A stretch of DNA of 64,000 nucleotides, from assembly GCA_947499635.1 (NCBI GenBank), contig CANMPD010000010.1, positions 1-64,000 of the forward strand, given 5' to 3'. Each line of letters begins with the position of its first letter. The first letter of the stretch is position 1. This DNA is from an uncultured Paracoccaceae bacterium (GTDB lineage Bacteria; Pseudomonadota; Alphaproteobacteria; Rhodobacterales; Rhodobacteraceae). Under the pieces are notes generated by a model. The model did no database searches. It saw only the letters and a list, made by a program, of their open reading frames with translations, and was not told where the DNA came from. Position numbers and translations under genes: made by a program. Below, in pieces: positions 1-64,000 of the stretch.

Positions 1-56
1 ACCTGCGCCACCGCGTCGATCTTGAACTCATCTGAGTAACGAATTTACCCTGACAT
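1..56 (-). pseudogene. 5' end of IS3-family transposase OrfA, possibly broken by a stop codon
   Basis: The ATG at 56-54 is well placed behind AAAGGA, but the frame reads M-S-G-stop (TAA at 47-45). It then continues I-R-Y-S-D-E-F-K-I-D-A-V-A-Q off the window. Related OrfA proteins usually begin MSGKRYSDEFK or similar, so a nonsense change or small indel near codon 4 is likely. Alternatively translation starts at the ATT at 44-42, a non-standard start that some IS3 relatives use for OrfB. With only 15 codons visible the state of the gene cannot be settled. Confidence 0.45.
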
Positions 57-118
57 TTGCGTCATCCTTTGCTTCCAGAATTACCAAGCAAAGCGTCTAC
101 AAATCTAGGGGCACCTCA
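1..118 (-). mobile_element. Terminal part of an IS3-like insertion sequence, cut by the window edge
   Basis: Read on the minus strand, the segment starts with TGAGGTGCCCC at position 118, which looks like an IS3-family terminal inverted repeat. An AAAGGA ribosome-binding site and the first codons of an OrfA-type transposase follow (positions 41 to 1 encode RYSDEFKIDAVAQ). That sequence is characteristic of the helix-turn-helix OrfA of IS3-family elements. The rest of the element lies outside the window. The insertion point is about 28 bp behind the fliL stop codon, so it does not break a visible gene but separates this operon from whatever followed it. The family call comes from recognising the OrfA start; the other end and the target duplication cannot be seen. 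Confidence 0.7.
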
Positions 119-145
119 GAGTTCTTTTTTCAATTATTTTCAATG

Positions 146-655
146 TTATACGTCTTGTCGTGTGACTTCTAAGATCAATACATCGATGAGATCGCCACCT
201 AAATAACGTTTGCCTTCTTCACGTAACGATGCGCGCAAGGGATCCATTATTTCAGACCGTGTAAAGGCTCCTCTGAACCCTCCCATATTGGCATGATCAA
301 ACAAAACCTGTAAAAACGCATCTCGTAATTTTGGCTCGAAGTTATGTACACGAGCAGTCATCCCTGGCTTAGCTTCTAAGGTTAAAGACATCACAACCAA
401 AGCACTTAACTGATCTCGTTCGACAACAGGAATGACGAACTGGTTCGCAATCTTAATAAAATCATTTGGTACAGCTTCTTCGTCAATAGAAACTTCTTCT
501 TCCTCGACGTGTTCACCATGGTCCTCGCTACCCTCAGCATGCTCACCCTCAGCCATTTCCGGCTCTTCAGGCGCCGGAGCAAGCATAATCCCCGCCCCGA
601 TACCACCGCCAAGACCCACGATTAGAAAGATAACTGGAAGTAATTTTGACAGCAT
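146..655 (-). CDS. fliL: Flagellar basal body-associated protein FliL
   Basis: FliL is a single-pass inner-membrane protein that surrounds the stator units and supports torque generation. The 169-residue protein has an N-terminal transmembrane helix (about residues 5-27, rich in Gly and Ile). A very acidic, His-containing linker follows (about 29-60), then a periplasmic FliL domain ending in VLILEVTRQDV, as is usual for the family. It is the last visible gene of the minus-strand flagellar operon, 10 bp behind flgH. An IS3-like end lies directly downstream, so any further co-transcribed gene has been separated. Length and architecture are normal. Confidence 0.9.
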   Translation of the reverse strand: MLSKLLPVIFLIVGLGGGIGAGIMLAPAPEEPEMAEGEHAEGSEDHGEHVEEEEVSIDEEAVPNDFIKIANQFVIPVVERDQLSALVVMSLTLEAKPGMTARVHNFEPKLRDAFLQVLFDHANMGGFRGAFTRSEIMDPLRASLREEGKRYLGGDLIDVLILEVTRQDV

Positions 656-665
656 TACATTTACC

Positions 666-1403
666 TCAGAAGGGAAGGATCACATCAAGAATTTGCTGCC
701 CGTAACGTGGCTGTTGCATATCCGTGATTTGACCGCGACCGCCATAAGACACCCGCGCAGAGGCGATCTTGTCATACGTGATTTCGTTTTGACGACTAAT
801 ATCATCAGGACGTACATAACCCGTTACCAAAAGCTCTCGCAGTTCGAAATTTACACGAATTTCTTGCGAGCCGCTGATCGCCAGTACGCCATTTGGTAAA
901 ACATCAACAACAGTCGCCGCAACACGTAGCTCAAGCTGCTCAGACCGGCTCACTGAACCACTTCCAGCCGAAGAAGATGATCCACCCAATTCGACAGCCT
1001 CGGCACTGGTTGCACCCTCAGCCAACTGTTCATCCAACCGCTGCGGAAGTCCAAAAAGTTGAGGTATCGCCAAGCTTTCCGACGAACTGCGCGAACGGTC
1101 TGTATCGTTAGAAATCGAAGCTTCTTCGTCAATTTCGATCACAACGGTCAGAATATCACCTTTTTCATTCGCACGACGATCGCCCAACAATGACTGTCTT
1201 GAACCACTCCAAAGAGAAGCATTATCAACCGCACGTTGGTTTTGCGTCGCCAGCGGCAAGCCCTGATAAAGCATGGCAACATGTTCTTGGGTTTCATTCG
1301 CTGGTGTAAAAGCAGGTTCTTGCCCAATATGCTCAAGACGAGAACAACCCGCTAACACTCCCAAGCTCAGGACTGTAAATTTCGCCGCAAAGTTCGGTTT
1401 CAT
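666..1403 (-). CDS. flgH: Flagellar L-ring protein FlgH
   Basis: FlgH is an outer-membrane lipoprotein that forms the L-ring around the distal rod. The 245-residue protein starts with a type II signal peptide with lipobox LAGC (Cys at about residue 20). It contains the family's stretch SLWSGSRQSLLGDRRANEKGD and the conserved segments for ring assembly, ending QQILDVILPF. Its ATG overlaps the flgA stop by one base (TAATG), which points to translational coupling. FlgA upstream is the chaperone for the neighbouring P-ring. No P-ring gene (flgI) is visible here; it presumably lay further along the operon or elsewhere. Confidence 0.93.
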   Translation of the reverse strand: MKPNFAAKFTVLSLGVLAGCSRLEHIGQEPAFTPANETQEHVAMLYQGLPLATQNQRAVDNASLWSGSRQSLLGDRRANEKGDILTVVIEIDEEASISNDTDRSRSSSESLAIPQLFGLPQRLDEQLAEGATSAEAVELGGSSSSAGSGSVSRSEQLELRVAATVVDVLPNGVLAISGSQEIRVNFELRELLVTGYVRPDDISRQNEITYDKIASARVSYGGRGQITDMQQPRYGQQILDVILPF

Positions 1404-1819
1404 TAGTATACCTCTATTATTCCGTCTGCATTCACGCGACCTGTGATTGTTGTTCGAGACGATAAATTCATTACGCGTATAAAATCTCCCTCAGCCCCAC
1501 GGCCGAGCGAACGCCCTTCTGTAGCGATGAGTAAAACACCATCGCGAAAAATCAGCTTCACCAAATCATTACGTTCAACCAGCGCTGGTGGCCCGATGTC
1601 AGCGGGATGAATAGGACGACCTGCATAAAGCGCGACACGCGCCTCCTGCCCGACGATCTCACGCGGAAGTGTTACGGCACCGACGGCATCCATATTTTTG
1701 AATACCAAATCCTCAGCACTGATGACTTCTTTTGGTCGGATCGTACGGACAGGTACAATGACCTCGGCCCATGCCGTTTGCGCGATCAAGGAAATGAGAA
1801 CGGCGAACAAAATTTTCAT
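1403..1819 (-). CDS. flgA: Flagellar basal body P-ring formation protein FlgA
   Basis: FlgA is a periplasmic chaperone needed for P-ring assembly. The 138-residue protein has a Sec signal peptide (MKILFAVLISLIAQTAWA) and a short SAF/ChapFlgA domain. Typical segments are EVISAEDLVF, GQEARVALYAGRPIHPADIG and the C-terminal VNADGIIEVY. It is the short form common in Rhodobacterales. The gene lies 1 bp after flgG and overlaps flgH by one base. Function is assigned from family features and position between flgG and flgH. Confidence 0.9.
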   Translation of the reverse strand: MKILFAVLISLIAQTAWAEVIVPVRTIRPKEVISAEDLVFKNMDAVGAVTLPREIVGQEARVALYAGRPIHPADIGPPALVERNDLVKLIFRDGVLLIATEGRSLGRGAEGDFIRVMNLSSRTTITGRVNADGIIEVY

Positions 1820-1820
1820 G

Positions 1821-2606
1821 CTATCGAACCTGAGTCGTGGCTGACATCATCTCGTCGACAGCTGACAGAACTTTGGCATTCATCTCATAGCCACGCTGCG
1901 CTTCGATAAGCTCGGTTACCTCAGTCACCGCATCTACGGAACTGTCCTCGAGATACCCTTGAAGCAACGTACCCATACCGTCTTCACCTGGTTCAGTTAC
2001 AACAGGGTCACCAGACGCCTCAGTCTGTTTGAACAAGTTAGACCCAATCGCCTCAAGACCTTTAGGATTTGCGAAACCCGACATGGTAAGTTGCCCAAGC
2101 AATTGCGCATCAATTTCATCATCGAAATAGGCGTACACCTCACCCGATGAATTAATGGAAATGTTGACTGCGTCTTCAGGGACAGTGATTTCCGGCGCAA
2201 CGGCCAGACCGTCACTCGTTACGATCAACCCTTCTGCATCACGTTTGAAAGAGCCATCTCGTGTATAACCGCTTTCACCTGATGGTAATGTAACTTCGAA
2301 ATACCCATTTCCCTGAATTGCGACGTCTAGGTCATTCCCCGTTTGGGACAGTGATCCCTGTTTAAGGTAGACTGAAACTGCAGCTGTACGCACGCCCAAA
2401 CCAACCTGCACACCAGTCGGCAAAACAGTTCCGTCAGAGGCATTCACCGTCCCTGCGCGCGATACTTGCTGATAATGCAAATCTGCGAATTCTGCACGAC
2501 GCGCGTTATAACCCGTGGTGTTCATATTCGCGAGGTTGTTCGAAATCGTTTCAACACGCAGCTGCTGTGCGCTCATGCCTGTGGCAGCAATTTTCAATGC
2601 ACGCAT
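1821..2606 (-). CDS. flgG: Flagellar distal rod protein FlgG
   Basis: FlgG forms the distal rod of the flagellum. The 261-residue protein begins MRALKIAATGMSAQQLRVE followed by the rod signature SNNLANMNTTGYNARRAEF. It has the flagellar hook/basal-body domain in the middle and the C-terminal motif VTEVTELIEAQRGYEMNAKV seen in rod and hook proteins. Length matches the family. It follows flgF by 12 bp with an AAGGAGATAT ribosome-binding site before the ATG, and precedes flgA by one base. Confidence 0.95.
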   Translation of the reverse strand: MRALKIAATGMSAQQLRVETISNNLANMNTTGYNARRAEFADLHYQQVSRAGTVNASDGTVLPTGVQVGLGVRTAAVSVYLKQGSLSQTGNDLDVAIQGNGYFEVTLPSGESGYTRDGSFKRDAEGLIVTSDGLAVAPEITVPEDAVNISINSSGEVYAYFDDEIDAQLLGQLTMSGFANPKGLEAIGSNLFKQTEASGDPVVTEPGEDGMGTLLQGYLEDSSVDAVTEVTELIEAQRGYEMNAKVLSAVDEMMSATTQVR

Positions 2607-2618
2607 GTGAATATCTCC

Positions 2619-3335
2619 TTATTTTGTAAGATTTTCGATGGCGCTACGAATGCGCTCATCTTCAGACGTGAGAAAGCTTTGGCCCATTTCATATGCGCGT
2701 TGAATTTCGATCATCCGCGACATCTGATGAATAGCATTGACGTTAGAACCTTCTAAAAAACCCTGCAGAACCTGCGCGGTTTCAGCTGGCTCGATATCAC
2801 CATCCTCAACACGGAACATCACCCCGTCTTCGCGTACGATCTGCGCACCTTCGGTAGGTTTAAAAACACCGATTTGCCCAAGTTGACGACCATCTGCACT
2901 ATAGGTTCCGTCCGAACCAATAGACACACTCTCAACACCTGCTGGAATAAAAACTGGCGCCTGCCCATTATCCAAAACACGGTTTCCATCCGCATTCACA
3001 AGCTCGCCCTCCGCATTCGGAGAAAAATGACCTGCTCGTGTAAGACGATTTCCAGCCGGAGTTTCCAGCATAAAAAAGCCTTCTCCTTCGATCGCCATAT
3101 CAAAGGGCCCATTCGTCTGGTTCAAATTGCCCTGTTCAAGGGACGTATTGCGGATATTCCCACGCCCCATTGAGAGAGATTCCTGCCCTGGCGCAGATTT
3201 TACATATTCAGAAAAAATCAGTCCTTCGGACCGAAACCCCGTCGTAGCAGAGTTGGCAATATTGTTTGCAACAACTTGCATTTCATTCATCAAACCAGAC
3301 TGGCGAGAAAGTGCAGAATAAGCAGAAGTTCCCAT
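2619..3335 (-). CDS. flgF: Flagellar proximal rod protein FlgF
   Basis: FlgF is a component of the proximal rod. The 238-residue protein starts MGTSAYSALSRQSGLMNEM and carries the rod signature NNIANSATTGFRSEGLIFSEY near the N-terminus. The C-terminal coiled-coil motif is VNAIHQMSRMIEIQRAYEMGQ. It is close in sequence to FlgG but lacks its longer insert, which is the usual distinction. Its start codon touches the end of fliQ (shared base at 3335), so the rod gene series continues directly from an export gene. Confidence 0.92.
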   Translation of the reverse strand: MGTSAYSALSRQSGLMNEMQVVANNIANSATTGFRSEGLIFSEYVKSAPGQESLSMGRGNIRNTSLEQGNLNQTNGPFDMAIEGEGFFMLETPAGNRLTRAGHFSPNAEGELVNADGNRVLDNGQAPVFIPAGVESVSIGSDGTYSADGRQLGQIGVFKPTEGAQIVREDGVMFRVEDGDIEPAETAQVLQGFLEGSNVNAIHQMSRMIEIQRAYEMGQSFLTSEDERIRSAIENLTK

Positions 3336-3607
3336 CAGTAACTCCCTTGTATAAGAGGAATAAGCGTATGCGTGAAGAACGTGACCAAAGTTTGTGTCAT
3401 CGTCGCCATCGTGAACCAGAGAACTCCTAAGGCGCAGGCCAGCTTGGGGACAAACGTTAGGGTCATCTCTTGAATTGAAGTCAAAGCCTGAAGCAATCCA
3501 ATGACAACCCCAACGATCAACGCCGCCGCCAGCATCGGCAACGACATCGATGTCGCAGCCAATATTCCTTGCCGTAACGTGTCAAAAAAGAGGCCTTCAG
3601 TCATCAT
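3335..3607 (-). CDS. fliQ: Flagellar export apparatus protein FliQ
   Basis: FliQ is a small inner-membrane part of the type III export gate (FliP5FliQ4FliR1). The 90-residue protein contains two hydrophobic helices (about 20-38 and 52-76). The conserved loop between them reads IGLLQALTSIQEMTLTFVPK, as in nearly all FliQ proteins. It sits between fliE and flgF, 4 bp after fliE. Placing one export-gate gene among rod genes is common in alphaproteobacteria. Two ATG codons open the frame; the second is equally possible. Confidence 0.93.
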   Translation of the reverse strand: MMTEGLFFDTLRQGILAATSMSLPMLAAALIVGVVIGLLQALTSIQEMTLTFVPKLACALGVLWFTMATMTQTLVTFFTHTLIPLIQGSY

Positions 3608-3611
3608 TGCA

Positions 3612-3911
3612 TTAAACCGGCATATTCAAGATTTCTTGATAGGCTTCGACGACTTTATTACGCACGGTTACCGCTGTCTCGACAGCCAATTCAGTCTGTG
3701 CAAGCGCCTGTACCAATGCATGCGGATCTGCGTCACCTGTCATTGCTTGAACCGATGCAATCTCACTTGTTTCAAGCGTGTTCGTAAACTGCTCAAAACT
3801 ATTTTGAAGCTGCTCCCCCGGAGAGGCAGGCGTATAGGTTGGGTCAATTTGCGTTGCAGGGCGTGCTGCTGCATATCCGCTTGCTGCGGATGAGATAGAG
3901 CGAATATCCAT
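3612..3911 (-). CDS. fliE: Flagellar hook-basal body complex protein FliE
   Basis: FliE joins the MS ring to the proximal rod and is among the first substrates of the export gate. The 99-residue protein has a variable N-terminal half and the diagnostic C-terminal stretch QALAQTELAVETAVTVRNK followed by VVEAYQEILNMPV. Length is normal. It lies 30 bp behind flgC and 4 bp before fliQ in the same operon. Confidence 0.92.
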   Translation of the reverse strand: MDIRSISSAASGYAAARPATQIDPTYTPASPGEQLQNSFEQFTNTLETSEIASVQAMTGDADPHALVQALAQTELAVETAVTVRNKVVEAYQEILNMPV

Positions 3912-3941
3912 TCTGGATCTCCATTGCTGCTCGTTTATGTT

Positions 3942-4334
3942 TTAACGCTTAAGAAGGTCCATCAAAGACGAAGACATTTGCTTCGTTTGTTCGAACATCT
4001 TTAGGTTGGCGTCATAGCTGCGCTGCGCTTCGCGCGCGTCAGCGATTTCGATCATAAGATCGACATTTGACCCCTCATAATGACCGGTTTCATCGGCCAT
4101 TGGGTGGTTGGGATCAAAAATTTCTTCCAATTCGCTTCGGTCCAATTGGACCTTTCCGACACGCACCTGACTGACATCACTTTGCATGTCGCGCACCGCT
4201 TGGAATGAAACCGTTTTACGGTGATATCCAGGGGTATCCGCGTTGGAAATATTTTCAGACAAGTGAACCAATCGCTCGGCTTGGGCTCTAAGGCCACTTG
4301 CTGTTACAGAGAGTGCTTTGCCAAATTCGCTCAT
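3942..4334 (-). CDS. flgC: Flagellar proximal rod protein FlgC
   Basis: FlgC is a proximal rod protein. The 130-residue product carries the rod signature SENISNADTPGYHRKTVSFQ at about residues 27-46. The C-terminal helix has the motif DLMIEIADAREAQRSYDANL, shared by the rod/hook family. Length fits FlgC (about 130-140). The gene follows flgB after a 16-bp gap with an AGGAGG ribosome-binding site, and leads into fliE. Confidence 0.94.
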   Translation of the reverse strand: MSEFGKALSVTASGLRAQAERLVHLSENISNADTPGYHRKTVSFQAVRDMQSDVSQVRVGKVQLDRSELEEIFDPNHPMADETGHYEGSNVDLMIEIADAREAQRSYDANLKMFEQTKQMSSSLMDLLKR

Positions 4335-4350
4335 TTCAACCTCCTATTCG

Positions 4351-4740
4351 TTACTGACTACCGGATGCGGTGCGTAAGATGGTCATCGACGATTGGTAAA
4401 TCGCCAGTGCCCGATCATGCTGCCGCTTGGCATCAACCCCCTTCAGAATTTCTTCTTCCAGAGACACTGAGTTTCCATTTGGATCAGCATAGGTGTCATC
4501 GGTCATTACGGCCCAATCAAAGCCGTTGCCGCTTGAGCCATTTATGTGGCTTGCACGGGAGGCAACCATGTCTCCCTGTGACTCTCGCGCGGCATATACC
4601 TCGCGAAATGGTTTAATGTCCTTGGCATGATAGCCAGGGGTATTGGCGTTTGCCATATTCTCAGACACCACAGCTTGGCGTTTACCAGCGTGCGTTGCCA
4701 TTGAGTAGGCGATTTTAAAAACATTCAGTTTCTCAAACAC
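4351..4740 (-). CDS. flgB: Flagellar proximal rod protein FlgB
   Basis: FlgB is a proximal rod protein and the first gene of this minus-strand operon. I chose the GTG start at 4740 because GGGAGA lies just upstream and family members begin (M)FEKLNVFK. This gives 129 residues, against 138 for the longest frame. The rod signature is SENMANANTPGYHAKDIKPF. The C-terminal half is longer and more basic than in FlgC (EILKGVDAKRQHDRALAIYQ). The upstream region is shared with divergent fliI and contains a TTAACC half-site (4775-4780) that resembles the CtrA box of Rhodobacterales; this is only a suggestion. Confidence 0.9.
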   Translation of the reverse strand: MFEKLNVFKIAYSMATHAGKRQAVVSENMANANTPGYHAKDIKPFREVYAARESQGDMVASRASHINGSSGNGFDWAVMTDDTYADPNGNSVSLEEEILKGVDAKRQHDRALAIYQSSMTILRTASGSQ

Positions 4741-4828
4741 CGGGGCTTCTCCCTCGATCAATCTCAATCAAGGATTAACCCTGATTCCTTTAAAAAGAGT
4801 TTGCAGACTGAATGTTGGAGAATTCGAA

Positions 4829-6157
4829 ATGATTTCAGGAATAGAAGCGCTAAACCATGAACTGGCGAAAACGCAGCTATCTGCGCCGATGGGCCGCGTG
4901 ACTGGAATCGCCGGTGGCGAGATCGAAGTGTCTGGCCTACAAGAACAAGCACGCCTAGGCGATCGCTTGGTTTTACGTCGCGGTCCTAAGGACGAGTTAC
5001 ACGGTGAAGTCCTTTCACTGCGAGATGATCACATTCGTATGTTACCCGACAGTGCGCCAGATCGTGCCGCCATTGGCGATCCGGTACTGTTATATCCTGT
5101 CCCAGAATTTTCACCCAGCGATAACTGGATTGGTCGTTTGATCGACCCATTTGGGGAACCCCTTGATGGAAAGCCTATGCTTGGCGGTATAAAAGCCCGT
5201 GATATTATGGCATCCCCCCCTAAGGCTGCGCAACGTCGTGCTATGGGCGAACGTATCCCAACAGGTCTCGCTGTACTTAATACGATTCTTCCCATCGTAT
5301 CAGGACAACGTGTTGGTTTATTCGCGGGCTCCGGCGTTGGCAAATCGACGCTGATGGCTCAACTCGCCCAAAATATGAAAGCAGACGTTGTGGTTATGGC
5401 CTTAATTGGCGAACGCGGACGAGAGGTGAACCACTTTGTTAAAGAGGTTCTAGGCCCAGAAGGCATGAAACGCGCAATTGTTGTGGCTGCAACATCTGAC
5501 CAATCCGCACTGGTACGCAGACGATGTGCTTGGGCTGCAATGACGGTAGCCGAACACTTCCGTGACCAAGGTAAAAACGTCCTGTTCATGGCCGATTCTG
5601 TAACCCGTTTTGCCGAAGCACATAGAGAAATCGCTGTTGCATCAGGCGAAGCACCCGCTTTGCGCGGATATCCCCCATCTGTCACACCGCTTATTACAGG
5701 ATTATGCGAGCGCGCGGGCCCTGGAAATGATAGCCAAGGTGACATCACAGCTGTGTTCAGCGTTCTCGTAGCTGGTTCTGATATGGACGAGCCTGTCGCT
5801 GATATTTTACGCGGTGTCTTAGATGGGCATATCGTATTGAATCGTGAAATCGCAGAACGCGGACGTTTTCCCGCGATTGACGTCTCACGGTCTGTCTCGC
5901 GTAGTTTGCCTGCAGCCGCGACAAAAGAACAAAATGAGATGATCCTCGCTGTTCGAAGATTCTTAGGGTCCTACGAACAGTCCGAAGTCATGATTCGCGC
6001 GGGGCTTTATTCCGAAGGCAATGATCTTATCTTGGACCAAGCTGTGAAAATCTGGCCTGAACTAGATGCATTTTTTGGGAAATCAGATTCTGAAGGCATA
6101 AAAAGCAGCTTTAAACGCCTCATGGTACTGCTGCGCCGTGTTTCCGGAAAACGATAA
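4829..6157 (+). CDS. fliI: Flagellum-specific ATPase FliI
   Basis: FliI is the cytoplasmic hexameric ATPase of the flagellar type III export apparatus. The 442-residue protein has an N-terminal beta-barrel domain (about 1-90). A RecA-like core follows with Walker A GSGVGKST at 167-174, the family stretch MALIGERGREVNHFV, Walker B-type NVLFMADSVTRFA and the arginine-finger region. The C-terminal domain ends FKRLMVLLRRVSGKR. It is transcribed divergently from flgB. A good ribosome-binding site (TTGGAG) precedes the ATG. No fliJ or fliH gene adjoins it in this window. Confidence 0.95.
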   Translation: MISGIEALNHELAKTQLSAPMGRVTGIAGGEIEVSGLQEQARLGDRLVLRRGPKDELHGEVLSLRDDHIRMLPDSAPDRAAIGDPVLLYPVPEFSPSDNWIGRLIDPFGEPLDGKPMLGGIKARDIMASPPKAAQRRAMGERIPTGLAVLNTILPIVSGQRVGLFAGSGVGKSTLMAQLAQNMKADVVVMALIGERGREVNHFVKEVLGPEGMKRAIVVAATSDQSALVRRRCAWAAMTVAEHFRDQGKNVLFMADSVTRFAEAHREIAVASGEAPALRGYPPSVTPLITGLCERAGPGNDSQGDITAVFSVLVAGSDMDEPVADILRGVLDGHIVLNREIAERGRFPAIDVSRSVSRSLPAAATKEQNEMILAVRRFLGSYEQSEVMIRAGLYSEGNDLILDQAVKIWPELDAFFGKSDSEGIKSSFKRLMVLLRRVSGKR

Positions 6158-6479
6158 TCTACGTGATCCTAATCGCGCCACGGTATCGCGAGATAAATCG
6201 CGCCCAATTCCCCTTTGTTTGGCAGACTAGGGGGAATATCTAAAACACGCGCGAATTAACCTAACAATATACCCTCACCCATATACTTAGTAGCCCGACT
6301 TACACGCGCTGCAAACGACACTCAAAAATGCGTCCAATTTCGTCCTACTCAATCAAGGTTATTCAGGCGATATGAACGGCGGTTTTGCGCTGATGCACTG
6401 GTTGAGTTTCATATATAGACCTCTTATGTCTTATCTTCACAGTCAGGCAATCGCCCTAACGCAGAACGAGGACAATTGC
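6158..6479 (+). other. Gene-free stretch between fliI and rnd
   Basis: These 322 bp hold no convincing gene. Near the fliI side there is an imperfect inverted repeat (ATTCCCC at 6207-6213 with GGGGAAT at 6231-6237) that could form a hairpin. No T-run follows it, so it is at best a weak terminator. The rest is likely the 5' region of rnd. A longer open frame runs through from 6372, but it lacks a ribosome-binding site and extends the protein beyond family length. Confidence 0.5.
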
Positions 6480-7094
6480 GTGACTATTTACGTATATCAA
6501 AACGATCTACCCAATGATCTAGACCTTGGGAATTCTGTGGCAATTGACTGTGAAACCATGGGGTTAAAACCACAGCGTGATCGCCTATGTCTCGTTCAAC
6601 TATCGGCAGGCGATGATAATGCACATCTTGTACAAATCTCCCAGAACCAAACCTCCGCACCAAATCTTGAGCGTATTTTATCTGCACCTCAGATCCTAAA
6701 GATCTTTCATTTCGGGCGATTTGACATCGCGGCGCTTTACAACACCTTCGGCACCCTCGCGACATCTGTTTATTGCACAAAAATCGCCAGCCGCCTCGTG
6801 CGAACATATACTGACCGACACGGTCTAAAGAACCTTACCCAAGAATTATTGGGGATCGATATATCAAAACAACAACAGATGAGTGATTGGGGATCGGAAG
6901 AATTAACCAAAGCACAAATGGAGTATGCTGCTTCTGACGTGTTATACTTACATCGTTTACGTGCCGAACTAGATACACGTCTTACGCGGGAAAACCGTCG
7001 AGATCTGGCACAATCCTGCTTTGACTTTCTTCCAACACGTGCGAGGTTAGATCTACTTGGGTGGTCGGATACTGACATTTTTGCGCATTCTTGA
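6480..7094 (+). CDS. rnd: Ribonuclease D (DEDDy 3'-5' exonuclease)
   Basis: This is a DEDD-type 3'-5' exoribonuclease expected to trim structured RNAs such as tRNA precursors. The GTG at 6480 with GAGGA upstream gives 204 residues starting VTIYVYQNDLP. Motif I is AIDCETMGL, motif II is ILKIFHFGRFDIAALY, and motif III with the Tyr is QMEYAASDVLYLHRL. The C-terminal HRDC domain of E. coli RNase D is absent, as in the short alphaproteobacterial form. It stands before lptC, a conserved arrangement in this group. Confidence 0.87.
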   Translation: MTIYVYQNDLPNDLDLGNSVAIDCETMGLKPQRDRLCLVQLSAGDDNAHLVQISQNQTSAPNLERILSAPQILKIFHFGRFDIAALYNTFGTLATSVYCTKIASRLVRTYTDRHGLKNLTQELLGIDISKQQQMSDWGSEELTKAQMEYAASDVLYLHRLRAELDTRLTRENRRDLAQSCFDFLPTRARLDLLGWSDTDIFAHS

Positions 7095-7168
7095 TATGAA
7101 GACGATGACGCATATGGAATTTAATATCCTTCGCACTCCTTCATTGCGCTTCGAGGCATAGAGGCTAA

Positions 7169-7768
7169 ATGGATCTGTATTCAAAGATTGTTGCTTACCT
7201 GAAAGTGCTTCTACCTATTGCTGCGCTCGCATTGTTGTCGACGCTATTTCTGATATCGGATCGTATTCAACAAGCACCACAAATTCCATTTGGCCCTCGA
7301 GAAATCGAACGTAGAATTGCAGGTCAACAAGTCACCGCACCGTATTTTGCGGGCACCACCAAAGCTGGCCATTCAATTATGGTTGCCGCGGGGCGCGCGC
7401 TTAAGGAAACAGAAACACAATCTACCACCACCGAAGGATTAGAGGCCGAGATCATTCTCGCAAACGGACAACGCATCACCATGCTGGCCGAAAGCGGAAC
7501 AATAAAGCCTTCTCAAAATATCGCTGTTTTAAATGGAGATATACGGCTGAGTACGTCGGACAACATGCAATTGCTAACCAACCAACTGGAAGCCTCACTT
7601 GATCACTTAAATATCTTTGCCCCGACTAAAGTGCGTGGAAATGGTAATTTCGGCCAAATCACTGCAGGTATGATGCGAATTTTACCTGAAACGAATACGA
7701 ATTCTGCTCAAATCCTGTTCACCAATGGCGTTCGAGTGTTATACGGCCCTAGCAAGGAAGAAAGATAA
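7169..7768 (+). CDS. lptC: LPS export ABC transporter periplasmic protein LptC
   Basis: LptC is anchored in the inner membrane and passes LPS from the LptB2FG extractor to LptA. The 199-residue protein has one N-terminal transmembrane helix (about residues 13-30), then a periplasmic domain with repeated beta-strand segments typical of the OstA/LptC fold. Sequence identity in this family is low, so the call rests on architecture and on the order lptC-lptA-lptB, with 3 bp to lptA. Confidence 0.85.
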   Translation: MDLYSKIVAYLKVLLPIAALALLSTLFLISDRIQQAPQIPFGPREIERRIAGQQVTAPYFAGTTKAGHSIMVAAGRALKETETQSTTTEGLEAEIILANGQRITMLAESGTIKPSQNIAVLNGDIRLSTSDNMQLLTNQLEASLDHLNIFAPTKVRGNGNFGQITAGMMRILPETNTNSAQILFTNGVRVLYGPSKEER

Positions 7769-7771
7769 GCT

Positions 7772-8266
7772 GTGCGATATATACTTGGTACGATCATGGG
7801 TGGACTGTTGTGCATCGCCCCTGCACTGGCATTTGCACAGTCGGCGGCATTGGGATTTGGACAAAGTTCTACGAGCTCGTCAGAACCAATTGAGATGACA
7901 TCTCAAACTTTGGAAGTTAGCCAAACTGATGGATCGGCATTGTTCATCGGCGATGTACTGATCATCCAAGGTGATTTGCGATTAAACGCTGATCGTGTTC
8001 GCCTGATAAATAAATCCGTGGGCACAGGCATCAAACGCCTAGAAGCGACTGGGAATGTTACCCTTGTGAGTGGGCCCGATGCTGCCCAAGCCCAGAGTGC
8101 GACGTATACGATTGACAGTAATACAATCGTGATGACCGGAAACGTGCTGGTCGCGCAGGGGCCAACGACGTTATCATCTGATCAAATGACCATCGATATC
8201 GAAACTGGTAAAGCGAGCTTGTCCGGCAATGTGCGCACCATTTTAAGTAACGGTATCGATGAATGA
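7772..8266 (+). CDS. lptA: LPS transport periplasmic protein LptA
   Basis: LptA forms the periplasmic bridge that carries LPS to the outer membrane. The 164-residue protein starts at GTG and has a Sec signal peptide ending about ALAFAQ. The OstA-like beta-jellyroll follows, with [20 protein letters not shown] and repeated GDVLI/GNVTL/GNVLV/GNVRT strands. Its end overlaps the lptB start by 4 bp (ATGA), indicating coupled translation. Confidence 0.88.
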
Positions 8267-9021
8267 TCAAACCAGATCTGGCTGCCCCTGAAGACGCATC
8301 CGGCTTGCGTATAGAAAACCTACGCAAAAGCTATCGCAAGAAAACAGTAATTCGTGACATTTCTATGCAACTTAAACGGGGTGAGGTCATTGCATTACTG
8401 GGCCCAAATGGTTCAGGCAAGACTACCAGTTTTTACAGCATCGCAGGGCTCGTCTTTCCTGAAGCGGGCACCGTTAGCATAGACGGTCAAAATGTGACGA
8501 CATTGCCGATGTATCGTCGTGCTCGCCTTGGTATTGGCTACCTTCCCCAGGAAATGTCTATTTTCCGAGGTCTCTCGGTCGAAGACAATATCGGCGCCGT
8601 TTTGGATATTTCGGTTCGTCGCGAACACAAGCGTCGCGAAAGATTGGAAGAGCTCTTATCAGATTTCTCGATTGAGCATTTGCGACGCGCCCCTGCCTTA
8701 GCCTTATCAGGGGGAGAACGTCGAAGGGTAGAAATTGCTCGTTGCTTGGCGGCAGACCCCAAGTATCTTCTTTTAGACGAACCTTTTGCAGGGGTGGATC
8801 CTATTTCAGTCGGGGACATTCGAAACCTCGTATCCGACTTAAAAAAGCGTGGCATTGGCGTTTTGATTACCGACCATAATGTCCGAGAAACATTAGAAAT
8901 CGTTGATCGTGCTTACATCTTACATGATGGGCGTGTTTTGATGTCCGGAACACCCGAAGAGGTGGTTGAAAACGAAGATGTCCGCCGTGTGTATCTCGGA
9001 GATAATTTTCGGATTTCCTGA
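8263..9021 (+). CDS. lptB: LPS export ABC transporter ATP-binding protein LptB
   Basis: LptB is the ATPase that drives LPS extraction from the inner membrane with LptF and LptG. The 252-residue protein has Walker [12 protein letters not shown], the Q-loop [20 protein letters not shown], the signature [13 protein letters not shown], Walker [14 protein letters not shown] and the H-loop [12 protein letters not shown], all typical of LptB. It is coupled to lptA. In many alphaproteobacteria rpoN comes next; here there is only a 284-bp gap before hpf. Confidence 0.95.
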
Positions 9022-9305
9022 TCGATATACCCTTAATATTCAATGAGTGTATGACCCTATACATGCGTATATCTAAATAGAAATCATAATGCTTTAGCAT
9101 TGACTCTCATGCTCGTTTGTCATCGAATTAAGTCATGGCACAGGAGTTTCACCTTGTAGACTTTCGGCACCCTACAGCAGTAGGGGATCTCAAAGTTGTG
9201 GTTTATGAAACCTGCGCCTCTCTCATCTGCAGGTATTGATCACAAGCGTTTCCATAGACGGAATTTGTCTTGCCAAAAACTGCAGTCATAAAAAAAGGAG
9301 TTCAC
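9022..9305 (+). other. Leader region before hpf; no gene seen, rpoN absent
   Basis: No credible gene is present. The stretch contains a short perfect hairpin (CCCTAC AGCA GTAGGG at about 9170-9185). A second inverted repeat pairs CCTGC with GCAGG closer to hpf. This is probably the promoter and 5' untranslated region of hpf. Related organisms often carry rpoN between lptB and hpf, and no remnant of it is recognisable. Confidence 0.4.
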
Positions 9306-9869
9306 ATGCGTTACACAATTAGCGGCAAGCATATCGACATTGGCGAATCTCTCCAAAGTCACGTGCAGGCTGAACTCTCTGCTTGTTTAGAAAAATATGC
9401 AGGCCGTCCCACAGATGCTCAGGTCGTGTTTTCCCGTGATGCACATGAATATGTCTGCGAATCTACAGTTCATCTCTCGACTGGCTTAACTGCACAAGCC
9501 AAAGCACATGCTACTGAAATCTATGCTGCTTTTGACGCGTGTCTCGGGAAAATGGATAAACAGCTACGCCGTTATAAACGTCGTCTTAAAGATCATCATC
9601 GAGATCGTGTCGAACCTGTTGAACTTACAGGTGCTAACGCGTATATCCTCGCCTCTGAAGACACTAAATCGGAAAGCGAGCCGGAAACCCTTCAGCCTAT
9701 GATTGTAGCAGAGATGGAAACTCAAATCCCATCCCTCTCGGTCGGTGAAGCTGTGATGCAAATGGAATTGGCAGGCGCGCCAGTTCTTGTGTTTCGCAAC
9801 GAAGGCAAGAGTAATGTAAACGTGGTTTATCGGCGCGATGATGGTAATATCGGCTGGATTGATCCATAA
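9306..9869 (+). CDS. hpf: Ribosome hibernation-promoting factor, long form
   Basis: HPF binds the 30S subunit and drives formation of inactive 100S ribosomes in stationary phase. I use the ATG at 9306, seven bases behind AAGGAG. The frame can be extended 12 codons to a TTG with no matching site. The 187-residue product has the N-terminal S30AE/YfiA domain (MRYTISGKHIDIGESL) and a basic stretch LRRYKRRLKDHHRDR. The C-terminal dimerisation domain ends FRNEGKSNVNVVYRRDDGN, which marks the long form that dimerises ribosomes alone. ptsN follows, as in many proteobacteria. Confidence 0.93.
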   Translation: MRYTISGKHIDIGESLQSHVQAELSACLEKYAGRPTDAQVVFSRDAHEYVCESTVHLSTGLTAQAKAHATEIYAAFDACLGKMDKQLRRYKRRLKDHHRDRVEPVELTGANAYILASEDTKSESEPETLQPMIVAEMETQIPSLSVGEAVMQMELAGAPVLVFRNEGKSNVNVVYRRDDGNIGWIDP

Positions 9870-9878
9870 AGAAGAGCC

Positions 9879-9899
9879 AAAGGGGGTAAAGCCCCCTTT
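9879..9899 (+). terminator. Hairpin between hpf and ptsN
   Basis: AAAGGGGG and CCCCCTTT form an 8-bp stem around TAAAG just behind the hpf stop. Only three T residues follow, so it is a weak terminator or an mRNA-stabilising hairpin. It may lower ptsN expression relative to hpf. Confidence 0.55.
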
Positions 9900-9919
9900 C
9901 GTCTGGCGGAGCAGGTAAT

Positions 9920-10384
9920 ATGCAAATATCAAGTATCCTCGCACAACAAGCAGTACGCGTGGTAGCAGGAACTTCCAGCAAAAAACGTCTCTTTCAAGAG
10001 ATCGCTGAGATCGCTCAATCCGCCTATGATCTGACCGCAAACAGCACAATCGAAGCGTTGTTAGAACGAGAGAGCCTAGGACCTACCGGTGTCGGCCACG
10101 GCGTTGCCCTCCCTCATGCCAGATTGTCTAGCCTAGATGACGTCAAAGGGGTGTTTATCTCATTGGAGACACCTCTGGATTTCGATGCGCTTGACCGCCA
10201 GCCTGTCGATATCATTTTCGCGCTATTTGCACCCTTGAATACCGGCGCCGATCACCTCAAGGCTCTCGCACTTGTCTCACGTACACTACGCGAGCAAAGC
10301 GTTTGTACAAAGCTACGGGCCAACCCAAACCCCAACACATTATACACGATTTTAACTGACGATCCCGCGATCAAGGCCGCATAA
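9920..10384 (+). CDS. ptsN: PTS IIA-like nitrogen-regulatory protein PtsN (EIIA-Ntr)
   Basis: PtsN is the terminal phosphate acceptor of the regulatory nitrogen PTS, which controls potassium transport, nitrogen metabolism and other processes by protein binding. The 154-residue protein has the PTS EIIA type 2 fold. The phosphorylated His lies in GVGHGVALPHARLSSL (about residue 66), and a second conserved segment is ALFAPLNTGADHLKALALVSR. It follows hpf, its usual partner. No NPr or EI-Ntr gene is in the window. Confidence 0.93.
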   Translation: MQISSILAQQAVRVVAGTSSKKRLFQEIAEIAQSAYDLTANSTIEALLERESLGPTGVGHGVALPHARLSSLDDVKGVFISLETPLDFDALDRQPVDIIFALFAPLNTGADHLKALALVSRTLREQSVCTKLRANPNPNTLYTILTDDPAIKAA

Positions 10385-10390
10385 TTTTGC

Positions 10391-10406
10391 AAGGCTTATA
10401 AAGCCT
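10391..10406 (+). terminator. Small hairpin between converging ptsN and sulfotransferase genes
   Basis: AGGCTT-ATA-AAGCCT forms a short 6-bp stem in the 23-bp gap between the two stop codons. With A/T-rich flanks on both sides it could end transcription weakly in both directions. Confidence 0.35.
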
Positions 10407-10407
10407 A

Positions 10408-11832
10408 TTATGTTTGCCATGCGCGAAACCCAAAGGTTACGTAATCGCGTGAATACGCAGATCTGCATTTCTCTTCTATATCGTCATCGTAGATATCACT
10501 TAATTTAGGCAGATCGTCCACGGCTTGATCCTGCTCAAAATTAGTAACTTCACAACCTAATTTCAGACACATGTAAGCTAAATCCTGATCAAGCTCATCC
10601 TCGCGTAGAATATAATCTGGCGACGCCACATCAGCAAAACCTGCTAGGGTCTGAGTTTGACTGGCCCACAAAGGTGACACAGGCATTGAGGTCTGGCCAC
10701 TTAGGTTAGCCTTGAGGAAGTTAAGAAAACACAGGAAATCCGTGCGCAGATCTGCTGCATTCAAACCCTTTTTATTTCCCGACAGCTGTGCCCCAAACTG
10801 CTGTTTGACAACCTTACGAAGTTGACCTTGCGCACCATCTTCGACTGACAATAGTGCTTGGCAAAAGATCGAATAAGCACGCGCAACAGGATGTCGTAAT
10901 ACAGTAAAACTGCGGAAATTCGGGTTGTTTTTTTTCCAGTCCCGCAGCTGCTTTTGGTTAAGGCCATCCTTCAAATCAGCAAGACTCGCCTTATCCAATG
11001 CAGCCATCCAATTTAAAATACTCTCTTTGGGTCCACCAGACATGGGCATGAATACCAAAGAGCTATGCGCGGCAGTATAATACCCACGCACCATTGGTCC
11101 CCGGCGCGGTTCAAAATTTGGGGTTCTCCCAAGATTGAAACGATCCAGCGTCGTAAGTCCCTGTTCTAATTCCTGTGGGTTGGATACTTTGGTGAGTATA
11201 GACGCTGGGTTTTGTGGTTTGAGACTCTTATCCAACCCCTCTATTTTTGCGTTTACCCCCAACCACTTTGCAAGACCGTTCATAACCTCCAGAGACTTTA
11301 AATCTTCATAGGCAAGGTAAAATGCTGTCTGGCCTGTCATCTGTAACCGGTTAAGAAGGATCACCTGGAAGGACTGTATTACAGAGAGATGATCCGCAAA
11401 TTCAGATGCATCAAAATGCACTTTCGCCTCTTTACGCTGCTTGACGTTTCCCAACTTCCACTGATTGGTTTCCTTCGCGATCTGCAAAGACACATAACTG
11501 TCTAATGGATTCCGCGTCAAAATGATCTTGGCACAACCCTCGTCCGCTAAAATGCGATCCAAAATACGTGGATCATGGTCATTGAAGTACCTAAAACCAC
11601 CCAGGACTCCGTCTTGGTCGCAGATCTTATCCAGTAGTACATTCGGGTCACTATCGCGCATCGTTTTCGACACGCCCAAAATATCATCTCGCTTAGGATA
11701 ACCAATAAAAGCAGGGTTAAACGCTTCTCCGTGACAAATGACATTATCCAAAGCGTTAATATTACTCTCTAAAAAATTGGATCCGGTTCGCATTTCCGCG
11801 AAAATAACAAAGCTGGTAAACTGTGATGACAT
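10408..11832 (-). CDS. NodH-type sulfotransferase with two sulfotransferase-like halves
   Basis: This is predicted to move sulfate from PAPS to a carbohydrate or lipid-linked glycan. The 474-residue protein shows two sulfotransferase-like halves. The N-terminal half has the 5'-phosphosulfate loop FAEMRTGSNFLES (residues 11-23) and a 3'-phosphate motif IILTRNPLDSYVSLQIA (about 103-119), resembling Stf0/NodH proteins. The C-terminal half has a P-loop-like FMPMSGGPKES and a second 3'-phosphate motif VLRHPVARAYSIF (about 313-325). No signal peptide is seen, so it should act in the cytoplasm. It is the last gene of the minus-strand glycan block, 6 bp behind the GT14-like gene. The acceptor is unknown. 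Confidence 0.78.
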   Translation of the reverse strand: MSSQFTSFVIFAEMRTGSNFLESNINALDNVICHGEAFNPAFIGYPKRDDILGVSKTMRDSDPNVLLDKICDQDGVLGGFRYFNDHDPRILDRILADEGCAKIILTRNPLDSYVSLQIAKETNQWKLGNVKQRKEAKVHFDASEFADHLSVIQSFQVILLNRLQMTGQTAFYLAYEDLKSLEVMNGLAKWLGVNAKIEGLDKSLKPQNPASILTKVSNPQELEQGLTTLDRFNLGRTPNFEPRRGPMVRGYYTAAHSSLVFMPMSGGPKESILNWMAALDKASLADLKDGLNQKQLRDWKKNNPNFRSFTVLRHPVARAYSIFCQALLSVEDGAQGQLRKVVKQQFGAQLSGNKKGLNAADLRTDFLCFLNFLKANLSGQTSMPVSPLWASQTQTLAGFADVASPDYILREDELDQDLAYMCLKLGCEVTNFEQDQAVDDLPKLSDIYDDDIEEKCRSAYSRDYVTFGFRAWQT

Positions 11833-11838
11833 GCACGC

Positions 11839-13533
11839 CTACTTGATCAAATATGATTTACGTTTGATTGCAGAAGGCGATACTCGCTCCACCGCGAAAT
11901 CTCCCATCAGATAGGGATGCATACCCTTATTTTTTAAATTTTGCAAAAACTGCCCAAAGCCATCAAGATCCACCAGCTTAGGGTATTCAAGCCGGTGCAC
12001 TAAAGAAGTTGTAGTCATTTCATCGATGATTGACGATAAATACTCTGTCGGAGCTTCAATAAACTCTGCCATCGTCCAAATACGAATCCGCGCCTTTGTA
12101 TGCCTTCGTTTTAAAATATTGAGACACTCCGCTTCAATTCGCTGCAGACGAGCTGCCTCTTGTCGTATTTCGGAGAAACTTCGATCTGATTGAAATAAGG
12201 AGACAGCCCAAGCTCCGGATATTACAAAAAGACGTGCATTCGCATCCATAGCCATAAACAAATTCGCTGTTTGAGTATCCCGTGGGCTGAATTGAAAACA
12301 CTGATGCTCGCCGCGTGTATTCCAAATTAAATTTCGCAAAAATGCCTCAGGTGCATAATCTCGCAATTTAGCACCATTCATAAGGCACCCATTTATGGCT
12401 TCTTGATCCTTTGCAAATTCCGCCTTTGCCTTTGCGAATATCCTGCCATGTACTTGCGCACCTGTTGTCTGAGACAGCCAATCTTCAAAATTTTCAAAGA
12501 CTTCGTCAAATCCATGAAAAACAGAATAAGGCTCACTGGTCTTATGTTCTTCGTCTTTGGGTCGCGGATACCGACTTTGCATATAAAGCCCAGCGCGACC
12601 ATTCAGGCGCAGTTGAGCAGCCTTCGCAAATACACGATCTATCTTCCCGGGGTTCGGTTCAGTTCGCATGGCGGTTTTATTATCTTGGCCCAAGAAGGCA
12701 TCATACAAACGATCTGCTTGCGGCCAGATTTTTCGCGCAACAAAGCAATCTGAGCGACGCAGCAATTGCAAGTGATCATCATAAAACACATGTGGCTTGC
12801 CTTGAAAATCAAACTTGGACAGTGTCAAAGATCGGCTTTCAATGACATTCCCATATCGACGTGCCAGCGTTTGAAAATAACTCTCATCGGGAATCCAAAC
12901 CCTACGAAAATATGCGTCAACACGTGGCCTCATATTGTTTTCAAGGATATGGGTCAGTGTTTTACGAGTAAGACACCACCATTGGCTACCCATATGAGGA
13001 GACAAGCCTTCAGGTATTTTACGTTTTACTTTTAACAATCTTTGCAAACGCACATACCCATCAAAAAGCGCCCGCTGCCGTTTCCATGAGAATGGAAACC
13101 GCAATGAAAAGCGCTCCTCCCCAAGGCCGCCAGTAATCCAGGGCACATCCGCAATTGTAGCGCTTTCAATGAAATCCGTTTCTGGTCGCTCTGCAAGATA
13201 TGAGACAAGCTCCTTCACCGGGCGCAGAGGCAAACATGATCCAGAGGTTAGATATACATGCTGGACATCTATAAATTCATCCAACATCAATTGCGTCGCG
13301 GTTTGAGAGGCTGCCACTAAGCCCCAACTTCCCCACTCACACCGATGACGCTGAGAAAACCGGACCAATGACATGTCACTCAGGCCGTCTTGGAACGCGC
13401 TATAGGTCTTCTCATCTACAGATTTATCAACATGTATAACGACCGGACAGCCAGACGCCATCCAATGGCGCGCCACCTGTTCGGCACGATGCAGGGCCGT
13501 ATGCGCGAGCATAACAATCCCCAAACGGCTCAT
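11839..13533 (-). CDS. Core-2/I-branching-like (GT14) glycosyltransferase with extra C-terminal domain
   Basis: The N-terminal 280 residues resemble beta-1,6-N-acetylglucosaminyltransferases of family GT14. Visible segments are IVMLAHTALHRAEQVARHW, VIHVDKSVDEKTY, FSQRHRCEWGSWGLV, VYLTSGSCLPLRPV, GSQWWCLTR and VWIPDESYFQTL. The remaining roughly 280 residues form a separate domain that I do not recognise. The start is the ATG at 13533, overlapping the preceding stop by ATGA; the longer frame would run 26 codons into that gene. This gives 564 residues. It lies between a GT2-type gene and the sulfotransferase, suggesting a role in one glycan pathway. Confidence 0.78.
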   Translation of the reverse strand: MSRLGIVMLAHTALHRAEQVARHWMASGCPVVIHVDKSVDEKTYSAFQDGLSDMSLVRFSQRHRCEWGSWGLVAASQTATQLMLDEFIDVQHVYLTSGSCLPLRPVKELVSYLAERPETDFIESATIADVPWITGGLGEERFSLRFPFSWKRQRALFDGYVRLQRLLKVKRKIPEGLSPHMGSQWWCLTRKTLTHILENNMRPRVDAYFRRVWIPDESYFQTLARRYGNVIESRSLTLSKFDFQGKPHVFYDDHLQLLRRSDCFVARKIWPQADRLYDAFLGQDNKTAMRTEPNPGKIDRVFAKAAQLRLNGRAGLYMQSRYPRPKDEEHKTSEPYSVFHGFDEVFENFEDWLSQTTGAQVHGRIFAKAKAEFAKDQEAINGCLMNGAKLRDYAPEAFLRNLIWNTRGEHQCFQFSPRDTQTANLFMAMDANARLFVISGAWAVSLFQSDRSFSEIRQEAARLQRIEAECLNILKRRHTKARIRIWTMAEFIEAPTEYLSSIIDEMTTTSLVHRLEYPKLVDLDGFGQFLQNLKNKGMHPYLMGDFAVERVSPSAIKRKSYLIK

Positions 13534-14540
13534 GTCCAATCCCCTTTGGACATAAGACCCAAAACCTCGAGTTGACGCCAATTGATATAGCGTTCGCTCC
13601 ATTTGCACCATAATTCAGGATGATTGTTGATCTGCTGTGAATAAGCTATGTATTCTTGCGAGTTGGCATAGTGTTCCCCCCGTGCCAACTCTTCTGCTGC
13701 TTTACTCCCAAACGTATCAAGGAATTTTGTGTGCAACAGCAAGCCGCTTGCATTTTCCCCGCCCTGACTATCGTACACTTTATTCAATCCACGTGGTAAA
13801 ATAGCATGGACGGAACTGACGTAAGCATACCCCCGCTTCCATCTTACCAAAGGGATTTTATTCAAAGCAGGCGCCTTGTTTGGGCGATCTTTAAAGAACA
13901 TCCGCGCGCGTGGTCCGCCTTGGATCCATAAATTTCCATATTCATGGTTCTGCTTGCACGTATAGTTACCGCTGTCGAACCAAGGCGTGACCTCAAGCGG
14001 ATCTTGACCCGATTGATAAGGTGCATCGTCTAACCTACCCTTTCCATACATATCCAACAGCATTGCAGAAAAGCTCGGGATATCTGACGCGTGTAACCAA
14101 TCTGTCAAAGCACGTAGTGGACGTGTATCGCAAAACGGGTAGATAAAAAACTCATCCGGATCGACCACCAATACCCAATGATCATGACCATACTTGTGCA
14201 ACAGGTAATTAACCCAATCCATGCCAAAGCTTGCGCGTTTATAACTGCCCCGCGTATGCCAAATCGACACATCTTCCATCGCGCTCAAATAAGCCTGTGC
14301 GCCATCGCTTGAATCATTATCGATAAACAAGAAATGGTCGACACCCAGATCGCGATAGTACTGCAAGAAATATGGTAGACGGATTTTCTCGTTCCGGAAT
14401 GTGCAAACCAGAATAATATCAGATTTACTTATACGAGCCGTGTTATTTTGCACTACGTTAAGCTCGTAGGATTTACGAAATGCACGAACCACTTTTCGTT
14501 TCCGCCTTAGGCGCATTTTGTATGAATGCCAGTACCGCAC
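13530..14540 (-). CDS. Glycosyltransferase family 2-type protein (first of a paralogous pair)
   Basis: The 336-residue protein has a basic N-terminus (about residues 1-25) followed by a GT-A fold. The opening segment is DIILVCTFRNEKIRLPYFLQ, then HFLFIDNDSSDGAQAYL and the metal-binding motif LVVDPDEFFIYPF (DPDEF). Conserved downstream segments are GPRARMFFKDRPNKAPALNK and GLLLHTKFLDTF. It belongs to the Glyco_tranf_2_4/GT92-like group. It is clearly related to the 341-residue protein encoded upstream (14630-15655), so the two are tandem duplicates that have diverged. It is coupled to the next gene by a 4-bp overlap. Donor and acceptor are unknown. Confidence 0.8.
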   Translation of the reverse strand: MRYWHSYKMRLRRKRKVVRAFRKSYELNVVQNNTARISKSDIILVCTFRNEKIRLPYFLQYYRDLGVDHFLFIDNDSSDGAQAYLSAMEDVSIWHTRGSYKRASFGMDWVNYLLHKYGHDHWVLVVDPDEFFIYPFCDTRPLRALTDWLHASDIPSFSAMLLDMYGKGRLDDAPYQSGQDPLEVTPWFDSGNYTCKQNHEYGNLWIQGGPRARMFFKDRPNKAPALNKIPLVRWKRGYAYVSSVHAILPRGLNKVYDSQGGENASGLLLHTKFLDTFGSKAAEELARGEHYANSQEYIAYSQQINNHPELWCKWSERYINWRQLEVLGLMSKGDWT

Positions 14541-14629
14541 AGATCACCATCGTATCATCCTGCGCACGTTATTTCAGCCCGCATTCGTTTCAGCTAATAT
14601 GTCACTCCCATTGTTAGTAAACAATGAAT

Positions 14630-15655
14630 TTACCAATTTCCGCGCGTCATTAAGCCAAGAGATTCCAGTTGTTCCCAGCTGCCATCGTATTGTTTTGAAG
14701 ATATGTCCCACAAATCAGGATTGGCGAGGATCTGATCATAATAAGTATCGTACCGCTCAGAATGTGTGAAATGCTCTCGACGTTGTTTCTCTTCATTTGA
14801 TTTTTCAATAACTTGATCGAGAAACTTGCTATGCAAGAACACACCAGTCGGCAGTTCGTCACGGACATCAAACACCCAATTAAGTTGAGTGGGCAAAACT
14901 ATATGGGTGGAGCTAACATAGGCATATCGGCGTGACCAACGCACCAAAGGAATCTTATGCAAATGTGGCGCGTGCTCAGGGCGTTCTTGGAAAAAGACCC
15001 TACGTCGTGGACCTCCTCGAATTGAGACGTGTTCATACCGCGGCAAGTATTCCCAAGTGTATCCATTAGCATCAAACCAATCCAACGTTTGAAATGGATC
15101 TTGCCCCGCTTCATAGCTCTGCAAACCGATTGGCCCTTTGGGGTACATATCCAACATCAACACGCCAAACGCGCGATGCCCATGTGTATCCAGCCAGTTG
15201 GTTAAATCACAAAGATCCCGAGTATCATCATACGCAAAACGCAAAATTTCATCTGCGTCAGCCGTCAAACACCAGTGCCCATGACCATATCTCATCTGCA
15301 GATACGTTAACCAATCTACACCAAAACGCGTAGCTTTATAACTCTCGTTAGATTTCCAAAACGAAACATCCGGCTGCTTGGTCAAATACTCAACGGTTCC
15401 GTCATCACTGCCATTATCCACAATAAAAAAATGGGCCACACCTAAACGACGATAATGCGCCAGAAAGAAAGGCAGCCTTTGCCGCTCATTACGTATGGTG
15501 GAAAAGCATAAAATTCCATTCCGAGAGATCGTATCAGTACGATTCACACACGAAATGAGGTTTTTCCTTGAACGTATTGCCCGCCACAGAAGTTTGCGTC
15601 GTTTCCAACGCAAACGGTATGCGGCGGACCAAGGTATTTTTGTTGGAGCAGCCAA
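14630..15655 (-). CDS. Glycosyltransferase family 2-type protein (second of the pair)
   Basis: The 341-residue protein parallels its neighbour segment by segment: GILCFSTIRNERQRLPFFLA, HFFIVDNGSDDGTVEYL, the DxD-type motif LTADADEILRFAY, GPRRRVFFQERPEHAPHLHK and GVFLHSKFLDQV. The start is a TTG directly after the galE stop (TAG-TTG) with GAGAG nearby. No ATG occurs early in the frame, so the start is less certain than the gene. Its position behind galE suggests UDP-galactose or UDP-glucose as donor, but nothing in the sequence proves it. Confidence 0.78.
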   Translation of the reverse strand: MAAPTKIPWSAAYRLRWKRRKLLWRAIRSRKNLISCVNRTDTISRNGILCFSTIRNERQRLPFFLAHYRRLGVAHFFIVDNGSDDGTVEYLTKQPDVSFWKSNESYKATRFGVDWLTYLQMRYGHGHWCLTADADEILRFAYDDTRDLCDLTNWLDTHGHRAFGVLMLDMYPKGPIGLQSYEAGQDPFQTLDWFDANGYTWEYLPRYEHVSIRGGPRRRVFFQERPEHAPHLHKIPLVRWSRRYAYVSSTHIVLPTQLNWVFDVRDELPTGVFLHSKFLDQVIEKSNEEKQRREHFTHSERYDTYYDQILANPDLWDISSKQYDGSWEQLESLGLMTRGNW

Positions 15656-16639
15656 CTAACTCTCGTAATGCCCCGTTTTATGCCACTGCCAAGCATCACC
15701 AATCATTTGCTTAAGTGTGGAACGCTCAGGAGACCAACCCAACTCCTCACCCGCACGCGTAGAGCCCGATACCAATTTAGTACAATCGCCGGCACGACGT
15801 GCTCCAATCGTGTAAGGGACATCCATATTCGCAACGGTGCGAGAATGATCAATAACTTCCATTACAGAAAAACCACTACCTGTGCCTAGGTTGAACACGC
15901 GACTACCTTTTTTTTCCTCTAACCATTTCAAACCTAAAACATGGGCATCGACCAGATCACAGACATGTACATAATCGCGAATGCAGGTTCCGTCTGGCGT
16001 GTCATAATCCGTTCCAAATACCGTCAAAGCATCTCGTTCGCCTTTAATCGCTTGCAGCATCAATGGAATCAAATGAGTTTCCGGTTGGTGAAATTCACCC
16101 ACTTCGGCCTCAGGATCGGCACCAGCGACGTTAAAATATCGAAAAATCACCGACTGCAGCCCGTCTGATACACCAAAATCTTTGAGAATATCTTCGACCG
16201 CACGCTTAGACGCACCATAGGCGTTCAATGGGACTTGTGGCGTATTTTCATCCAAGACGACGTTATCATGCTCACCATATGTGGCGCAGGTTGAAGAAAA
16301 TACAAAATTCAAACAGCCTGCAGCCACTGCAGCTTCAATCAAGCACAATGATCCACCGACATTATTGGCCCAGTATTTTCCAGGTTGGCTCATCGCTTCG
16401 CCAACTTGGCTTAACGCCGCGAAATGCATAACCGCAACGGGATTATATGTTGCAAAAACCTCATCCAATCGCGCGCGATCAGTTAAATCACCCCGTTCGA
16501 AGGGCCCAAATTTTACTGCGTCACTCCAGCCTGTAATAAGATTGTCATAGGTTACAGGTGTGTACCCTGCCATCTTGAGAGCTTTACATGCATGAGAGCC
16601 AATGTATCCTGCGCCCCCAGTAACAAGAACATTGCCCAT
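15656..16639 (-). CDS. galE: UDP-glucose 4-epimerase GalE
   Basis: GalE interconverts UDP-glucose and UDP-galactose using bound NAD. The 327-residue short-chain dehydrogenase-type protein begins MGNVLVTGGAGYIGSHACKAL with the GxxGxxG NAD loop. It shows the catalytic Ser/Tyr-x3-Lys region (FSSTCATYGEH ... NAYGASKRAVEDI) and RYFNVAGAD. It starts a minus-strand series of glycosyltransferases and is separated from galU upstream by an intrinsic terminator. It may therefore have its own promoter, or depend on read-through. Confidence 0.94.
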   Translation of the reverse strand: MGNVLVTGGAGYIGSHACKALKMAGYTPVTYDNLITGWSDAVKFGPFERGDLTDRARLDEVFATYNPVAVMHFAALSQVGEAMSQPGKYWANNVGGSLCLIEAAVAAGCLNFVFSSTCATYGEHDNVVLDENTPQVPLNAYGASKRAVEDILKDFGVSDGLQSVIFRYFNVAGADPEAEVGEFHQPETHLIPLMLQAIKGERDALTVFGTDYDTPDGTCIRDYVHVCDLVDAHVLGLKWLEEKKGSRVFNLGTGSGFSVMEVIDHSRTVANMDVPYTIGARRAGDCTKLVSGSTRAGEELGWSPERSTLKQMIGDAWQWHKTGHYES

Positions 16640-16675
16640 AAACCGCTCCTAAATCTAGAATAGTCGACATATCCC

Positions 16676-16706
16676 AAAAAAAAAGCCCCCTGTTAAGGGG
16701 GCTTTT
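16676..16706 (-). terminator. Intrinsic terminator behind galU
   Basis: On the minus strand AAAAGCCCCC and GGGGGCTTTT form a 10-bp stem around TTAACA, followed by a run of about nine T residues. It lies 28 bp behind the galU stop and just ahead of galE, and is a textbook intrinsic terminator. Confidence 0.9.
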
Positions 16707-16733
16707 ATAATACAACCTTTGATATTCGCGAAA

Positions 16734-17627
16734 TTATTCAGCTGCGCGGCTAACCTGGGTGATATCTGTAATATACTCCATCAAGTCTTCACGCAGTTCT
16801 TCACGCGCCAGAGCAAACGCAACGGTCGCCTGCAGGAAGCCTGCTTTAGATCCGCAATCAAAACGTTGACCCTTGAAACGATATCCATAAACAGGAGTAT
16901 CCTGCGCGATATCCTGTGCGATCGCATCAGTTAGCTGTATCTCGCCACCGGCGCCTTGCTTCATCTCATTAAGGTTACGCAAAACAGACGGAGCAAGAAC
17001 ATAACGACCAATAACTGCAAGGTTAGACGGTGCATCTTCAGCTTTGGGTTTTTCAACCATGCCATTTACGGACACGACCGAACCCATGTCTTCTTTAACA
17101 TCCAAAACACCGTAGGATGATGTCTTTTCCGGAGCAACTTCCATAGCAGCAACCATGTTACCGCCGGTCTCTTCGTAAGCTTCAATCATTTGCTTGAGGC
17201 ATGGCTTTTCAGCTGCAATCACATCGTCGGGCAACATAACCGCAAAAGGTTCATTCCCAATCAAACGACGTGCACACCAAACCGCATGACCAAGGCCCAG
17301 CGCCTTATGTTGACGAATATATGCAATCGCACCGGAATCCATATTGGTGTCTTGAAGCGTGGCAAGAAGGTCATCTTTACCCTTCTTGCGCAATTCCTGC
17401 TCAAGATTAGGAGAGTGATCAAAATAATCTTCTAATGCACCTTTGCCGCGCGATGTAACAAAAATAAATTCTTTAATACCAGCCTCACGCGCCTCGTCGA
17501 TCGCGTACTGAACCAAAGGACGGTCGACCAGCGTCATAATTTCCTTCGGAACAGATTTTGTTGCAGGAAGGAAGCGCGTGCCTAGGCCTGCAACCGGGAA
17601 AATAGCTTTGGTGACTTTATTACGCAT
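16734..17627 (-). CDS. galU: UTP-glucose-1-phosphate uridylyltransferase GalU
   Basis: GalU makes UDP-glucose from UTP and glucose-1-phosphate, the precursor for galE and for many glycans. The 297-residue protein starts at the ATG at 17627 with TTGAGAGA upstream. The TTG four codons earlier is itself part of that ribosome-binding site. Motifs include the nucleotide loop FPVAGLGTRFLPATKSVPKE, VDRPLVQYAIDEA, AVMLPDDVIAA and the C-terminal GYRFKGQRFDCGSKAGFLQA. A terminator follows. It supplies the sugar nucleotide needed by the glycan block downstream. Confidence 0.95.
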   Translation of the reverse strand: MRNKVTKAIFPVAGLGTRFLPATKSVPKEIMTLVDRPLVQYAIDEAREAGIKEFIFVTSRGKGALEDYFDHSPNLEQELRKKGKDDLLATLQDTNMDSGAIAYIRQHKALGLGHAVWCARRLIGNEPFAVMLPDDVIAAEKPCLKQMIEAYEETGGNMVAAMEVAPEKTSSYGVLDVKEDMGSVVSVNGMVEKPKAEDAPSNLAVIGRYVLAPSVLRNLNEMKQGAGGEIQLTDAIAQDIAQDTPVYGYRFKGQRFDCGSKAGFLQATVAFALAREELREDLMEYITDITQVSRAAE

Positions 17628-17958
17628 TTGTTCTCTCAACTTTCCGACAAATCCACAAAGTAGGTTGCCGTGGCTCTATGCCATTGTTTTAAACCATCCA
17701 ACTCGGTAACTTTTCTGGTTGTTATGAACACAACACAAAGATGTTTCATATATGGACACTAGCATAAGTAAATAAAAAGTTACCTAGGGTTTTTTTACAA
17801 ACTAATTCCCATTACATCCCCAGTGACTTATTTTCTGGCAGATCATTAGGGCTGTACAACCTTATCACACCTTTAAACCAACCACATTTGGCAGTCGCAC
17901 AGCCTTAACACACCAAGAATCAGCTCACCGAAAATCTGTTTCGATAATGCGCTTGATT
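17628..17958 (-). other. Gene-free stretch between the CysQ-like gene and galU
   Basis: About 330 A/T-rich bases without a credible reading frame or clear hairpin. It should contain the galU promoter and the end of the upstream transcript. I could not pick a convincing -35/-10 pair. Confidence 0.4.
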
Positions 17959-18756
17959 TCAGGCATTTTTAAGAAGCACTGCGGGAGAATAAGCGATAAA
18001 GAACGGATTAGCATATCCCTCTTTACCGTATACAAGAGGCGCGTGCGTATCAAAACGAACAACTGCCCCTCCAGCACCTGTTAGCACTGCGTGACCTGCA
18101 GCGGTATCCCATTCCATTGTACGACCGACGCGCGGATATAGATCAGCCTCGCCAGTTGCGACCAAACAGAACTTAAGTGACGATCCTGCAGACTTTGTAT
18201 CTTTTACAGCATATTTGTTAATATAATCGTCTGTCGCCTGATCTCTGTGAGACTTTGACGCGACAATCATCAAAGCTTCATTATCACTTTGCGCCACACG
18301 AATTGGTTTGACCTCACCGATCATCGCCTCATCAAACGGCCCTAACTCTTCCACCGAGCTTCCATCAGCTAAGGTAAAGAACATACGCTCGCGTGCTGGG
18401 GCGTACACCACACCGCGTGTTGGCATTCCATTTTCCACCAGTGCGATATTCACAGTGAAATCGCCGCGACGGTTGATGAATTCTTTAGTCCCATCCAACG
18501 GGTCGACAATCAAAAATGTCTCGCCCTTTTCTTTGTGAGACTCGGCCTGCTCTTCCGTTACCAACATCACATCGGGAAAGGCGGCACGTAAACCAGCAGA
18601 GATCAGCGCATCCGCCGCTTCATCTGCCGCCGTCACAGGGCTATCGTCAGATTTCACTTTGACACCAAAATCGTCGGAATTGTAAATTTCCATAATTTTT
18701 TCGCCAGCTTGCAACGAAAGACGACGCATAACATCCGTAAGCAGTTGATAATCCAA
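17959..18756 (-). CDS. cysQ: 3'(2'),5'-bisphosphate nucleotidase, CysQ-like
   Basis: This inositol monophosphatase-family enzyme is expected to hydrolyse 3'-phosphoadenosine 5'-phosphate (PAP), the by-product of PAPS-using sulfotransferases, to AMP. I chose the TTG at 18756 with GGAG seven bases upstream, giving 265 residues, the family length. The longest frame would overlap the divergent permease gene. Metal-binding motifs are VTEEQAE (residues about 81-87), FLIVDPLDGTKEFINRRGDF and MEWDTAAGHAVLTGAGG. Its position near a sulfotransferase makes the PAP role sensible, though CysQ also serves general sulfate assimilation. Confidence 0.88.
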   Translation of the reverse strand: MDYQLLTDVMRRLSLQAGEKIMEIYNSDDFGVKVKSDDSPVTAADEAADALISAGLRAAFPDVMLVTEEQAESHKEKGETFLIVDPLDGTKEFINRRGDFTVNIALVENGMPTRGVVYAPARERMFFTLADGSSVEELGPFDEAMIGEVKPIRVAQSDNEALMIVASKSHRDQATDDYINKYAVKDTKSAGSSLKFCLVATGEADLYPRVGRTMEWDTAAGHAVLTGAGGAVVRFDTHAPLVYGKEGYANPFFIAYSPAVLLKNA

Positions 18757-18875
18757 TGTAGTCTCCAGACAGTAAGGTTCATTGCACGATTGATCTATGC
18801 TCCTTATGATCGGTTGGAAATAGATCATCAAGAATTCTGTACTATAAACCGATAGATCATCAGGAAACTTAGACC

Positions 18876-19700
18876 GTGTTTCAGTACCGTACCGATAAAT
18901 CAACATTTTCTCGCTTCACCACCATAAGTGAAGTCGTGTTCCATTCGGTCGTACGCAGCGTGCGATCTACTCATAACAATGCGGTCATCGCAATCTTACA
19001 AAACCTCGTGCAGTCTGTGATGTTTGTCGCGATCTTTTACTTTATGATGACCATTCTGCCTGGTGGCCGTAGCAACGCGGTACGCGGCGATTTTTTGCTG
19101 TTCATGATGACCGGCGTGTTCATGTTTATGATGCATACCAAAACAATGGGTGCGGTTTTAGGGGCTGACGGCCCCGCCAGCCCCATGATGCAACATGCGC
19201 CGATGAATAGCACTATCGCGATTATCTCTGCTGCTCTTGGTGAACTTTATCTGCAAGTAATCAGTATGTTAGTCATATTATTCATCTACCATACTGCATT
19301 CAAACCCATCACAATAGAAGAACCAGTTCAGGCTTTTGGAATGTTCTTATTAGCCTGGGCCAGCGGCGGTGCAATTGGGTTACTACTATATGTGATCAAA
19401 CCCTGGATGCCCGGAGCCGTTAAAATAATATCTATGGTCTACATGAGATCTAATATGATCTTTTCTGGCAAGATGGTTCTAGCCGGGACATTGCCCGGAT
19501 ACGTACTGCCTTTTTTCACTTGGAACCCACTGTTTCATACGATTGATCAGGCGCGTGGCCATGTTTTTATCAACTACAATGCATCAGTGACCAATTGGCA
19601 CTACACAGCATGGCTTGCCATTATCTTTTTCGTTCTTGGACTAATGGGCGAATTTTATACGCGGCGCATGGCATCACTTAGTTGGGATGCTCGGCGGTGA
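18876..19700 (+). CDS. ABC-2 type polysaccharide export permease without ATPase partner
   Basis: The 274-residue membrane protein resembles the KpsM/Wzm-type permeases that export capsular or O-antigen polysaccharide. It has a cytoplasmic N-terminus, about six transmembrane segments (approximately 35-60, 70-90, 112-140, 150-168, 200-215, 240-262) and the family's FFTWNPLFHTIDQARGHVF near the last loop. It starts with GTG. It is divergent from the CysQ-like gene and convergent with alkB. No ATP-binding partner gene lies beside it, so it must pair with a subunit encoded elsewhere. The substrate cannot be read from sequence. Confidence 0.82.
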   Translation: MFQYRTDKSTFSRFTTISEVVFHSVVRSVRSTHNNAVIAILQNLVQSVMFVAIFYFMMTILPGGRSNAVRGDFLLFMMTGVFMFMMHTKTMGAVLGADGPASPMMQHAPMNSTIAIISAALGELYLQVISMLVILFIYHTAFKPITIEEPVQAFGMFLLAWASGGAIGLLLYVIKPWMPGAVKIISMVYMRSNMIFSGKMVLAGTLPGYVLPFFTWNPLFHTIDQARGHVFINYNASVTNWHYTAWLAIIFFVLGLMGEFYTRRMASLSWDARR

Positions 19701-19719
19701 TACGCTTATCCGCACCTAT

Positions 19720-20322
19720 CTAAGTTACAACGCGCAATGTTAAATTTATACGGCCGCCCTTCGGCAAAAGCCTTGAAGATTTAAATCTGATCCGATCAAC
19801 GCCATGATATGCTAGGCGCGCGTCGCCCCCCATGACAACGACATCGCCAGAACTCAGCCATACAGATTCAGTTTTATCGCGACGCGTCGTCCCGCCAACA
19901 CGCAACAAGCCATCATCGCCAAGAGAGATTGACACCACTGGATAAGAAAAATCCATCTCATCTTTATCTTGATGCAACCCCATTCGCGCGCCTTCGCCAT
20001 AATAGTTAAACAAACAACATTCTGGCATACGATCTACTGCGGCAAGCTTACGCCATATGTCTAAAATTTCTTCGGGAATCTGAGGCCATTCACGGCCCTC
20101 TGGATGCCGGTCAATATATCGATGCCCACTTGGGTCACTAAACCATCCCAATTGCCCTGCCGACGTCATGCGAACAGACATCGTCCCCCCATTGGGCATC
20201 TCAGGAGAAAAAAGAGGCGCGCTTTTCAGCACTGGACGAAGCACCTGTACCAAGGTGCGCTGCACATCAAGCGATAAAAATTCTTTGTAAATCTTAAAAC
20301 CACGCAGGGATACACACATCAT
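19720..20322 (-). CDS. alkB: Alpha-ketoglutarate-dependent DNA repair dioxygenase AlkB
   Basis: AlkB removes methyl groups from 1-methyladenine and 3-methylcytosine in DNA and RNA by oxidation with Fe(II) and 2-oxoglutarate. The 200-residue protein shows the iron ligands HQDKDE (HxD, about residues 115-117) and a distal His in YHGVDRIRF. The 2-oxoglutarate-binding Arg lies in GGRINLTLRVV. The substrate loop is CLFNYYGEGARMGLHQDKDE. It stands alone between the permease gene (convergent) and dnaK (divergent). No Ada-type regulator is adjacent. Start could be either of two adjacent ATG codons. Confidence 0.92.
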   Translation of the reverse strand: MMCVSLRGFKIYKEFLSLDVQRTLVQVLRPVLKSAPLFSPEMPNGGTMSVRMTSAGQLGWFSDPSGHRYIDRHPEGREWPQIPEEILDIWRKLAAVDRMPECCLFNYYGEGARMGLHQDKDEMDFSYPVVSISLGDDGLLRVGGTTRRDKTESVWLSSGDVVVMGGDARLAYHGVDRIRFKSSRLLPKGGRINLTLRVVT

Positions 20323-20386
20323 TAGGCGAATATTAACTTTGTTTGGGGCAAAAGCATCTAAATTTTCTCGGTAGAGACAGGACGCT

Positions 20387-20416
20387 GTTGCAGGGTCGAT
20401 TTTCGCTCCCTATATA
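20387..20416 (+). promoter_or_regulatory. Candidate RpoH (sigma-32) promoter of dnaK
   Basis: GTTGCA at 20387-20392 and CCCTATATA at 20408-20416 are separated by 15 bp. They resemble the alphaproteobacterial heat-shock promoter (TTG-rich -35 and a C-run followed by TATAT). The position, about 115 bp ahead of dnaK, fits. Assignment is by eye only. Confidence 0.45.
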
Positions 20417-20525
20417 CGCCGAGAAGCGATTTGGTGCAGGCCATATCGCAAATGGATCGGGGCGGGAATGCCGAAACGGGTTCCGGCTTCGGGAAATCGC
20501 CTTGTAGAGACATAGGGATCGAAAA

Positions 20526-22451
20526 ATGAGCAAAGTAATTGGTATCGACCTCGGCACAACAAACTCATGTGTCGCTATCATGGATGGTTCGCAACCTCGG
20601 GTTATCGAAAACGCCGAAGGTGCGCGTACAACACCATCTATCGTCGCCTTCACTGACGAAGAACGTCTTGTTGGCCAACCTGCGAAACGGCAGGCTGTGA
20701 CCAACCCAGACAACACCATTTTTGGTGTAAAGCGCTTGATCGGTCGTCGGTTCGATGATGCGGATCTGGCCAAAGACAAACAAAACCTCCCATTCGCAGT
20801 TGTAAACGGTGGCGGCGGTGATGCCTGGGTTGAAGCGAAGTCCGAGAAGTATTCTCCTTCGCAAATCTCTGCTTTCATTCTTGGTAAAATGAAAGAAACC
20901 GCCGAGAGCTATCTTGGCGAGGACGTCACCCAAGCAGTCATCACCGTTCCTGCTTATTTCAACGACGCACAGCGCCAAGCAACCAAAGATGCAGGCAAGA
21001 TCGCGGGTCTTGAGGTTCTGCGTATCATCAACGAACCAACAGCTGCTGCGCTGGCTTACGGTCTCGACAAAGAAAACACCCAGACGATCGCGGTCTTCGA
21101 CCTTGGTGGTGGTACATTTGATGTCACCATTCTGGAAATCGATGATGGTCTGTTTGAAGTTAAGTCCACCAACGGGGATACTTTCCTAGGTGGTGAAGAC
21201 TTTGACATGCGCATCGTCTCTTATCTCGCTGATCAGTTCAAAAAAGAGAACGGCGTTGATCTGACCAAAGACAAAATGGCGCTACAGCGTTTGAAAGAAG
21301 CCGCTGAAAAAGCCAAAATCGAACTGTCTTCAGCCAGCCAAACTGAGATCAACCAACCATTTATCTCGATGGATCCAGCATCCGGTCAACCGCTTCACTT
21401 GGTGATCAAACTGACCCGTGCGAAACTGGAAAGTTTGGTTCTAGACCTCATCAAAAACTCGATGAAGCCTTGTGCAGCCGCTTTGAAAGACGCAGGTTTG
21501 TCTGCATCTGACATCGACGAAGTTGTGCTTGTTGGTGGTATGACCCGCATGCCACGCGTCATCGAAGAAGTAACCAAGTTCTTTGGTAAAGAGCCTCATA
21601 AAGGTGTTAACCCAGACGAAGTTGTCGCAATGGGTGCCGCCATTCAGGCCGGTGTTCTGCAAGGTGACGTCAAAGACGTTGTCCTTCTCGACGTAACACC
21701 GCTGTCACTGGGTATTGAAACTCTGGGCGGCGTCTTCACCCGATTGATCGACCGCAACACGACGATCCCGACTAAGAAATCTCAGGTTTTCTCGACTGCC
21801 GAAGATAACCAGAATGCAGTAACCATTCGTGTTTTCCAAGGCGAACGTGAGATGGCTGCCGACAACAAAATGTTGGGGCAATTCAATCTAGAAGATATCC
21901 CACCATCCCCACGCGGCATGCCTCAGATCGAAGTTACCTTCGACATCGACGCAAACGGTATTGTGTCCGTTGGTGCGAAGGATAAGGCGACTGGCAAAGA
22001 ACAACAGATCACAATTCAAGCGTCTGGTGGCCTGTCCGACTCTGACATCGAAAAAATGGTTCAAGAAGCCGAAGATAACGCTGATGCAGATAAGGCGCGC
22101 AAGGAATTGGTTGAAGCAACCAACCAAGCAGAAAGCCTTATCCATTCGACCGAGAAATCGATCGAAGAGCACGGCGACAAGGTTGATCCGTCGACCGTCG
22201 AAGCGATTGAACTGGCTCTGGCTGCCCTCAGAGACGATCTCGAAGGTGGCAAAGCCGACGGCGAGAAGATCAAAGCAGGCATTCAGAATGTTACCGAGGT
22301 TGCAATGCGCCTAGGTGAAGCAATCTATAAAGCACAAGCTGACCAAGGCGACGTAGATGAGCCCACAATGGACTCAAGCGACGCAGCTGCGCAGGACGGT
22401 GATGATATCGTCGACGCAGAGTTCGAAGATTTGGGCGACGACAAACGCTAA
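20526..22451 (+). CDS. dnaK: Molecular chaperone DnaK (Hsp70)
   Basis: DnaK binds exposed hydrophobic segments of unfolded proteins in an ATP cycle controlled by DnaJ and GrpE. The 641-residue protein starts [19 protein letters not shown]. It shows the ATPase signatures [16 protein letters not shown] and [13 protein letters not shown], the substrate-binding domain beginning about residue 390 ([15 protein letters not shown]), and an acidic tail ending [16 protein letters not shown]. Length is normal. dnaJ follows after a strong hairpin; grpE is not nearby. A likely RpoH-type promoter lies upstream. Confidence 0.98.
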
Positions 22452-22471
22452 CCTTTAACCGGGTAACGCGG

Positions 22472-22496
22472 GGCCGGTCCAATTCTTGGACCGGCC
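22472..22496 (+). terminator. Intercistronic hairpin between dnaK and dnaJ
   Basis: GGCCGGTCC and GGACCGGCC form a perfect 9-bp stem around AATTCTT, about 20 bp behind the dnaK stop. The following bases TATTTCG are only partly T-rich, so it is probably a partial terminator or processing signal. That would set a high DnaK to DnaJ ratio. Confidence 0.7.
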
Positions 22497-22525
22497 TATT
22501 TCGTTGAGGTTGAAGGGGTATTCTG

Positions 22526-23686
22526 ATGTCAAAACGTGACTACTATGATGTACTGGGCGTCCCCAAAGGGGCCGGTGCTGATGAAATTAAGAAAGGCTTT
22601 CGGAAGAAAGCCAAAGAACTACATCCAGACCGAAATGCAGACAATCCCAATGCTGAGGCTCAATTTAAAGAAGCCAACGAAGCATATGATGTTCTAAAGA
22701 ACGCCGAAAAAAAGGCAGCTTATGATCGTTACGGACATGCCGCATTCGAAGGCGGTATGGGTGGTGGCGGTGGACAACGCGGCGGGCAACATCCTGGCGG
22801 CGATTTCTCATCTGCATTCTCAGATGTGTTCGACGATCTGTTTGGCGACTTCATGGGCGGACAACGTGGTGGTGGAGGCGGTGGACGCCAACGCGCAACC
22901 CGCGGTTCTGATCTGCGATATAATCTACGGATTTCGCTCGAAGATGCATTCAGAGGGATGCAAAAAACGATTAACGTTCCAACTTCGGTCACATGTGGTT
23001 CCTGTGAAGGAACTGGTGCAGAGGGTGGAGCAGAACCAACCACTTGTCCTACATGTTCCGGCATGGGAAAAGTCCGTGCACAGCAAGGGTTTTTCACAGT
23101 CGAGCGCAGCTGCCCAACCTGTAACGGTTTGGGTCAAATGATCAAAAACCCATGTAAATCCTGCCACGGGCATGGGCGTGTTGAAAAAGATCGTTCCTTG
23201 TCTGTGAATATCCCAACCGGCGTAGAAACAGGGACAAGAATTCGCCTGGCTGGTGAAGGTGAAGCAGGTCTACGTGGTGGGCCTCCGGGGGATCTTTATA
23301 TCTTCATTGAGGTATCCGGCCATGATCTATTCGAGCGTGACGGTGATAATCTTTATTGCCGGGTTCCAGTCTCTGTAGCCAAAGCTGCACTTGGTGGCGC
23401 AATTGAAGTCCCCACGATAGACGGGGGCCGAGGACGTGTGCAGATACCAGAAGGCAGCCAAACAGGGCGTCAAATGCGCTTGCGCGGCAAAGGTATGCGA
23501 GCTTTGCGTGGCGGTGGCGTAGGCGACATGTTCATCGAATTGGCTGTTGAGACCCCGGTTCGTCTAACTGCACGCCAAAAAGAAATCCTGCGCGAGTTTG
23601 AAGATATTTCCGAAGAGGCTAACAATCCTGAAAGTAAAAGCTTTTTCTCGTCGGTAAAGGGATTTTGGGATGGCATGAAGGGTTAA
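22526..23686 (+). CDS. dnaJ: Co-chaperone DnaJ (Hsp40)
   Basis: DnaJ delivers substrates to DnaK and stimulates its ATPase. The 386-residue protein has a J domain (residues 4-70) with HPD at 33-35, and a Gly/Phe-rich linker. Four zinc-binding CxxCxGxG repeats follow ([32 protein letters not shown]). The C-terminal substrate-binding domains come next. It is the class I type with all motifs intact. It follows dnaK by 74 bp with a hairpin between them, and a strong terminator stands behind it. Confidence 0.97.
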
Positions 23687-23707
23687 AACCTTCCACATCT
23701 AAGGCGG

Positions 23708-23745
23708 AGAGGCATTTGAAAATTCAAATGCCTCTTTTTATTTTT
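23708..23745 (+). terminator. Intrinsic terminator behind dnaJ
   Basis: AGAGGCATTTGAA pairs with TTCAAATGCCTCT in a long perfect stem, followed by TTTTTATTTTT. It sits 21 bp behind the dnaJ stop and closes the dnaKJ operon. Confidence 0.93.
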
Positions 23746-23766
23746 GACGGTCAGCTAATTACATAA

Positions 23767-23783
23767 TTAACATTTTGCTAACC
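23767..23783 (+). promoter_or_regulatory. Possible CtrA-like box upstream of radC
   Basis: TTAA-CATTTTG-CTAACC matches the CtrA consensus TTAA-N7-TTAAC except for one base and lies 23 bp ahead of the radC start. CtrA is a known regulator of flagellar, gene-transfer and recombination genes in Rhodobacterales. One box found by eye is weak evidence. Confidence 0.35.
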
Positions 23784-23805
23784 ATTCTGAAACCAACCTA
23801 TTTCT

Positions 23806-24570
23806 ATGAGAAACCCTGGTGAGTTCAACGATTCCGCACTGCCTTTATTTGGCAGTGACAACACTCCGGCAGAGCCGTTGTTGAATGCACCACTTCCTTC
23901 GTACATAAAAGATCATCGCGCGCGCCTACGCTCGCGTTTCATGTCAGGAGGGGCTAATGCCATACCAGATTATGAATTGTTAGAGCTGATCCTATTTCGC
24001 TCGATACCTCGACGTGATGTCAAACCCGTTGCTTACGCCTTGTTAAAAGCGTTTGATGACGACTTTAATCGCATCATCTCTGCTGATCCTCTACGCCTCG
24101 CAGAAGTAGAAGGCGTCGGCCCTGCCGTTATCTCCGATCTAAAAATCTTTGAAGCTGCGGCACAACGCATGACACGATCTAAGGTCATGCAACGGAATAT
24201 TATATCAAGCTGGGATGCTCTACTGGATTACTGCCATGTCACGATGTCTCATCGTGAAACTGAACAATTTCGAGTGCTGTATCTAGACACAAAAAACACA
24301 TTGATCGCTGACGAAGCACAAGCACAGGGTACAGTCGACCATGTCCCTGTCTATCCCCGTGAGGTAGCCAAGCGCGCATTAGAACTAAACGCAAGCGCAC
24401 TTATATTGGTTCATAATCACCCTTCTGGAGATCCGACACCATCAGAAGCAGACATTCAAATGACAAAGCAAATAGAAATGGCGCTCAATGCGCTTGGGAT
24501 TACATTGCACGACCACTTGATTATTGGCGACGATACTGAGCTGTCTTTAAGAGCTTCGAACTATATCTAA
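23806..24570 (+). CDS. radC: RadC family JAB-domain protein
   Basis: RadC-type proteins carry a C-terminal JAB/MPN metalloprotease-like domain; their biochemical role is unsettled despite the historical link to DNA repair. The 254-residue protein has a helix-hairpin-helix part near residues 80-115 (RLAEVEGVGPAVISDLKIFE). The JAMM motif is intact: HNHPSGDPTPSEAD (about residues 206-219), with an upstream Glu in the AREVAKRALELNAS region. It is encoded alone between the dnaJ terminator and a convergent gene. Function should be regarded as unknown beyond the fold. Confidence 0.9.
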   Translation: MRNPGEFNDSALPLFGSDNTPAEPLLNAPLPSYIKDHRARLRSRFMSGGANAIPDYELLELILFRSIPRRDVKPVAYALLKAFDDDFNRIISADPLRLAEVEGVGPAVISDLKIFEAAAQRMTRSKVMQRNIISSWDALLDYCHVTMSHRETEQFRVLYLDTKNTLIADEAQAQGTVDHVPVYPREVAKRALELNASALILVHNHPSGDPTPSEADIQMTKQIEMALNALGITLHDHLIIGDDTELSLRASNYI

Positions 24571-24578
24571 ACACCTTT

Positions 24579-26135
24579 CTAACGCACCCAAACCTCTACA
24601 CGCCTATTTACCTGCCTTCCCCATTCTGATGCATCACAAGCCATCGGTAACGCCTCTCCGAATGCGTCAACCTGGATATTAATGCGGTTCAAGTTTGCAG
24701 TCTCTGCTGCATCAATCACCGCTTTTTTTACAGCTTCGGCCCGTTTATACGCGATTTTCTGATTAGCTTCAGCGGGCCCTTCACCATCCGAAAACCCCGA
24801 AAAAACAAGCGTACGTGCATCATAAACACCCGTTTCGAGATCCTGAGCCAAGATTTCGACGTTACTACGCGACTGTGCATCTAATCTTGTTGATCCAGCC
24901 TCAAAACGAAAAGACACGGTTAAACGCTGCATCCCATCCATAGCTGTGACCATACGTTGTAGGTCTGAGAGTGAAGTCTGAGGCCCCGCTGCACGAACGG
25001 CATTTGCTAACCGTTCTCCCTGCAAGGCAAGTGGAATATGTTCAGCCGATTGATCAACAAACCCGGCCCGGCGAATAACAACTTGCGCTGCAGAACTGCG
25101 CAGATAGGTTAAAAATTCACGGGCAATGCGCGGCAAACGACGTGCAGGAAGATAAAGAAACATTGGCGCAGTCAGAGGGTAATCTTCAGTCTTGATCGAT
25201 CGCCTGTCCGCGGACAATGAAAATCCACAGCTCCCTGTCAGAGTTAAAACACGTGCGGTTTCGGTTTCAGCATAGCTGGCAATTCCGATCGCAAACGGGT
25301 CCGTGGTCACCCTGCGGACCAGAGTGCTCCCCCGTTCGTGGCGACGAATTTCCTCTGCCAGTGTCAATTTTGCAGGGTGCAAAATCTTGTCTTCAAAAGC
25401 CTGTGCAAGTCCAGATTCCTGTACCGGAAGATGCAAAGCAATAGGAGCATCGGCTCCGCCCAGCTCTTGCCAATTGGTGATATGGCCTGCAAAAATATCC
25501 GCAATCTGCGGCACGGATATTTTACGGACTGGGTTTTCTGGCGACACGATGGGTACCATCGCATCCAATGCCAAAACACGACTACGCGACGGTTTTGTCA
25601 TATCCCCTAACCCAGCTTTGGCAGCCGCTGCACGCTCCTCATCCCGAATTTCTCTTAGCGCCATAACCATGTCGGCTTCATCAGAAAGAAGGTCAAGGAA
25701 ACCATCGTCTGTGTTACTGACTATAAAATGAAAACGCATCGTAGGTAGGCCGTTGGCCCCTAATAATGTATATTCAAACTCCCCGGCGTTATGATCCGTG
25801 CGCTTAGTTTGATAACCATTACGTAACGAAAACCCTTCAATCAGAGCCGGTAACAAAACCTCAGCCATAGTAGAAGACCCAGCCAAAGTAATCTCAGCCA
25901 CAAAATCTGACAAACTAGGGCACCCAGGGCCATCACAGCGCACACCAGATCCGTCAATCGTGAGTTCGCCAAAACGGGTAGCGATGCGATAAAATTCGCC
26001 ATCAAACCCGCGTAAATCGCCACTAACTTCCATTGTCCCATCAAGGGATGATAACGTCACATCCTGCGCAAGTGCCTGAAAAGACATCGATACTACGCTG
26101 AGTGCGGAAAAAAATACCGCACGAATTTTCTGCAT
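24579..26135 (-). CDS. Exported fusion of PstS-like substrate-binding domain and OmpA-like domain
   Basis: The 518-residue protein starts with a Sec signal peptide (MQKIRAVFFSALSVVSMSFQ, cleavage about ALAQ). A short unassigned N-terminal part with two Cys residues follows (VRCDGPGCPSL). Next is a phosphate-binding-protein-like domain (about 75-345): ITLAGSSTMAEVLLPALIEG, then PVRKISVPQIADIFAGHITN. The C-terminal OmpA-like peptidoglycan-binding domain (about 395-518) includes FRFEAGSTRLDAQSRSNVEI and WGRQVNRRVEVWVR. It should sit in the periplasm attached to the cell wall. No pst transport genes adjoin it, so its ligand and purpose are unknown. An unknown secreted protein is encoded just upstream. 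Confidence 0.85.
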   Translation of the reverse strand: MQKIRAVFFSALSVVSMSFQALAQDVTLSSLDGTMEVSGDLRGFDGEFYRIATRFGELTIDGSGVRCDGPGCPSLSDFVAEITLAGSSTMAEVLLPALIEGFSLRNGYQTKRTDHNAGEFEYTLLGANGLPTMRFHFIVSNTDDGFLDLLSDEADMVMALREIRDEERAAAAKAGLGDMTKPSRSRVLALDAMVPIVSPENPVRKISVPQIADIFAGHITNWQELGGADAPIALHLPVQESGLAQAFEDKILHPAKLTLAEEIRRHERGSTLVRRVTTDPFAIGIASYAETETARVLTLTGSCGFSLSADRRSIKTEDYPLTAPMFLYLPARRLPRIAREFLTYLRSSAAQVVIRRAGFVDQSAEHIPLALQGERLANAVRAAGPQTSLSDLQRMVTAMDGMQRLTVSFRFEAGSTRLDAQSRSNVEILAQDLETGVYDARTLVFSGFSDGEGPAEANQKIAYKRAEAVKKAVIDAAETANLNRINIQVDAFGEALPMACDASEWGRQVNRRVEVWVR

Positions 26136-26158
26136 GATATGTCCTGCGGCCCAATAAT

Positions 26159-26995
26159 TCAGTTCGTTGCGATATTCAGGCTTTCGATCAGATTATTCAA
26201 CACCAGAAAGTCACCTACCACGTCACATTCTGATACAGGAATCTGTAAATCAATATTATTGAGGCTGTTATTACGATACTGCCTCACATGAACAGGGATT
26301 ACCCGACCGCAATTCATAGCAGTAACTTCAGTCTCAATTGAGAGATGGACATGCCCCTTCCGCGAGGCTTGGTATGGTGCACTATAAATTTGGACCATTT
26401 GCGCGTGATCATGTATAGGCTGTCCTAATACCGTCAACGTACCTTGCCCTGTCGCGGCCTGCGCCCATACGTGGCCAAAATCTCCATATGTTGCATCATA
26501 TTCTAACGCATGCAGTTCAAATCCAGATCCGATTGAAAATTGCATAGCCACCCGTTCAATATTATTCAGACCTTCAACAAGCACAGCTGTAGAGATCTCA
26601 GGGGCATGAGAAAAATTTGCTGTAAAGACAGCATTTTTAGTCATCGCGGGTATTTCAAGTTTCAGCAGCCCTGTATCATCCAAGACTTCACTAAACACCA
26701 AATCGCTATGATGCAGCGTTACCCATTCATTCGCCAAGCATGGCGCGCTTATCTGAAGCACAACGATAGCATCATCTTGCACCTCAGCAGCCATCTCAGG
26801 TTTACAGACCGGCTCTGCTACAGCGCGCCCGTCACGCCCTAGTGTAGGTATACCAAAAGCTGTTGACGTATAAGAAATCTCAGACAGTGTGGCTTGATGT
26901 CCTGCATACGTATTGTGTTTATGTACAAAAAAACCAGACGCCAGTGTAAACACCGTCGCAGTTGCCATCACCCAAGCTTTTGTATTTGATAACAT
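26159..26995 (-). CDS. Uncharacterised secreted or membrane-anchored protein
   Basis: I do not recognise this 278-residue protein. The ATG at 26995 has GGGGG just upstream; the longer frame adds 15 codons without support. An N-terminal hydrophobic segment (about residues 7-24) is followed by basic HKH, suggesting a signal anchor or signal peptide. The rest is rich in beta-strand-type sequence. It has Cys residues at intervals (CKPEM, APCLANEW, MNCGRVIP, SECDVVGD) that could form two periplasmic disulfides. It lies between secA and the PstS/OmpA fusion on the same strand, separated from secA by a terminator and 23 bp from the fusion gene. The two may share a transcript. Confidence 0.7.
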   Translation of the reverse strand: MLSNTKAWVMATATVFTLASGFFVHKHNTYAGHQATLSEISYTSTAFGIPTLGRDGRAVAEPVCKPEMAAEVQDDAIVVLQISAPCLANEWVTLHHSDLVFSEVLDDTGLLKLEIPAMTKNAVFTANFSHAPEISTAVLVEGLNNIERVAMQFSIGSGFELHALEYDATYGDFGHVWAQAATGQGTLTVLGQPIHDHAQMVQIYSAPYQASRKGHVHLSIETEVTAMNCGRVIPVHVRQYRNNSLNNIDLQIPVSECDVVGDFLVLNNLIESLNIATN

Positions 26996-27061
26996 GACAC
27001 CCCCAAAACCCAGATAGAGCTGAGAGGAACCTGCGGACAAGGGCAGACTAAATTGTGTCAG

Positions 27062-27107
27062 AAAACCGCTGAGACTTTGGTATGATATTAAAAATCTCAG
27101 CGGTTTT
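27062..27107 (-). terminator. Terminator behind secA
   Basis: AAAACCGCTGAGA and TCTCAGCGGTTTT form a 13-bp stem around about 20 bases, with T-rich bases on either side. It begins 15 bp behind the secA stop and separates secA from the secreted-protein gene. Confidence 0.8.
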
Positions 27108-27121
27108 TAGTAAATATGTGC

Positions 27122-29815
27122 TTATGTTAAGCGGCCGTGGCAATGTTTGAATTTTTTGCCTGTCCCACATGGGCACTTGTCATTACGCGACGGATTTCCC
27201 CATGTTGACGGATCATTTTCATCAAAACCTTCTAGGGGCTCTTCTATGATCTCGGGCTTTTTCACCGGAGCTTGCGCTTGTAACGCGGCTTGGCGCTCTG
27301 CCATCTCCAACATCATCTGGCGTTGCTCTTCTTCGTTCATAGCACGAACACGTGATAGCTGTTGTGTTACAGTTTCACGCAATCCATCAAGCATCCCCTC
27401 AAAGAGTTGGAAGCTCTCGTTCTTATACTCATTTAGTGGATCACGTTGCGCATAGCCGCGAAACCCAACCACAGAACGCAGGTGTTCAAGCGTCAGCAAG
27501 TGTTCACGCCATTTACCATCGATCGCTTGCAGCAAAACCTGCTTTTCGATGTTTCGCATACCTTCATCGCCAAAAGCAGCGGCTTTTTGCGCCATCAATT
27601 CATCTGAAGCGATGACCAAACGCTCGCGAATTTGCTCGTCGTCCACACCTTCTTCTGCAGCCCATTCCTCTACAGGAGCGTCGATGTTTAAATTTTCCCT
27701 TACCGCATTTTTCAGACCAGCGGTGTCCCACTGCTCTGCATATGTGTTGGGGGGCATGTACATATCCAAGAGATCATCAATGACCTCGTGACGCATGTCT
27801 GTGACGATCTCAGCACTATCTTCGGCTGCCATGATTTCACGACGTTGGTTGAAGATCACCTTACGCTGTTCGTTCATCACGTCATCGAACTTGAGCACGT
27901 TTTTACGCATGTCAAAGTTGCGACCTTCGACCTTGGCTTGCGCACGTTCCAAGGACTTGTTCACCCACGGGTGCACAATCGCTTCGCCTTCTTTCATGCC
28001 CAGTGTCGACAGAATTTTGTCGAGACGCTCAGATCCGAAAATACGCATCAAGTCATCTTCTAGGCTCAGATAAAACCGGGTAATGCCCGGATCACCTTGC
28101 CGGCCGGAACGACCACGCAGCTGGTTATCAATACGGCGACTTTCATGACGCTCAGACGCCAGAACACATAACCCGCCCGCAGCTAGAACCTTTTCCTTTT
28201 CCGTTGCGTGCTTGGCCTCTTCTGACGCACGCAGTTCAGCTGGGTCAACATCCGGATTGGTTTCAAGCGCGTCCATCACTTTCAACTCAATATTGCCGCC
28301 CAACTGAATATCAGTCCCACGGCCCGCCATATTGGTCGCAATAGTAACGGCTCCGAAATGTCCTGCTTCAGCGACAATCTTAGCTTCTTGCTCGTGATGG
28401 CGTGCGTTTAAAACATTATGGGCGATGCCTTCTTTTTCAAGCATCTGGCTAAGAAGTTCCGATTTTTCAATCGATGTCGTACCAAGTAAGACGGGTTGGC
28501 CTTTTTCATGGGCCACCTTAGCATCACCAATCATGGCCTGATATTTTTCCATCGCCGTACGATAGACTGCATCATCCTCATCAACTCGCGCGATAGGACG
28601 GTTGGTTGGGACCTCAACCACACCCAAGCCATAGATTTCGGCGAATTCTTCCGCTTCTGTCATCGCTGTCCCAGTCATACCAGACAGTTTGTCGTATAGA
28701 CGGAAATAGTTTTGGAACGTTACGGACGCCAGTGTTGTGTTTTCTGGCTGAATTTTGACTTCTTCTTTGGCTTCTAGTGCCTGATGCAAACCGTCTGATA
28801 GACGACGTCCAGCCATCATACGGCCGGTGAATTCATCGATCAAAACCACATCACCATTGCGCACGATATAGTCTTTATCGCGCTGAAACAGTTTATGCGC
28901 CCGCAGCGCTTGGTTCACGTGATGAACAACCGTTGTGCTTTCCGGGTCATAAAGGCTTGCCCCGTCTTCCAATAAACCAGCTGTCAAAAGCTGTTGCTCT
29001 AGGAACTCATTCCCAGCCTCAGTAAACGTCACACCACGTGTTTTTTCGTCCAACTCAAAATGATCATCCGACAATGTCGGTATCAACTTATCAATGGTGC
29101 TATACAATTCCGAACGATCTTCGGCAGGCCCGGAAATAATAAGCGGCGTACGTGCCTCATCAATGAGGATCGAATCTACTTCATCGACGATGGCAAAGTT
29201 GTGATATTTCTGAAAAACCTGATCCAGCGAAGGTTTCATATTATCGCGAAGATAATCAAACCCAAGTTCGTTGTTCGTAGCATATGTGATGTCGCAATTA
29301 TATGCTGTCATTTTGTCAGACTCAGGTTGGCCAGACCAGATCACACCCGTTGTCATACCAAGCGCGTCAAAAACCTTGCTCATCCATTCACTGTCACGTT
29401 TAGCCAGGTACTCGTTGACCGTAACAACGTGAACACCTTTGCCGGTCAACGCGTTCAGATACGCTGGAAATGTCGCAACAAGCGTTTTCCCCTCGCCGGT
29501 TTTCATCTCCGAAATATTACCTTGATGTAGGAAAATACCCCCCATCAACTGCGTATCAAATGCACGCAGACCAAGTGCACGCTTCGCGGCTTCTCGCACG
29601 TTGGCAAAAGCCTCCGGCACCAGATCATCTAGTACTTCACCATCAAGCGCACGCTTTCGCAGCTCTTCGGTTTTATCCTTCAGCCCTTGATCACTGAGTT
29701 TTTCAAACTCCGACTCCAGCGCATTGATTTCTACAATCAACGGTCTTGTCGCCTTGATCTTACGGTCATTCGGTGTTCCGAAAACCTTTTTGGCGAGAGT
29801 TCCGATACCCAGCAT
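27122..29815 (-). CDS. secA: Preprotein translocase ATPase SecA
   Basis: SecA pushes unfolded preproteins through SecYEG. The start is the ATG at 29815 ([20 protein letters not shown]) behind GGAG; the longest frame adds 21 unlikely codons. The 897-residue protein has Walker [34 protein letters not shown], the second nucleotide fold with [14 protein letters not shown], and RSGRQGDPG. The zinc-binding C-terminus is [13 protein letters not shown]. Domain order and length are normal. It is divergent from a PpiC-type foldase gene, whose product acts on exported proteins. Confidence 0.97.
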
Positions 29816-29924
29816 GTGCGCTCCAAAAATCTTGTTACGTGCCTTATTACGAGGCAGGGTTGCCCGTTCCTCTCTCAACCCATAGATAAGGAGGGAAAGA
29901 CGGACCTGCCACCGGCCTCATCTG

Positions 29925-29953
29925 GATGTAAGGGGCCGGAAAATCAGTGTCAA
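29925..29953 (-). promoter_or_regulatory. Candidate sigma-70 promoter of secA
   Basis: On the minus strand a consensus -35 TTGACA (29953-29948) is followed after 17 bp by TACATC (29930-29925), about 110 bp ahead of the secA start. The -35 is perfect and the -10 is weak. Confidence 0.5.
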
Positions 29954-29992
29954 CGCCACGCCATGTCACGGCTCGTATATAGGAAGCTTTCC

Positions 29993-30886
29993 ATGCTCAA
30001 ACATCCCACTTTTTTGACAGCTGCCCTACTTGCACTAGGTTTATCTGTAAACACAGTCTATGCAGAGGAGCCTGAAACAACTTCAGAGCCCACTGCGGAA
30101 GCAAAAATCAACCACAGTGCCAACACCGTCATAGCGGTTGTGAATGGTGAAGACATAACTTTAGGGCACCTGATTCTCGCCCAAGCTGCACTACCAGAAC
30201 AGTATCGCACATTACCAGACGACGTTCTGTTTAACTTGCTTATTGAGCAGCTTATCCAACAGACCGTGCTAAAACAGCAGTTACATGGTGAGGTTCCTCA
30301 AGGCGTTAAATTTAGCATTGATAACCAATCTAGATCTCTGCTCGCCGGGGAAGTAATTTCGCGTATCATGGCGAGTTCTCAAGACGAAGACGCCATTTAC
30401 GAAGCATATGAAGCGCGCTACTCAACACACTCAAGCGACAATGAATTCAACGCTTCGCATATTCTTGTTGAGACCGAAGAGCGTGCCAAAGAAGTCAAAG
30501 CAGAACTAGACTCGGGTGTTGACTTCGAAGTGATGGCAAAATCATCATCCATTGGTCCATCGGGTCCAAACGGCGGTGCACTCGGCTGGTTCGGTACTGG
30601 TCAAATGGTTCCGGAGTTCGAGAATGCCGTGCTTGAGATGCGTTCGGGTGATATTTCAAACCCCGTACAAACACAATTTGGTTGGCACGTAATCAAACTA
30701 AATGATCGTCGCAAGATATCTGCACCCGAGTTTGACGAAGTTCGCGAACAATTGGCGCAAGAAATCGCTCAACAAGCCGTCGAAGATCGCCTCAGCCAAC
30801 TCACAACAGATGCTGAGGTTGAACGCCCTGAGATTGAAAATTTCGATCCAGCGGTCATGCGCGACCTCACCATCGTTCAACAATAA
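29993..30886 (+). CDS. Periplasmic PpiC-type peptidyl-prolyl isomerase
   Basis: This is a parvulin-type foldase expected to assist exported proteins. I chose the ATG at 29993 with AGGAAG six bases upstream; the long frame upstream is antisense to secA. The 297-residue protein has a Sec signal peptide (MLKHPTFLTAALLALGLSVN, cleavage about TVYAEE) and a SurA-like N-terminal helical part. The parvulin domain spans about residues 150-245, with NEFNASHILVETEERAKEV, GPSGPNGGALGWFGTGQMV and QFGWHVIKLNDRR. argJ begins 12 bp behind it, so the two probably share a transcript. Confidence 0.9.
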   Translation: MLKHPTFLTAALLALGLSVNTVYAEEPETTSEPTAEAKINHSANTVIAVVNGEDITLGHLILAQAALPEQYRTLPDDVLFNLLIEQLIQQTVLKQQLHGEVPQGVKFSIDNQSRSLLAGEVISRIMASSQDEDAIYEAYEARYSTHSSDNEFNASHILVETEERAKEVKAELDSGVDFEVMAKSSSIGPSGPNGGALGWFGTGQMVPEFENAVLEMRSGDISNPVQTQFGWHVIKLNDRRKISAPEFDEVREQLAQEIAQQAVEDRLSQLTTDAEVERPEIENFDPAVMRDLTIVQQ

Positions 30887-30898
30887 GAGAATTCGCCC

Positions 30899-32122
30899 AT
30901 GGCAAGTCTTCCTATCTCCCCACTTGCACCAGATCATTTTCCTGATCTGCCCGTTATTCCAGGTGTAAAATTCTCATCAGCTGCTGCTGGGGTAAAATAC
31001 CAAAATCGTGACGATGTTATGCTGGCCGTCATGGATCCCGGAACGTCAGTTGCAGGTGTTTTTACACAATCTGCAACACGATCCGCGCCCGTTCTGGATT
31101 GCCAAATCAAGTTAGGTGATGATCCTAGTCACGGTGCGGCATTTTTAGTGAACTCAGGAAATTCCAACGCCTTTACAGGCCATTATGGTCAAAAATCAGT
31201 GGAGGATATTACCTCTGCAGTTGCAGAGGTAACGGGATTTCCGAAAACTCGTATATTCACAGCCTCAACCGGCGTTATTGGGGAGCCATTGCCCCACGAT
31301 AAGATCACTGCAAAGATCCTGGATCTGAATGCTTCGCTTTGCGAAGGTAAAATTCAGGACGCCGCACATGCGATAATGACGACAGACACCTTTGCAAAAG
31401 GAGCAGAGGCAACGGTAGAGATCGACGGGAAAAAGGTTTCAATTGCAGGCATTGCAAAAGGGTCCGGTATGATCGCCCCCGATATGGCGACAATGTTGGT
31501 CTACATCTTTACAGATGCCATTTACGAGCAAGACGCGTTACAAAATCTGCTGCTTAAGCTCACGAATAAGACCTTTAACTGCATAACCGTAGACAGCGAC
31601 ACCTCGACCTCAGATAGCTTAATGGTTGCGGCAACCGGAGCATCAGGCGCAGACGCGACTGACAATGAATCCTTTGAACGTGCGCTCCAAGTTGTCATGA
31701 AGGACCTGTCTCATCAGGTTGTTCGCGATGGTGAAGGGGCAACCAAGTTCGTTGAAATTCAAATCACCGGCGCGCAGAATAATGTAGATGCCAAAAAGCA
31801 TGGCATGTCGATAGCCAACTCTCCTTTGGTTAAAACGGCAATCGCGGGTGAAGATCCCAATTGGGGTCGCATTGTCATGGCTATCGGTAAATCAGGGGCA
31901 GCTGCAGATCGTGATCTATTATCCATCTCTTTTGGAGATGTGTTGGTTGCAGAGAATGGTTGGGTCTCGCCTACATACCAAGAAGAAGACGGTGTCGAAC
32001 ATATGAAGCAACAAGATATCATCCTCAAAGTTGACCTCGGTCTCGGAGATGGGTGTTGCACTGTTTGGACCTGTGATTTGACGCATCAATATATTTCCAT
32101 CAACGCAGATTACAGATCATGA
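30899..32122 (+). CDS. argJ: Bifunctional ornithine acetyltransferase / N-acetylglutamate synthase ArgJ
   Basis: ArgJ transfers the acetyl group from N-acetylornithine to glutamate, and in bifunctional forms also makes N-acetylglutamate from acetyl-CoA, in arginine synthesis. The 407-residue precursor self-cleaves before the Thr in KGSGMIAPDMATMLV (about residue 196). The Thr-Thr-Asp segment IMTTDTFAKGAEAT and the C-terminal GEDPNWGRIVMAIGKSGA are present. It lies between a foldase gene and mutT, overlapping mutT by 4 bp. argG is in the same window but not in the same operon. Confidence 0.95.
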   Translation: MASLPISPLAPDHFPDLPVIPGVKFSSAAAGVKYQNRDDVMLAVMDPGTSVAGVFTQSATRSAPVLDCQIKLGDDPSHGAAFLVNSGNSNAFTGHYGQKSVEDITSAVAEVTGFPKTRIFTASTGVIGEPLPHDKITAKILDLNASLCEGKIQDAAHAIMTTDTFAKGAEATVEIDGKKVSIAGIAKGSGMIAPDMATMLVYIFTDAIYEQDALQNLLLKLTNKTFNCITVDSDTSTSDSLMVAATGASGADATDNESFERALQVVMKDLSHQVVRDGEGATKFVEIQITGAQNNVDAKKHGMSIANSPLVKTAIAGEDPNWGRIVMAIGKSGAAADRDLLSISFGDVLVAENGWVSPTYQEEDGVEHMKQQDIILKVDLGLGDGCCTVWTCDLTHQYISINADYRS

Positions 32123-32517
32123 AAACCGTTCTCGTCTCAGCAGTCGCACTTGTTGATGTTGATGGGCGTATCCTGTTAGCACAACGACCCCAAGGAAAAT
32201 CGATGGCCGGGTTGTGGGAGTTTCCCGGTGGAAAAATTGAAACAGGTGAAACACCTGAGGCTGCGCTGATCCGCGAATTACAGGAAGAGCTGGGTATTGA
32301 TACGTGGGCGAGCTGTCTCGCTCCTTTGACCTTTGCCAGTCATGCTTATGATACTTTCCACCTTTTGATGCCACTTTTCGTGTGCCGCAAATGGGATGGT
32401 GTCCCCAGCCCTAAAGAAGGGCAAACTTTGAAATGGGTCAAGGCCTCTAGCCTGCGGGATTATCCGATGCCTCCGGCAGATATACCTCTGATCCCAATTC
32501 TGCGAGATTGGTTATAG
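32119..32517 (+). CDS. mutT: 8-oxo-dGTP diphosphatase MutT (Nudix)
   Basis: MutT removes oxidised dGTP from the nucleotide pool to prevent A-to-C mutations. The 132-residue protein has the Nudix box GGKIETGETPEAALIRELQE followed by ELGI. It also has the MutT-type start VSAVALVDVDGRILLAQRPQ and a C-terminal LKWVKASSLRDYPMPPADIP. The length and the KSMAGLWEFPGGK segment match the MutT subfamily. It is translationally coupled to argJ through an ATGA overlap. A strong terminator follows. Confidence 0.93.
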   Translation: MKTVLVSAVALVDVDGRILLAQRPQGKSMAGLWEFPGGKIETGETPEAALIRELQEELGIDTWASCLAPLTFASHAYDTFHLLMPLFVCRKWDGVPSPKEGQTLKWVKASSLRDYPMPPADIPLIPILRDWL

Positions 32518-32669
32518 CTGACACCTCAATCGCAGACACATTCCGCTTTGACGTTCTTTATGAATTGTTAACGCTCCCGAAAAGGTGCTCGAAACCTTTT
32601 ATTAACCCTTATCACTGACTCTCAGGCTACCGGTCGCGTATTAGCGCTACATCACTCACGAACGCGACA

Positions 32670-32704
32670 AAAGGGAGAGGATCATTATCCTCTCCCTTTT
32701 TTTG
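32670..32704 (+). terminator. Intrinsic terminator behind argJ-mutT
   Basis: AAAGGGAGAGGAT and ATCCTCTCCCTTT form a 13-bp stem around CATT, followed by a T-run. It lies in the convergent gap between mutT and infB. The oligo-A on the other side lets it act in the infB direction as well. Confidence 0.92.
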
Positions 32705-32717
32705 GTCTTGTTCTATC

Positions 32718-32762
32718 ATTATAAAAAAGCCCCCATACCAACAGATATGATGGCCTTTATCA
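32718..32762 (-). terminator. Imperfect terminator behind infB
   Basis: Read on the minus strand, AAAGGCCATCATATC pairs imperfectly with GGTATGGGGGCTTT and is followed by T residues. It lies about 20 bp behind the infB stop. The mismatches make this a weak call. Confidence 0.45.
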
Positions 32763-32780
32763 ATCTATATGCAAAGATAC

Positions 32781-35300
32781 TTAGTCCAGAGTACGGACAA
32801 CTTCTTCGCGTTCAAAGATCTCGATGACATCATTTGGACGAATATCGTCGTAGTTATCAAATGCCATACCACATTCTTGTCCAGATTGAACCTCAGCCAC
32901 CTCGTCTTTGAAGCGCTTGAGGGTTTTCAACGTACCCTCGTGGATCACGACGTTATCGCGAAGCAGACGAACACCTGCCGAACGACGTGCAATCCCTTCG
33001 GTTACCAGACAACCTGCCACCTTACCGACATTGGAAACTTTAAAGACGTCTTTAATCTGTGCGTAGCCGATAAAGTTCTCTTTGATTTCCGCAGAAAGTA
33101 GACCAGATGCAGCAGCTTTAACATCATCAACAAGATCATAAATGACCGAGTAATAACGGATCTCTACGCCCTTCTGATTTGCAGTATTCCGCGCAGTTGC
33201 ATTGGCACGAACATTAAAGCCCATAACCGGCGCACCAGATGCTTCGGCCAGACCGATATCTGTTTCGGTAATAGCACCAACACCATAATGTAGCACGCGA
33301 ACACGGACTTCATCGTTGCCGATTTTTTCCATCGCCTGAACGATTGCTTCTGCTGAACCTTGAACGTCTGCTTTGACCAAGATCGGAAGTTCCGAGACAC
33401 TCTGATCATCTTTAGCTTTTTGCATAAGTTGCTCAAGAGTGGTTGCAGCACCAGCCGCAGCACGCTTTTCTTTAGCAGCGTGTTCGCGGTACTCTGCGAT
33501 CTCACGTGCCTGCGCCTCGGTATCCGTTACGTTTAGAACATCACCTGCTTCTGGTGTGCCGTTGAGACCAAGAACCTCAACTGGAACAGACGGACCTGCT
33601 TCTTTGACGCGTTCGCCCTGGTCATTGATCAGCGCACGAACCTTACCGTACTGCTCACCGACAACAAAGATATCGCCTTGGCGCAATGTCCCTTTTTGAA
33701 CCAGAACAGTTGCAACTGGACCACGACCAACATCAAGTTGTGCTTCGATAACAGCACCCTGTGCGGCACGATCTGGGTTTGCTTTGAGTTCAAGAACTTC
33801 AGCCTGCAGCGCAATCGCTTCAAGCAATTCGTCAAGACCCTGACCAGTGTGTGCAGAAACTTCTACGTCCTGTACCTCACCTGACATTGCTTCAACGATA
33901 ACTTCATGTTGAAGCAGCTCGGTGCGCACTTTGTTAGCATCCGCAGCAGGTTTATCGATTTTGTTGATCGCAACAATCATCGGGACGCCCGCAGCTTTCG
34001 CGTGGTTTATCGCCTCGATCGTTTGTGGCATGACAGAGTCATCCGCAGCAACCACCAAGACAACAATATCCGTAACCTGTGCACCACGTGAGCGCATCGA
34101 GGTAAACGCAGCGTGACCCGGTGTATCAAGGAACGACAGGACAGCGCCGGTATCAGTTGTTACCTGATACGCACCGATGTGCTGTGTAATCCCACCCGCT
34201 TCACCAGATACAACTTTTGCATTCCGAATTGCATCCAGAAGCGATGTTTTACCGTGGTCAACGTGGCCCATAATGGTGATGACAGGAGGACGGGATTGAA
34301 GCGTGTCTTCATCATCTTCAATATCCTGAATCACATCTTCCACGTCCGCATCTGAGACGCGCACCATTTTGTGACCAAACTCTTCAATGATCAACTCTGC
34401 AGTATCCGCATCCAAAGATTGGTTCTGCGTGACCATCATACCCATTTTCATGAGCGCTTTTACAACATCTGCGACCCGCTCAGCCATCCGGTTTGCCAGT
34501 TCAGAAACAACAATCGTTTCTGGCAACTGAACATCGCGAATTACCTTTTCACGCTCAACAGTGCCCATCGCTTTTTGGCGTGCGCGTTCTTGCTTGCGGC
34601 GCATAGAAGCAACGGAACGATGACGCCCGCCTTCACCACCGGTGGCTTGGCTCAGCGTGAGTTTCCCTGAACGACGACCTTCGTCACCACGATTCTTATT
34701 ACGACCGCGCTCTTCGCGTTCACGATCTGATTTACGTGGGGTCATACCCGCAGGGACAGGTTTATTTGCACCAGGTGCACCAGCAGTGCGAGGTCCCGCC
34801 GCAGCCGGTTCTGGTTTCTTCTTCTCTGCCGCAGCAGCAACTTTTTCAGCTGCCGCACGCTTAGACGCTTCTTCTGCTTCTTTACGCTGGCGCTCTTCTG
34901 CAGCTGCTTTTTCGCGTACACGTTCTTCAGCTTCACGCTGTTCGCGCTCTTTCGCATCTATCTCGGCACGGCGACGTTCACGTTCAGCAGCGCGTGCTTT
35001 TTCTTCGGCTTCGCGTGCCGCAATATCATCAGCTTCGCGTGCTTTCGCCGCTTGCAGTGCCTTTAGGCGGCGCGCCATTTCAGCATCAGTGATCCCACCA
35101 GGACGACGGGACGCATCACCACCCACACCAGAGCTGCCGCCCTTGGTCGCAGCCGGCTTAGACACGACGCGTTTGCGTTTGTGTTCTACCGCAACACTTT
35201 TGGTCCGCCCGTGGCTGAAACTTTGTTTCACATTTCCAGACCGAGGACCGGTCCCACCACCACGTACACCAAGTGTTTTTTTGCCGTCACTATCGCTCAT
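32781..35300 (-). CDS. infB: Translation initiation factor IF-2
   Basis: IF-2 is the GTPase that places initiator tRNA on the 30S subunit and promotes subunit joining. The 839-residue protein has a long, charged, Ala/Arg/Glu-rich N-terminal region (about 1-240, predicted coiled coil). The GTPase domain follows with G1 [10 protein letters not shown]3 DTPGHAAFT and G4 NKIDK, then domains II-IV ending [18 protein letters not shown]. It is the last gene of rimP-nusA-ylxR-infB, 8 bp behind the ylxR gene. Confidence 0.97.
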
Positions 35301-35308
35301 AAAGCTAC

Positions 35309-35926
35309 TTATCCTTCCGTGCGGCCCGTGCCGCCCATTTCCCGCAAACCCTGCAATCGCTGGGCTTCCTCTACAACACGTTGACTGAGTCCACCAGAGG
35401 CGAGAGCGGCATGTATAACGGTTTCACGTCCAAATGCCATGCCAAGTTCATCTGCTGTCATACAACCAATGTATTTGCCCCTATGGGGCGTACTTAATTT
35501 TGACTTGCCCCGCCCTGATCCATCAATCGCTTGAATCAAAACACGGGCTTCTTCTTTGATCAGCCAATCCTTGACTTTTTCATAGCCAGAGACCGCATCA
35601 CCGGATTTGCGCGCCAAACTGATTAAATCAACCGTACGGCGTAAAACCTGTCGCTCGACTTCAGCAGTCAGTCCTTCTGGCACAGTCACCTGCGCTTTGA
35701 AACCACGTGCAAAAGCCTTTTTCTTGATCACTATATTCAACGCATCCTGGGTAGACGTCACATACACACCGCGGCCAGGCAGTTTATTCATGACATCCGG
35801 CACGACCTGATCATCTGGTCCAACGACAAACCGAATAAGACCCTCTTTGGGCTGAGTCTCACCGGTGGCGAGACATTTTCTCTCTGCCCCGTCGGACCGA
35901 TCTTTTTGTGCGCCACCGCGTGCCAT
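35309..35926 (-). CDS. ylxR: YlxR-type RNA-binding protein with L7Ae-like C-terminus
   Basis: The 205-residue protein combines an N-terminal YlxR (DUF448) domain with a ribosomal L7Ae-like domain. The YlxR part has [20 protein letters not shown], then [10 protein letters not shown]. The L7Ae-like part (about 105-195) has [19 protein letters not shown] and AGM-type [20 protein letters not shown]. Both parts suggest RNA binding. Such proteins occur between nusA and infB in alphaproteobacteria, but their exact role is not settled. It lies 34 bp behind nusA. Confidence 0.88.
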
Positions 35927-35960
35927 CTAATTCCCCAAAATCTCTAACAGAAAAAGCCTG

Positions 35961-37577
35961 TTAGACCTCGCTCTCGTCATCAAGTTCATCCGCATCTTCT
36001 GCGGTCTGAGCGACCAATTCTTCGGGATCAACCCAGCCCAACATGACCCGCGCAGTCATAACCATATTCTGTGCATCTTCCAGCGACACGCCAAAAGGCT
36101 CCAGGATACCGTCATCTTTATTGCGTTCGCCATTCACCGTGGTCCAGCCACCGGCAATTTCCCAATCCGCACATGTTGCAAAATCTTCCAGCGACTTCAC
36201 ATCATCCTTGGCGAGGGCTTCGACCATTTGCGGTGTTAAGCCGTCAAAGTCAATCAAGCTGTCTTCTGCACCCAACTCGCGAGCTGCATCTAGCGCAGCT
36301 TTAGACTGTGCTTCAAGGTGATCACGAGCACGTGCCTGCAGTTCTTCTGCGGTCCCCGTATCCACACCATCAATGACAAGCAGCTCATCTACTTCAACAT
36401 AAGCAACTTCTTCGAGGTTGGTGAACCCTTCGGAAACAAGCAGTTGAGCAAAGAATTCGTCCAAATCCAATGTGGCCATGAACAACTTGGTACATGCTTC
36501 GAATTCTTTTTGACGACGTGCTGATTCTTCTTCATCGGTCATGATGTCAATATCAAGACCTGTCAGCTGAGATGCCAACCGCACGTTTTGACCACGACGA
36601 CCAATCGCAAGGCTGAGTTGCTCACCAGGGACAACAACTTCGATTTTACCAGCTTCGTCATCCAAAACAACTTTGGAAACCTCTGCGGGCTGCAATGCGT
36701 TCACAAGGAACGTTGGCTGATCCGCGTTCCATGGAATAATATCGATTTTCTCGCCTTGCAGTTCATTGACCACGGCCTGAACCCGAGAGCCCCGCATACC
36801 AACACAGGCCCCTACTGGATCAATCGAATTGTCGTGGGACACAACAGCAATTTTTGCGCGTGAACCAGGATCGCGTGCAACAGCTTTGATCTCGATGATA
36901 CCATCGTAGATCTCAGGGACTTCCATCTTGAACAGCTCGGCCATAAATTCAGGCGCAGTCCGTGACAGGAAAATCTGTGGGCCACGTTGCTCACGACGTA
37001 CATCTTTAATGTAACAGCGAACACGGTCATTCGGGCGATAGCTTTCACGACCAATTTTCTCGTTACGGCGCAAAATTGCTTCGCCAGCGCCAACATCTAC
37101 GATAACATTGCCGTATTCTTCGCGCTTCACCAAACCGTTGATAATTGTACCGTTGCGATCTTTGAATTCATTGTACTGACGATCACGCTCTGCTTCGCGC
37201 ACTTTCTGCAAAATGACTTGCTTTGCAGATTGAGCTGCGATTCGACCCATCTCGACAGGTGGGACTTCTTCTGAATACACATCACCAACCGCGGGGTCGG
37301 ACATGTATTGACGTGCTTGAACAACTGTCAATTCAGACTGATAATTTTCCAGCTCATCATCTTCAACGATAGTGCGTACACGGGTAAATGTAGCTCTGCC
37401 CGTTTTGCGATCAATGGACACTCGGATATCCATTTCAGCGCCATAGCGAGATTTAGCTGCTCGCGCGAGCGATTCTTCCATCGCTTCGATCACCAGACCT
37501 GGGTCGATCATCTTTTCGCGCGCCACAGCCTCAGCGGTTTGCAACAGCTCTAGCTGGTTTGCAGATGTAATCGCCAT
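35961..37577 (-). CDS. nusA: Transcription termination/antitermination factor NusA
   Basis: NusA binds RNA polymerase and nascent RNA, affecting pausing, termination and antitermination. The 538-residue protein has an N-terminal RNAP-binding domain (about 1-125), an S1 domain (about 135-200) and two KH domains. The KH parts include GACVGMRGSRVQAVVNELQG and GRRGQNVRLASQLTGLDI. Two C-terminal helix-hairpin-helix repeats are followed by an acidic tail. The start overlaps the rimP stop (TAATG). The rimP leader carries a terminator-like hairpin that NusA itself could influence. Confidence 0.96.
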   Translation of the reverse strand: MAITSANQLELLQTAEAVAREKMIDPGLVIEAMEESLARAAKSRYGAEMDIRVSIDRKTGRATFTRVRTIVEDDELENYQSELTVVQARQYMSDPAVGDVYSEEVPPVEMGRIAAQSAKQVILQKVREAERDRQYNEFKDRNGTIINGLVKREEYGNVIVDVGAGEAILRRNEKIGRESYRPNDRVRCYIKDVRREQRGPQIFLSRTAPEFMAELFKMEVPEIYDGIIEIKAVARDPGSRAKIAVVSHDNSIDPVGACVGMRGSRVQAVVNELQGEKIDIIPWNADQPTFLVNALQPAEVSKVVLDDEAGKIEVVVPGEQLSLAIGRRGQNVRLASQLTGLDIDIMTDEEESARRQKEFEACTKLFMATLDLDEFFAQLLVSEGFTNLEEVAYVEVDELLVIDGVDTGTAEELQARARDHLEAQSKAALDAARELGAEDSLIDFDGLTPQMVEALAKDDVKSLEDFATCADWEIAGGWTTVNGERNKDDGILEPFGVSLEDAQNMVMTARVMLGWVDPEELVAQTAEDADELDDESEV

Positions 37578-38167
37578 TACTTTGTCTCCTCGTCGGACTC
37601 TTCGGTCTTTATCTCATCAAAGGCATCTTCGCTTAACGTACCTACCGCTTTGCGCTGACGCAGCATTTCGCTAATCAAATCATCTGTCAGAACCAATTTG
37701 GCATCGCTCAGCCAATCAAATTCTAGACCAATCGTGACGATCGTGCCTTGCTCGTCTATGTTAATTAAAACTTCGTTTCCTTCGATGCCAGCCAGTTCAC
37801 CTTTAAAACGACGGCGGCCTCCGACTAGTTCATCTGTTTCAAGTTTAGCCTCATAGCCCTCAAACATATCAAAATCTTTGAGACGTGTGAGAGGTCGATC
37901 AATCCCTGGGCTTGAGACCTCAAGGCTATAGGCATCAATCACAGGATCTTCGACATCAAGCACTGCGCTTACAGCATTCGAAATCGCTGCACAATCATCG
38001 ACTTCTATGCCACCATCAGGACGATCAGCCATAATCTGCAATGTCGTCAATTTACCAGACATAAGCCGAACTCGGACCAACTCAAAACCAAGATCCTCAA
38101 TCACCGGAGTGATAATCTCGGCCAATCGACGGTCGATCGCAGCTTTGGCAATCAAGTCATTTGTCAT
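37577..38167 (-). CDS. rimP: Ribosome maturation factor RimP
   Basis: RimP assists late assembly of the 30S subunit. I use the ATG at 38167 with GGAA upstream, giving 196 residues; a GTG five codons earlier has no ribosome-binding site. The protein has the RimP N-terminal domain ([40 protein letters not shown]) with [20 protein letters not shown]. The SH3-like C-terminal domain ends in an acidic tail. It is the first gene of the nusA-infB operon, directly behind a leader hairpin. Confidence 0.93.
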
Positions 38168-38182
38168 CAGGGTTCCAAACAC

Positions 38183-38206
38183 AAAAAAACGGGCGCGCGG
38201 CCCGTT
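38183..38206 (-). terminator. Terminator-like hairpin in the rimP leader
   Basis: On the minus strand AACGGGC and GCCCGTT form a stem around CGCGC, followed by seven T residues that end only about 15 bases before the rimP ATG. The best promoter lies upstream of it, so transcripts of rimP-nusA-ylxR-infB must pass this hairpin. GGCGCG at 38247-38242 can pair with CGCGCC at 38197-38192 and would disrupt it. This suggests attenuation. Confidence 0.75.
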
Positions 38207-38259
38207 GTAAAACTCGGTGGAACGTTTGACCTAAGGATCAACGCGCCGCTGTTGGGGGG

Positions 38260-38288
38260 CTTATACGCAGCAAAAATACCTTTTGCAA
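38260..38288 (-). promoter_or_regulatory. Promoter of the rimP-nusA-ylxR-infB operon
   Basis: TTGCAA (38288-38283) and TATAAG (38265-38260) on the minus strand are spaced exactly 17 bp apart, a near-consensus sigma-70 promoter. Transcription would start near 38253, giving a leader of about 85 bases before rimP that contains the terminator-like hairpin. Confidence 0.7.
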
Positions 38289-38291
38289 GCT

Positions 38292-39152
38292 TTATAGCAT
38301 CCACCATCGTAATGCGATACGCCCATCATCCATAGGATTGCTCCCTGAGACCTGAACAGGCATTCCTACGCTCGTACTTGCAGCAATCAATACGTCGCTA
38401 GATGAAGGGTAATAGAGTAAATTCCCACTGCCAATCAGACCTTTTCCTTGAGGAAGTGCTGCAATATCAACGTACCCATCGCGCAGCGCTTCAGCGCGGA
38501 CAGCTGCATCTGGTATCACAACAGCTTCTATCTGATCCGCCCAACCAGCCGTACCATCTTTGGGATGAGTTAACCGGCGCTGCAGCATAAAGTGACGGTT
38601 TTCATTCGCACGAATGAGATCATATGGTCCCGTACCCAACATTTCCTCTAGGGACGATTCGTTATGCCCTGTCGCTTCGATCCACATATCCGTTTGCGCC
38701 AGTATATATGGCAAGTGAGCTGAGCCTCGGCTCAACGCGACCTCAACCTGTAGATCACCTGTCGCAATAATATGATCGACAGCAAGATCCCCAAAGCGCC
38801 CAGCGCTAAAATGTTGGTGCAGCGCATTTACAACGTCTTCCGACGACATGGGGCGATTATCAGAGAACAACGTTCCCTCGCGCAAATCAAATCGCCAATG
38901 CTTTGCATCTGTATCGCAAGACCACCTTGTCGCCAATTCAGGGTGCAATAAACCATCTGGCCCAATTTCCGTCAGCTTTTCTTGAATCGCTCCACGTGCA
39001 ATCAAACGCAATAGTGCCTCATCGCGCGGCACAGCAATACGCATCACCCCCCCGCGTCGTGGGGTTTGCGCCTGCGACACACCTGCAGCTGCCAACAGAA
39101 CGGCTGCACCACCAGATGCAAATAATGCGCGGCGATCTAGTCTATCTGACAT
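38292..39152 (-). CDS. Short family 5 (peptide-type) ABC substrate-binding protein
   Basis: The 286-residue protein has a twin-arginine-like signal (DRRALFASGGAAVLLAAAG, then VSQAQ). Features of DppA/OppA-type binding proteins are RRGGVMRIAVPRDEA, a TRWSCDTDAKHWRFDLREGT segment and EDVVNALHQH. Family members are usually about 500 residues, so this is a reduced form lacking much of the C-terminal lobe. It ends cleanly before the rimP promoter with no sign of a broken remainder. No permease or ATPase genes adjoin it. Its ATG overlaps the pip stop (TAATG), linking it to a proline-releasing peptidase. Its ligand is unknown. Confidence 0.78.
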   Translation of the reverse strand: MSDRLDRRALFASGGAAVLLAAAGVSQAQTPRRGGVMRIAVPRDEALLRLIARGAIQEKLTEIGPDGLLHPELATRWSCDTDAKHWRFDLREGTLFSDNRPMSSEDVVNALHQHFSAGRFGDLAVDHIIATGDLQVEVALSRGSAHLPYILAQTDMWIEATGHNESSLEEMLGTGPYDLIRANENRHFMLQRRLTHPKDGTAGWADQIEAVVIPDAAVRAEALRDGYVDIAALPQGKGLIGSGNLLYYPSSSDVLIAASTSVGMPVQVSGSNPMDDGRIALRWWML

Positions 39153-40126
39153 TACAACGCCTCTGCGATCGTGTTCATTGCCTTTACCAAGGCAAAGCTA
39201 ATCCCCGGTTCTGACAAAGCATGCCCTGCATTGCGCACAAAAACCAGTTCCGATTCGGGCCATGCTTGGTGTAATTCATATGCTTTTTGAGGTGGGCAAA
39301 TCATATCATACCGTCCCTGGATGATGACTCCAGGAATATGTGAGATACGCTCCATATTAGCAAGGATTTGACCATCTACGTGAAGAAACCCGCCATTTAG
39401 GAAGTAATGGCTTTCTAGGCGTGCAAAAGCACGTGCATAATCCCCCGGGCTGCTTCCGACAGATCCATTAGACTGGATAGAAGCAAGTGCATTTTCCCAT
39501 CCCGACCACATACGTGCAAAATGCGTTTCTTCCTCTCGGTTCCCCGAAAATAGCCTTTTATGATAGGCTTTAATCAGATCATCACGCTCATTTTCTGGAA
39601 CCAATTCACAGAATCGACTCCACAATTCAGGCCAGAATTTCCCGGCCCCACCCGCATAGAACCAATCCAACTCGGACTGCGTCATCAAGAATACACCGCG
39701 CAATACGATATTTCTGACACGTTCGGGATGGGTTTGCGCATACACCAACGCGAGGGTCGCGCCCCAACTTCCACCAAACAAAATCCACTGGCGAATGTCT
39801 AATATCTCGCGAATTTTCTCCATATCCGCGACCAAATGCCAAGTGGTATTGTCTTCACAAGATGCATAGGGGCGTGAACGACCACAGCCCCGCTGGTCAA
39901 ACAGGATCACACGATAGACTTTAGGGTCAAAATAACGCCGCATTGCAGGGCTAGAACCCCCGCCAGGGCCGCCATGACAGACGATAACCGGCACACCATC
40001 TGGGTTACCGCATTGTTCGACATACACCTTATGTCCTTGCCCCACGTCCAACATACGCTGATCGAATGGTTCGATCGCGGGGTAAAGAAATTGCACTGCA
40101 CGCTTTTGATCCGAGAATTTGTCCAT
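39152..40126 (-). CDS. pip: Proline iminopeptidase
   Basis: Pip releases N-terminal proline from peptides. The 324-residue alpha/beta-hydrolase has the family start FLYPAIEPFDQRMLDVGQGH. The oxyanion region is VIVCHGGPGGGSSPAMRRYF, FDQRGCGRS is present, and the nucleophile elbow GGSWGATLAL has Ser at about residue 118. The C-terminal acid is in GRYDMICPP and the His in VRNAGHALSEPG. It forms a two-gene unit with the short peptide-binding protein downstream, so a role in peptide use is likely. Confidence 0.93.
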   Translation of the reverse strand: MDKFSDQKRAVQFLYPAIEPFDQRMLDVGQGHKVYVEQCGNPDGVPVIVCHGGPGGGSSPAMRRYFDPKVYRVILFDQRGCGRSRPYASCEDNTTWHLVADMEKIREILDIRQWILFGGSWGATLALVYAQTHPERVRNIVLRGVFLMTQSELDWFYAGGAGKFWPELWSRFCELVPENERDDLIKAYHKRLFSGNREEETHFARMWSGWENALASIQSNGSVGSSPGDYARAFARLESHYFLNGGFLHVDGQILANMERISHIPGVIIQGRYDMICPPQKAYELHQAWPESELVFVRNAGHALSEPGISFALVKAMNTIAEAL

Positions 40127-40176
40127 TACTGACCTAAGTAACCACTTGCGCTACACAAAACCATATGGAGTCAGGA

Positions 40177-40920
40177 ATGCAAGATCCACAGAATACTGTC
40201 GACCCCTCAGAGATCGCCAAATTCGAAGCCATGGCCGCAGAATGGTGGGACCCAAACGGGAAATTCAAGCCGTTGCACATGCTGAATCCGTGCCGACTTG
40301 ATTACATCACCAACCAAATCGCTGCCGAGTTCAATCGTGACCTCACCGACTCCCAACCATTTTCTGGCCTACGTATTTTAGATATAGGGTGCGGAGGCGG
40401 ATTGCTGAGCGAGCCTATGGCACGATTGGGTGCTGAAGTTGTTGGCGCAGATGCTGCGGGTGGAAATCTGCCTGTTGCGAAACTTCATGCGGAACAATCA
40501 GGCCTAATAATTGACTATCGCCACACCACAGCCGAAGCACTTGCAGAGGCCGGAGAGCAATTCGACATCATCCTGAATATGGAAGTGGTCGAACATGTTG
40601 CAGATCCACTCGCTTATTTAACTGCCACCAAAGCTTTGTTGAAATCAGGCGGTTTGCAGATCTGTTCAACGATCAATCGTAACCCCAAAAGTTATGCTAT
40701 GGCTATTATCGGTGCGGAGGTCATTATGAAGTGGCTCCCGCGTGGTACACATGAATGGTCAAAATTCATCACCCCGGACGAGCTATTCGAACTCCTTGAG
40801 GACGCAGGGCTTACTCCTGTTGATCGTAAAGGGTTTGTCTTCAACCCACTGTTATGGAGTTGGTCAATCTCATCGCGAGACCTAAGCGTAAATTACGTAA
40901 CGTCAAGTATAAATAATTGA
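40177..40920 (+). CDS. ubiG: Ubiquinone biosynthesis O-methyltransferase UbiG
   Basis: UbiG carries out both O-methylation steps of ubiquinone synthesis. I chose the ATG at 40177 with GGAG six bases upstream; another ATG four codons earlier is possible. The 247-residue protein shows [20 protein letters not shown], the SAM motif [32 protein letters not shown] and the UbiG-specific [20 protein letters not shown] near the C-terminus. It is divergent from pip and followed by a bidirectional terminator. Confidence 0.95.
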
Positions 40921-41115
40921 TATTTATACATATAATAATATATGCACTCTCGCATCAAACTGAAAAATATACTTTAGAATAGGTCAACATCCTTCTGTAC
41001 ATTTGAGGTCGTGAAAGAAAAAAGATATTAAATTCTAAGCAGTCGAATTTTAATGCTGCTCAAAATTAGAACTAGGTCCAAAACAGGACTAGGTCATATT
41101 CAAGCCACTCACGGC

Positions 41116-41155
41116 AAAAAGAGCGTAGGACATCTGGTCTTACGCTCTTTTTATT
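41116..41155 (+). terminator. Bidirectional terminator between ubiG and the marR-type gene
   Basis: AAAAAGAGCGTA pairs with TACGCTCTTTTT around a 13-base loop, with T-rich sequence on both sides. It lies between converging genes. Just ahead of it are two copies of ACTAGGTC (about 41070-41095) of unknown meaning. Confidence 0.88.
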
Positions 41156-41184
41156 TATTGTATCCTAAATAGTATCACTGAGAA

Positions 41185-41628
41185 TTAGTCCGCAGCGTCC
41201 AGTTTTACACGCAATTCACGCAATACCGGTAATGCAGCACGTACACGGTCTGCCCCGAGTTCTTTCACCAGATCCGCAATGATCGGTATGATACTCGCCA
41301 AAGCCGCATCTCGGGCTTGTTTGCCTGCCGGACTAATCGCCACCATCTTACGGCGCGCGTCATCCCAATCAGGCCGTACGTGAACATAACCTGCCATCTC
41401 AAGCTTGTTGATTGTATTCGTCATGGCGCCACGTGTCACGTGAAACGACGCCGCCAGCTGAGCAGGGGAACGTTCAAGCCCAGCGCGCCCTAAATGATTC
41501 AGGACTGAAAAATGCGACAACTCCATACCTTTGGGCAGCACACGCCCCAATCTCGACCGCGCCAATTGGTCAGCGATCAAAATCTCACTAAAGAGTGAAA
41601 TCGAAAGGGCTTCATTTTCATCGTTCAC
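41185..41628 (-). CDS. MarR-family transcriptional regulator
   Basis: The 147-residue protein has the winged helix-turn-helix of the MarR family: LSHFSVLNHLGRAGLERSPA and QLAASFHVTRGAMTNTINKL (recognition helix), then the wing VHVRPDWDDARRKMVAISPA. The terminal helices would form the dimer interface. Its start overlaps the end of the nitrilase-family gene by 4 bp, so the two are co-expressed. The ligand and target genes are unknown; the coupled hydrolase is the obvious candidate target. Confidence 0.88.
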   Translation of the reverse strand: MNDENEALSISLFSEILIADQLARSRLGRVLPKGMELSHFSVLNHLGRAGLERSPAQLAASFHVTRGAMTNTINKLEMAGYVHVRPDWDDARRKMVAISPAGKQARDAALASIIPIIADLVKELGADRVRAALPVLRELRVKLDAAD

Positions 41629-42458
41629 GGCCCGTGAAACTCCCGATCATGGGTTAAAGAAGGTATGCGTTGGTGGGCCTTTTCCACTTCTTCTGACCTT
41701 AGGTCAACGTAACTGATTCCAATTTCAGTGCCAGCATCTACTAAAATCTCTCCCCAAGGCGACACTGCAAGCGAGTGCCCATATGTTGCACGTGGCTTTC
41801 CTTCTGACAGGTTATGCTGGCCGCTTTGTGCCGCAGCTAACACGTAGCAACCTGTTTCAATCGCCCGTGCTTGCAATAAGCTTTGCCAATGCGCGGCCCC
41901 TGTCACGGGTGAAAACGCTGCCGGAGCTGTCAAAACGGCAGCTCCGGCTTGTCCGAGTCTACGATATAGCGTTGGGAAACGAACATCATAACAGATCGTC
42001 AAACCGATTTTTCCAAATGGCATGTTCGCGAGGACCGCCTGATCTCCAGGGCGATACCCATCAGATTCGCGATATGTCTCTGTCTCGGATACCGACACAT
42101 CAAACATGTGAATTTTATCGTATCGCGCCACGATTTTTCCATCCGGTGCGATCAAAAATTGTCGGTTGGCAAAACGTCCGTCAACATCTTCAGTCTTTAA
42201 TGCTAACGAGCCGATCGAGATCCACACACCATAGCGCTCAGCTGCGGTTTGAATCCCTTTTAAAAACAAGTCGTCTCGTTCAAGTTGCAACACTGCATTT
42301 TGGTGACGGCGACTGGTCGAGACACAATTACTCACTTCCGGGGTGAGAATAAATTCAGCGCCCGACTCGGCTGCTTGCCCAATCATCCGAGTTACAACTG
42401 CCAAGTTATCCTTGGGTTGGTCTGATGAACAGATTTGCAGAAGAGCCGCGCGCATCAA
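41625..42458 (-). CDS. Carbon-nitrogen hydrolase (nitrilase superfamily, Nit-like)
   Basis: The 277-residue protein has the Glu-Lys-Cys triad of the family: Glu in FILTPEVSN (about residue 41), Lys in YDKIHMFDV (about 111) and Cys in GLTICYDVRFP (about 146). The overall pattern resembles Nit1/Nit2 (omega-amidase or deaminated glutathione amidase) rather than true nitrilases. It is cytoplasmic. It is encoded between the glutaredoxin gene (5 bp) and the MarR-type regulator (4-bp overlap). A glutathione-related role would fit the neighbour but is inference. Confidence 0.88.
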   Translation of the reverse strand: MMRAALLQICSSDQPKDNLAVVTRMIGQAAESGAEFILTPEVSNCVSTSRRHQNAVLQLERDDLFLKGIQTAAERYGVWISIGSLALKTEDVDGRFANRQFLIAPDGKIVARYDKIHMFDVSVSETETYRESDGYRPGDQAVLANMPFGKIGLTICYDVRFPTLYRRLGQAGAAVLTAPAAFSPVTGAAHWQSLLQARAIETGCYVLAAAQSGQHNLSEGKPRATYGHSLAVSPWGEILVDAGTEIGISYVDLRSEEVEKAHQRIPSLTHDREFHGP

Positions 42459-42463
42459 GCAGA

Positions 42464-42721
42464 TTAATCCGCAAGCAAAGCGTCAAGCTTTCCATCGTTA
42501 TGCAGGTCATAAAGATCATCACAACCACCAACATGTGTTTTCCCGATAAAGATCTGGGGAACTGTGTGGCGACCATTGGCTCGCTTCATCATCTCCTGCT
42601 TACGCTTTGGCTGTGCCAAGACATTAATTTCGCTAAAGCTCACGCCTTTCTGCTTCAGCAGACGTTTGGCTGAATGGCAAAACCCGCACAGAGGAGAGGT
42701 ATAAATTTCAATTGGCTTCAT
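42464..42721 (-). CDS. grxC: Glutaredoxin 3
   Basis: GrxC is a small dithiol glutaredoxin that reduces disulfides using glutathione. The ATG at 42721 has GGAGG six bases upstream and gives 85 residues, the family length; the longest frame adds 25 codons. The active site is CGFC (SPLCGFCHSAKRLL; the usual motif is CPYC). The cis-Pro segment HTVPQIFIGKTHVGGCDDLY is conserved. Replacement of Pro-Tyr by Gly-Phe between the Cys residues is unusual and may shift the redox potential. It lies between comF and the nitrilase-family gene. Confidence 0.93.
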   Translation of the reverse strand: MKPIEIYTSPLCGFCHSAKRLLKQKGVSFSEINVLAQPKRKQEMMKRANGRHTVPQIFIGKTHVGGCDDLYDLHNDGKLDALLAD

Positions 42722-42792
42722 CAAAGCCTCCATTATGAAGTTTAGGTATACCTGCGGAATTTTGGTAGTATTCTCAAGCATTACAAACAGGA

Positions 42793-43548
42793 TCACAGTT
42801 GTGTGATATGATGTGTAACACGAGCAAGCACCGCAACGTCAACATTTCGTGCTCCAGCTGAGTAACAAGCCTGCGTACACGCGGTCAATGTTGCTCCGCT
42901 CGTCATAACATCATCAACAAGTACAACTCGTCGTCCAGACAAAACAAAACCGCGCTTGGGACAAGATGAAATCGCTGCATCTAAAATATTCATACGTTCA
43001 TTATGCGATTTCCCATCCAACATCTCAGTCTTGTTCACACGGACCAACGCATCAGGGCAACACTCTCTTCCCGCGTGTTGGGCAATACCCTGCGCGAGTA
43101 AGGCGGCTTGGTTGTATTTTCGACGTAGAAACCGCGACCAGTGTAATGGAACTGGCACAAGCAACGCATCATCGTCTAGCAAACCTTTGGCAGAACGGTA
43201 CATCCAAAGCGACATGATACGTGCCAGATCACTCCTGTCCCCGTGTTTAAGCCCTAAAATCAGCTTTCGACCTCGCCCACCATAAACCATAGCCGCACGA
43301 CCTCTTGTCCACGGTGGAGACGACGTAAGACACCCATCACACAACATATGATCTTCACCAAGTTTCCCTGCCTCAGCACCGGGCAAAGGACAACCGCAAG
43401 CGTTACATATAACACCGTTAATAAATTCTGTTTCAGCCCAACAAGCAGCACATAGGGCGAAATCTTCTTGCACAAATCCACCACAGCCAGAACAGCGCGA
43501 CGGATACAAAACAGAAACAGCTGTTTGTAACTGGCTGCGTAACGTCAT
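42793..43548 (-). CDS. comF: ComF family amidophosphoribosyltransferase-like protein
   Basis: ComF proteins are needed for natural transformation in several bacteria and have a phosphoribosyltransferase fold. The start at 43548 follows AGAGGAA and gives 251 residues. The N-terminus has zinc-finger-like Cys pairs (CSGCGGF, CAACW, CNACGCPL, CDGC). The PRPP motif is RRVVLVDDVMTSGATLTACT near residue 210. It is divergent from the NDUFAF5-like gene with only 12 bp between the start codons. Whether this organism is competent cannot be told from the window. Confidence 0.9.
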   Translation of the reverse strand: MTLRSQLQTAVSVLYPSRCSGCGGFVQEDFALCAACWAETEFINGVICNACGCPLPGAEAGKLGEDHMLCDGCLTSSPPWTRGRAAMVYGGRGRKLILGLKHGDRSDLARIMSLWMYRSAKGLLDDDALLVPVPLHWSRFLRRKYNQAALLAQGIAQHAGRECCPDALVRVNKTEMLDGKSHNERMNILDAAISSCPKRGFVLSGRRVVLVDDVMTSGATLTACTQACYSAGARNVDVAVLARVTHHITQL

Positions 43549-43560
43549 AACAATTCCTCT

Positions 43561-44394
43561 ATGACACAAGAAATACCCCAGATATTCGACCGCAACATTC
43601 TAGCCGCACGACGCGCGCGCCATCGTAAAGATGCGTTATTTCTTCATGAACTGGCACGTGATGAAGTCGAGGATCGGCTCAGCATGGTTAACAGAACCTT
43701 TACAAATCCAGCGATTATCGCACCTTTTGCGGAAATCTGGGAGGATCTGCTACCCAATGCGCAAACGGTTCCCGATCTGGATGTGCTACCTCTACGCCAA
43801 AACAGTTGTGATCTGATCATTCACGCTATGGCGCTACACCATGCAAATGATCCGGTTGGGCAATTGATACAGTGTCATCGTGCGCTGCGCGAAGACGGAT
43901 TATTATTGGTCGTGACCCTAGGTGGTCAAACCTTGCATGAATTGCGCAGCAGCCTAGCCGAAGCCGAGACATCCGTATCTGGTGGCTTATCCCCTCGCGT
44001 CGCCCCGATGGCGGAAATTCGCGATCTCGGAGCTTTGCTACAACGAACTGGGTTCAATCTGCCCGTCGCAGACGTTGTGCCACTCACAGCTGAATATCGC
44101 GATCTTGTCCATTTGATGCACGACCTTAGGGCCATGGGGGAAACGAACTCAATGGTCGCGCGATTAAAGAGACCAACCAGACGCGAACTTTTTTCTCTTG
44201 CAGACCACATTTATCGAACAAATTTTGCCTCCGACACAGGCAGGCTGCGTGCCAGTTTTGAGTTGATCTGCCTGACTGGCTGGGCTCCCTCGGATACGCA
44301 ACCCCAACCACTGCGTCCAGGCAGCGCCAAGACACGCCTTGCAGATGCTCTTAAAGTACCTGAAACCAAACTATCAGATAAACCGCCGCGATAA
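43561..44394 (+). CDS. NDUFAF5-like methyltransferase-fold protein with eroded SAM motif I
   Basis: The 277-residue protein resembles BioC/NDUFAF5-type SAM-fold proteins. It starts with an FDRNILAARRARHR segment and continues VEDRLSMVNRTFTNPAII, DLIIHAMALHHANDPVGQLI and LLLVVTLGGQTLHELRSSL, ending with a QPQPLRPGSAKTRLADAL tail. Human NDUFAF5 hydroxylates an arginine of the complex I subunit NDUFS7, so a complex I role is possible. No GxGxG motif I is visible where SAM would bind (about residues 40-75), which is unusual. The start lies 12 bp from divergent comF without a clear ribosome-binding site. Confidence 0.78.
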   Translation: MTQEIPQIFDRNILAARRARHRKDALFLHELARDEVEDRLSMVNRTFTNPAIIAPFAEIWEDLLPNAQTVPDLDVLPLRQNSCDLIIHAMALHHANDPVGQLIQCHRALREDGLLLVVTLGGQTLHELRSSLAEAETSVSGGLSPRVAPMAEIRDLGALLQRTGFNLPVADVVPLTAEYRDLVHLMHDLRAMGETNSMVARLKRPTRRELFSLADHIYRTNFASDTGRLRASFELICLTGWAPSDTQPQPLRPGSAKTRLADALKVPETKLSDKPPR

Positions 44395-44426
44395 CCCAAG
44401 CTAATGCCAATCCCTAGGTGATCTAA

Positions 44427-44454
44427 TTGGAAAATCCCCGCGTCGCACTATACC
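44427..44454 (+). promoter_or_regulatory. Candidate promoter of hemH
   Basis: TTGGAA (44427-44432) and TATACC (44449-44454) are 16 bp apart and lie about 40 bp ahead of the hemH start. A moderate sigma-70-type match, found by eye. Confidence 0.4.
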
Positions 44455-44491
44455 TATAACCACAGCCATACATAATACACAGGACATCCTT

Positions 44492-45556
44492 ATGCCGGAC
44501 GACGCACGCCAGACCGCCCGCTGCCCGCATCACGCTCCAGAGAGCCATCCCAAAGTGATGCCAGAAAAAATAGGCGTCTTGCTCGCCAACCTCGGAACAC
44601 CCAACGATTACAGCTATTGGCCGATGCGCCGGTATCTCAGCGAATTTCTATCAGATAAGCGCGTCATCGATTATCCGGTTTGGAAATGGCAGCCTCTTCT
44701 GCAGCTCATCATTCTAACCAAGCGCCCCTTTTCCAGTGGCGAAGCATATAAATCCATATGGAACCACGACAAAGGCGAAAGCCCGTTGATGACCATAACC
44801 AAAGACCAAACCGCTGCAATAGCGGCCGCAATGGATGAGAAATACGGTGATCAGGTAATGGTCGATTTCTGTATGCGATATGGGAATCCGTCGACCAAAT
44901 CAAAAGTTGACGCAATGATCGCAGCTGGTTGCCGCAAGATCCTGTTTGTCCCGCTCTACCCACAATACGCAGGCGCGACGTCAGGCACTGCTAATGATCA
45001 ATTCTTTCGCGCACTCATGGATGCCACTTGGCAGCCCGCGGCACGTACGATCGAACCCTACTTTGACCAACCCGAATATATTGATGCACTCGCGCAATCC
45101 GTCACTGACGCCTATGATAAGATGGAAACCAAACCCGATATCCTTGTTTGCTCTTATCATGGAATGCCCAAACGATACCTGATGCAGGGCGATCCCTATC
45201 ACTGCCAATGCCAAAAGACGACTCGCCTTTTACGCGAGCGTCTGGGATGGGATAAAACTCAGATCACCACCACATTTCAATCCGTATTTGGTCCTGAGGA
45301 ATGGTTGCAACCTTATACGGTCAATCATGTGGCAGAGCTTGCAAAGCAGGGTAAGAAAAACATCGCAGTCATCGCTCCTGCCTTTTCCGCCGATTGCATT
45401 GAGACGCTCGAAGAGATCCAAGAAGAGATTTGCGAGAGCTTTGAAGAGGCTGGGGGGGAAAAATTCACCTACATTCCCTGTCTCAACGATTCTGGCCTTC
45501 ATATCACAGCTCTGAGCCAGATGATCGCCAAAAACTTAAAAGGTTGGATCGAGTGA
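44492..45556 (+). CDS. hemH: Ferrochelatase HemH
   Basis: Ferrochelatase inserts Fe(II) into protoporphyrin IX, the last step of protohaem synthesis. The 354-residue protein shows IGVLLANLGTPNDYSYWPMR, YLSEFLSDKRVIDYP and PLYPQYAGATSGT. The catalytic His is in ILVCSYHGMPKRYL (about residue 220), and the Glu-rich VIAPAFSADCIETLEEIQ is present. A short N-terminal extension contains CPHHAPESHP, a Cys-Pro plus His cluster not needed for catalysis. A bidirectional terminator and a small secreted-protein gene follow. Confidence 0.95.
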   Translation: MPDDARQTARCPHHAPESHPKVMPEKIGVLLANLGTPNDYSYWPMRRYLSEFLSDKRVIDYPVWKWQPLLQLIILTKRPFSSGEAYKSIWNHDKGESPLMTITKDQTAAIAAAMDEKYGDQVMVDFCMRYGNPSTKSKVDAMIAAGCRKILFVPLYPQYAGATSGTANDQFFRALMDATWQPAARTIEPYFDQPEYIDALAQSVTDAYDKMETKPDILVCSYHGMPKRYLMQGDPYHCQCQKTTRLLRERLGWDKTQITTTFQSVFGPEEWLQPYTVNHVAELAKQGKKNIAVIAPAFSADCIETLEEIQEEICESFEEAGGEKFTYIPCLNDSGLHITALSQMIAKNLKGWIE

Positions 45557-45592
45557 TTCGACCTTTCATCACCAAATTAAGACGTTCAAAAT

Positions 45593-45628
45593 AAAAAAGG
45601 CGGCTGAGAAATCAGCCGCCTTTTTAAA
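45593..45628 (+). terminator. Bidirectional terminator behind hemH
   Basis: AAAAAAGGCGGCTGA and TCAGCCGCCTTTTT form a long perfect stem around GAAA, flanked by A-run and T-run. It can end hemH and the opposite small gene. Confidence 0.95.
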
Positions 45629-45643
45629 CTTTTGTTGCAGCAA

Positions 45644-45826
45644 TTAGTTGCTTGCAACAGCAGCAGCTACAACAACGAGCAGCAGCAGAGGCACCAAGAT
45701 ACCAGAAGAAGAGCTAGTAGCTGCTTCAACGATTACTGGTGCTTCTACAACTGGCTCAGCCAAGTTACCTGCAGACGCAGCAGACGCTGCAACAACAAGA
45801 GCAGCGGCGATAACGAGTTTTTTCAT
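45644..45826 (-). CDS. Small secreted or membrane protein of 60 residues
   Basis: This short gene is credible because GGAGG precedes the ATG, the N-terminus is a clean signal peptide (MKKLVIAAALVVAASAASAG), and a terminator follows. After cleavage only about 40 residues remain: a NLAEPVVEAPVIVEAATSSSSG segment (acidic and Ser-rich) and a C-terminal hydrophobic helix GILVPLLLLVVVAAAVASN. It would sit in the inner membrane with a short periplasmic part. I do not know a function. Its constant neighbour here is hemH, convergent across a shared terminator. Confidence 0.8.
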   Translation of the reverse strand: MKKLVIAAALVVAASAASAGNLAEPVVEAPVIVEAATSSSSGILVPLLLLVVVAAAVASN

Positions 45827-45963
45827 GTTAACCTCCAGAATAAGCGTACCTCACCTGTGTGAGCACGCGCCCAAGACTTACTTCGTGAGTTTTTCTAATC
45901 AGTAAAAATGCGAGATTGCAAACAGTTGTTCAGCGCTTGCTGTCGGCAAAAGCCCCGTTGTGG

Positions 45964-46584
45964 TCAAATAAGCAACACCTGAGTGCCAACTTTCGCCATC
46001 GAGAACAGTTCAGCTATATGTTCGTTATACAAACCAATGCACCCATTCGATGATTTGCGACCAATCTTACGCGTGTCATGCGTCCCGTGAATGCGATAGT
46101 ATTTCCAACTTAAATATAACGCATGCGTCCCCAGCGGATTGTCTGGTCCGGGCGGTATATAAGCAGGCCATTCAGGATTACGTTTGAGCATCGATGGCGT
46201 AGGTGCCCAGCCGGGTCCGTCGACTTTTCGCGTAACGCGTGTACGTCCACGGCGCGTCATATCGGCTGTCAAAGGAACCGAGGACGGGAACAAGCGGTAG
46301 GTTTGCTCGTCTTCAGACCAATAGTGTAACGCACGACTATCGATATCGACCAAAATTGCCCCACCTCGTAAGTTTTTAAAATGAGGTTTCCAATCCTTAG
46401 CTCTAAACGCTGAAATATTACGTTTGACTGGTGGCTCAGCTTCGGGCGGAGGGCGCAATGGATCATAAACCGGTTCAGTTGCCGAATTAGATGTGTTCTG
46501 CGCTACAACAGGCGCCGCCAAAAACGATGCCGATGTCGCGAGAAAATGCCGACGCGTCGATTGTTTCAATAAATCATTTGCCAT
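45964..46584 (-). CDS. L,D-transpeptidase (YkuD domain) with Tat-like signal
   Basis: L,D-transpeptidases make 3-3 cross-links in peptidoglycan or attach proteins to it. The ATG at 46584 gives 206 residues. The signal STRRHFLATSASFLAAPVVA resembles a twin-arginine signal. The longer frame adds 36 codons that hide it. The YkuD domain (about 80-206) ends with the catalytic motif HGTHDTRKIGRKSSNGCIGL, with Cys at about residue 188. It lies alone, divergent from a CAP-domain lipoprotein gene. A second YkuD gene is 1.4 kb away. Confidence 0.9.
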   Translation of the reverse strand: MANDLLKQSTRRHFLATSASFLAAPVVAQNTSNSATEPVYDPLRPPPEAEPPVKRNISAFRAKDWKPHFKNLRGGAILVDIDSRALHYWSEDEQTYRLFPSSVPLTADMTRRGRTRVTRKVDGPGWAPTPSMLKRNPEWPAYIPPGPDNPLGTHALYLSWKYYRIHGTHDTRKIGRKSSNGCIGLYNEHIAELFSMAKVGTQVLLI

Positions 46585-46750
46585 TTCACACCGTTTTGTA
46601 CAGGAAAAAGGTCGCGATTCATTCACTCTATGGCGAGAAAGCCTCATTCGCAATTCAATCTCGTGAACGTGCCGATATTGTGCGCCAGCCATGTTTGCTA
46701 ATTTGCAACAGGATCGCTAAGGAAATAATAGAACCATATCTAGGTGAACC

Positions 46751-47245
46751 ATGAATCGCGTACTTATTTCTCTGGCCCTCGTTGCAACCCTTGTCGTCAG
46801 CGCCTGTACAACGGGTAATGATGGCTCCGCACAGGGGAGCGGTATCTATTCGATCCGAAACCCAGAAAAGGTCCAATTGAATATGTTGGATTCCGTGAAT
46901 GCATTGCGTACAGCCGCAGGGGTTCAACCATTGCAATTAAATTCACAGTTGAATGCCGCCGCAGCCACCCATTCTCGTGACATGGCGATTCAAAACCGAC
47001 CTTGGCACTTTGGATCAGACGGATCATCTCCTTTAGATCGCGTTGCACGCGCTGGATACATTGGTAATTTGCAAGGCGAGGCGATATCCGAAACATATGA
47101 GAATGAAATTCAAACTCTAACAGCTTGGATGGGTATGCCTGGCACGCGATCCGTTATTCTGGATCAAGACGCGGCTGACATGGGATTTTATTTCTTCCAA
47201 GAAGACAACGGTAAGATCTGGTGGACTCTCGTCACGGGCAAATAG
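46751..47245 (+). CDS. CAP-domain (SCP/PR-1-like) lipoprotein
   Basis: The 164-residue protein has a lipoprotein signal with lipobox VVSAC (Cys at about residue 19) and a CAP domain. The CAP part shows LNMLDSVNALRTAAGVQPLQ, LNAAAATHSRDMAIQNRPWH, HFGSDGSSPLDRVARAGYIG and GEAISETY. The His and Glu residues of the CAP cavity are present. Bacterial CAP proteins are exported and often linked to the cell envelope, but their function is mostly unknown. Neighbours on either side are envelope genes. Confidence 0.85.
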   Translation: MNRVLISLALVATLVVSACTTGNDGSAQGSGIYSIRNPEKVQLNMLDSVNALRTAAGVQPLQLNSQLNAAAATHSRDMAIQNRPWHFGSDGSSPLDRVARAGYIGNLQGEAISETYENEIQTLTAWMGMPGTRSVILDQDAADMGFYFFQEDNGKIWWTLVTGK

Positions 47246-47382
47246 ACCGTTGTTAACACAATCATTTCGGATATGTTTTTTCTGCAATATGATTAAATCA
47301 CGAAATTGTGTAATGTGTAAAAATGTGTAAAATATATTACTATCACATGCTAACAAACCCCTGCTAGTTATAGGATACATTC

Positions 47383-47904
47383 ATGACTTCTCATGCATCT
47401 AAGCCACGCGTTGGTGTGGCAATTGACGAATTCACCCTCCCCGTTGCTGGTGGTGGCGAAATTGAAATTGGAAAAACTAAAGAGCGCTGGACAATGTTGT
47501 TTGTCTACCGCGGCAAGCATTGCCCGCGTTGCAAACGCTTCTTAAACAAACTCAACGCTGTTTTGGACAGCTGGACTGCAGAGATGGATGTCATCGTTGC
47601 ATCAGCTGATACCGAAGAAAAAGCTCTAGCGGATAAAGCTGAATTTGGTTGGAACTTTGATCTTTGCTATGGTCTGACTGTTGATCAAATGCGCTCACTC
47701 GGTCTCTATGTATCTGAGCCTCTCTCCGAAGCAGAAACGACCGACTTGTTCTCTGAACCAGGTGCATTTGGCCTGCGTCCTGATGGCACATTAATGCTGG
47801 TTGATATCTCGAATGGCCCTGCAGCGCGCCCTGATCTCGAAGAGCTTCTAGACGGGATGATCTTTAACATCACCAACAATCGCCCGATCCGCGGCACTGC
47901 CTAA
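47383..47904 (+). CDS. Redoxin (AhpC/TSA-like thioredoxin-fold protein)
   Basis: The 173-residue protein has a peroxiredoxin-like thioredoxin fold: FTLPVAGGGEIEIGKTKERW, MLFVYRGKHCPRCKRFLNKL with a CPRC pair at about residues 47-50, then VIVASADTEEKALADKAEFG and PGAFGLRPDGTLMLVDISNG. The CxxC is closer to thioredoxin-like reductases than to typical peroxiredoxins (T-x-x-C). No signal peptide is visible, so it is cytoplasmic. It is a single gene with its own terminator. Substrate unknown. Confidence 0.85.
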   Translation: MTSHASKPRVGVAIDEFTLPVAGGGEIEIGKTKERWTMLFVYRGKHCPRCKRFLNKLNAVLDSWTAEMDVIVASADTEEKALADKAEFGWNFDLCYGLTVDQMRSLGLYVSEPLSEAETTDLFSEPGAFGLRPDGTLMLVDISNGPAARPDLEELLDGMIFNITNNRPIRGTA

Positions 47905-47923
47905 TTAGCAGATTGTTAAATTA

Positions 47924-47961
47924 AGAGGCTCGGCCGAATTTTGTATTTTGGCCGAGCCTCT
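47924..47961 (+). terminator. Hairpin between redoxin and second L,D-transpeptidase genes
   Basis: AGAGGCTCGGCC and GGCCGAGCCTCT form a perfect 12-bp stem around a 14-base A/T-rich loop. It is between converging genes and can serve both; the T-run on the plus side is broken (GTGTATTT). Confidence 0.8.
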
Positions 47962-47981
47962 GTGTATTTATAAATACGACT

Positions 47982-48488
47982 TTACGGACGTATCGTGATC
48001 AAGGTTCCATTTTGAACCATTGCATAGATCTCTTCCATTTCGTGGTTTTTTACGGCAATACATCCAGCTGTCCAATCTTCGACACGAGCTGCACGCTGTC
48101 GAAACTCTGCATTATTGGGCTCACCATGGATGAAAATATCCCCGCCAGGGCTTTTACCTAGAGCATGCGCTTTGGCACGATCCGCCGCGTTGGGGTAAGA
48201 AATTCCAATCGACAAATGATAGCGGCTGTTTGGGTTACGGCGATCAATCCAATACGTACCCTCAGGCGTTTTCCCATCGCCCTCAATACGTTTTGCTCCA
48301 TCCGGAGCAAAACCCAAATCAACGACGTATTCCCGCAATATGTTTTCATCATGTAATAAGTACATTTTTCGCGCAGCTTTGTTCACGACAACAGACGTAA
48401 CAGCCGGCCCGCGATAGCGCTCGGATGATGCACAACCTGCCAAACCAAGGGATGCGAGGACACCAATACTAAAACTTCTTCTGCGCAT
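47982..48488 (-). CDS. L,D-transpeptidase (YkuD domain) lipoprotein
   Basis: The 168-residue protein has a lipoprotein signal with lipobox LAGC (Cys at about residue 19) and is almost entirely a YkuD domain: VVNKAARKMYLLHDENILRE, GDGKTPEGTYWIDRRNPNSR, IFIHGEPNN and the catalytic VEDWTAGCIAVKNHEM (Cys at about residue 143). It should act at the periplasmic face of a membrane on peptidoglycan. It differs from the nearby YkuD gene in signal type and length, so the two probably act in different places. Confidence 0.9.
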   Translation of the reverse strand: MRRRSFSIGVLASLGLAGCASSERYRGPAVTSVVVNKAARKMYLLHDENILREYVVDLGFAPDGAKRIEGDGKTPEGTYWIDRRNPNSRYHLSIGISYPNAADRAKAHALGKSPGGDIFIHGEPNNAEFRQRAARVEDWTAGCIAVKNHEMEEIYAMVQNGTLITIRP

Positions 48489-48551
48489 TAATGCACCTAT
48501 TTTACCTGTATTTTGAATCGACTTAGACGCGATTTGGTAAACAAATGGTAA

Positions 48552-49337
48552 TCACTTTTGCGTCTTCTCTGAATTAGCACGTGTGAGGTGAGCTTCAATT
48601 GCCTCAAGTCTTGCCAAAACATCGTCACGATAGGCATCCGTCTTGGCGTTTTCATCTTCAGAGTGTGCATCCTGCATCGAGTTCACAATCAAGCCTACCA
48701 GCAAGTTCACCACCGCAAAGGTGGTCACCATAATAAACGGGATAAAAAATGCCCACGCATAGGTGAAAACTTCCATCACTGGGCGGACAATACCCATTGA
48801 CCAGCTCTCAAGTGTCATAATCTGGAACAAGGAATATGCACTGCTACCTAAAGTTCCAAACCATTCTGGAAACGCCTGACCAAACAGTTTGGTCGCAATC
48901 ACTGCTCCGATGTAAAAGATGATAGCCATCAACAAAAACACAGAGCCCATACCCGGCAATGCGGTCACAAACCCTTCGACAACACGGCGTAGACGTGGGG
49001 CTACAGAGATAACCCGTAACACACGTAAAATCCGCAGGGCACGCAGAACTGAAAGACCTTGGCCACCTGGGATCAAAGAAATCCCTACGATGACAAAATC
49101 AAACAAGTTCCAACCACTGCGAAAAAACTGCAAGCGCTGCACAACCAGTTTCACAAGTAACTCAGTGACAAAGATCGCCAGACAGATGCCATCAACCAAA
49201 TGAACAAACCCGCCAGCATGCGCCATAATGCCTGCTGAGGTCTCTAAACCCAACGTCACCGCATTGACGAGTATCACAACAGTAATAAAACTGCTGAAAC
49301 GCTCCGTCTCCAGAATAGCCTTCAAGCGCTCAATCAT
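48552..49337 (-). CDS. Voltage-gated sodium channel, NaChBac type
   Basis: The 261-residue protein is a single six-helix channel domain that would form tetramers. The voltage sensor S4 has regularly spaced Arg residues (LRALRILRVLRVISVAPRLR). The pore loop has the sodium-selectivity motif TLESWSMG, as in bacterial NaV channels. The S6 segment VTTFAVVNLLVGLIVNSMQD is followed by an acidic neck and a short C-terminal coiled coil (DDVLARLEAIEAHLTRA). In marine bacteria such channels link sodium entry to motility or pH control. It is encoded 23 bp behind an RNA methyltransferase gene. Confidence 0.93.
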   Translation of the reverse strand: MIERLKAILETERFSSFITVVILVNAVTLGLETSAGIMAHAGGFVHLVDGICLAIFVTELLVKLVVQRLQFFRSGWNLFDFVIVGISLIPGGQGLSVLRALRILRVLRVISVAPRLRRVVEGFVTALPGMGSVFLLMAIIFYIGAVIATKLFGQAFPEWFGTLGSSAYSLFQIMTLESWSMGIVRPVMEVFTYAWAFFIPFIMVTTFAVVNLLVGLIVNSMQDAHSEDENAKTDAYRDDVLARLEAIEAHLTRANSEKTQK

Positions 49338-49359
49338 TGCTCAGTTCCTGCCTTGAGTT

Positions 49360-50607
49360 TCAGTTATTTAATGTAAAGTGCGCAACCAATTCAGTGTGTG
49401 CAGACCACCGGAATTGATCAACAACTTGCACCCAATGCAATGTATAACCTGCATCAACCAAGACCCGCGCGTCACGTGCAAATGTCACGGGATTACATGA
49501 GACATAAGCAATCAAAGGTGTTTTCGCCTCAGATAATGCCTTAATCTGTGCATCAGCCCCGGCGCGAGGTGGATCAATCACAGCTGCCTCAAATGCTGCT
49601 TTAAACGGATTAAGGTCTTCGGAAATCATCGGGTTACGGAACAAATCCCGTGTTTCACATGAAACCTTTTTCAATCCAGCCGCTCGACGCCACCCTAAAT
49701 CAAGCGCCGTCATCATGTCGGCATCGCCTTCTACTGCATGCACTTCGGCCTGTTCCGCTAAGGGCAGCGTAAAAGTACCACAGCCTGCAAACAGATCCAC
49801 GATGCGCTTTGCATCTTTTACAATCTCGCGTACGCTTGCCACTAATGCAGCTTCGCCTTCATATGTGGCTTGCAAAAACGATCCTGCAGGCGGACAAACC
49901 AATGCCTTGCCAAATCGCTGGGTTGGAGGTTGCTCCATTCCCAAGAGTTCGTCATCCCACATCAAACGGGCCAACCCGAAACGACCAATAACCTGCGAAA
50001 GATCCGTTCGTAACTTTTCATCCAGCGGTTTGCCGTCACGTACCAACACATCCAAGCCCACCTCGGATTGCGTTATCGTCACGGAGAGCTCGGACTTACG
50101 GCTTGCCCCATAAACAGCCAATTGTTCAATCATAGGGATCGCATCACGCAATTCATGGCGCAAAAGCTGGCAATCGGAAATTTCGGTTATCGTACCAGAG
50201 GCACGACCATGAAACCCTACCAAAGCCCCTTTTTTGGTGCGCCTCACCGACAAGGTGGCGCGGCGACGTGATTGGCTAGGAGAGGTTTCGATCGGTCGAA
50301 ACTCAGCCGTCAATCCCTGCGCGTCTAACGCCTTGCGTACAATGTCGATCTTCCAGTCCGCGACAAACGCGTCGCTGGCATGTTGCATTTGGCACCCCCC
50401 ACAAGACTTATAATGTCTACAGGGTGCTTGCACACGTTGCTCACTTGGGCGTTCAATACGGATATCAGTCAGAGACTGTCCTTCAATGATACCCGAAACC
50501 TCTTCGTTCGGCAGTGTACGCGCGGCGTATAGGGGACCTCGGGCGATACCATCACCTTGATGGCCCAAGCGTTCAATTACATGGCTGGTTCTAGCTGTGT
50601 CTGTCAT
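49360..50607 (-). CDS. RNA (uracil-5-)-methyltransferase, RlmD/TrmA family
   Basis: The 415-residue enzyme is expected to methylate a uracil in rRNA or tRNA. It has a TRAM-like N-terminal part (about 8-55) and an iron-sulfur site CRHYKSCGGC plus a later Cys, as in RlmD. The SAM-binding region is RIVDLFAGCGTFTLPLAEQA, and the catalytic Cys is in LIAYVSCNPVTFARDARVL. The presence of both TRAM and Fe-S parts points to RlmD or RlmC rather than TrmA, but the exact target base is not certain. Two ABC exporter genes precede it on the same strand. Confidence 0.9.
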   Translation of the reverse strand: MTDTARTSHVIERLGHQGDGIARGPLYAARTLPNEEVSGIIEGQSLTDIRIERPSEQRVQAPCRHYKSCGGCQMQHASDAFVADWKIDIVRKALDAQGLTAEFRPIETSPSQSRRRATLSVRRTKKGALVGFHGRASGTITEISDCQLLRHELRDAIPMIEQLAVYGASRKSELSVTITQSEVGLDVLVRDGKPLDEKLRTDLSQVIGRFGLARLMWDDELLGMEQPPTQRFGKALVCPPAGSFLQATYEGEAALVASVREIVKDAKRIVDLFAGCGTFTLPLAEQAEVHAVEGDADMMTALDLGWRRAAGLKKVSCETRDLFRNPMISEDLNPFKAAFEAAVIDPPRAGADAQIKALSEAKTPLIAYVSCNPVTFARDARVLVDAGYTLHWVQVVDQFRWSAHTELVAHFTLNN

Positions 50608-50647
50608 AGCAATCCCTTAGCCCGAGAGATCCCGCCGCGAAAGGTCT

Positions 50648-52495
50648 CTATTGCGCTGCTGTCGAAGTTTCGCCTTCTGGTTTGATAAATCCACCAGATT
50701 GTCGTGCCCAAAACCCAGCATAGCGGCCTTGATCTGCCAAAAGCTGATCATGTGTGCCCTCTTCAACAATTTGCCCCTGATCCATAACAATGATCCGGTC
50801 CATCTCGGACAAAGTTGACAGCCTATGTGCAATAGCAAGAACCGTTTTCCCCTCCATAACACGTGACAGCGCCGTTTGGATTGCGGCTTCAACTTCGGAG
50901 TCCAATGCTGACGTGGCTTCGTCCAAGATTAAAATCGGAGCATCTTTGAGAATGGCCCGCGCCAGAGCAATACGTTGGCGTTGACCACCAGATAATTTCA
51001 CACCCCGTTCCCCAAGATAAGCATCATACCCCGTACGACCATTGCCATCAGAAAGATCCATGATGAAATCATGCGCCTCAGCCTGACGAGCCGCCTCAAT
51101 CACATCAGCCTTGGTTGCATCTGGTCGACCGTACGCAATATTCTCCAGTGCCGAGCGATTAAACATCGCTGTTTCCTGTGTCACCATCCCAATCTGCGAC
51201 CGCAATGAATCTTGCGTCACATGCCGGATATCCTGCCCATCGATCGAAATTGTGCCATCCTCGGCCTCATAAAGGCGTAACAACAGGGACATCAATGTGG
51301 ATTTACCGGCACCCGACGCCCCTACAATACCAATTTTCTCACCTGCTTTGATATCAAGCGTCACATTATGTACGCCACCCACATCGCGACCATAGCCAAA
51401 AGTGAGATCATCGATCAAAATATCTCCTTTAGAAACGTTCAGTGGGCTCGCATCTGCGGCATCATCAAGCCGGTCAGCACGGGTCAAAGTCTTGATACCG
51501 TTTTCTATCTCTCCCACATTGGAATAAAGCGCCATCAGCGTGAAGCTCACCCAACCTGTCATTTGCGAAACACGTATGGCAACCGCGCCTGCAGCGACAA
51601 TATCACCCTCGGTTGCACTGCCGCCGCGCCACAGTAAAAACGTAGCCCCCAGCACCAAAACCGGCAAAGCACCCGCTAGTGTCATAAGACAAAAACGAAA
51701 CCCGGCTGAAAGATATCCAAATTCTAATGCTTTATCGCGAAACACAGAAATCGCACCTTCTGCGCTGCGTTCTTCGTGTTTTGCATGGGCAAACAATTTC
51801 ACTGTTTTGATGTTGGTAATCGTATCAACCACCTGCCCGCTTACATTTGCCCGTGCCCCGGCTCGCACACCTGAACGTTTACGGATGCGTGGCAGAAACC
51901 AGTTGATCAGCGCAAAATATGCCACCAACCACACCGAGAAAACCAAGGTAATCCTCACATCAATTGCGGCGAGCAACAACACAGCCCCAAGCAATGATGC
52001 CAAGGCAAAGGACACCACGTTAATCAGTTCGGATACAACCGAACCAACCGCACTGGCGGTTTGCATTTGCTTTTGCGCAATACGACCGGCGAAATCATCA
52101 TCGTAAAACCCAACCGATTGCCCCAGCATCCAACGGTTCAAGCGTGTTAAAACCATCGGGTTAATGTTGGGCCCAACCACAATCAAATTCGACGCAGCAC
52201 CCAGACCAAACAACAACGGGCGCAAAATAAGGAAAAAGGCGATTGATCCCAATATCAGGGGCAGATTGCTTGCAATAAAGAACTGCTCTGCCCCACTGCT
52301 TATTGCAGTATCGATAAGACGCCCTAGTACAAAGGCCGTTCCTGCCTCCATACCCCCAGCAAGTGACGAACACAGCGCGGCCACCACCAACATCGGCCAT
52401 GCACCTGACAAGCACCACCTTATAAAAGCAAAAAGCGTCGACGGCGGTGGGCCATCTGCAGGTTTAAATGCATCAATTAGATTGCCAAGTTTCAT
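50648..52495 (-). CDS. ABC exporter half-transporter (second of a pair)
   Basis: The 615-residue protein joins a six-helix exporter membrane domain (about 25-330) to an ATPase domain. The ATPase has Walker A GASGAGKSTLM, Q-loop IGMVTQETAMFNRSALENIA, signature GVKLSGGQRQRIALARAI, Walker B ILILDEATSALDS with the catalytic Glu, and H-loop IAHRLSTLSEMD. It overlaps its upstream neighbour by 4 bp (ATGA). The two proteins are alike along their length and likely form a heterodimer. Substrate is unknown; MsbA-like or multidrug export is typical of the family. Confidence 0.9.
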   Translation of the reverse strand: MKLGNLIDAFKPADGPPPSTLFAFIRWCLSGAWPMLVVAALCSSLAGGMEAGTAFVLGRLIDTAISSGAEQFFIASNLPLILGSIAFFLILRPLLFGLGAASNLIVVGPNINPMVLTRLNRWMLGQSVGFYDDDFAGRIAQKQMQTASAVGSVVSELINVVSFALASLLGAVLLLAAIDVRITLVFSVWLVAYFALINWFLPRIRKRSGVRAGARANVSGQVVDTITNIKTVKLFAHAKHEERSAEGAISVFRDKALEFGYLSAGFRFCLMTLAGALPVLVLGATFLLWRGGSATEGDIVAAGAVAIRVSQMTGWVSFTLMALYSNVGEIENGIKTLTRADRLDDAADASPLNVSKGDILIDDLTFGYGRDVGGVHNVTLDIKAGEKIGIVGASGAGKSTLMSLLLRLYEAEDGTISIDGQDIRHVTQDSLRSQIGMVTQETAMFNRSALENIAYGRPDATKADVIEAARQAEAHDFIMDLSDGNGRTGYDAYLGERGVKLSGGQRQRIALARAILKDAPILILDEATSALDSEVEAAIQTALSRVMEGKTVLAIAHRLSTLSEMDRIIVMDQGQIVEEGTHDQLLADQGRYAGFWARQSGGFIKPEGETSTAAQ

Positions 52496-54333
52496 TCTGT
52501 TGTTGCCTCTAGATTGAGGAAGCCACCTGATTGCCGACTCCAGAACTGAGCATATAAGCCCTTTTTCTCAAGAAGCTCGGTATGAGAGCCTTCTTCTGCG
52601 ATTTTTCCATCATCCAACACTAATATCCGGTCCATTTGGGCAATGGTCGACAAACGGTGTGCAATAGCGATAACGGTTTTACCTTCCATCATATGATGAA
52701 GTGTCTCTTGAATTGCGGCCTCGGCCTCAGAATCCAAAGCCGATGTTGCCTCATCGAGGATTAAAATAGGCGCATTTTTCAAAATGACCCGCGCAAGAGT
52801 CACCCGCTGGCGTTGCCCCCCGGATAATTTCACACCGCGCTCGCCAACATGCGCATCATAACCTCTACGGCCTTCGGGATCTTCTAAGTTTAGAATAAAA
52901 TCATGCGCCTGCGCTTTATGCGCCGCGTCTAGAATTTGCGCCTCGTTTGCGTCCGGCCGTCCATACAAGAGATTATCGCGAACCGATCTATGAAGCAGCG
53001 CATTATCTTGCTGAACCAATCCAATTTGACTGCGTAAACTGTCTTGAGTGACGAGGGAAATATCCTGACCGTCTATCAAAATGCGGCCCTGCTCAACATC
53101 ATAAAACCGCAACAACAGTTTCACCAATGTCGATTTACCAGCCCCTGACCGCCCAATAAGGCCAATTTTTTCACCAGCACCAATGGTCAGGTTCAGGTTA
53201 TCAATACCCCCTGTTTCACGTCCATAATGGTGTGAAAGCCCTTCAAATCGGATTTCCCCTGCTTGTAATTTAAGCGGGGCTGCCGACGGGTTGTCCATCA
53301 ACGCGATAGGCTGCGTTATTGTCTCCATCCCTTCCGCAACCACGCCAAGTTGGCGGAAAAACGACGTCAATGCCCACATAATCCAGCCTGTCATCGCAGT
53401 GAGTCGCAACGCCAGTGCCGTTGCCGCGGCGACAACACCCACCGAAGCTAAATCTTGCGCCCATAATCCAATAGCCCAACCAACAATGCCGACGATCAAT
53501 CCCCCGTTTAATGTAACCAAGATTGCGTTCATCACCGTGTAAATACGCATTTCCTTGGAAAAGGTCTCTCGTGTGTCAGCAATCGCTTCCTTGGCATAAG
53601 CAAGCTCTTGGTCCTGATGGGCAAAAAGTTTGACTGAATGAATGTTAGAATAGCTATCAACCACACGCCCAGTCAGAGACGAGCGCGCATCAGATGCGGC
53701 TTGGCTGGCACCACCAACATGGAGAACAGTCCAGCGGATCAACAGCGCAAACAAACCAAGCCAGATACACAAGGGAAACAACAGACGTGCATCCGCAGCC
53801 CCCAGCAAAACCGCAGCCCCGATAACATAAGCCAGAGCAAAGGTAATCGCATCAAAAACCTGAAAAACCACTTCTCCTGCTGCTCCAGGCGTCTGAATCA
53901 CCCGATTGGCAATCCGGCCAGCAAAATCATTTTCGAACCAACCGACCGATTGACGTAAAACATGCCTATGTGACCGCCAGCGAATAAGCGTAGCAAAGTT
54001 GGGAAGTATGGCGTTATTCAATAACATAACATGCAATAACTGTAGCACAGGGCGCACCAGCAAAATCAAAAGCGCCGCGACAATCAATTCTGTTCCGTGA
54101 TCAATCCAAACCTCTTGAGGAGATCCCGTTAAAATGTCCACAACACGCCCCATATAGGCGATCAAAGCCATCTCAACAGTGGCAACAACAATGGACATAA
54201 ACCCGGTAACCGCAAAAACCATTTTAAAAGGCTTTGAAAACCCCAACAGGAATCGCCCGATCGTAGTCGGCGGAGTATCAGATTGCGGATAATCGCAATA
54301 AGGGTCGACAAAATTCTCAAAGAAGCGAAACAT
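52492..54333 (-). CDS. ABC exporter half-transporter (first of a pair)
   Basis: This 613-residue exporter has a membrane domain with about six helices (approximately 35-335) and a complete ATPase domain: GRSGAGKSTLVKLLLRFYDV, IGLVQQDNALLHRSVRDNLL, GVKLSGGQRQRVTLARVI, ILILDEATSALDS, IAHRLSTIAQMD. All catalytic residues are intact, so in a heterodimer both ATP sites would be competent. This differs from many bacterial heterodimeric exporters with one degenerate site. It begins the two-gene unit that leads to the RNA methyltransferase gene. Confidence 0.9.
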   Translation of the reverse strand: MFRFFENFVDPYCDYPQSDTPPTTIGRFLLGFSKPFKMVFAVTGFMSIVVATVEMALIAYMGRVVDILTGSPQEVWIDHGTELIVAALLILLVRPVLQLLHVMLLNNAILPNFATLIRWRSHRHVLRQSVGWFENDFAGRIANRVIQTPGAAGEVVFQVFDAITFALAYVIGAAVLLGAADARLLFPLCIWLGLFALLIRWTVLHVGGASQAASDARSSLTGRVVDSYSNIHSVKLFAHQDQELAYAKEAIADTRETFSKEMRIYTVMNAILVTLNGGLIVGIVGWAIGLWAQDLASVGVVAAATALALRLTAMTGWIMWALTSFFRQLGVVAEGMETITQPIALMDNPSAAPLKLQAGEIRFEGLSHHYGRETGGIDNLNLTIGAGEKIGLIGRSGAGKSTLVKLLLRFYDVEQGRILIDGQDISLVTQDSLRSQIGLVQQDNALLHRSVRDNLLYGRPDANEAQILDAAHKAQAHDFILNLEDPEGRRGYDAHVGERGVKLSGGQRQRVTLARVILKNAPILILDEATSALDSEAEAAIQETLHHMMEGKTVIAIAHRLSTIAQMDRILVLDDGKIAEEGSHTELLEKKGLYAQFWSRQSGGFLNLEATTE

Positions 54334-54500
54334 TAAAGTGCTCCGGGTTTAGGGTGAGCTACAATCTCCATGAAACAAAACAAGCGAAGTAAATAACTGG
54401 CTTTAAAATCACAAATATCCGTGCACGGTCAAAACACCCTACGTCTAGATGACAAGGTGCAAACTGTCACCCCATACCAAACTATAGGTCTCAAGGGGTT

Positions 54501-55652
54501 CTAAGATTCCATTGCCAAAAGTGCCTCTCGACTTAGAGAGAAGCCTGATTTTATCCATAAATCTTCAAGATCTTTCAATCTCTTGCCCAGCGCGGCGCCA
54601 GACAGATCAGTCATTAAATCCCGCGCACTGATCGGAAAACGGGCGGCAACACCCTCTGATATATCACATTCCATCGTTTCTGGGACTGGCAACTCAAGCA
54701 AGGCCGTGCGCAAAAACATACTCCCACGCGCGATATCTGCATCGTAACGATATCCCATCTCGGCTGCCGACATTGTTCCTATTGCTTGCTTTCGAAACGT
54801 GTCACAGCGCGCTGCAATTGCCTTGGAGAGACGTAGATCCTCACGCGGGTTCTCTCCTCCCAGTGCAGCCAGACGTAAGCAAGTATCCGGAGTGAAATTT
54901 GCGTCCATATGCACCAAAGGCCCCAAGGATCGATCATCGCTGCCTGAGAGAATACGATGTAATACGCCAACCTGACGCATCGCAGCAACGCTGCGGACTG
55001 GGTCTTTTGCCGCTAAGAGTTTAAGAAACTCTGCCCCCATACGTTCACGCGAAATCTTCACCAAACCGTCCAAATTCTGTGCTATCGCGGCAAGCGCATC
55101 CTGATCAAAGCCTGCATCTTGATCACCGTACCAGGCATGAAACCTAAAATACCGCAGCACCCGCAAGTAGTCTTCCTTAATGCGAGCATCGGCATCGCCA
55201 ATAAACCGAAAACGACGTGCTTCTAGGTCAGCATATCCTCCCAAAGGATCTACAATTTGACCGTCAGGACGCGCATATAAGGCATTCATTGTGAAATCTC
55301 GACGCGCAGCATCGTCTGCAATATCTGTCGCAAAGGCAACAACTGCTCGGCGTCCATCTGTAGCCACGTCTTTGCGAAACGTTGTAACCTCAAACGGGGT
55401 ACCCTTATGGACCAACGTGATGGTTCCATGATCAATACCCGTCGGAATCGCCTTGACGCCCGCCTGTTTTGCCAAAGAAATCACGTCTGTTGGCGTTGCA
55501 TCTGTTGCAATATCAATATCGGATACCGGAGCGCCAATCAGTGCATTGCGAACACAGCCACCCACAAGAAACACCTGCGCCCCCTGTTTTGTCAAAACAT
55601 CACACACGTGCTGCGTGGTTTCAGACGTTAGCCAATCTTGGGCAATCCGCAT
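54501..55652 (-). CDS. cca: CCA tRNA nucleotidyltransferase (class II)
   Basis: This enzyme adds or repairs the 3' CCA end of tRNAs, or is a closely related poly(A) polymerase. I use the ATG at 55652, which overlaps the Nudix stop (TAATG) and gives 383 residues; the longest frame runs 39 codons back into that gene. The catalytic head has VFLVGGCVRNALIGAPVSDI with the DIDIATDATP carboxylates, then RRDFTMNALYARPDGQIVDP. The arginine-rich RRFRFIGDADARIKEDYLRV precedes LRYFRFHAWYG. It is coupled to the CoA pyrophosphatase-type Nudix gene. Confidence 0.92.
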   Translation of the reverse strand: MRIAQDWLTSETTQHVCDVLTKQGAQVFLVGGCVRNALIGAPVSDIDIATDATPTDVISLAKQAGVKAIPTGIDHGTITLVHKGTPFEVTTFRKDVATDGRRAVVAFATDIADDAARRDFTMNALYARPDGQIVDPLGGYADLEARRFRFIGDADARIKEDYLRVLRYFRFHAWYGDQDAGFDQDALAAIAQNLDGLVKISRERMGAEFLKLLAAKDPVRSVAAMRQVGVLHRILSGSDDRSLGPLVHMDANFTPDTCLRLAALGGENPREDLRLSKAIAARCDTFRKQAIGTMSAAEMGYRYDADIARGSMFLRTALLELPVPETMECDISEGVAARFPISARDLMTDLSGAALGKRLKDLEDLWIKSGFSLSREALLAMES

Positions 55653-56248
55653 TAAGTCTCCAAAATCTCTGCAAAATTGCGCAGCATGCGCGCGGTTGCT
55701 CCCCAAATATAATATGGGCCAAACGGCACAGTATAAAAATATCGTGGCTGATCCCGGAAACGACGCCACTGAATTTGATAATTTCCCAGTTCTGTCACAT
55801 GCGATAATGGCACTGAAAAAACCTCTGCCACTTCATCAGCTTGACGTTTCACCTCAAATGGATGGTGAAGTAAAGCAATCACAGGGCTCACTTCAAAGCC
55901 AGTCACGGTCTCATGTGTGGATAGTTGCCCAAGTACTTGAGTCGCAGTCTCCGGAAGCCCAATTTCCTCTCGCGCTTCACGTTGGGCAGCTATAACGGAG
56001 CTTCCATCTCCCGCATCTACTTTACCACCAGGGAAGGCGATCTGGCCCGGGTGATGCCGTAATGCAGAGGAGCGCTTTGTCAAAATAATCTGCGGTGTTT
56101 CATGATAAGACGTAATACCAATTAAAACCGCAGCTGGCCGCAATTTGCGACCAGCCGGTAGCTTTAGGTTTGGATTAAGATCGAAGTCTGAAGTTTTTTC
56201 CCGACCCACCTCCAAAGCAAGGCGGATTATATCATCCAGCCCTTGCAT
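55652..56248 (-). CDS. Nudix hydrolase, CoA pyrophosphatase-like
   Basis: The 198-residue protein carries the Nudix box GGKVDAGDGSSVIAAQREAR followed by EEIGLP. Ahead of it, SSALRHHPGQIAFPGGK is the LRxHxGQVAFPGGK pattern of CoA pyrophosphatases (NudL/Nudt7 type). These split CoA to 3',5'-ADP and 4'-phosphopantetheine. It lies between hslO (3 bp) and cca (1-bp overlap), so all three are translated from one message. Confidence 0.88.
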   Translation of the reverse strand: MQGLDDIIRLALEVGREKTSDFDLNPNLKLPAGRKLRPAAVLIGITSYHETPQIILTKRSSALRHHPGQIAFPGGKVDAGDGSSVIAAQREAREEIGLPETATQVLGQLSTHETVTGFEVSPVIALLHHPFEVKRQADEVAEVFSVPLSHVTELGNYQIQWRRFRDQPRYFYTVPFGPYYIWGATARMLRNFAEILET

Positions 56249-56251
56249 CCG

Positions 56252-57232
56252 TTAGTCCTTTGTTGCCTCAAAACCAACTGTGGCCGGATCAAGATCGTAA
56301 TGCATCCCACAAAACTGACAATCTGCCGTCACACGCCCTTCGGGTGTCGTCATGGTTTTAATATCTTTAGCAGAGTAAATTGACAGACTCTGGCGCACGC
56401 GGTCCTCAGAACAGGTGCATCCAAACTTGATGGCTTGAGCATCATAAACACGCGGGCTTTCCTCGTGGAACAAGCGCACCAATAAATCCGCTGGTGATAC
56501 CGAAGGGCCGATCAGTTCCAAATCCTCAACCGTACCTAACAATGTCAGTACACGGTTCCAGTTTTCTTCTTGATCATCATCAAGCATATCACTGACATTA
56601 AGATCTTCGCCTGCACCATCTGCATCCGCAATTAGTGGAGACGCCTTGGGCATATGCTGCAACATAATACCGCCTGCGCGCCAATGTTCCGCAACACCTG
56701 GCTCAGACGATTTTCCGAAACTAAGTGAAAACTGCGTCGGCAACTGTTCAGATTGTGCAAAATAGGCCTCAGCACAAGCCGATAGCGACCCACCGCGTAA
56801 AGGTGTGATCCCTTGATAAGGCTGCATACCATGGCCTTGATCAATCAAGATCGCAAAATACCCTTCACCAATCTGCGAAAACGCATCTGCATTTGTAATC
56901 TCGTCAGGATCAAAGCTGGCATAGGCCCGAATTCGTGCCGGATCGCCGGTCTTTTCCGGTGCGTAATAATCCGTTGCAATACGGCGGATACCACCGCCTT
57001 TTCCCTGCACTTGCAGTGACAACTTCCACTTAAGTTTTACCGTCTGACCAATTAACGCAGTCAGCAACGCCATCTCAGCGACAAGCGCCTCGATCATAGG
57101 TGGGTAATCGTGCTGTTTAAGAATTCCTTCCAAAACGCCATCCAAACGCGCTACGCGACCACGCATGTCGGATGCATCGAGTTGGAAAGGTAGGACAGTA
57201 TCGTCCCACGCGATTTGAGTGACTCGTGACAT
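56252..57232 (-). CDS. hslO: Redox-regulated chaperone Hsp33
   Basis: Hsp33 is a holdase that turns on under oxidative stress when its zinc-binding Cys residues form disulfides. The 326-residue protein has the Hsp33 core (about 1-230), with ALIGQTVKLKWKLSLQVQGK, AYASFDPDEI and QPYQGITPLRGGSL. The C-terminal redox switch is FGCTCSEDRVRQSL and ADCQFCGMHYDL (CxC and CxxC), in the usual spacing. It opens the hslO-Nudix-cca unit and is divergent from another Nudix gene. Confidence 0.94.
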   Translation of the reverse strand: MSRVTQIAWDDTVLPFQLDASDMRGRVARLDGVLEGILKQHDYPPMIEALVAEMALLTALIGQTVKLKWKLSLQVQGKGGGIRRIATDYYAPEKTGDPARIRAYASFDPDEITNADAFSQIGEGYFAILIDQGHGMQPYQGITPLRGGSLSACAEAYFAQSEQLPTQFSLSFGKSSEPGVAEHWRAGGIMLQHMPKASPLIADADGAGEDLNVSDMLDDDQEENWNRVLTLLGTVEDLELIGPSVSPADLLVRLFHEESPRVYDAQAIKFGCTCSEDRVRQSLSIYSAKDIKTMTTPEGRVTADCQFCGMHYDLDPATVGFEATKD

Positions 57233-57311
57233 AAGGTTTCCTTAAGTGCCCATTGTTGGCATATCTGGGCCTATATAGGCTGTTCAGCCACGACATTGAA
57301 GGGGAAGCAGA

Positions 57312-57755
57312 ATGATACGCCGTTTTGGTCAATCACCACGTTCAGATCAAACCTATCGTCTAAGGCCAGGCGCATATGCCATACTCCCAAGGGATCAAAA
57401 GCTTTTACTAACCCGTCAATCCGCGCCTGTAGTCGACATACAGTTGCCAGGTGGTGGAATAGATCCCGGAGAATCAGCCATTATCGCGCTTCATCGAGAG
57501 GTCTACGAGGAAACAGGCTATAAAATTTCATCCCCCCGTCATTTTGGAACATTCCGGCGGTTTGTCTTTATGCCCGAATATGATTTTTGGGCTGAGAAAA
57601 TATGCCATATCTTCATTGCGCGTCCCACCATATGCATGGGCGCACCCCTAGAGCCATTCCACACAGCCCTTTGGATGACGCACGATCAAGCAATTTCTAC
57701 GCTTGGGAATGCTGGTGATAAGCATTTTGTCGAACGTTTTAACTGTAACAGCTAA
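57312..57755 (+). CDS. Nudix hydrolase of unknown substrate
   Basis: The 147-residue protein has a Nudix box LPGGGIDPGESAIIALHREV with EETG, and the start RPGAYAILPRDQKLLLTRQS. The C-terminal half (GAPLEPFHTALWMTHDQAIS) is of a general Nudix type, and I cannot assign a substrate. GGGGAAG precedes the ATG. Its last 4 bp overlap the end of the converging receiver-PP2C gene. It is the third Nudix protein in the window. Confidence 0.85.
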   Translation: MIRRFGQSPRSDQTYRLRPGAYAILPRDQKLLLTRQSAPVVDIQLPGGGIDPGESAIIALHREVYEETGYKISSPRHFGTFRRFVFMPEYDFWAEKICHIFIARPTICMGAPLEPFHTALWMTHDQAISTLGNAGDKHFVERFNCNS

Positions 57756-59023
57756 GGACCTTGATACTCGAATAAAGTGGCAGAAATATCATCCTCTAAC
57801 CCCTCTCCCTTGGCCATAACCTGAGTAAGGTGCCAATAGAGGTCGTCAAGGAATTCTTGGCCATTTTGATCTGGTTTGCATTTGTGAATCAGATCAATCA
57901 ATCCCTCGGAGTCTAGCATACTGCCATCTTCCAAATGTGCTTCGGTGAAACCATCGGAATAAAGCAACAAACGGTCACCTTCTTCCATATAAAACACTTC
58001 TTGGTCGTATACGACTTCAGAGATCAAACCGATAGGAACGCCCCCTTGGCCAATAAACTCCATGGTGCCGTTTTTGCGGATTAATAATGGGTGCGGATGT
58101 CCCGCTTGAACCATTTTGACCTGCCCGGTGCGCAGGTCACAGGTACAATACGCCATGGTAAAATACTCTTCGACACCCGTATCAGCAATCAAACGGGCAT
58201 TCAAAAGACTTGCAACCTCTTCAGGTGGCCGCAGCGCATAGAAGCTGTTGAACTTCTTTTCCATTCCGACATTCTGGTCGAAATAAGTCGATGACAAATA
58301 CCCCCCCAGACGCGCCGTCATCATGGCCGATGTAATCCCATGGCCAGATACGTCGATGGAATAAAAGCCAACACGATTTACACCAGGAGAAAACATTCCA
58401 ACCAAATCGCCCCCGATGTGACCACATGGTTTTAGAAGCAAGCTCACTTCTGATGATCCAAAATTGCGAGACAGTTCAGGAACCAGAGATTCCTGAATTT
58501 TACGAGCCTGTATCAGATCCTTATCAATAGCATCATAAACACGCTGTAACTCGTCAAGTGTTTCCGAAACAATCTGGTTTTTCTGAAACAGCTCTCGCTG
58601 CATTCGTAATATACGTTCCCCTGCGGAGATACGCGCACGTAATTCGTCAGAACTGACGGGTTTGGTTAGGAAATCATCCGCGCCGGCATCCAAACCCTGT
58701 GCCACCTCGTTTTTTTCGCTCTTTGAGGTCAAAAGGATGAAGTAGCTGTAGGCATCATTGGATATGTTACGAAACGCACGGCAAAATTCGATCCCGTTCA
58801 TCCCCGGCATCATCCAGTCGCTCAAAATCAAATCAGGCAATTGTTGGCGGCAAATTTCCATCGCATCTTCACCGCTACCAGCTTCTGCAACTTGAAATCC
58901 CCATTTTTTAAGGGAGGCAACAAGAATGCGCCGCTGCAAACGGCTGTCATCTACCACTAAGACGCGCTGAATTGATCCGCTCACCGGAACCACTTCATTT
59001 TCAACTGTGCTTTCTGGAAACAC
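57752..59023 (-). CDS. Response regulator with PP2C-type serine phosphatase output (RsbU/RbaY-like)
   Basis: The 423-residue protein starts at GTG behind GAGGG. An N-terminal receiver domain (about 18-135) has phospho-acceptor Asp in DLILSDWMMPGMNGIEF, LTSKSEKNE and the Lys in DDFLTKPVS. A coiled-coil linker follows (about 140-175). The SpoIIE/PP2C domain shows GGDLVGMFSPG, VSGHGITSAMMTARLGGYLS and LLLYSDGFTEAHLEDGSML. Such proteins dephosphorylate an anti-anti-sigma factor in partner-switching systems; RbaY of Rhodobacter capsulatus has this layout. No anti-sigma or STAS gene is adjacent. It is divergent from an Hpt gene that may feed its receiver. Confidence 0.88.
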   Translation of the reverse strand: MFPESTVENEVVPVSGSIQRVLVVDDSRLQRRILVASLKKWGFQVAEAGSGEDAMEICRQQLPDLILSDWMMPGMNGIEFCRAFRNISNDAYSYFILLTSKSEKNEVAQGLDAGADDFLTKPVSSDELRARISAGERILRMQRELFQKNQIVSETLDELQRVYDAIDKDLIQARKIQESLVPELSRNFGSSEVSLLLKPCGHIGGDLVGMFSPGVNRVGFYSIDVSGHGITSAMMTARLGGYLSSTYFDQNVGMEKKFNSFYALRPPEEVASLLNARLIADTGVEEYFTMAYCTCDLRTGQVKMVQAGHPHPLLIRKNGTMEFIGQGGVPIGLISEVVYDQEVFYMEEGDRLLLYSDGFTEAHLEDGSMLDSEGLIDLIHKCKPDQNGQEFLDDLYWHLTQVMAKGEGLEDDISATLFEYQGP

Positions 59024-59196
59024 CTAATGTCCCTCATTAAAACGAATGGTCCTTTTGCCGTGTGAATAGATATTGCCGAGTCAACTTAACACCGAATGAA
59101 TGAGAAAACTCTTGTAAAATTTTAGCTATTCATCTTAGTTTTACTGCTATCTTCTTATAAACTGTTTTGAACACTCGAAAAACATAGGTTTGCACA

Positions 59197-59520
59197 ATGA
59201 TTAATTGGTCACGCGTGCGTGAATTGAAAGAAGAAATCGGAGAAGATGGCTTTGATGAAGTTGTGGAATTGTTCCTAGAAGAAGTAGAGGGTGTTATCCA
59301 GAAGCTACAGGGTAATGATCGAAGCCAGCTGGAACAGGATTTGCACTTTTTGAAAGGCAGTGCCTTGAACCTAGGCTTCGAAGAATTTGCGACCCTTTGC
59401 TTCCAAGGTGAACAGCTTTCGTCAGATGGGAATGCCGATCAAGTTGATTTAAAATCAGTTTTAGAAAGCTATGACGTGTCTAAGAAGACATTTCTCGAAA
59501 GCCTATCAACCAACACATAG
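59197..59520 (+). CDS. Histidine phosphotransfer (Hpt) domain protein
   Basis: The 107-residue protein is a single Hpt domain. The phospho-accepting His lies in DLHFLKGSALNLGFEEFATL (about residue 50), within the expected four-helix bundle. Stand-alone Hpt proteins pass phosphate between hybrid kinases and response regulators. The divergent gene upstream encodes a receiver-PP2C protein, the likeliest partner. No histidine kinase is encoded near. Confidence 0.88.
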   Translation: MINWSRVRELKEEIGEDGFDEVVELFLEEVEGVIQKLQGNDRSQLEQDLHFLKGSALNLGFEEFATLCFQGEQLSSDGNADQVDLKSVLESYDVSKKTFLESLSTNT

Positions 59521-59526
59521 ACGATA

Positions 59527-60753
59527 TCAAATCACGAACTGTGCAAGCGTCTCATCCGTTGTAATATCCGTAAACGCCATGCCTGCCTGTTCAAGACGTG
59601 AAAATAACGACCCAAAATTTTCGGGCTGACTCGTTTCAATGCCAATCAGAACTGATCCAAAGTTTCTGGCCGATTTTTTCATATATTCAAACCGTGTAAT
59701 ATTATCATCCGGCCCCAAGAGCCCTAGAAAATCTCGTAATGCACCCGGGCGCTGCGGTACGCGCAAAATAAAGTATTTTTGCAGACCAGCGTAACGCTGT
59801 GCCCGCTCTTTAACCTCAGGCAAACGTTCAAAGTCAAAATTTCCGCCAGAAGATAAACAAACAACCGTTTTCCCGCGCACCCAAGAACGCACGTCATACA
59901 ACGCTTCAAGAGCTAGGGCGCCGGCAGGCTCTAACACAATTCCTTCGACATTTAACATTTCAACAATGGTCCGGCAGACCCGGTCTTCATCAATTGTCAA
60001 AACGTCTGGTGATGCAACATGTTTGAGACGTTCAAATGTCTTTTGGCCAATTTTGCCAACTGCAGCACCGTCAACAAACGTATCAACCTGATCGAGTGCA
60101 ACGGGCTTGCCTGCATCCAAAGCAGCCCGCAAGCAGGCTCCACCGGCTGGTTCCACAAATAAGCTGTGACTTTGATCACCAAAATAACTGAAAACGCCGG
60201 ACGACATACCGCCTCCACCGACGGGCAAAATCACATAATCTGGCGCGCGCCCCAATTGCTCTTTGATTTCCACCGCAATAGATGCTTGGCCTTCGATCAC
60301 ATCTTCATCGTCAAACGGCGATAAAAAATATCCACCTTGTTGCACACACCACTTTTGTGCAGCAGCCAACGTGTCATCGAAATAATCACCAACCAAGTGA
60401 ATCTCGATATTATCCCCACCAAACATCCGAGTTTTCTGAATTTTCTGCTGCGGCGTGGTGACTGGCATAAAAATCACGCCTCGCTTGCCCATTTCGCGAC
60501 ACATATACGCCATGCCCTGCGCGTGGTTACCCGCGGATGCACAGACAAACAAATCCCGCTTGGTTTGTTTGCGCATCGCATTGAGCGCACCCCGGATCTT
60601 GTACGATCGCACCGGGCTCAAGTCCTCACGTTTGAGGTAAATATCAGCCTCAAACCGATCAGAAAGTAATACATTACGTTGAAGTGGCGTGGGCGGAAAC
60701 ACTTCGCGCATCGCCGCCTCGGCCGCTTTGGCCTGGGTTTGGAAATCAGTCAT
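59527..60753 (-). CDS. ilvA: Threonine ammonia-lyase IlvA
   Basis: IlvA converts threonine to 2-oxobutanoate and ammonia, the first step toward isoleucine. I use the ATG at 60753 (MTDFQTQAKAAEAAMREVFP) behind AAGGCG, giving 408 residues; a longer frame adds 14 codons. The PLP Lys is in VRSYKIRGALNAM, the phosphate loop is PVGGGGMSSGVFSYF, and SSGGN is present. The C-terminal part (about 325-408) is one ACT-like regulatory domain (FILRVPQRPGALRDFLGLLG), as in short biosynthetic forms. It converges on the Hpt gene with only 6 bp between stops. Confidence 0.93.
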   Translation of the reverse strand: MTDFQTQAKAAEAAMREVFPPTPLQRNVLLSDRFEADIYLKREDLSPVRSYKIRGALNAMRKQTKRDLFVCASAGNHAQGMAYMCREMGKRGVIFMPVTTPQQKIQKTRMFGGDNIEIHLVGDYFDDTLAAAQKWCVQQGGYFLSPFDDEDVIEGQASIAVEIKEQLGRAPDYVILPVGGGGMSSGVFSYFGDQSHSLFVEPAGGACLRAALDAGKPVALDQVDTFVDGAAVGKIGQKTFERLKHVASPDVLTIDEDRVCRTIVEMLNVEGIVLEPAGALALEALYDVRSWVRGKTVVCLSSGGNFDFERLPEVKERAQRYAGLQKYFILRVPQRPGALRDFLGLLGPDDNITRFEYMKKSARNFGSVLIGIETSQPENFGSLFSRLEQAGMAFTDITTDETLAQFVI

Positions 60754-61221
60754 ACGCCTTAGGTGGCCCAAGCCTGCCGCTGACGCAAGAGGCATGGGCC
60801 CTCGACAGATAAATTTAGTCAGAAATCCAATGACCTTCGACGCAGTGACCGTAAAGAGTGATCAGAATTGACAGGTTCAGAACCTGCATGCAGTCACCCA
60901 CACACTGCTAACTCACTGCAATCACCGTTATTGCCAACCAACAAGCCAGAACAAAACAATAATCGAGATTGGTGAGAGAGCTTCTTCCGTATTGGCCCGC
61001 CATCGCAACAAGCGGCAACAATCCCTGCTTGATGATCACAAGAAAATTTCGTGACATCATCTGGATGGAATGTATCAAAATATGAATACGCGTCGTTATC
61101 ACTTCCAATTTGTAAAATCGCGCGCATTTTAGCGGGCTACACATGTTAGAAAACCCTTAATACCTTGCGCAATCCGCTAAAACCCGCTACGGCGCTTACG
61201 TTCTGACGAGAAGGAAATCCA
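60754..61221 (+). other. Gene-free stretch between ilvA and argG
   Basis: About 470 bp without a convincing gene. Features seen are a small inverted repeat CAGGTT-CAG-AACCTG (60872-60886) and a minus-strand frame at about 60908-61144. That frame ends in a hydrophobic segment (YCFVLACWLAITVIAVS) but lacks a clear ribosome-binding site or known relatives. The argG promoter should lie near the right end; GAAGGAAATCC precedes the argG ATG. Confidence 0.4.
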
Positions 61222-62448
61222 ATGTCTGCGCCCAAGAAAGTTGTGCTGGCCTATTCCGGCGGCCTCGATACATCGATCATCCTGAAATGGTTGCAGACCG
61301 AATATGGCTGCGAGGTTGTAACCTTTACTGCTGACCTCGGTCAGGGCGAAGAGCTAGAGCCTGCACGTAAAAAGGCTGAGCTTTTGGGCATTAAGCCCGA
61401 AAACATCTTTATCGAAGACGTTCGCGAAGAGTTCGTCCGCGATTTTGTCTTCCCCATGTTCCGCGCCAATGCAGTCTATGAAGGCCTGTATCTGCTAGGC
61501 ACGTCAATCGCGCGCCCTTTGATCTCCAAACGTCTTGTAGAGATCGCAGCCGAAACTGGAGCGGATGCCGTGTCTCACGGTGCGACTGGCAAGGGGAACG
61601 ATCAGGTCCGTTTTGAGCTGTCCGCCTATGCCTTGAACCCAGATATTAAGGTGATCGCCCCTTGGCGTGAATGGGATCTGTCTTCGCGTACCAAGCTGCT
61701 TGAATTTGCCGAGGCAAACCAAATCCCGATCGCAAAAGACAAACGTGGCGAAGCGCCGTTTTCTGTTGATGCCAACCTGTTGCACACTTCATCCGAAGGC
61801 AAAGTTCTGGAAGATCCGGCCGATATGGCGCCAGATTACGTCTTCCAACGCACCGTTGATCCAGTGGATGCGCCTGATGTGCCTGAAATCATCGAAATCA
61901 CCTTTGAAAAAGGTGACGCCATTGCGATTAATGGCGAGGCAATGTCCCCTGCAACCGTTCTAACCGCATTGAACGAATATGGCCGCAAGCACGGTATTGG
62001 TCGTCTGGATTTCGTAGAAAATCGTTTTGTCGGCATGAAGTCACGCGGTATTTATGAAACCCCCGGTGGTGATATTCTACTTGAAGCACACCGTGGCATT
62101 GAACAAATCACCCTCGACAGTGGTGCCGGCCATTTGAAAGACTCGATCATGCCTCGTTATGCAGAGTTGATCTATAATGGGTTCTGGTACTCGCCCGAGC
62201 GTGAAATGCTGCAAGCGCTGATCGACAAGAGCCAAGAACATGTCAGCGGCACCGTACGGCTGAAGCTGTATAAAGGATCTGCAAAAACAGTTGGCCGTTG
62301 GTCAGATCACAGCTTGTATTCCGAAGCACATGTTACCTTTGAAGAAGATGCAGGTGCCTATGATCAAACAGACGCGGCAGGGTTCATTCAACTTAACGCC
62401 CTGCGCTTGAAATTGTTAGCGGCCCGTAACAAGCGCGTTAAAGGCTGA
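61222..62448 (+). CDS. argG: Argininosuccinate synthase ArgG
   Basis: ArgG joins citrulline and aspartate with ATP to form argininosuccinate, the penultimate step of arginine synthesis. The 408-residue protein starts [20 protein letters not shown] with the ATP P-loop, followed by [40 protein letters not shown] and the C-terminal [20 protein letters not shown]. Length and motifs are normal. A strong ribosome-binding site precedes it and a terminator follows, so it is expressed alone. argH is not adjacent. Confidence 0.97.
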
Positions 62449-62470
62449 TAAGATCAACCAAAACATGTTC

Positions 62471-62502
62471 AAAAACGGCTTGCCAGCGCGAGCCGTTTTT
62501 TT
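62471..62502 (+). terminator. Intrinsic terminator behind argG
   Basis: AAAACGGCT and AGCCGTTTT pair around TGCCAGCGCG, with a run of seven T residues. It lies about 22 bp behind the argG stop. Confidence 0.92.
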
Positions 62503-62616
62503 ATGCCAACTTCACGTATTCTCACTGCTGGGTGACATTTGATGTCATGCCTTGCTTAAACCTCATCTGATAAGGTCAAATCCTCCCCAGATCCTAATTA
62601 TCAGGGAGAGAGACAC

Positions 62617-63288
62617 ATGACGCCTTTTAGTGACACAGCACGTAATATTGCCCTAGGGGCTATGATTGCTCTGGCGATGGTGAGTAAATCAACCTCACTT
62701 AGTGCCCAAGAAACAGAAACCCTGACCATAGCCGGCGGGTGTTTCTGGTGCGTCGAAAGTGATTTTGAATCTGTCCCCGGCGTTTTGGATGCAGTTGTTG
62801 GATATACCGGTGGAAGCAGCCGAAACCCAACTTATAAACAGGTCAGCGGTGAAACAACCGGCCACTACGAAGCCGCGCAGGTCATTTACGATCCCACCGT
62901 TGTTTCCCGCAAAGAACTACTGGAATTGTTCTTACGTTCCATAGATGTCACCGATGCAGATGGTCAGTTCTGTGATCGAGGACCTTCCTATAGAACCGCT
63001 ATTTTTGTCTCTGATTCTCAAGAGAGAGAACTGGCTCAAGCTGTAAAAAATGCTGCTCAAGAAGAATTAGGGCAAGAAATCGTAACCCCGATCCTTGATC
63101 AGTCAGCGTTTTACAAAGCCGAAGAGTATCACCAAGCTTACTACAAGGGGGACAATATCATATTGTCTCGTTTTGGCCCAATACGCCAATCTACGGCCTA
63201 TAAACAATACCGCGAAGCCTGTGGCCGTGATTCACGCATTCAAGCACTCTGGGGGAATGACGCTCCTTTTATTCATCACGGGTCATAA
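62617..63288 (+). CDS. msrA: Exported peptide methionine sulfoxide reductase MsrA
   Basis: MsrA reduces the S-form of methionine sulfoxide in proteins. The 223-residue protein has an N-terminal signal peptide (hydrophobic residues 10-30, cleavage about LSAQE), so it acts in the periplasm or outside. The catalytic motif is GGCFWCVESDFESVPGV (Cys at about residue 42). Conserved downstream segments are GYTGGSSRNPTYKQVSGETT and GHYEAAQVIYDP. A C-terminal Cys in YREACGRDS may be resolving. No msrB gene is fused or adjacent. GAGAGAG precedes the ATG. Confidence 0.94.
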   Translation: MTPFSDTARNIALGAMIALAMVSKSTSLSAQETETLTIAGGCFWCVESDFESVPGVLDAVVGYTGGSSRNPTYKQVSGETTGHYEAAQVIYDPTVVSRKELLELFLRSIDVTDADGQFCDRGPSYRTAIFVSDSQERELAQAVKNAAQEELGQEIVTPILDQSAFYKAEEYHQAYYKGDNIILSRFGPIRQSTAYKQYREACGRDSRIQALWGNDAPFIHHGS

Positions 63289-63337
63289 AAACACTTATTT
63301 GAAAGACGACCAGCGTTTTAGCAATGCATGCTACAAT

Positions 63338-63367
63338 CGCTATCCGGCAAATCCTGTCCGGATAGCG
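63338..63367 (+). terminator. Stem-loop behind msrA
   Basis: CGCTATCCGG and CCGGATAGCG form a perfect 10-bp stem around CAAATCCTGT, about 50 bp behind the msrA stop. The bases after it (GAATAATAAG) are not T-rich, so it may be Rho-assisted or an mRNA stabiliser. Confidence 0.6.
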
Positions 63368-63619
63368 GAATAATAAGACCGATGACTAACTCTGTTAGTG
63401 TTAAGTAGCCGTTTGAAACTCTCAACAAGCGGTTAATTTCAAAGAAAATAACTATATCATATTCATATTTCGCAGGCTGATAATAATTAGATTTATATAA
63501 AAACGCCTAACTTTCGCCACATTGCATTCATGAACAGACTACGAATGTTGCCCATTAATTAACGCATTAAAGCACCATGCTTTGAACTGCTCTGTTCCCG
63601 AAGGATCGAGAGCCTGCGT

Positions 63620-63646
63620 TAAAATGACGTCTGAGCCTGCCAAACT
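63620..63646 (+). promoter_or_regulatory. Possible flagellar (FliA-type) promoter of the flagellin gene
   Basis: TAAAATGA and GCCAAACT are 11 bp apart, matching the TAAA and GCC-A positions of the sigma-28 consensus TAAAGTTT-N11-GCCGATAA. It lies about 60 bp ahead of the start codon. The match is partial and rests on reading alone. Confidence 0.35.
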
Positions 63647-63707
63647 CGGCTTGGTTCCAACTTCGTAAATAGTCAGTCACGTGAAACGGGAAAGAGTTGT
63701 AAGTGTA

Positions 63708-64000
63708 ATGTCCAGTATAAATGTAAACCAAGGCGCAACCATCGCGCTGCAAATGTTAAAAGACACAAAAGACGAAAAAGACGAGGTCCAGGACGAGGTT
63801 TCGACCGGGGAAAAAGTCGCAACCGCCAGCGACAACGCTGCGCTTTGGGCCGTATCAGAAATCATGGAAGGTGATATCGTCGGGCTTGAAGCGACATCAC
63901 AAGCGCTCGCCATCGGTGAAGCTGCCACCAGTGTCGCATCTGCCGGCGCAGAGCAAATCACAAGCGTTTTGCAAGATATGCAACAATTGGCGATCCAAGC
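63708..64000 (+). CDS. Flagellin, N-terminal part (runs off the window)
   Basis: The frame from the ATG at 63708 continues to the window end (97 codons). It begins MSSINVNQGATIALQML, and the conserved D0/D1 segment EVSTGEKVATASDNAALWAV is followed by EIMEGDIVGLEATSQALAIG and GAEQITSVLQDMQQLAIQ. This is the N-terminal pattern of alphaproteobacterial flagellins. The short stretch KDTKDEKDEVQDEV is more charged than usual in that helix. The C-terminal half is not visible. The Shine-Dalgarno sequence is weak. The basal-body genes are about 58 kb away in this window. Confidence 0.9.
   Translation, partial: MSSINVNQGATIALQMLKDTKDEKDEVQDEVSTGEKVATASDNAALWAVSEIMEGDIVGLEATSQALAIGEAATSVASAGAEQITSVLQDMQQLAIQ

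Follow-up and report, generated by a model that had tools for sequence, protein, structure and literature searches.

Background

In most capsule loci, it is the glycan genes that vary. In the group 2 capsules of E. coli, they form a variable region 2 between the conserved regions 1 and 3. The same layout is described for group III capsule loci, where the variable glycan genes (region 2) lie between conserved regions 1 and 3 (PMC11766843). Sulfated capsules with Kps systems have been described in two bacteria. Cobetia marina KMM 1449 has a capsular polysaccharide cluster with kpsETMD, kpsSC, cysQ and sulfotransferase genes, and its product is reported to be sulfated (PMC11766843). In Vibrio sp. 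KMM 8419, the cluster for a sulfated CPS contains kpsDME, kpsT, kpsS and several sulfotransferase genes (PMC11641403). Within Rhodobacterales, the genes rcc01081-01086 of Rhodobacter capsulatus are described as capsule genes needed for binding of a gene transfer agent (PMC10218006).

A literature search, with subscription papers mostly outside its scope, returned no paper naming DUF5927, none joining Rhodobacterales, sulfotransferase and capsule, and none joining Rhodobacter, sulfotransferase and capsular polysaccharide. No entry in further literature searches was recognised as describing the locus reported here.

Gene content of the locus

The window (the whole 64,000-nucleotide stretch of DNA that was analysed) carries a block of eight ORFs at 10408-19700, all located where the first-pass annotation had placed them (Table 1). 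That annotation had proposed galU, galE, a CysQ-like enzyme, a duplicated GT2-type pair, a GT14-like enzyme with an unknown C-terminal domain, a double-domain NodH-like sulfotransferase and a Wzm/KpsM-like permease, and these identities hold. GalE, GalU and CysQ all exceed their NCBIfam cut-offs, and both members of the GT2-type pair match Glyco_tranf_2_4, at 118 and 103 bits. The permease is present, with weak model scores: 43 bits for the VexB model and 28 bits for the KpsM model, far below the cut-offs of 297 and 300, and 13 bits for ABC2_membrane, under the cut-off of 26.9. The genome yields no other match of this kind at E <= 0.001, and the gene has no ATPase gene beside it. The permease is named KpsM-like because of its synteny with kpsT/kpsE in two relatives. 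kpsM and cysQ are divergently oriented; the shorter proteins of relatives suggest that cysQ may start later than its ORF. The lptAB genes are separated from the block by the convergent genes ptsN and hpf. The flank names lptA, lptB, hpf, ptsN, alkB, dnaK and dnaJ were given by eye and agree with a later check, which supported alkB only as a 2OG-Fe(II) oxygenase and lptB only as an ABC ATPase.

Table 1 Features of the block, with positions in the window
Feature	Position	Strand	Basis or remark
Two-domain sulfotransferase (Stf0/NodH-type N-half, Sulfotransfer_2-like C-half)	10408..11832	-	profile matches, conserved PAPS-binding signatures, fold
GT14 (Branch) glycosyltransferase fused to DUF5927	11839..13533	-	PF02485, PF19349; DUF5927 at 11842-12735
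Glyco_tranf_2_4 (GT2-type) glycosyltransferase, near-invariant member	13530..14540	-	profile match; labelled in 79/80 named loci
Second Glyco_tranf_2_4 glycosyltransferase	14630..15655	-	profile match; GT4-type enzyme in this slot in many relatives
galE, UDP-glucose 4-epimerase	15656..16639	-	TIGR01179, 404 bits (cut-off 262)
galU, UTP-glucose-1-phosphate uridylyltransferase	16734..17639	-	TIGR01099, 344 bits (cut-off 327)
cysQ-galU gap	17640..17958	.	slot of kdsB (CMP-Kdo synthetase) and/or another GT2 gene in many relatives
cysQ, 3'(2'),5'-bisphosphate nucleotidase (PAP removal)	17959..18906	-	TIGR01331, 267 bits (cut-off 229)
KpsM/VexB-like ABC permease	18876..19700	+	weak model matches; kpsT-kpsE linkage in L062, L203

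The two-domain sulfotransferase and the GT14-DUF5927 enzyme

The N-half of the sulfotransferase carries the 5' and 3' phosphate-binding signatures and the fold of PAPS-dependent sulfotransferases of the Stf0/NodH type. Its closest solved relative is PDB 9vki, named "LPS sulfotransferase NodH" (E 5.9e-10), and structure comparison with Stf0 (1tex) gives Z 12.7 over 195 residues. M14-R-T-G-S-N19, G35-E36, R107, S115, H314-P315 and R318 are invariant in 62 sequences. The fold and the PAPS-site signatures are common to 1tex, 9vki and the N-half; the window protein adds a fused second sulfotransferase-like half. This C-half matches the Sulfotransfer_2 profile barely over its cut-off (23.6 vs 22 bits), the fold match concerning the N-half, and its first loop is altered (LYLPIRGGPE in the consensus).

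The neighboring protein matches the Branch domain PF02485 (65.2 bits, cut-off 23.4), and the C-terminal domain formerly left unnamed is DUF5927/PF19349 (463 bits, residues 293-590). The predicted structure of its catalytic domain has the GT14 fold in common with C2GnT-L (Z 21.8) and xylosyltransferase 1 (Z 19.5), to which the window enzyme adds the C-terminal DUF5927. D216-E217, a GT14 acidic pair whose Glu has a known role, is invariant in 51 sequences. The gene most likely starts not at 13611 but at 13533, where its ATG and the stop codon of the GT2 gene before it share the letters ATGA; the ORF opens at the equivalent position in 10 of 15 aligned homologues.

No solved counterpart of DUF5927 was found in Foldseek/VIA searches with the whole protein, in which matches to the GT domain took all the places. 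The domain could be a remodelled sulfotransferase fold, a reading that is suggestive only. In AF2 models, DUF5927 and the sulfotransferase share strands and helices in the same order. With hhalign, DUF5927 and the sulfotransferase N-half align in register at a probability of 1.4-3.2% and E 0.014-0.036, values nearly equalled by reversed controls: E 0.022 over 9 columns with the N-half reversed, and E 0.023 (score 22.4 vs 22.7) with the GT domain reversed. Global alignment returned nothing. Among 118 non-self tiles of co-located proteins, the N-half ranks second (score 22.5, 80 columns, E 0.019), behind an unrelated family (23.7 over 42 columns, E 0.0071). In HMM searches, neither PDB sequences nor Pfam yielded a sulfotransferase.

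Conservation of gene order among relatives

In Rhodobacteraceae, the genes form a long-established syntenic unit with the order kpsM/cysQ-(kdsB)-(GT)-galU-(galE)-GT-GT2-GT14-sulfotransferase. GT2, GT14 and the sulfotransferase keep their collinear order in all 30 of the short loci, one of which is that of the window, an arrangement far beyond chance. Separate occurrence of the genes in related genomes, which the first-pass annotation had set as the outcome that would speak against its grouping, was mostly not observed: KpsM and cysQ accompany GT14 in 31 of 32 wide loci of relatives, with galU likewise present in 31. The same association of KpsM and cysQ with GT14 is seen in 70 of 80 named loci, where nine of the ten misses are loci of <=15.3 kb cut by contig ends. 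Of 20 loci selected to be mostly divergent, 15 show it too; three of the five misses are contigs of 10-12 kb. Across the 80 named loci, GT14 is found in 80, GT2 in 79, the sulfotransferase in 75, KpsM and cysQ in 70 each, galU in 63, galE in 59 and kdsB in 58.

The proposed set is not fully invariant. Of the 80 named loci, 5 have no sulfotransferase in its slot and 21 have no galE, and 12 full-length ones have no galU in the block. Among the 20 divergent loci, the sulfotransferase went undetected in three, one of them a cut contig. Sulfation by the block's sulfotransferase therefore cannot be universal.

Two relatives connect the block to kps genes. In L062 (genome G021), the order is kpsM, cysQ, kdsB, GT2, galU, GT4, GT2, GT14 and sulfotransferase, followed on the opposite strand by pmm, kdsA, kpsE and kpsT. 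In L203 (genome G156), kpsE-kpsT-dnaJ-dnaK-kpsM-cysQ precedes GT14-sulfotransferase, with kpsT-kpsE two genes from kpsM. The flanking genes dnaK/dnaJ, lptAB, hpf and ptsN are also syntenic in relatives, and part of the synteny may therefore reflect only a stable region.

Plasmid records were searched as well. None covers 80% of the GT14 protein; Shinella plasmids encode a GT14 protein whose DUF5927 match, at 24.1 bits, stays under the cut-off of 27, the DUF5928 pair occurs on a Paracoccus replicon, and KpsM is represented only by 25% relatives in three Thioclava records.

Capsule genes elsewhere in the genome and their co-occurrence

The same genome encodes kpsS-kpsD-kpsC at one further locus (G000:C4) and kpsT-kpsE-kdsA-pmm, with no kpsM beside it, at another (G000:C2). 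At the first, PF05159 scores above cut-off in two frames, as several pieces in one of 681 residues and as a single match in one of 443. The KpsS model reaches 240.6 bits (below its cut-off of 600), no NCBIfam model matches KpsC at E 1e-10, and Poly_export (KpsD) reaches 60.1 bits, above the cut-off of 28. At the second, the KpsT-like ATPase scores 92.8 bits with the VexC model (below the cut-off of 313) and the KpsE-type protein 186.6 bits (below 437.5). The kdsA gene beside kpsE and a kdsB gene on contig C14 account for CMP-Kdo supply. The components of a group 2/3 capsule system are thus represented by KpsC/KpsS, KpsM/KpsT (weak models), KpsE/KpsD and CMP-Kdo supply, and we propose that KpsM of the window and KpsT of G000:C2 are a predicted transporter pair. 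An APS kinase gene is also present, as is a second GT14 gene (GT14-DUF5928), which is paired with a divergent Sulfotransfer_2 gene. Another contig carries a second kps-like set, and sharing of exporters is therefore conceivable.

The genomes searched represent 120 genera of Rhodobacteraceae and 61 relatives. GT14-DUF5927 was found in 99 of the 120 genera and in 0 of 24 genomes of other families, and KpsS in 106 of the 120. All 99 genomes with DUF5927 have KpsS, which is missing in 14 of the 21 without it ([[99,0],[7,14]], Fisher 1.7e-13, 120 genera, treated as independent despite shared ancestry). The unlinked DUF5928 follows the same pattern ([[96,3],[3,18]], Fisher 1.5e-15, again with the 120 genera treated as independent despite shared ancestry). 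No rows were dropped from these counts, and G160 and G150, each unlisted in one of the searches, were assigned by elimination. Seven genomes have KpsS and no DUF5927: four with a completeness of 76-82%, two whose KpsS relatives reach only 31-33%, and G110, to which neither applies. Among 37 family genomes, a KpsE match of at least 31% identity occurs in 34 of 34 with DUF5927; of the three others, two have no KpsE match and one has only a 25% relative.

Proposed function and alternative explanations

The block is best read, with a probability of about 0.7, as the glycan-specific part of a family-wide, scattered, ABC-transporter-dependent (group 2-like) and Kdo-linked capsule system for a sulfated polysaccharide or oligosaccharide. 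This reading is based on gene identities, synteny, the kpsT-kpsE linkage, the co-occurrence with KpsS and KpsE, the PAPS signatures, the Kps-type set and the APS kinase. The earlier proposal that the set makes and exports one sulfated surface glycan gains from the synteny, the kps genes, their linkage in two relatives and the co-occurrence, while sulfation itself we infer. Each enzymatic step, the sugar composition, the chain length and the actual sulfation of the glycan are predictions. KpsS and KpsC of the other locus would start from a lipid and add a short Kdo linker to it, with Kdo supplied via KdsA and KdsB, and GalU and GalE would provide UDP-glucose and UDP-galactose. Chain extension may be the work of the GT14 enzyme and the GT2-type enzymes (in relatives, GT2 and GT4), with GT14-DUF5928 of another locus as a probable further participant. 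Sulfate from PAPS would be added by the two-domain sulfotransferase and by the Sulfotransfer_2 enzyme beside GT14-DUF5928, and CysQ would destroy the by-product PAP. Finally, KpsM of the window with KpsT of another locus, and then KpsE/KpsD, would bring the product to the surface.

In rhizobia, related sulfotransferases act on LPS or Nod factors. The glycan might accordingly be a sulfated addition to the core or O-chain of lipopolysaccharide, with no capsule involved, as the name of the closest solved relative, the regular proximity of lptA-lptB and the position of kdsB inside the block in 58/80 loci would suggest. This is unlikely given that KpsS accompanies DUF5927 in every genome that has it and is missing in two thirds of those that do not, that pmm-kdsA-kpsE-kpsT adjoin the block in L062, and that lptAB lies beyond the convergent ptsN and hpf. 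An exported capsule that is unsulfated, the two-domain protein being a degenerate or regulatory sulfotransferase, would agree with the altered first loop of the C-half and the absence of the gene from five loci; we regard it as very improbable, as the RTGSN motif, the GE pair and R107/S115 of the N-half are invariant and the N-half fits Stf0.

Alternatively, the genes may serve no single pathway. galU, galE and cysQ have housekeeping roles (UDP-sugar supply, sulfate assimilation) and alone prove little for a pathway; 12 full-length loci lack galU in the block, and the linkage could stem from the stable dnaK-lptAB region, whose housekeeping genes dnaK/dnaJ, lptAB, hpf and ptsN are syntenic too. 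We consider this improbable, somewhat more so than a lipopolysaccharide addition: the unlinked kps genes and the unlinked GT14-DUF5928 track the presence and absence of the block, and the GT2-GT14-sulfotransferase trio stays together where the flanks differ (L196, L051).

An extension of the sulfated-capsule reading is tentative, and we would not bet on it at even odds. A near-invariant sulfated capsule glycan may be an ancestral trait shared by most Rhodobacteraceae, made by a pair of GT14 enzymes, each of which has a sulfotransferase gene of its own as partner. DUF5927 would be a remodelled domain of sulfotransferase fold, the third in the system, and would recognise or modify the acceptor that the others act on. 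If so, the group would have one common sulfated glycan, with strain-specific capsules made on top. As the glycan gene set is conserved family-wide, a common sulfated surface glycan is predicted. Among marine bacteria, roseobacters are abundant; they associate with algae and particles, and their surface glycans bear on adhesion and on the binding of phages and gene transfer agents. DUF5927 and DUF5928 gain a candidate pathway, and bacterial GT14/sulfotransferase pairs are now on offer as assay material.

Comparison with known systems

The gene-transfer-agent capsule locus of Rhodobacter capsulatus was considered as a counterpart of the block and set apart by its published description. Both are capsule-related in Rhodobacterales. 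As described, rcc01081-01086 includes lspL1, is absent from strain 37b4 and has its wza/wzb/wzc-type export genes elsewhere; it was taken as a different locus for these reasons, and the described genes do not fit the window block (PMC10218006).

The window system shares its exporter and Kdo-linker enzyme families (KpsC/KpsS, KpsMT-KpsED) with the group 2 capsules of E. coli (PMC10148158, PMC11041684). Unlike in E. coli, the glycan genes are conserved family-wide and are split from kpsTE and kpsSDC. With Vibrio sp. KMM 8419 it has kpsDME, kpsT, kpsS and sulfotransferase genes in common, whereas that locus lacks kpsC according to its authors, includes O-antigen genes and varies between strains (PMC11641403). 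Cobetia marina KMM 1449 is alike in its kpsETMD/kpsSC export and Kdo-priming genes, cysQ, sulfotransferases and glycosyltransferases; its cluster counts some 70 genes and includes PAPS synthesis genes as well as pathways for rhamnose and mannose (PMC11766843). In the system reported here, by contrast, GT14-DUF5927 and galU/galE belong to a conserved set of few genes, and the parts are spread over several loci. Sulfated kps capsules are already known from Cobetia and Vibrio; what is unusual here is the family-wide conservation of the glycan genes.

Genomic organization of the block

The first-pass annotation had marked one stretch of the window as a candidate block for sulfated-glycan synthesis and export, and all eight of its genes were confirmed there (see table). 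The cysQ and kpsM genes are divergently oriented. As called, no gap is left between galE and the GT2 gene after it. An ATGA overlap joins the second GT2 gene to the GT14 gene, and the GT14 and sulfotransferase genes are separated by 6 bases. Given this spacing, galU through the sulfotransferase gene reads like one operon.

Coordinates of the block genes and of further features in the window's genome and on a Shinella plasmid
Feature	Sequence	Position	Strand
Two-domain sulfotransferase, GT14-DUF5927, two Glyco_tranf_2_4 enzymes, galE, galU, cysQ	window	within 10408-19700	minus
KpsM/VexB-like permease	window	within 10408-19700	plus
SpoIIE phosphatase domain fused to response-regulator receiver	window	57752-59023	minus
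kdsB	contig C14 of the window's genome	L186:1498-2421; L166	
GT14-DUF5928 gene divergent to Sulfotransfer_2 gene	contig C2 of the window's genome (G000)	341.7-344.3 kb; L175:5730-8262	
ORF beside the second kps-like set	locus L166	10951-12225	
GT14 protein with sub-cut-off DUF5927 match	locus L170, Shinella plasmid	10004-11722	

Conservation and synteny in relatives

The DUF5927 domain (PF19349), which forms the C-terminal part of the GT14 protein, was found in 34 of 37 sampled Rhodobacteraceae genomes, counting the window's own, and in 99 of 120 genomes of a family sample with one genome per genus. It was found in none of 24 genomes from other families of the class. The order GT2-GT14-sulfotransferase is collinear in all 30 short loci, including that of the window. 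In the neighborhood comparison suggested by the first-pass annotation, the sulfotransferase, GT14 and GT2 genes were each present in 32 of 32 wider loci of relatives; kpsM, cysQ and galU were each found in 31, galE in 25 and kdsB in 20. The genes ptsN, hpf and lptA flank 31 of these 32 loci, and dnaK was noted in 25.

A named genome collection holds at least 590 relatives. The best 80 of these, which we take to be Rhodobacterales genera or unclassified Alphaproteobacteria, were analyzed, 68 of them being full length. Among these best 80, GT14 is present in 80, GT2 in 79, the sulfotransferase in 75, KpsM and cysQ in 70 each, galU in 63, galE in 59, kdsB in 58, a GT4 gene in 31 and an extra GT2 gene in 29. 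Nine of the ten loci lacking KpsM span only up to 15.3 kb, and 12 of the 17 lacking galU are full length. In 20 further, mostly divergent loci, KpsM and cysQ were each found in 15, galU in 16 and the sulfotransferase in 17.

Sulfotransferase and GT14 protein

The N-terminal half of the sulfotransferase carries RTGSN, GE and R107...S115 motifs that are invariant across 62 sequences. Its structure model (mean pLDDT of 85.9) matches Stf0 with a Z-score of 12.7 (rmsd 3.8, 195 residues); the Glu of the GE region is presumably the catalytic base in Stf0. In five named loci (L114, L121, L129, L132, L145) the gene is gone from its slot, ptsN directly follows GT14, and the rest of the block is kept. 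It was likewise not detected in the divergent loci L189 and L190 or in L202, a cut locus. The block can thus persist without the two-domain sulfotransferase in some lineages.

Structural matches of the GT14 domain model include C2GnT-L, with Z 21.8 and rmsd 3.1 over 262 residues, and xylosyltransferase 1, with Z 19.5. The whole GT14-DUF5927 model has a mean pLDDT of 73.6 and a pTM of 0.51, and ten-residue blocks of the DUF5927 part (model residues 331-500) score 74-92. This part is modeled in the order strand-helix-strand-helices-strand-helix-strand-helix-long helix-strand-helix, as is the N-half of the sulfotransferase. Its VHGRIF aligns with CHGEAF of that N-half, an alignment with unconvincing statistics; reversed controls score similarly. 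Outside Rhodobacterales, the GT14 gene on the Shinella plasmid adjoins a GT2 gene; an export gene lies upstream at a distance of two genes, and roughly 6 kb downstream there is a sulfotransferase gene.

Linkage to capsule genes

Many relatives carry kdsB plus an additional GT2 gene in the interval between cysQ and galU, and a GT4 gene often takes the place of the first GT2 gene. The kdsB product of relatives is a CMP-Kdo synthetase (NF003950, 351 bits). With an enzyme for CMP-Kdo supply encoded close to a KpsM-like permease, the probable product type is a Kdo-linked capsule.

Physical linkage to other kps genes was found as well. In L062, from a divergent genome, the order kpsM, cysQ, kdsB, GT2, galU, GT4, GT2, GT14-DUF5927, sulfotransferase is followed by convergent pmm, kdsA, kpsE and kpsT, the whole spanning about 15 kb. 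In L203, the order is kpsE, kpsT, dnaJ, dnaK, kpsM and cysQ, followed by the transferases. Of 52 wide loci, 23 (L060-L062 and 20 mostly divergent loci) were searched for kpsT/kpsE, and 2 of these 23 showed the linkage.

Co-occurrence extends to unlinked genes. Across the 120 genera, KpsS is present in all 99 genomes with DUF5927 and absent from 14 of the 21 that lack it. The remaining seven comprise two with only distant (31-33%) KpsS-like proteins, four that are 76-82% complete, and G110. A KpsE match (31-100% identity) was found in all 34 family genomes with DUF5927; of the three without, two have none and one has a 25% relative. DUF5928, the domain of a second, unlinked GT14 enzyme, is present in 99 of 120 genera and concordant with DUF5927 in 114. 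Its gene is paired with a Sulfotransfer_2 gene in 9 of 10 loci, counting the window's genome, and the pair also occurs on a Paracoccus replicon.

In the window's genome, KpsS, KpsC and a KpsD/Wza-like protein are encoded in one locus. Another locus, with no adjoining KpsM gene, encodes KpsT and KpsE together with KdsA and a phosphohexomutase. The Kps proteins, the window permease among them, score below curated NCBIfam cut-offs, a point against the capsule reading. No second match to the window permease was found in the genome at E <= 0.001. An APS kinase is also encoded. Apart from these genes, contig C14 bears another kps-like set, which includes a permease of its own and adjoins an RPA-type replication gene. 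The ORF next to this set begins with a P-loop-like segment (HIGTHKTGTTYLQNWL) that recalls those of sulfotransferases; a Pfam search of it gave no match at E 0.01.

A search of the window's genome, whose assembly is 98% complete, gave a single kdsB match at E <= 0.001. It lies on contig C14, which also encodes an RPA replication initiator and a ParA-like protein, and its neighbors are a Poly_export gene and a SIS-CBS (kdsD/kpsF-like) gene; most named relatives have kdsB inside the block. An enzyme required for LPS may reside on an extrachromosomal replicon in this genome.

Proposed pathway and comparison with known capsule systems

Gene identities and arrangement were observed, and from them we infer all chemistry of the most likely scheme. 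KpsS and KpsC would build a lipid-Kdo acceptor, which the GT2/GT4 and GT14 enzymes would extend with sugars from the UDP-glucose and UDP-galactose pools. One or both sulfotransferases would sulfate the glycan, CysQ would clear PAP, and export would proceed via the block's KpsM together with KpsT, KpsE and KpsD from other loci. The earlier proposal that the set makes and exports one sulfated surface glycan is supported and extended by synteny, kps linkage and co-occurrence.

The evidence supports the block as part of a sulfated ABC-dependent capsule system, a type with precedent. Sulfated products are reported together with kps genes for Cobetia marina (PMC11766843) and Vibrio sp. KMM 8419 (PMC11641403). 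Unlike in these two systems as described, the glycan genes of the block are conserved across the family and dispersed. The study on Cobetia marina describes the usual capsule region 2 as variable (there for group III; PMC11766843), in contrast to the family-wide conservation of the block's glycan genes.
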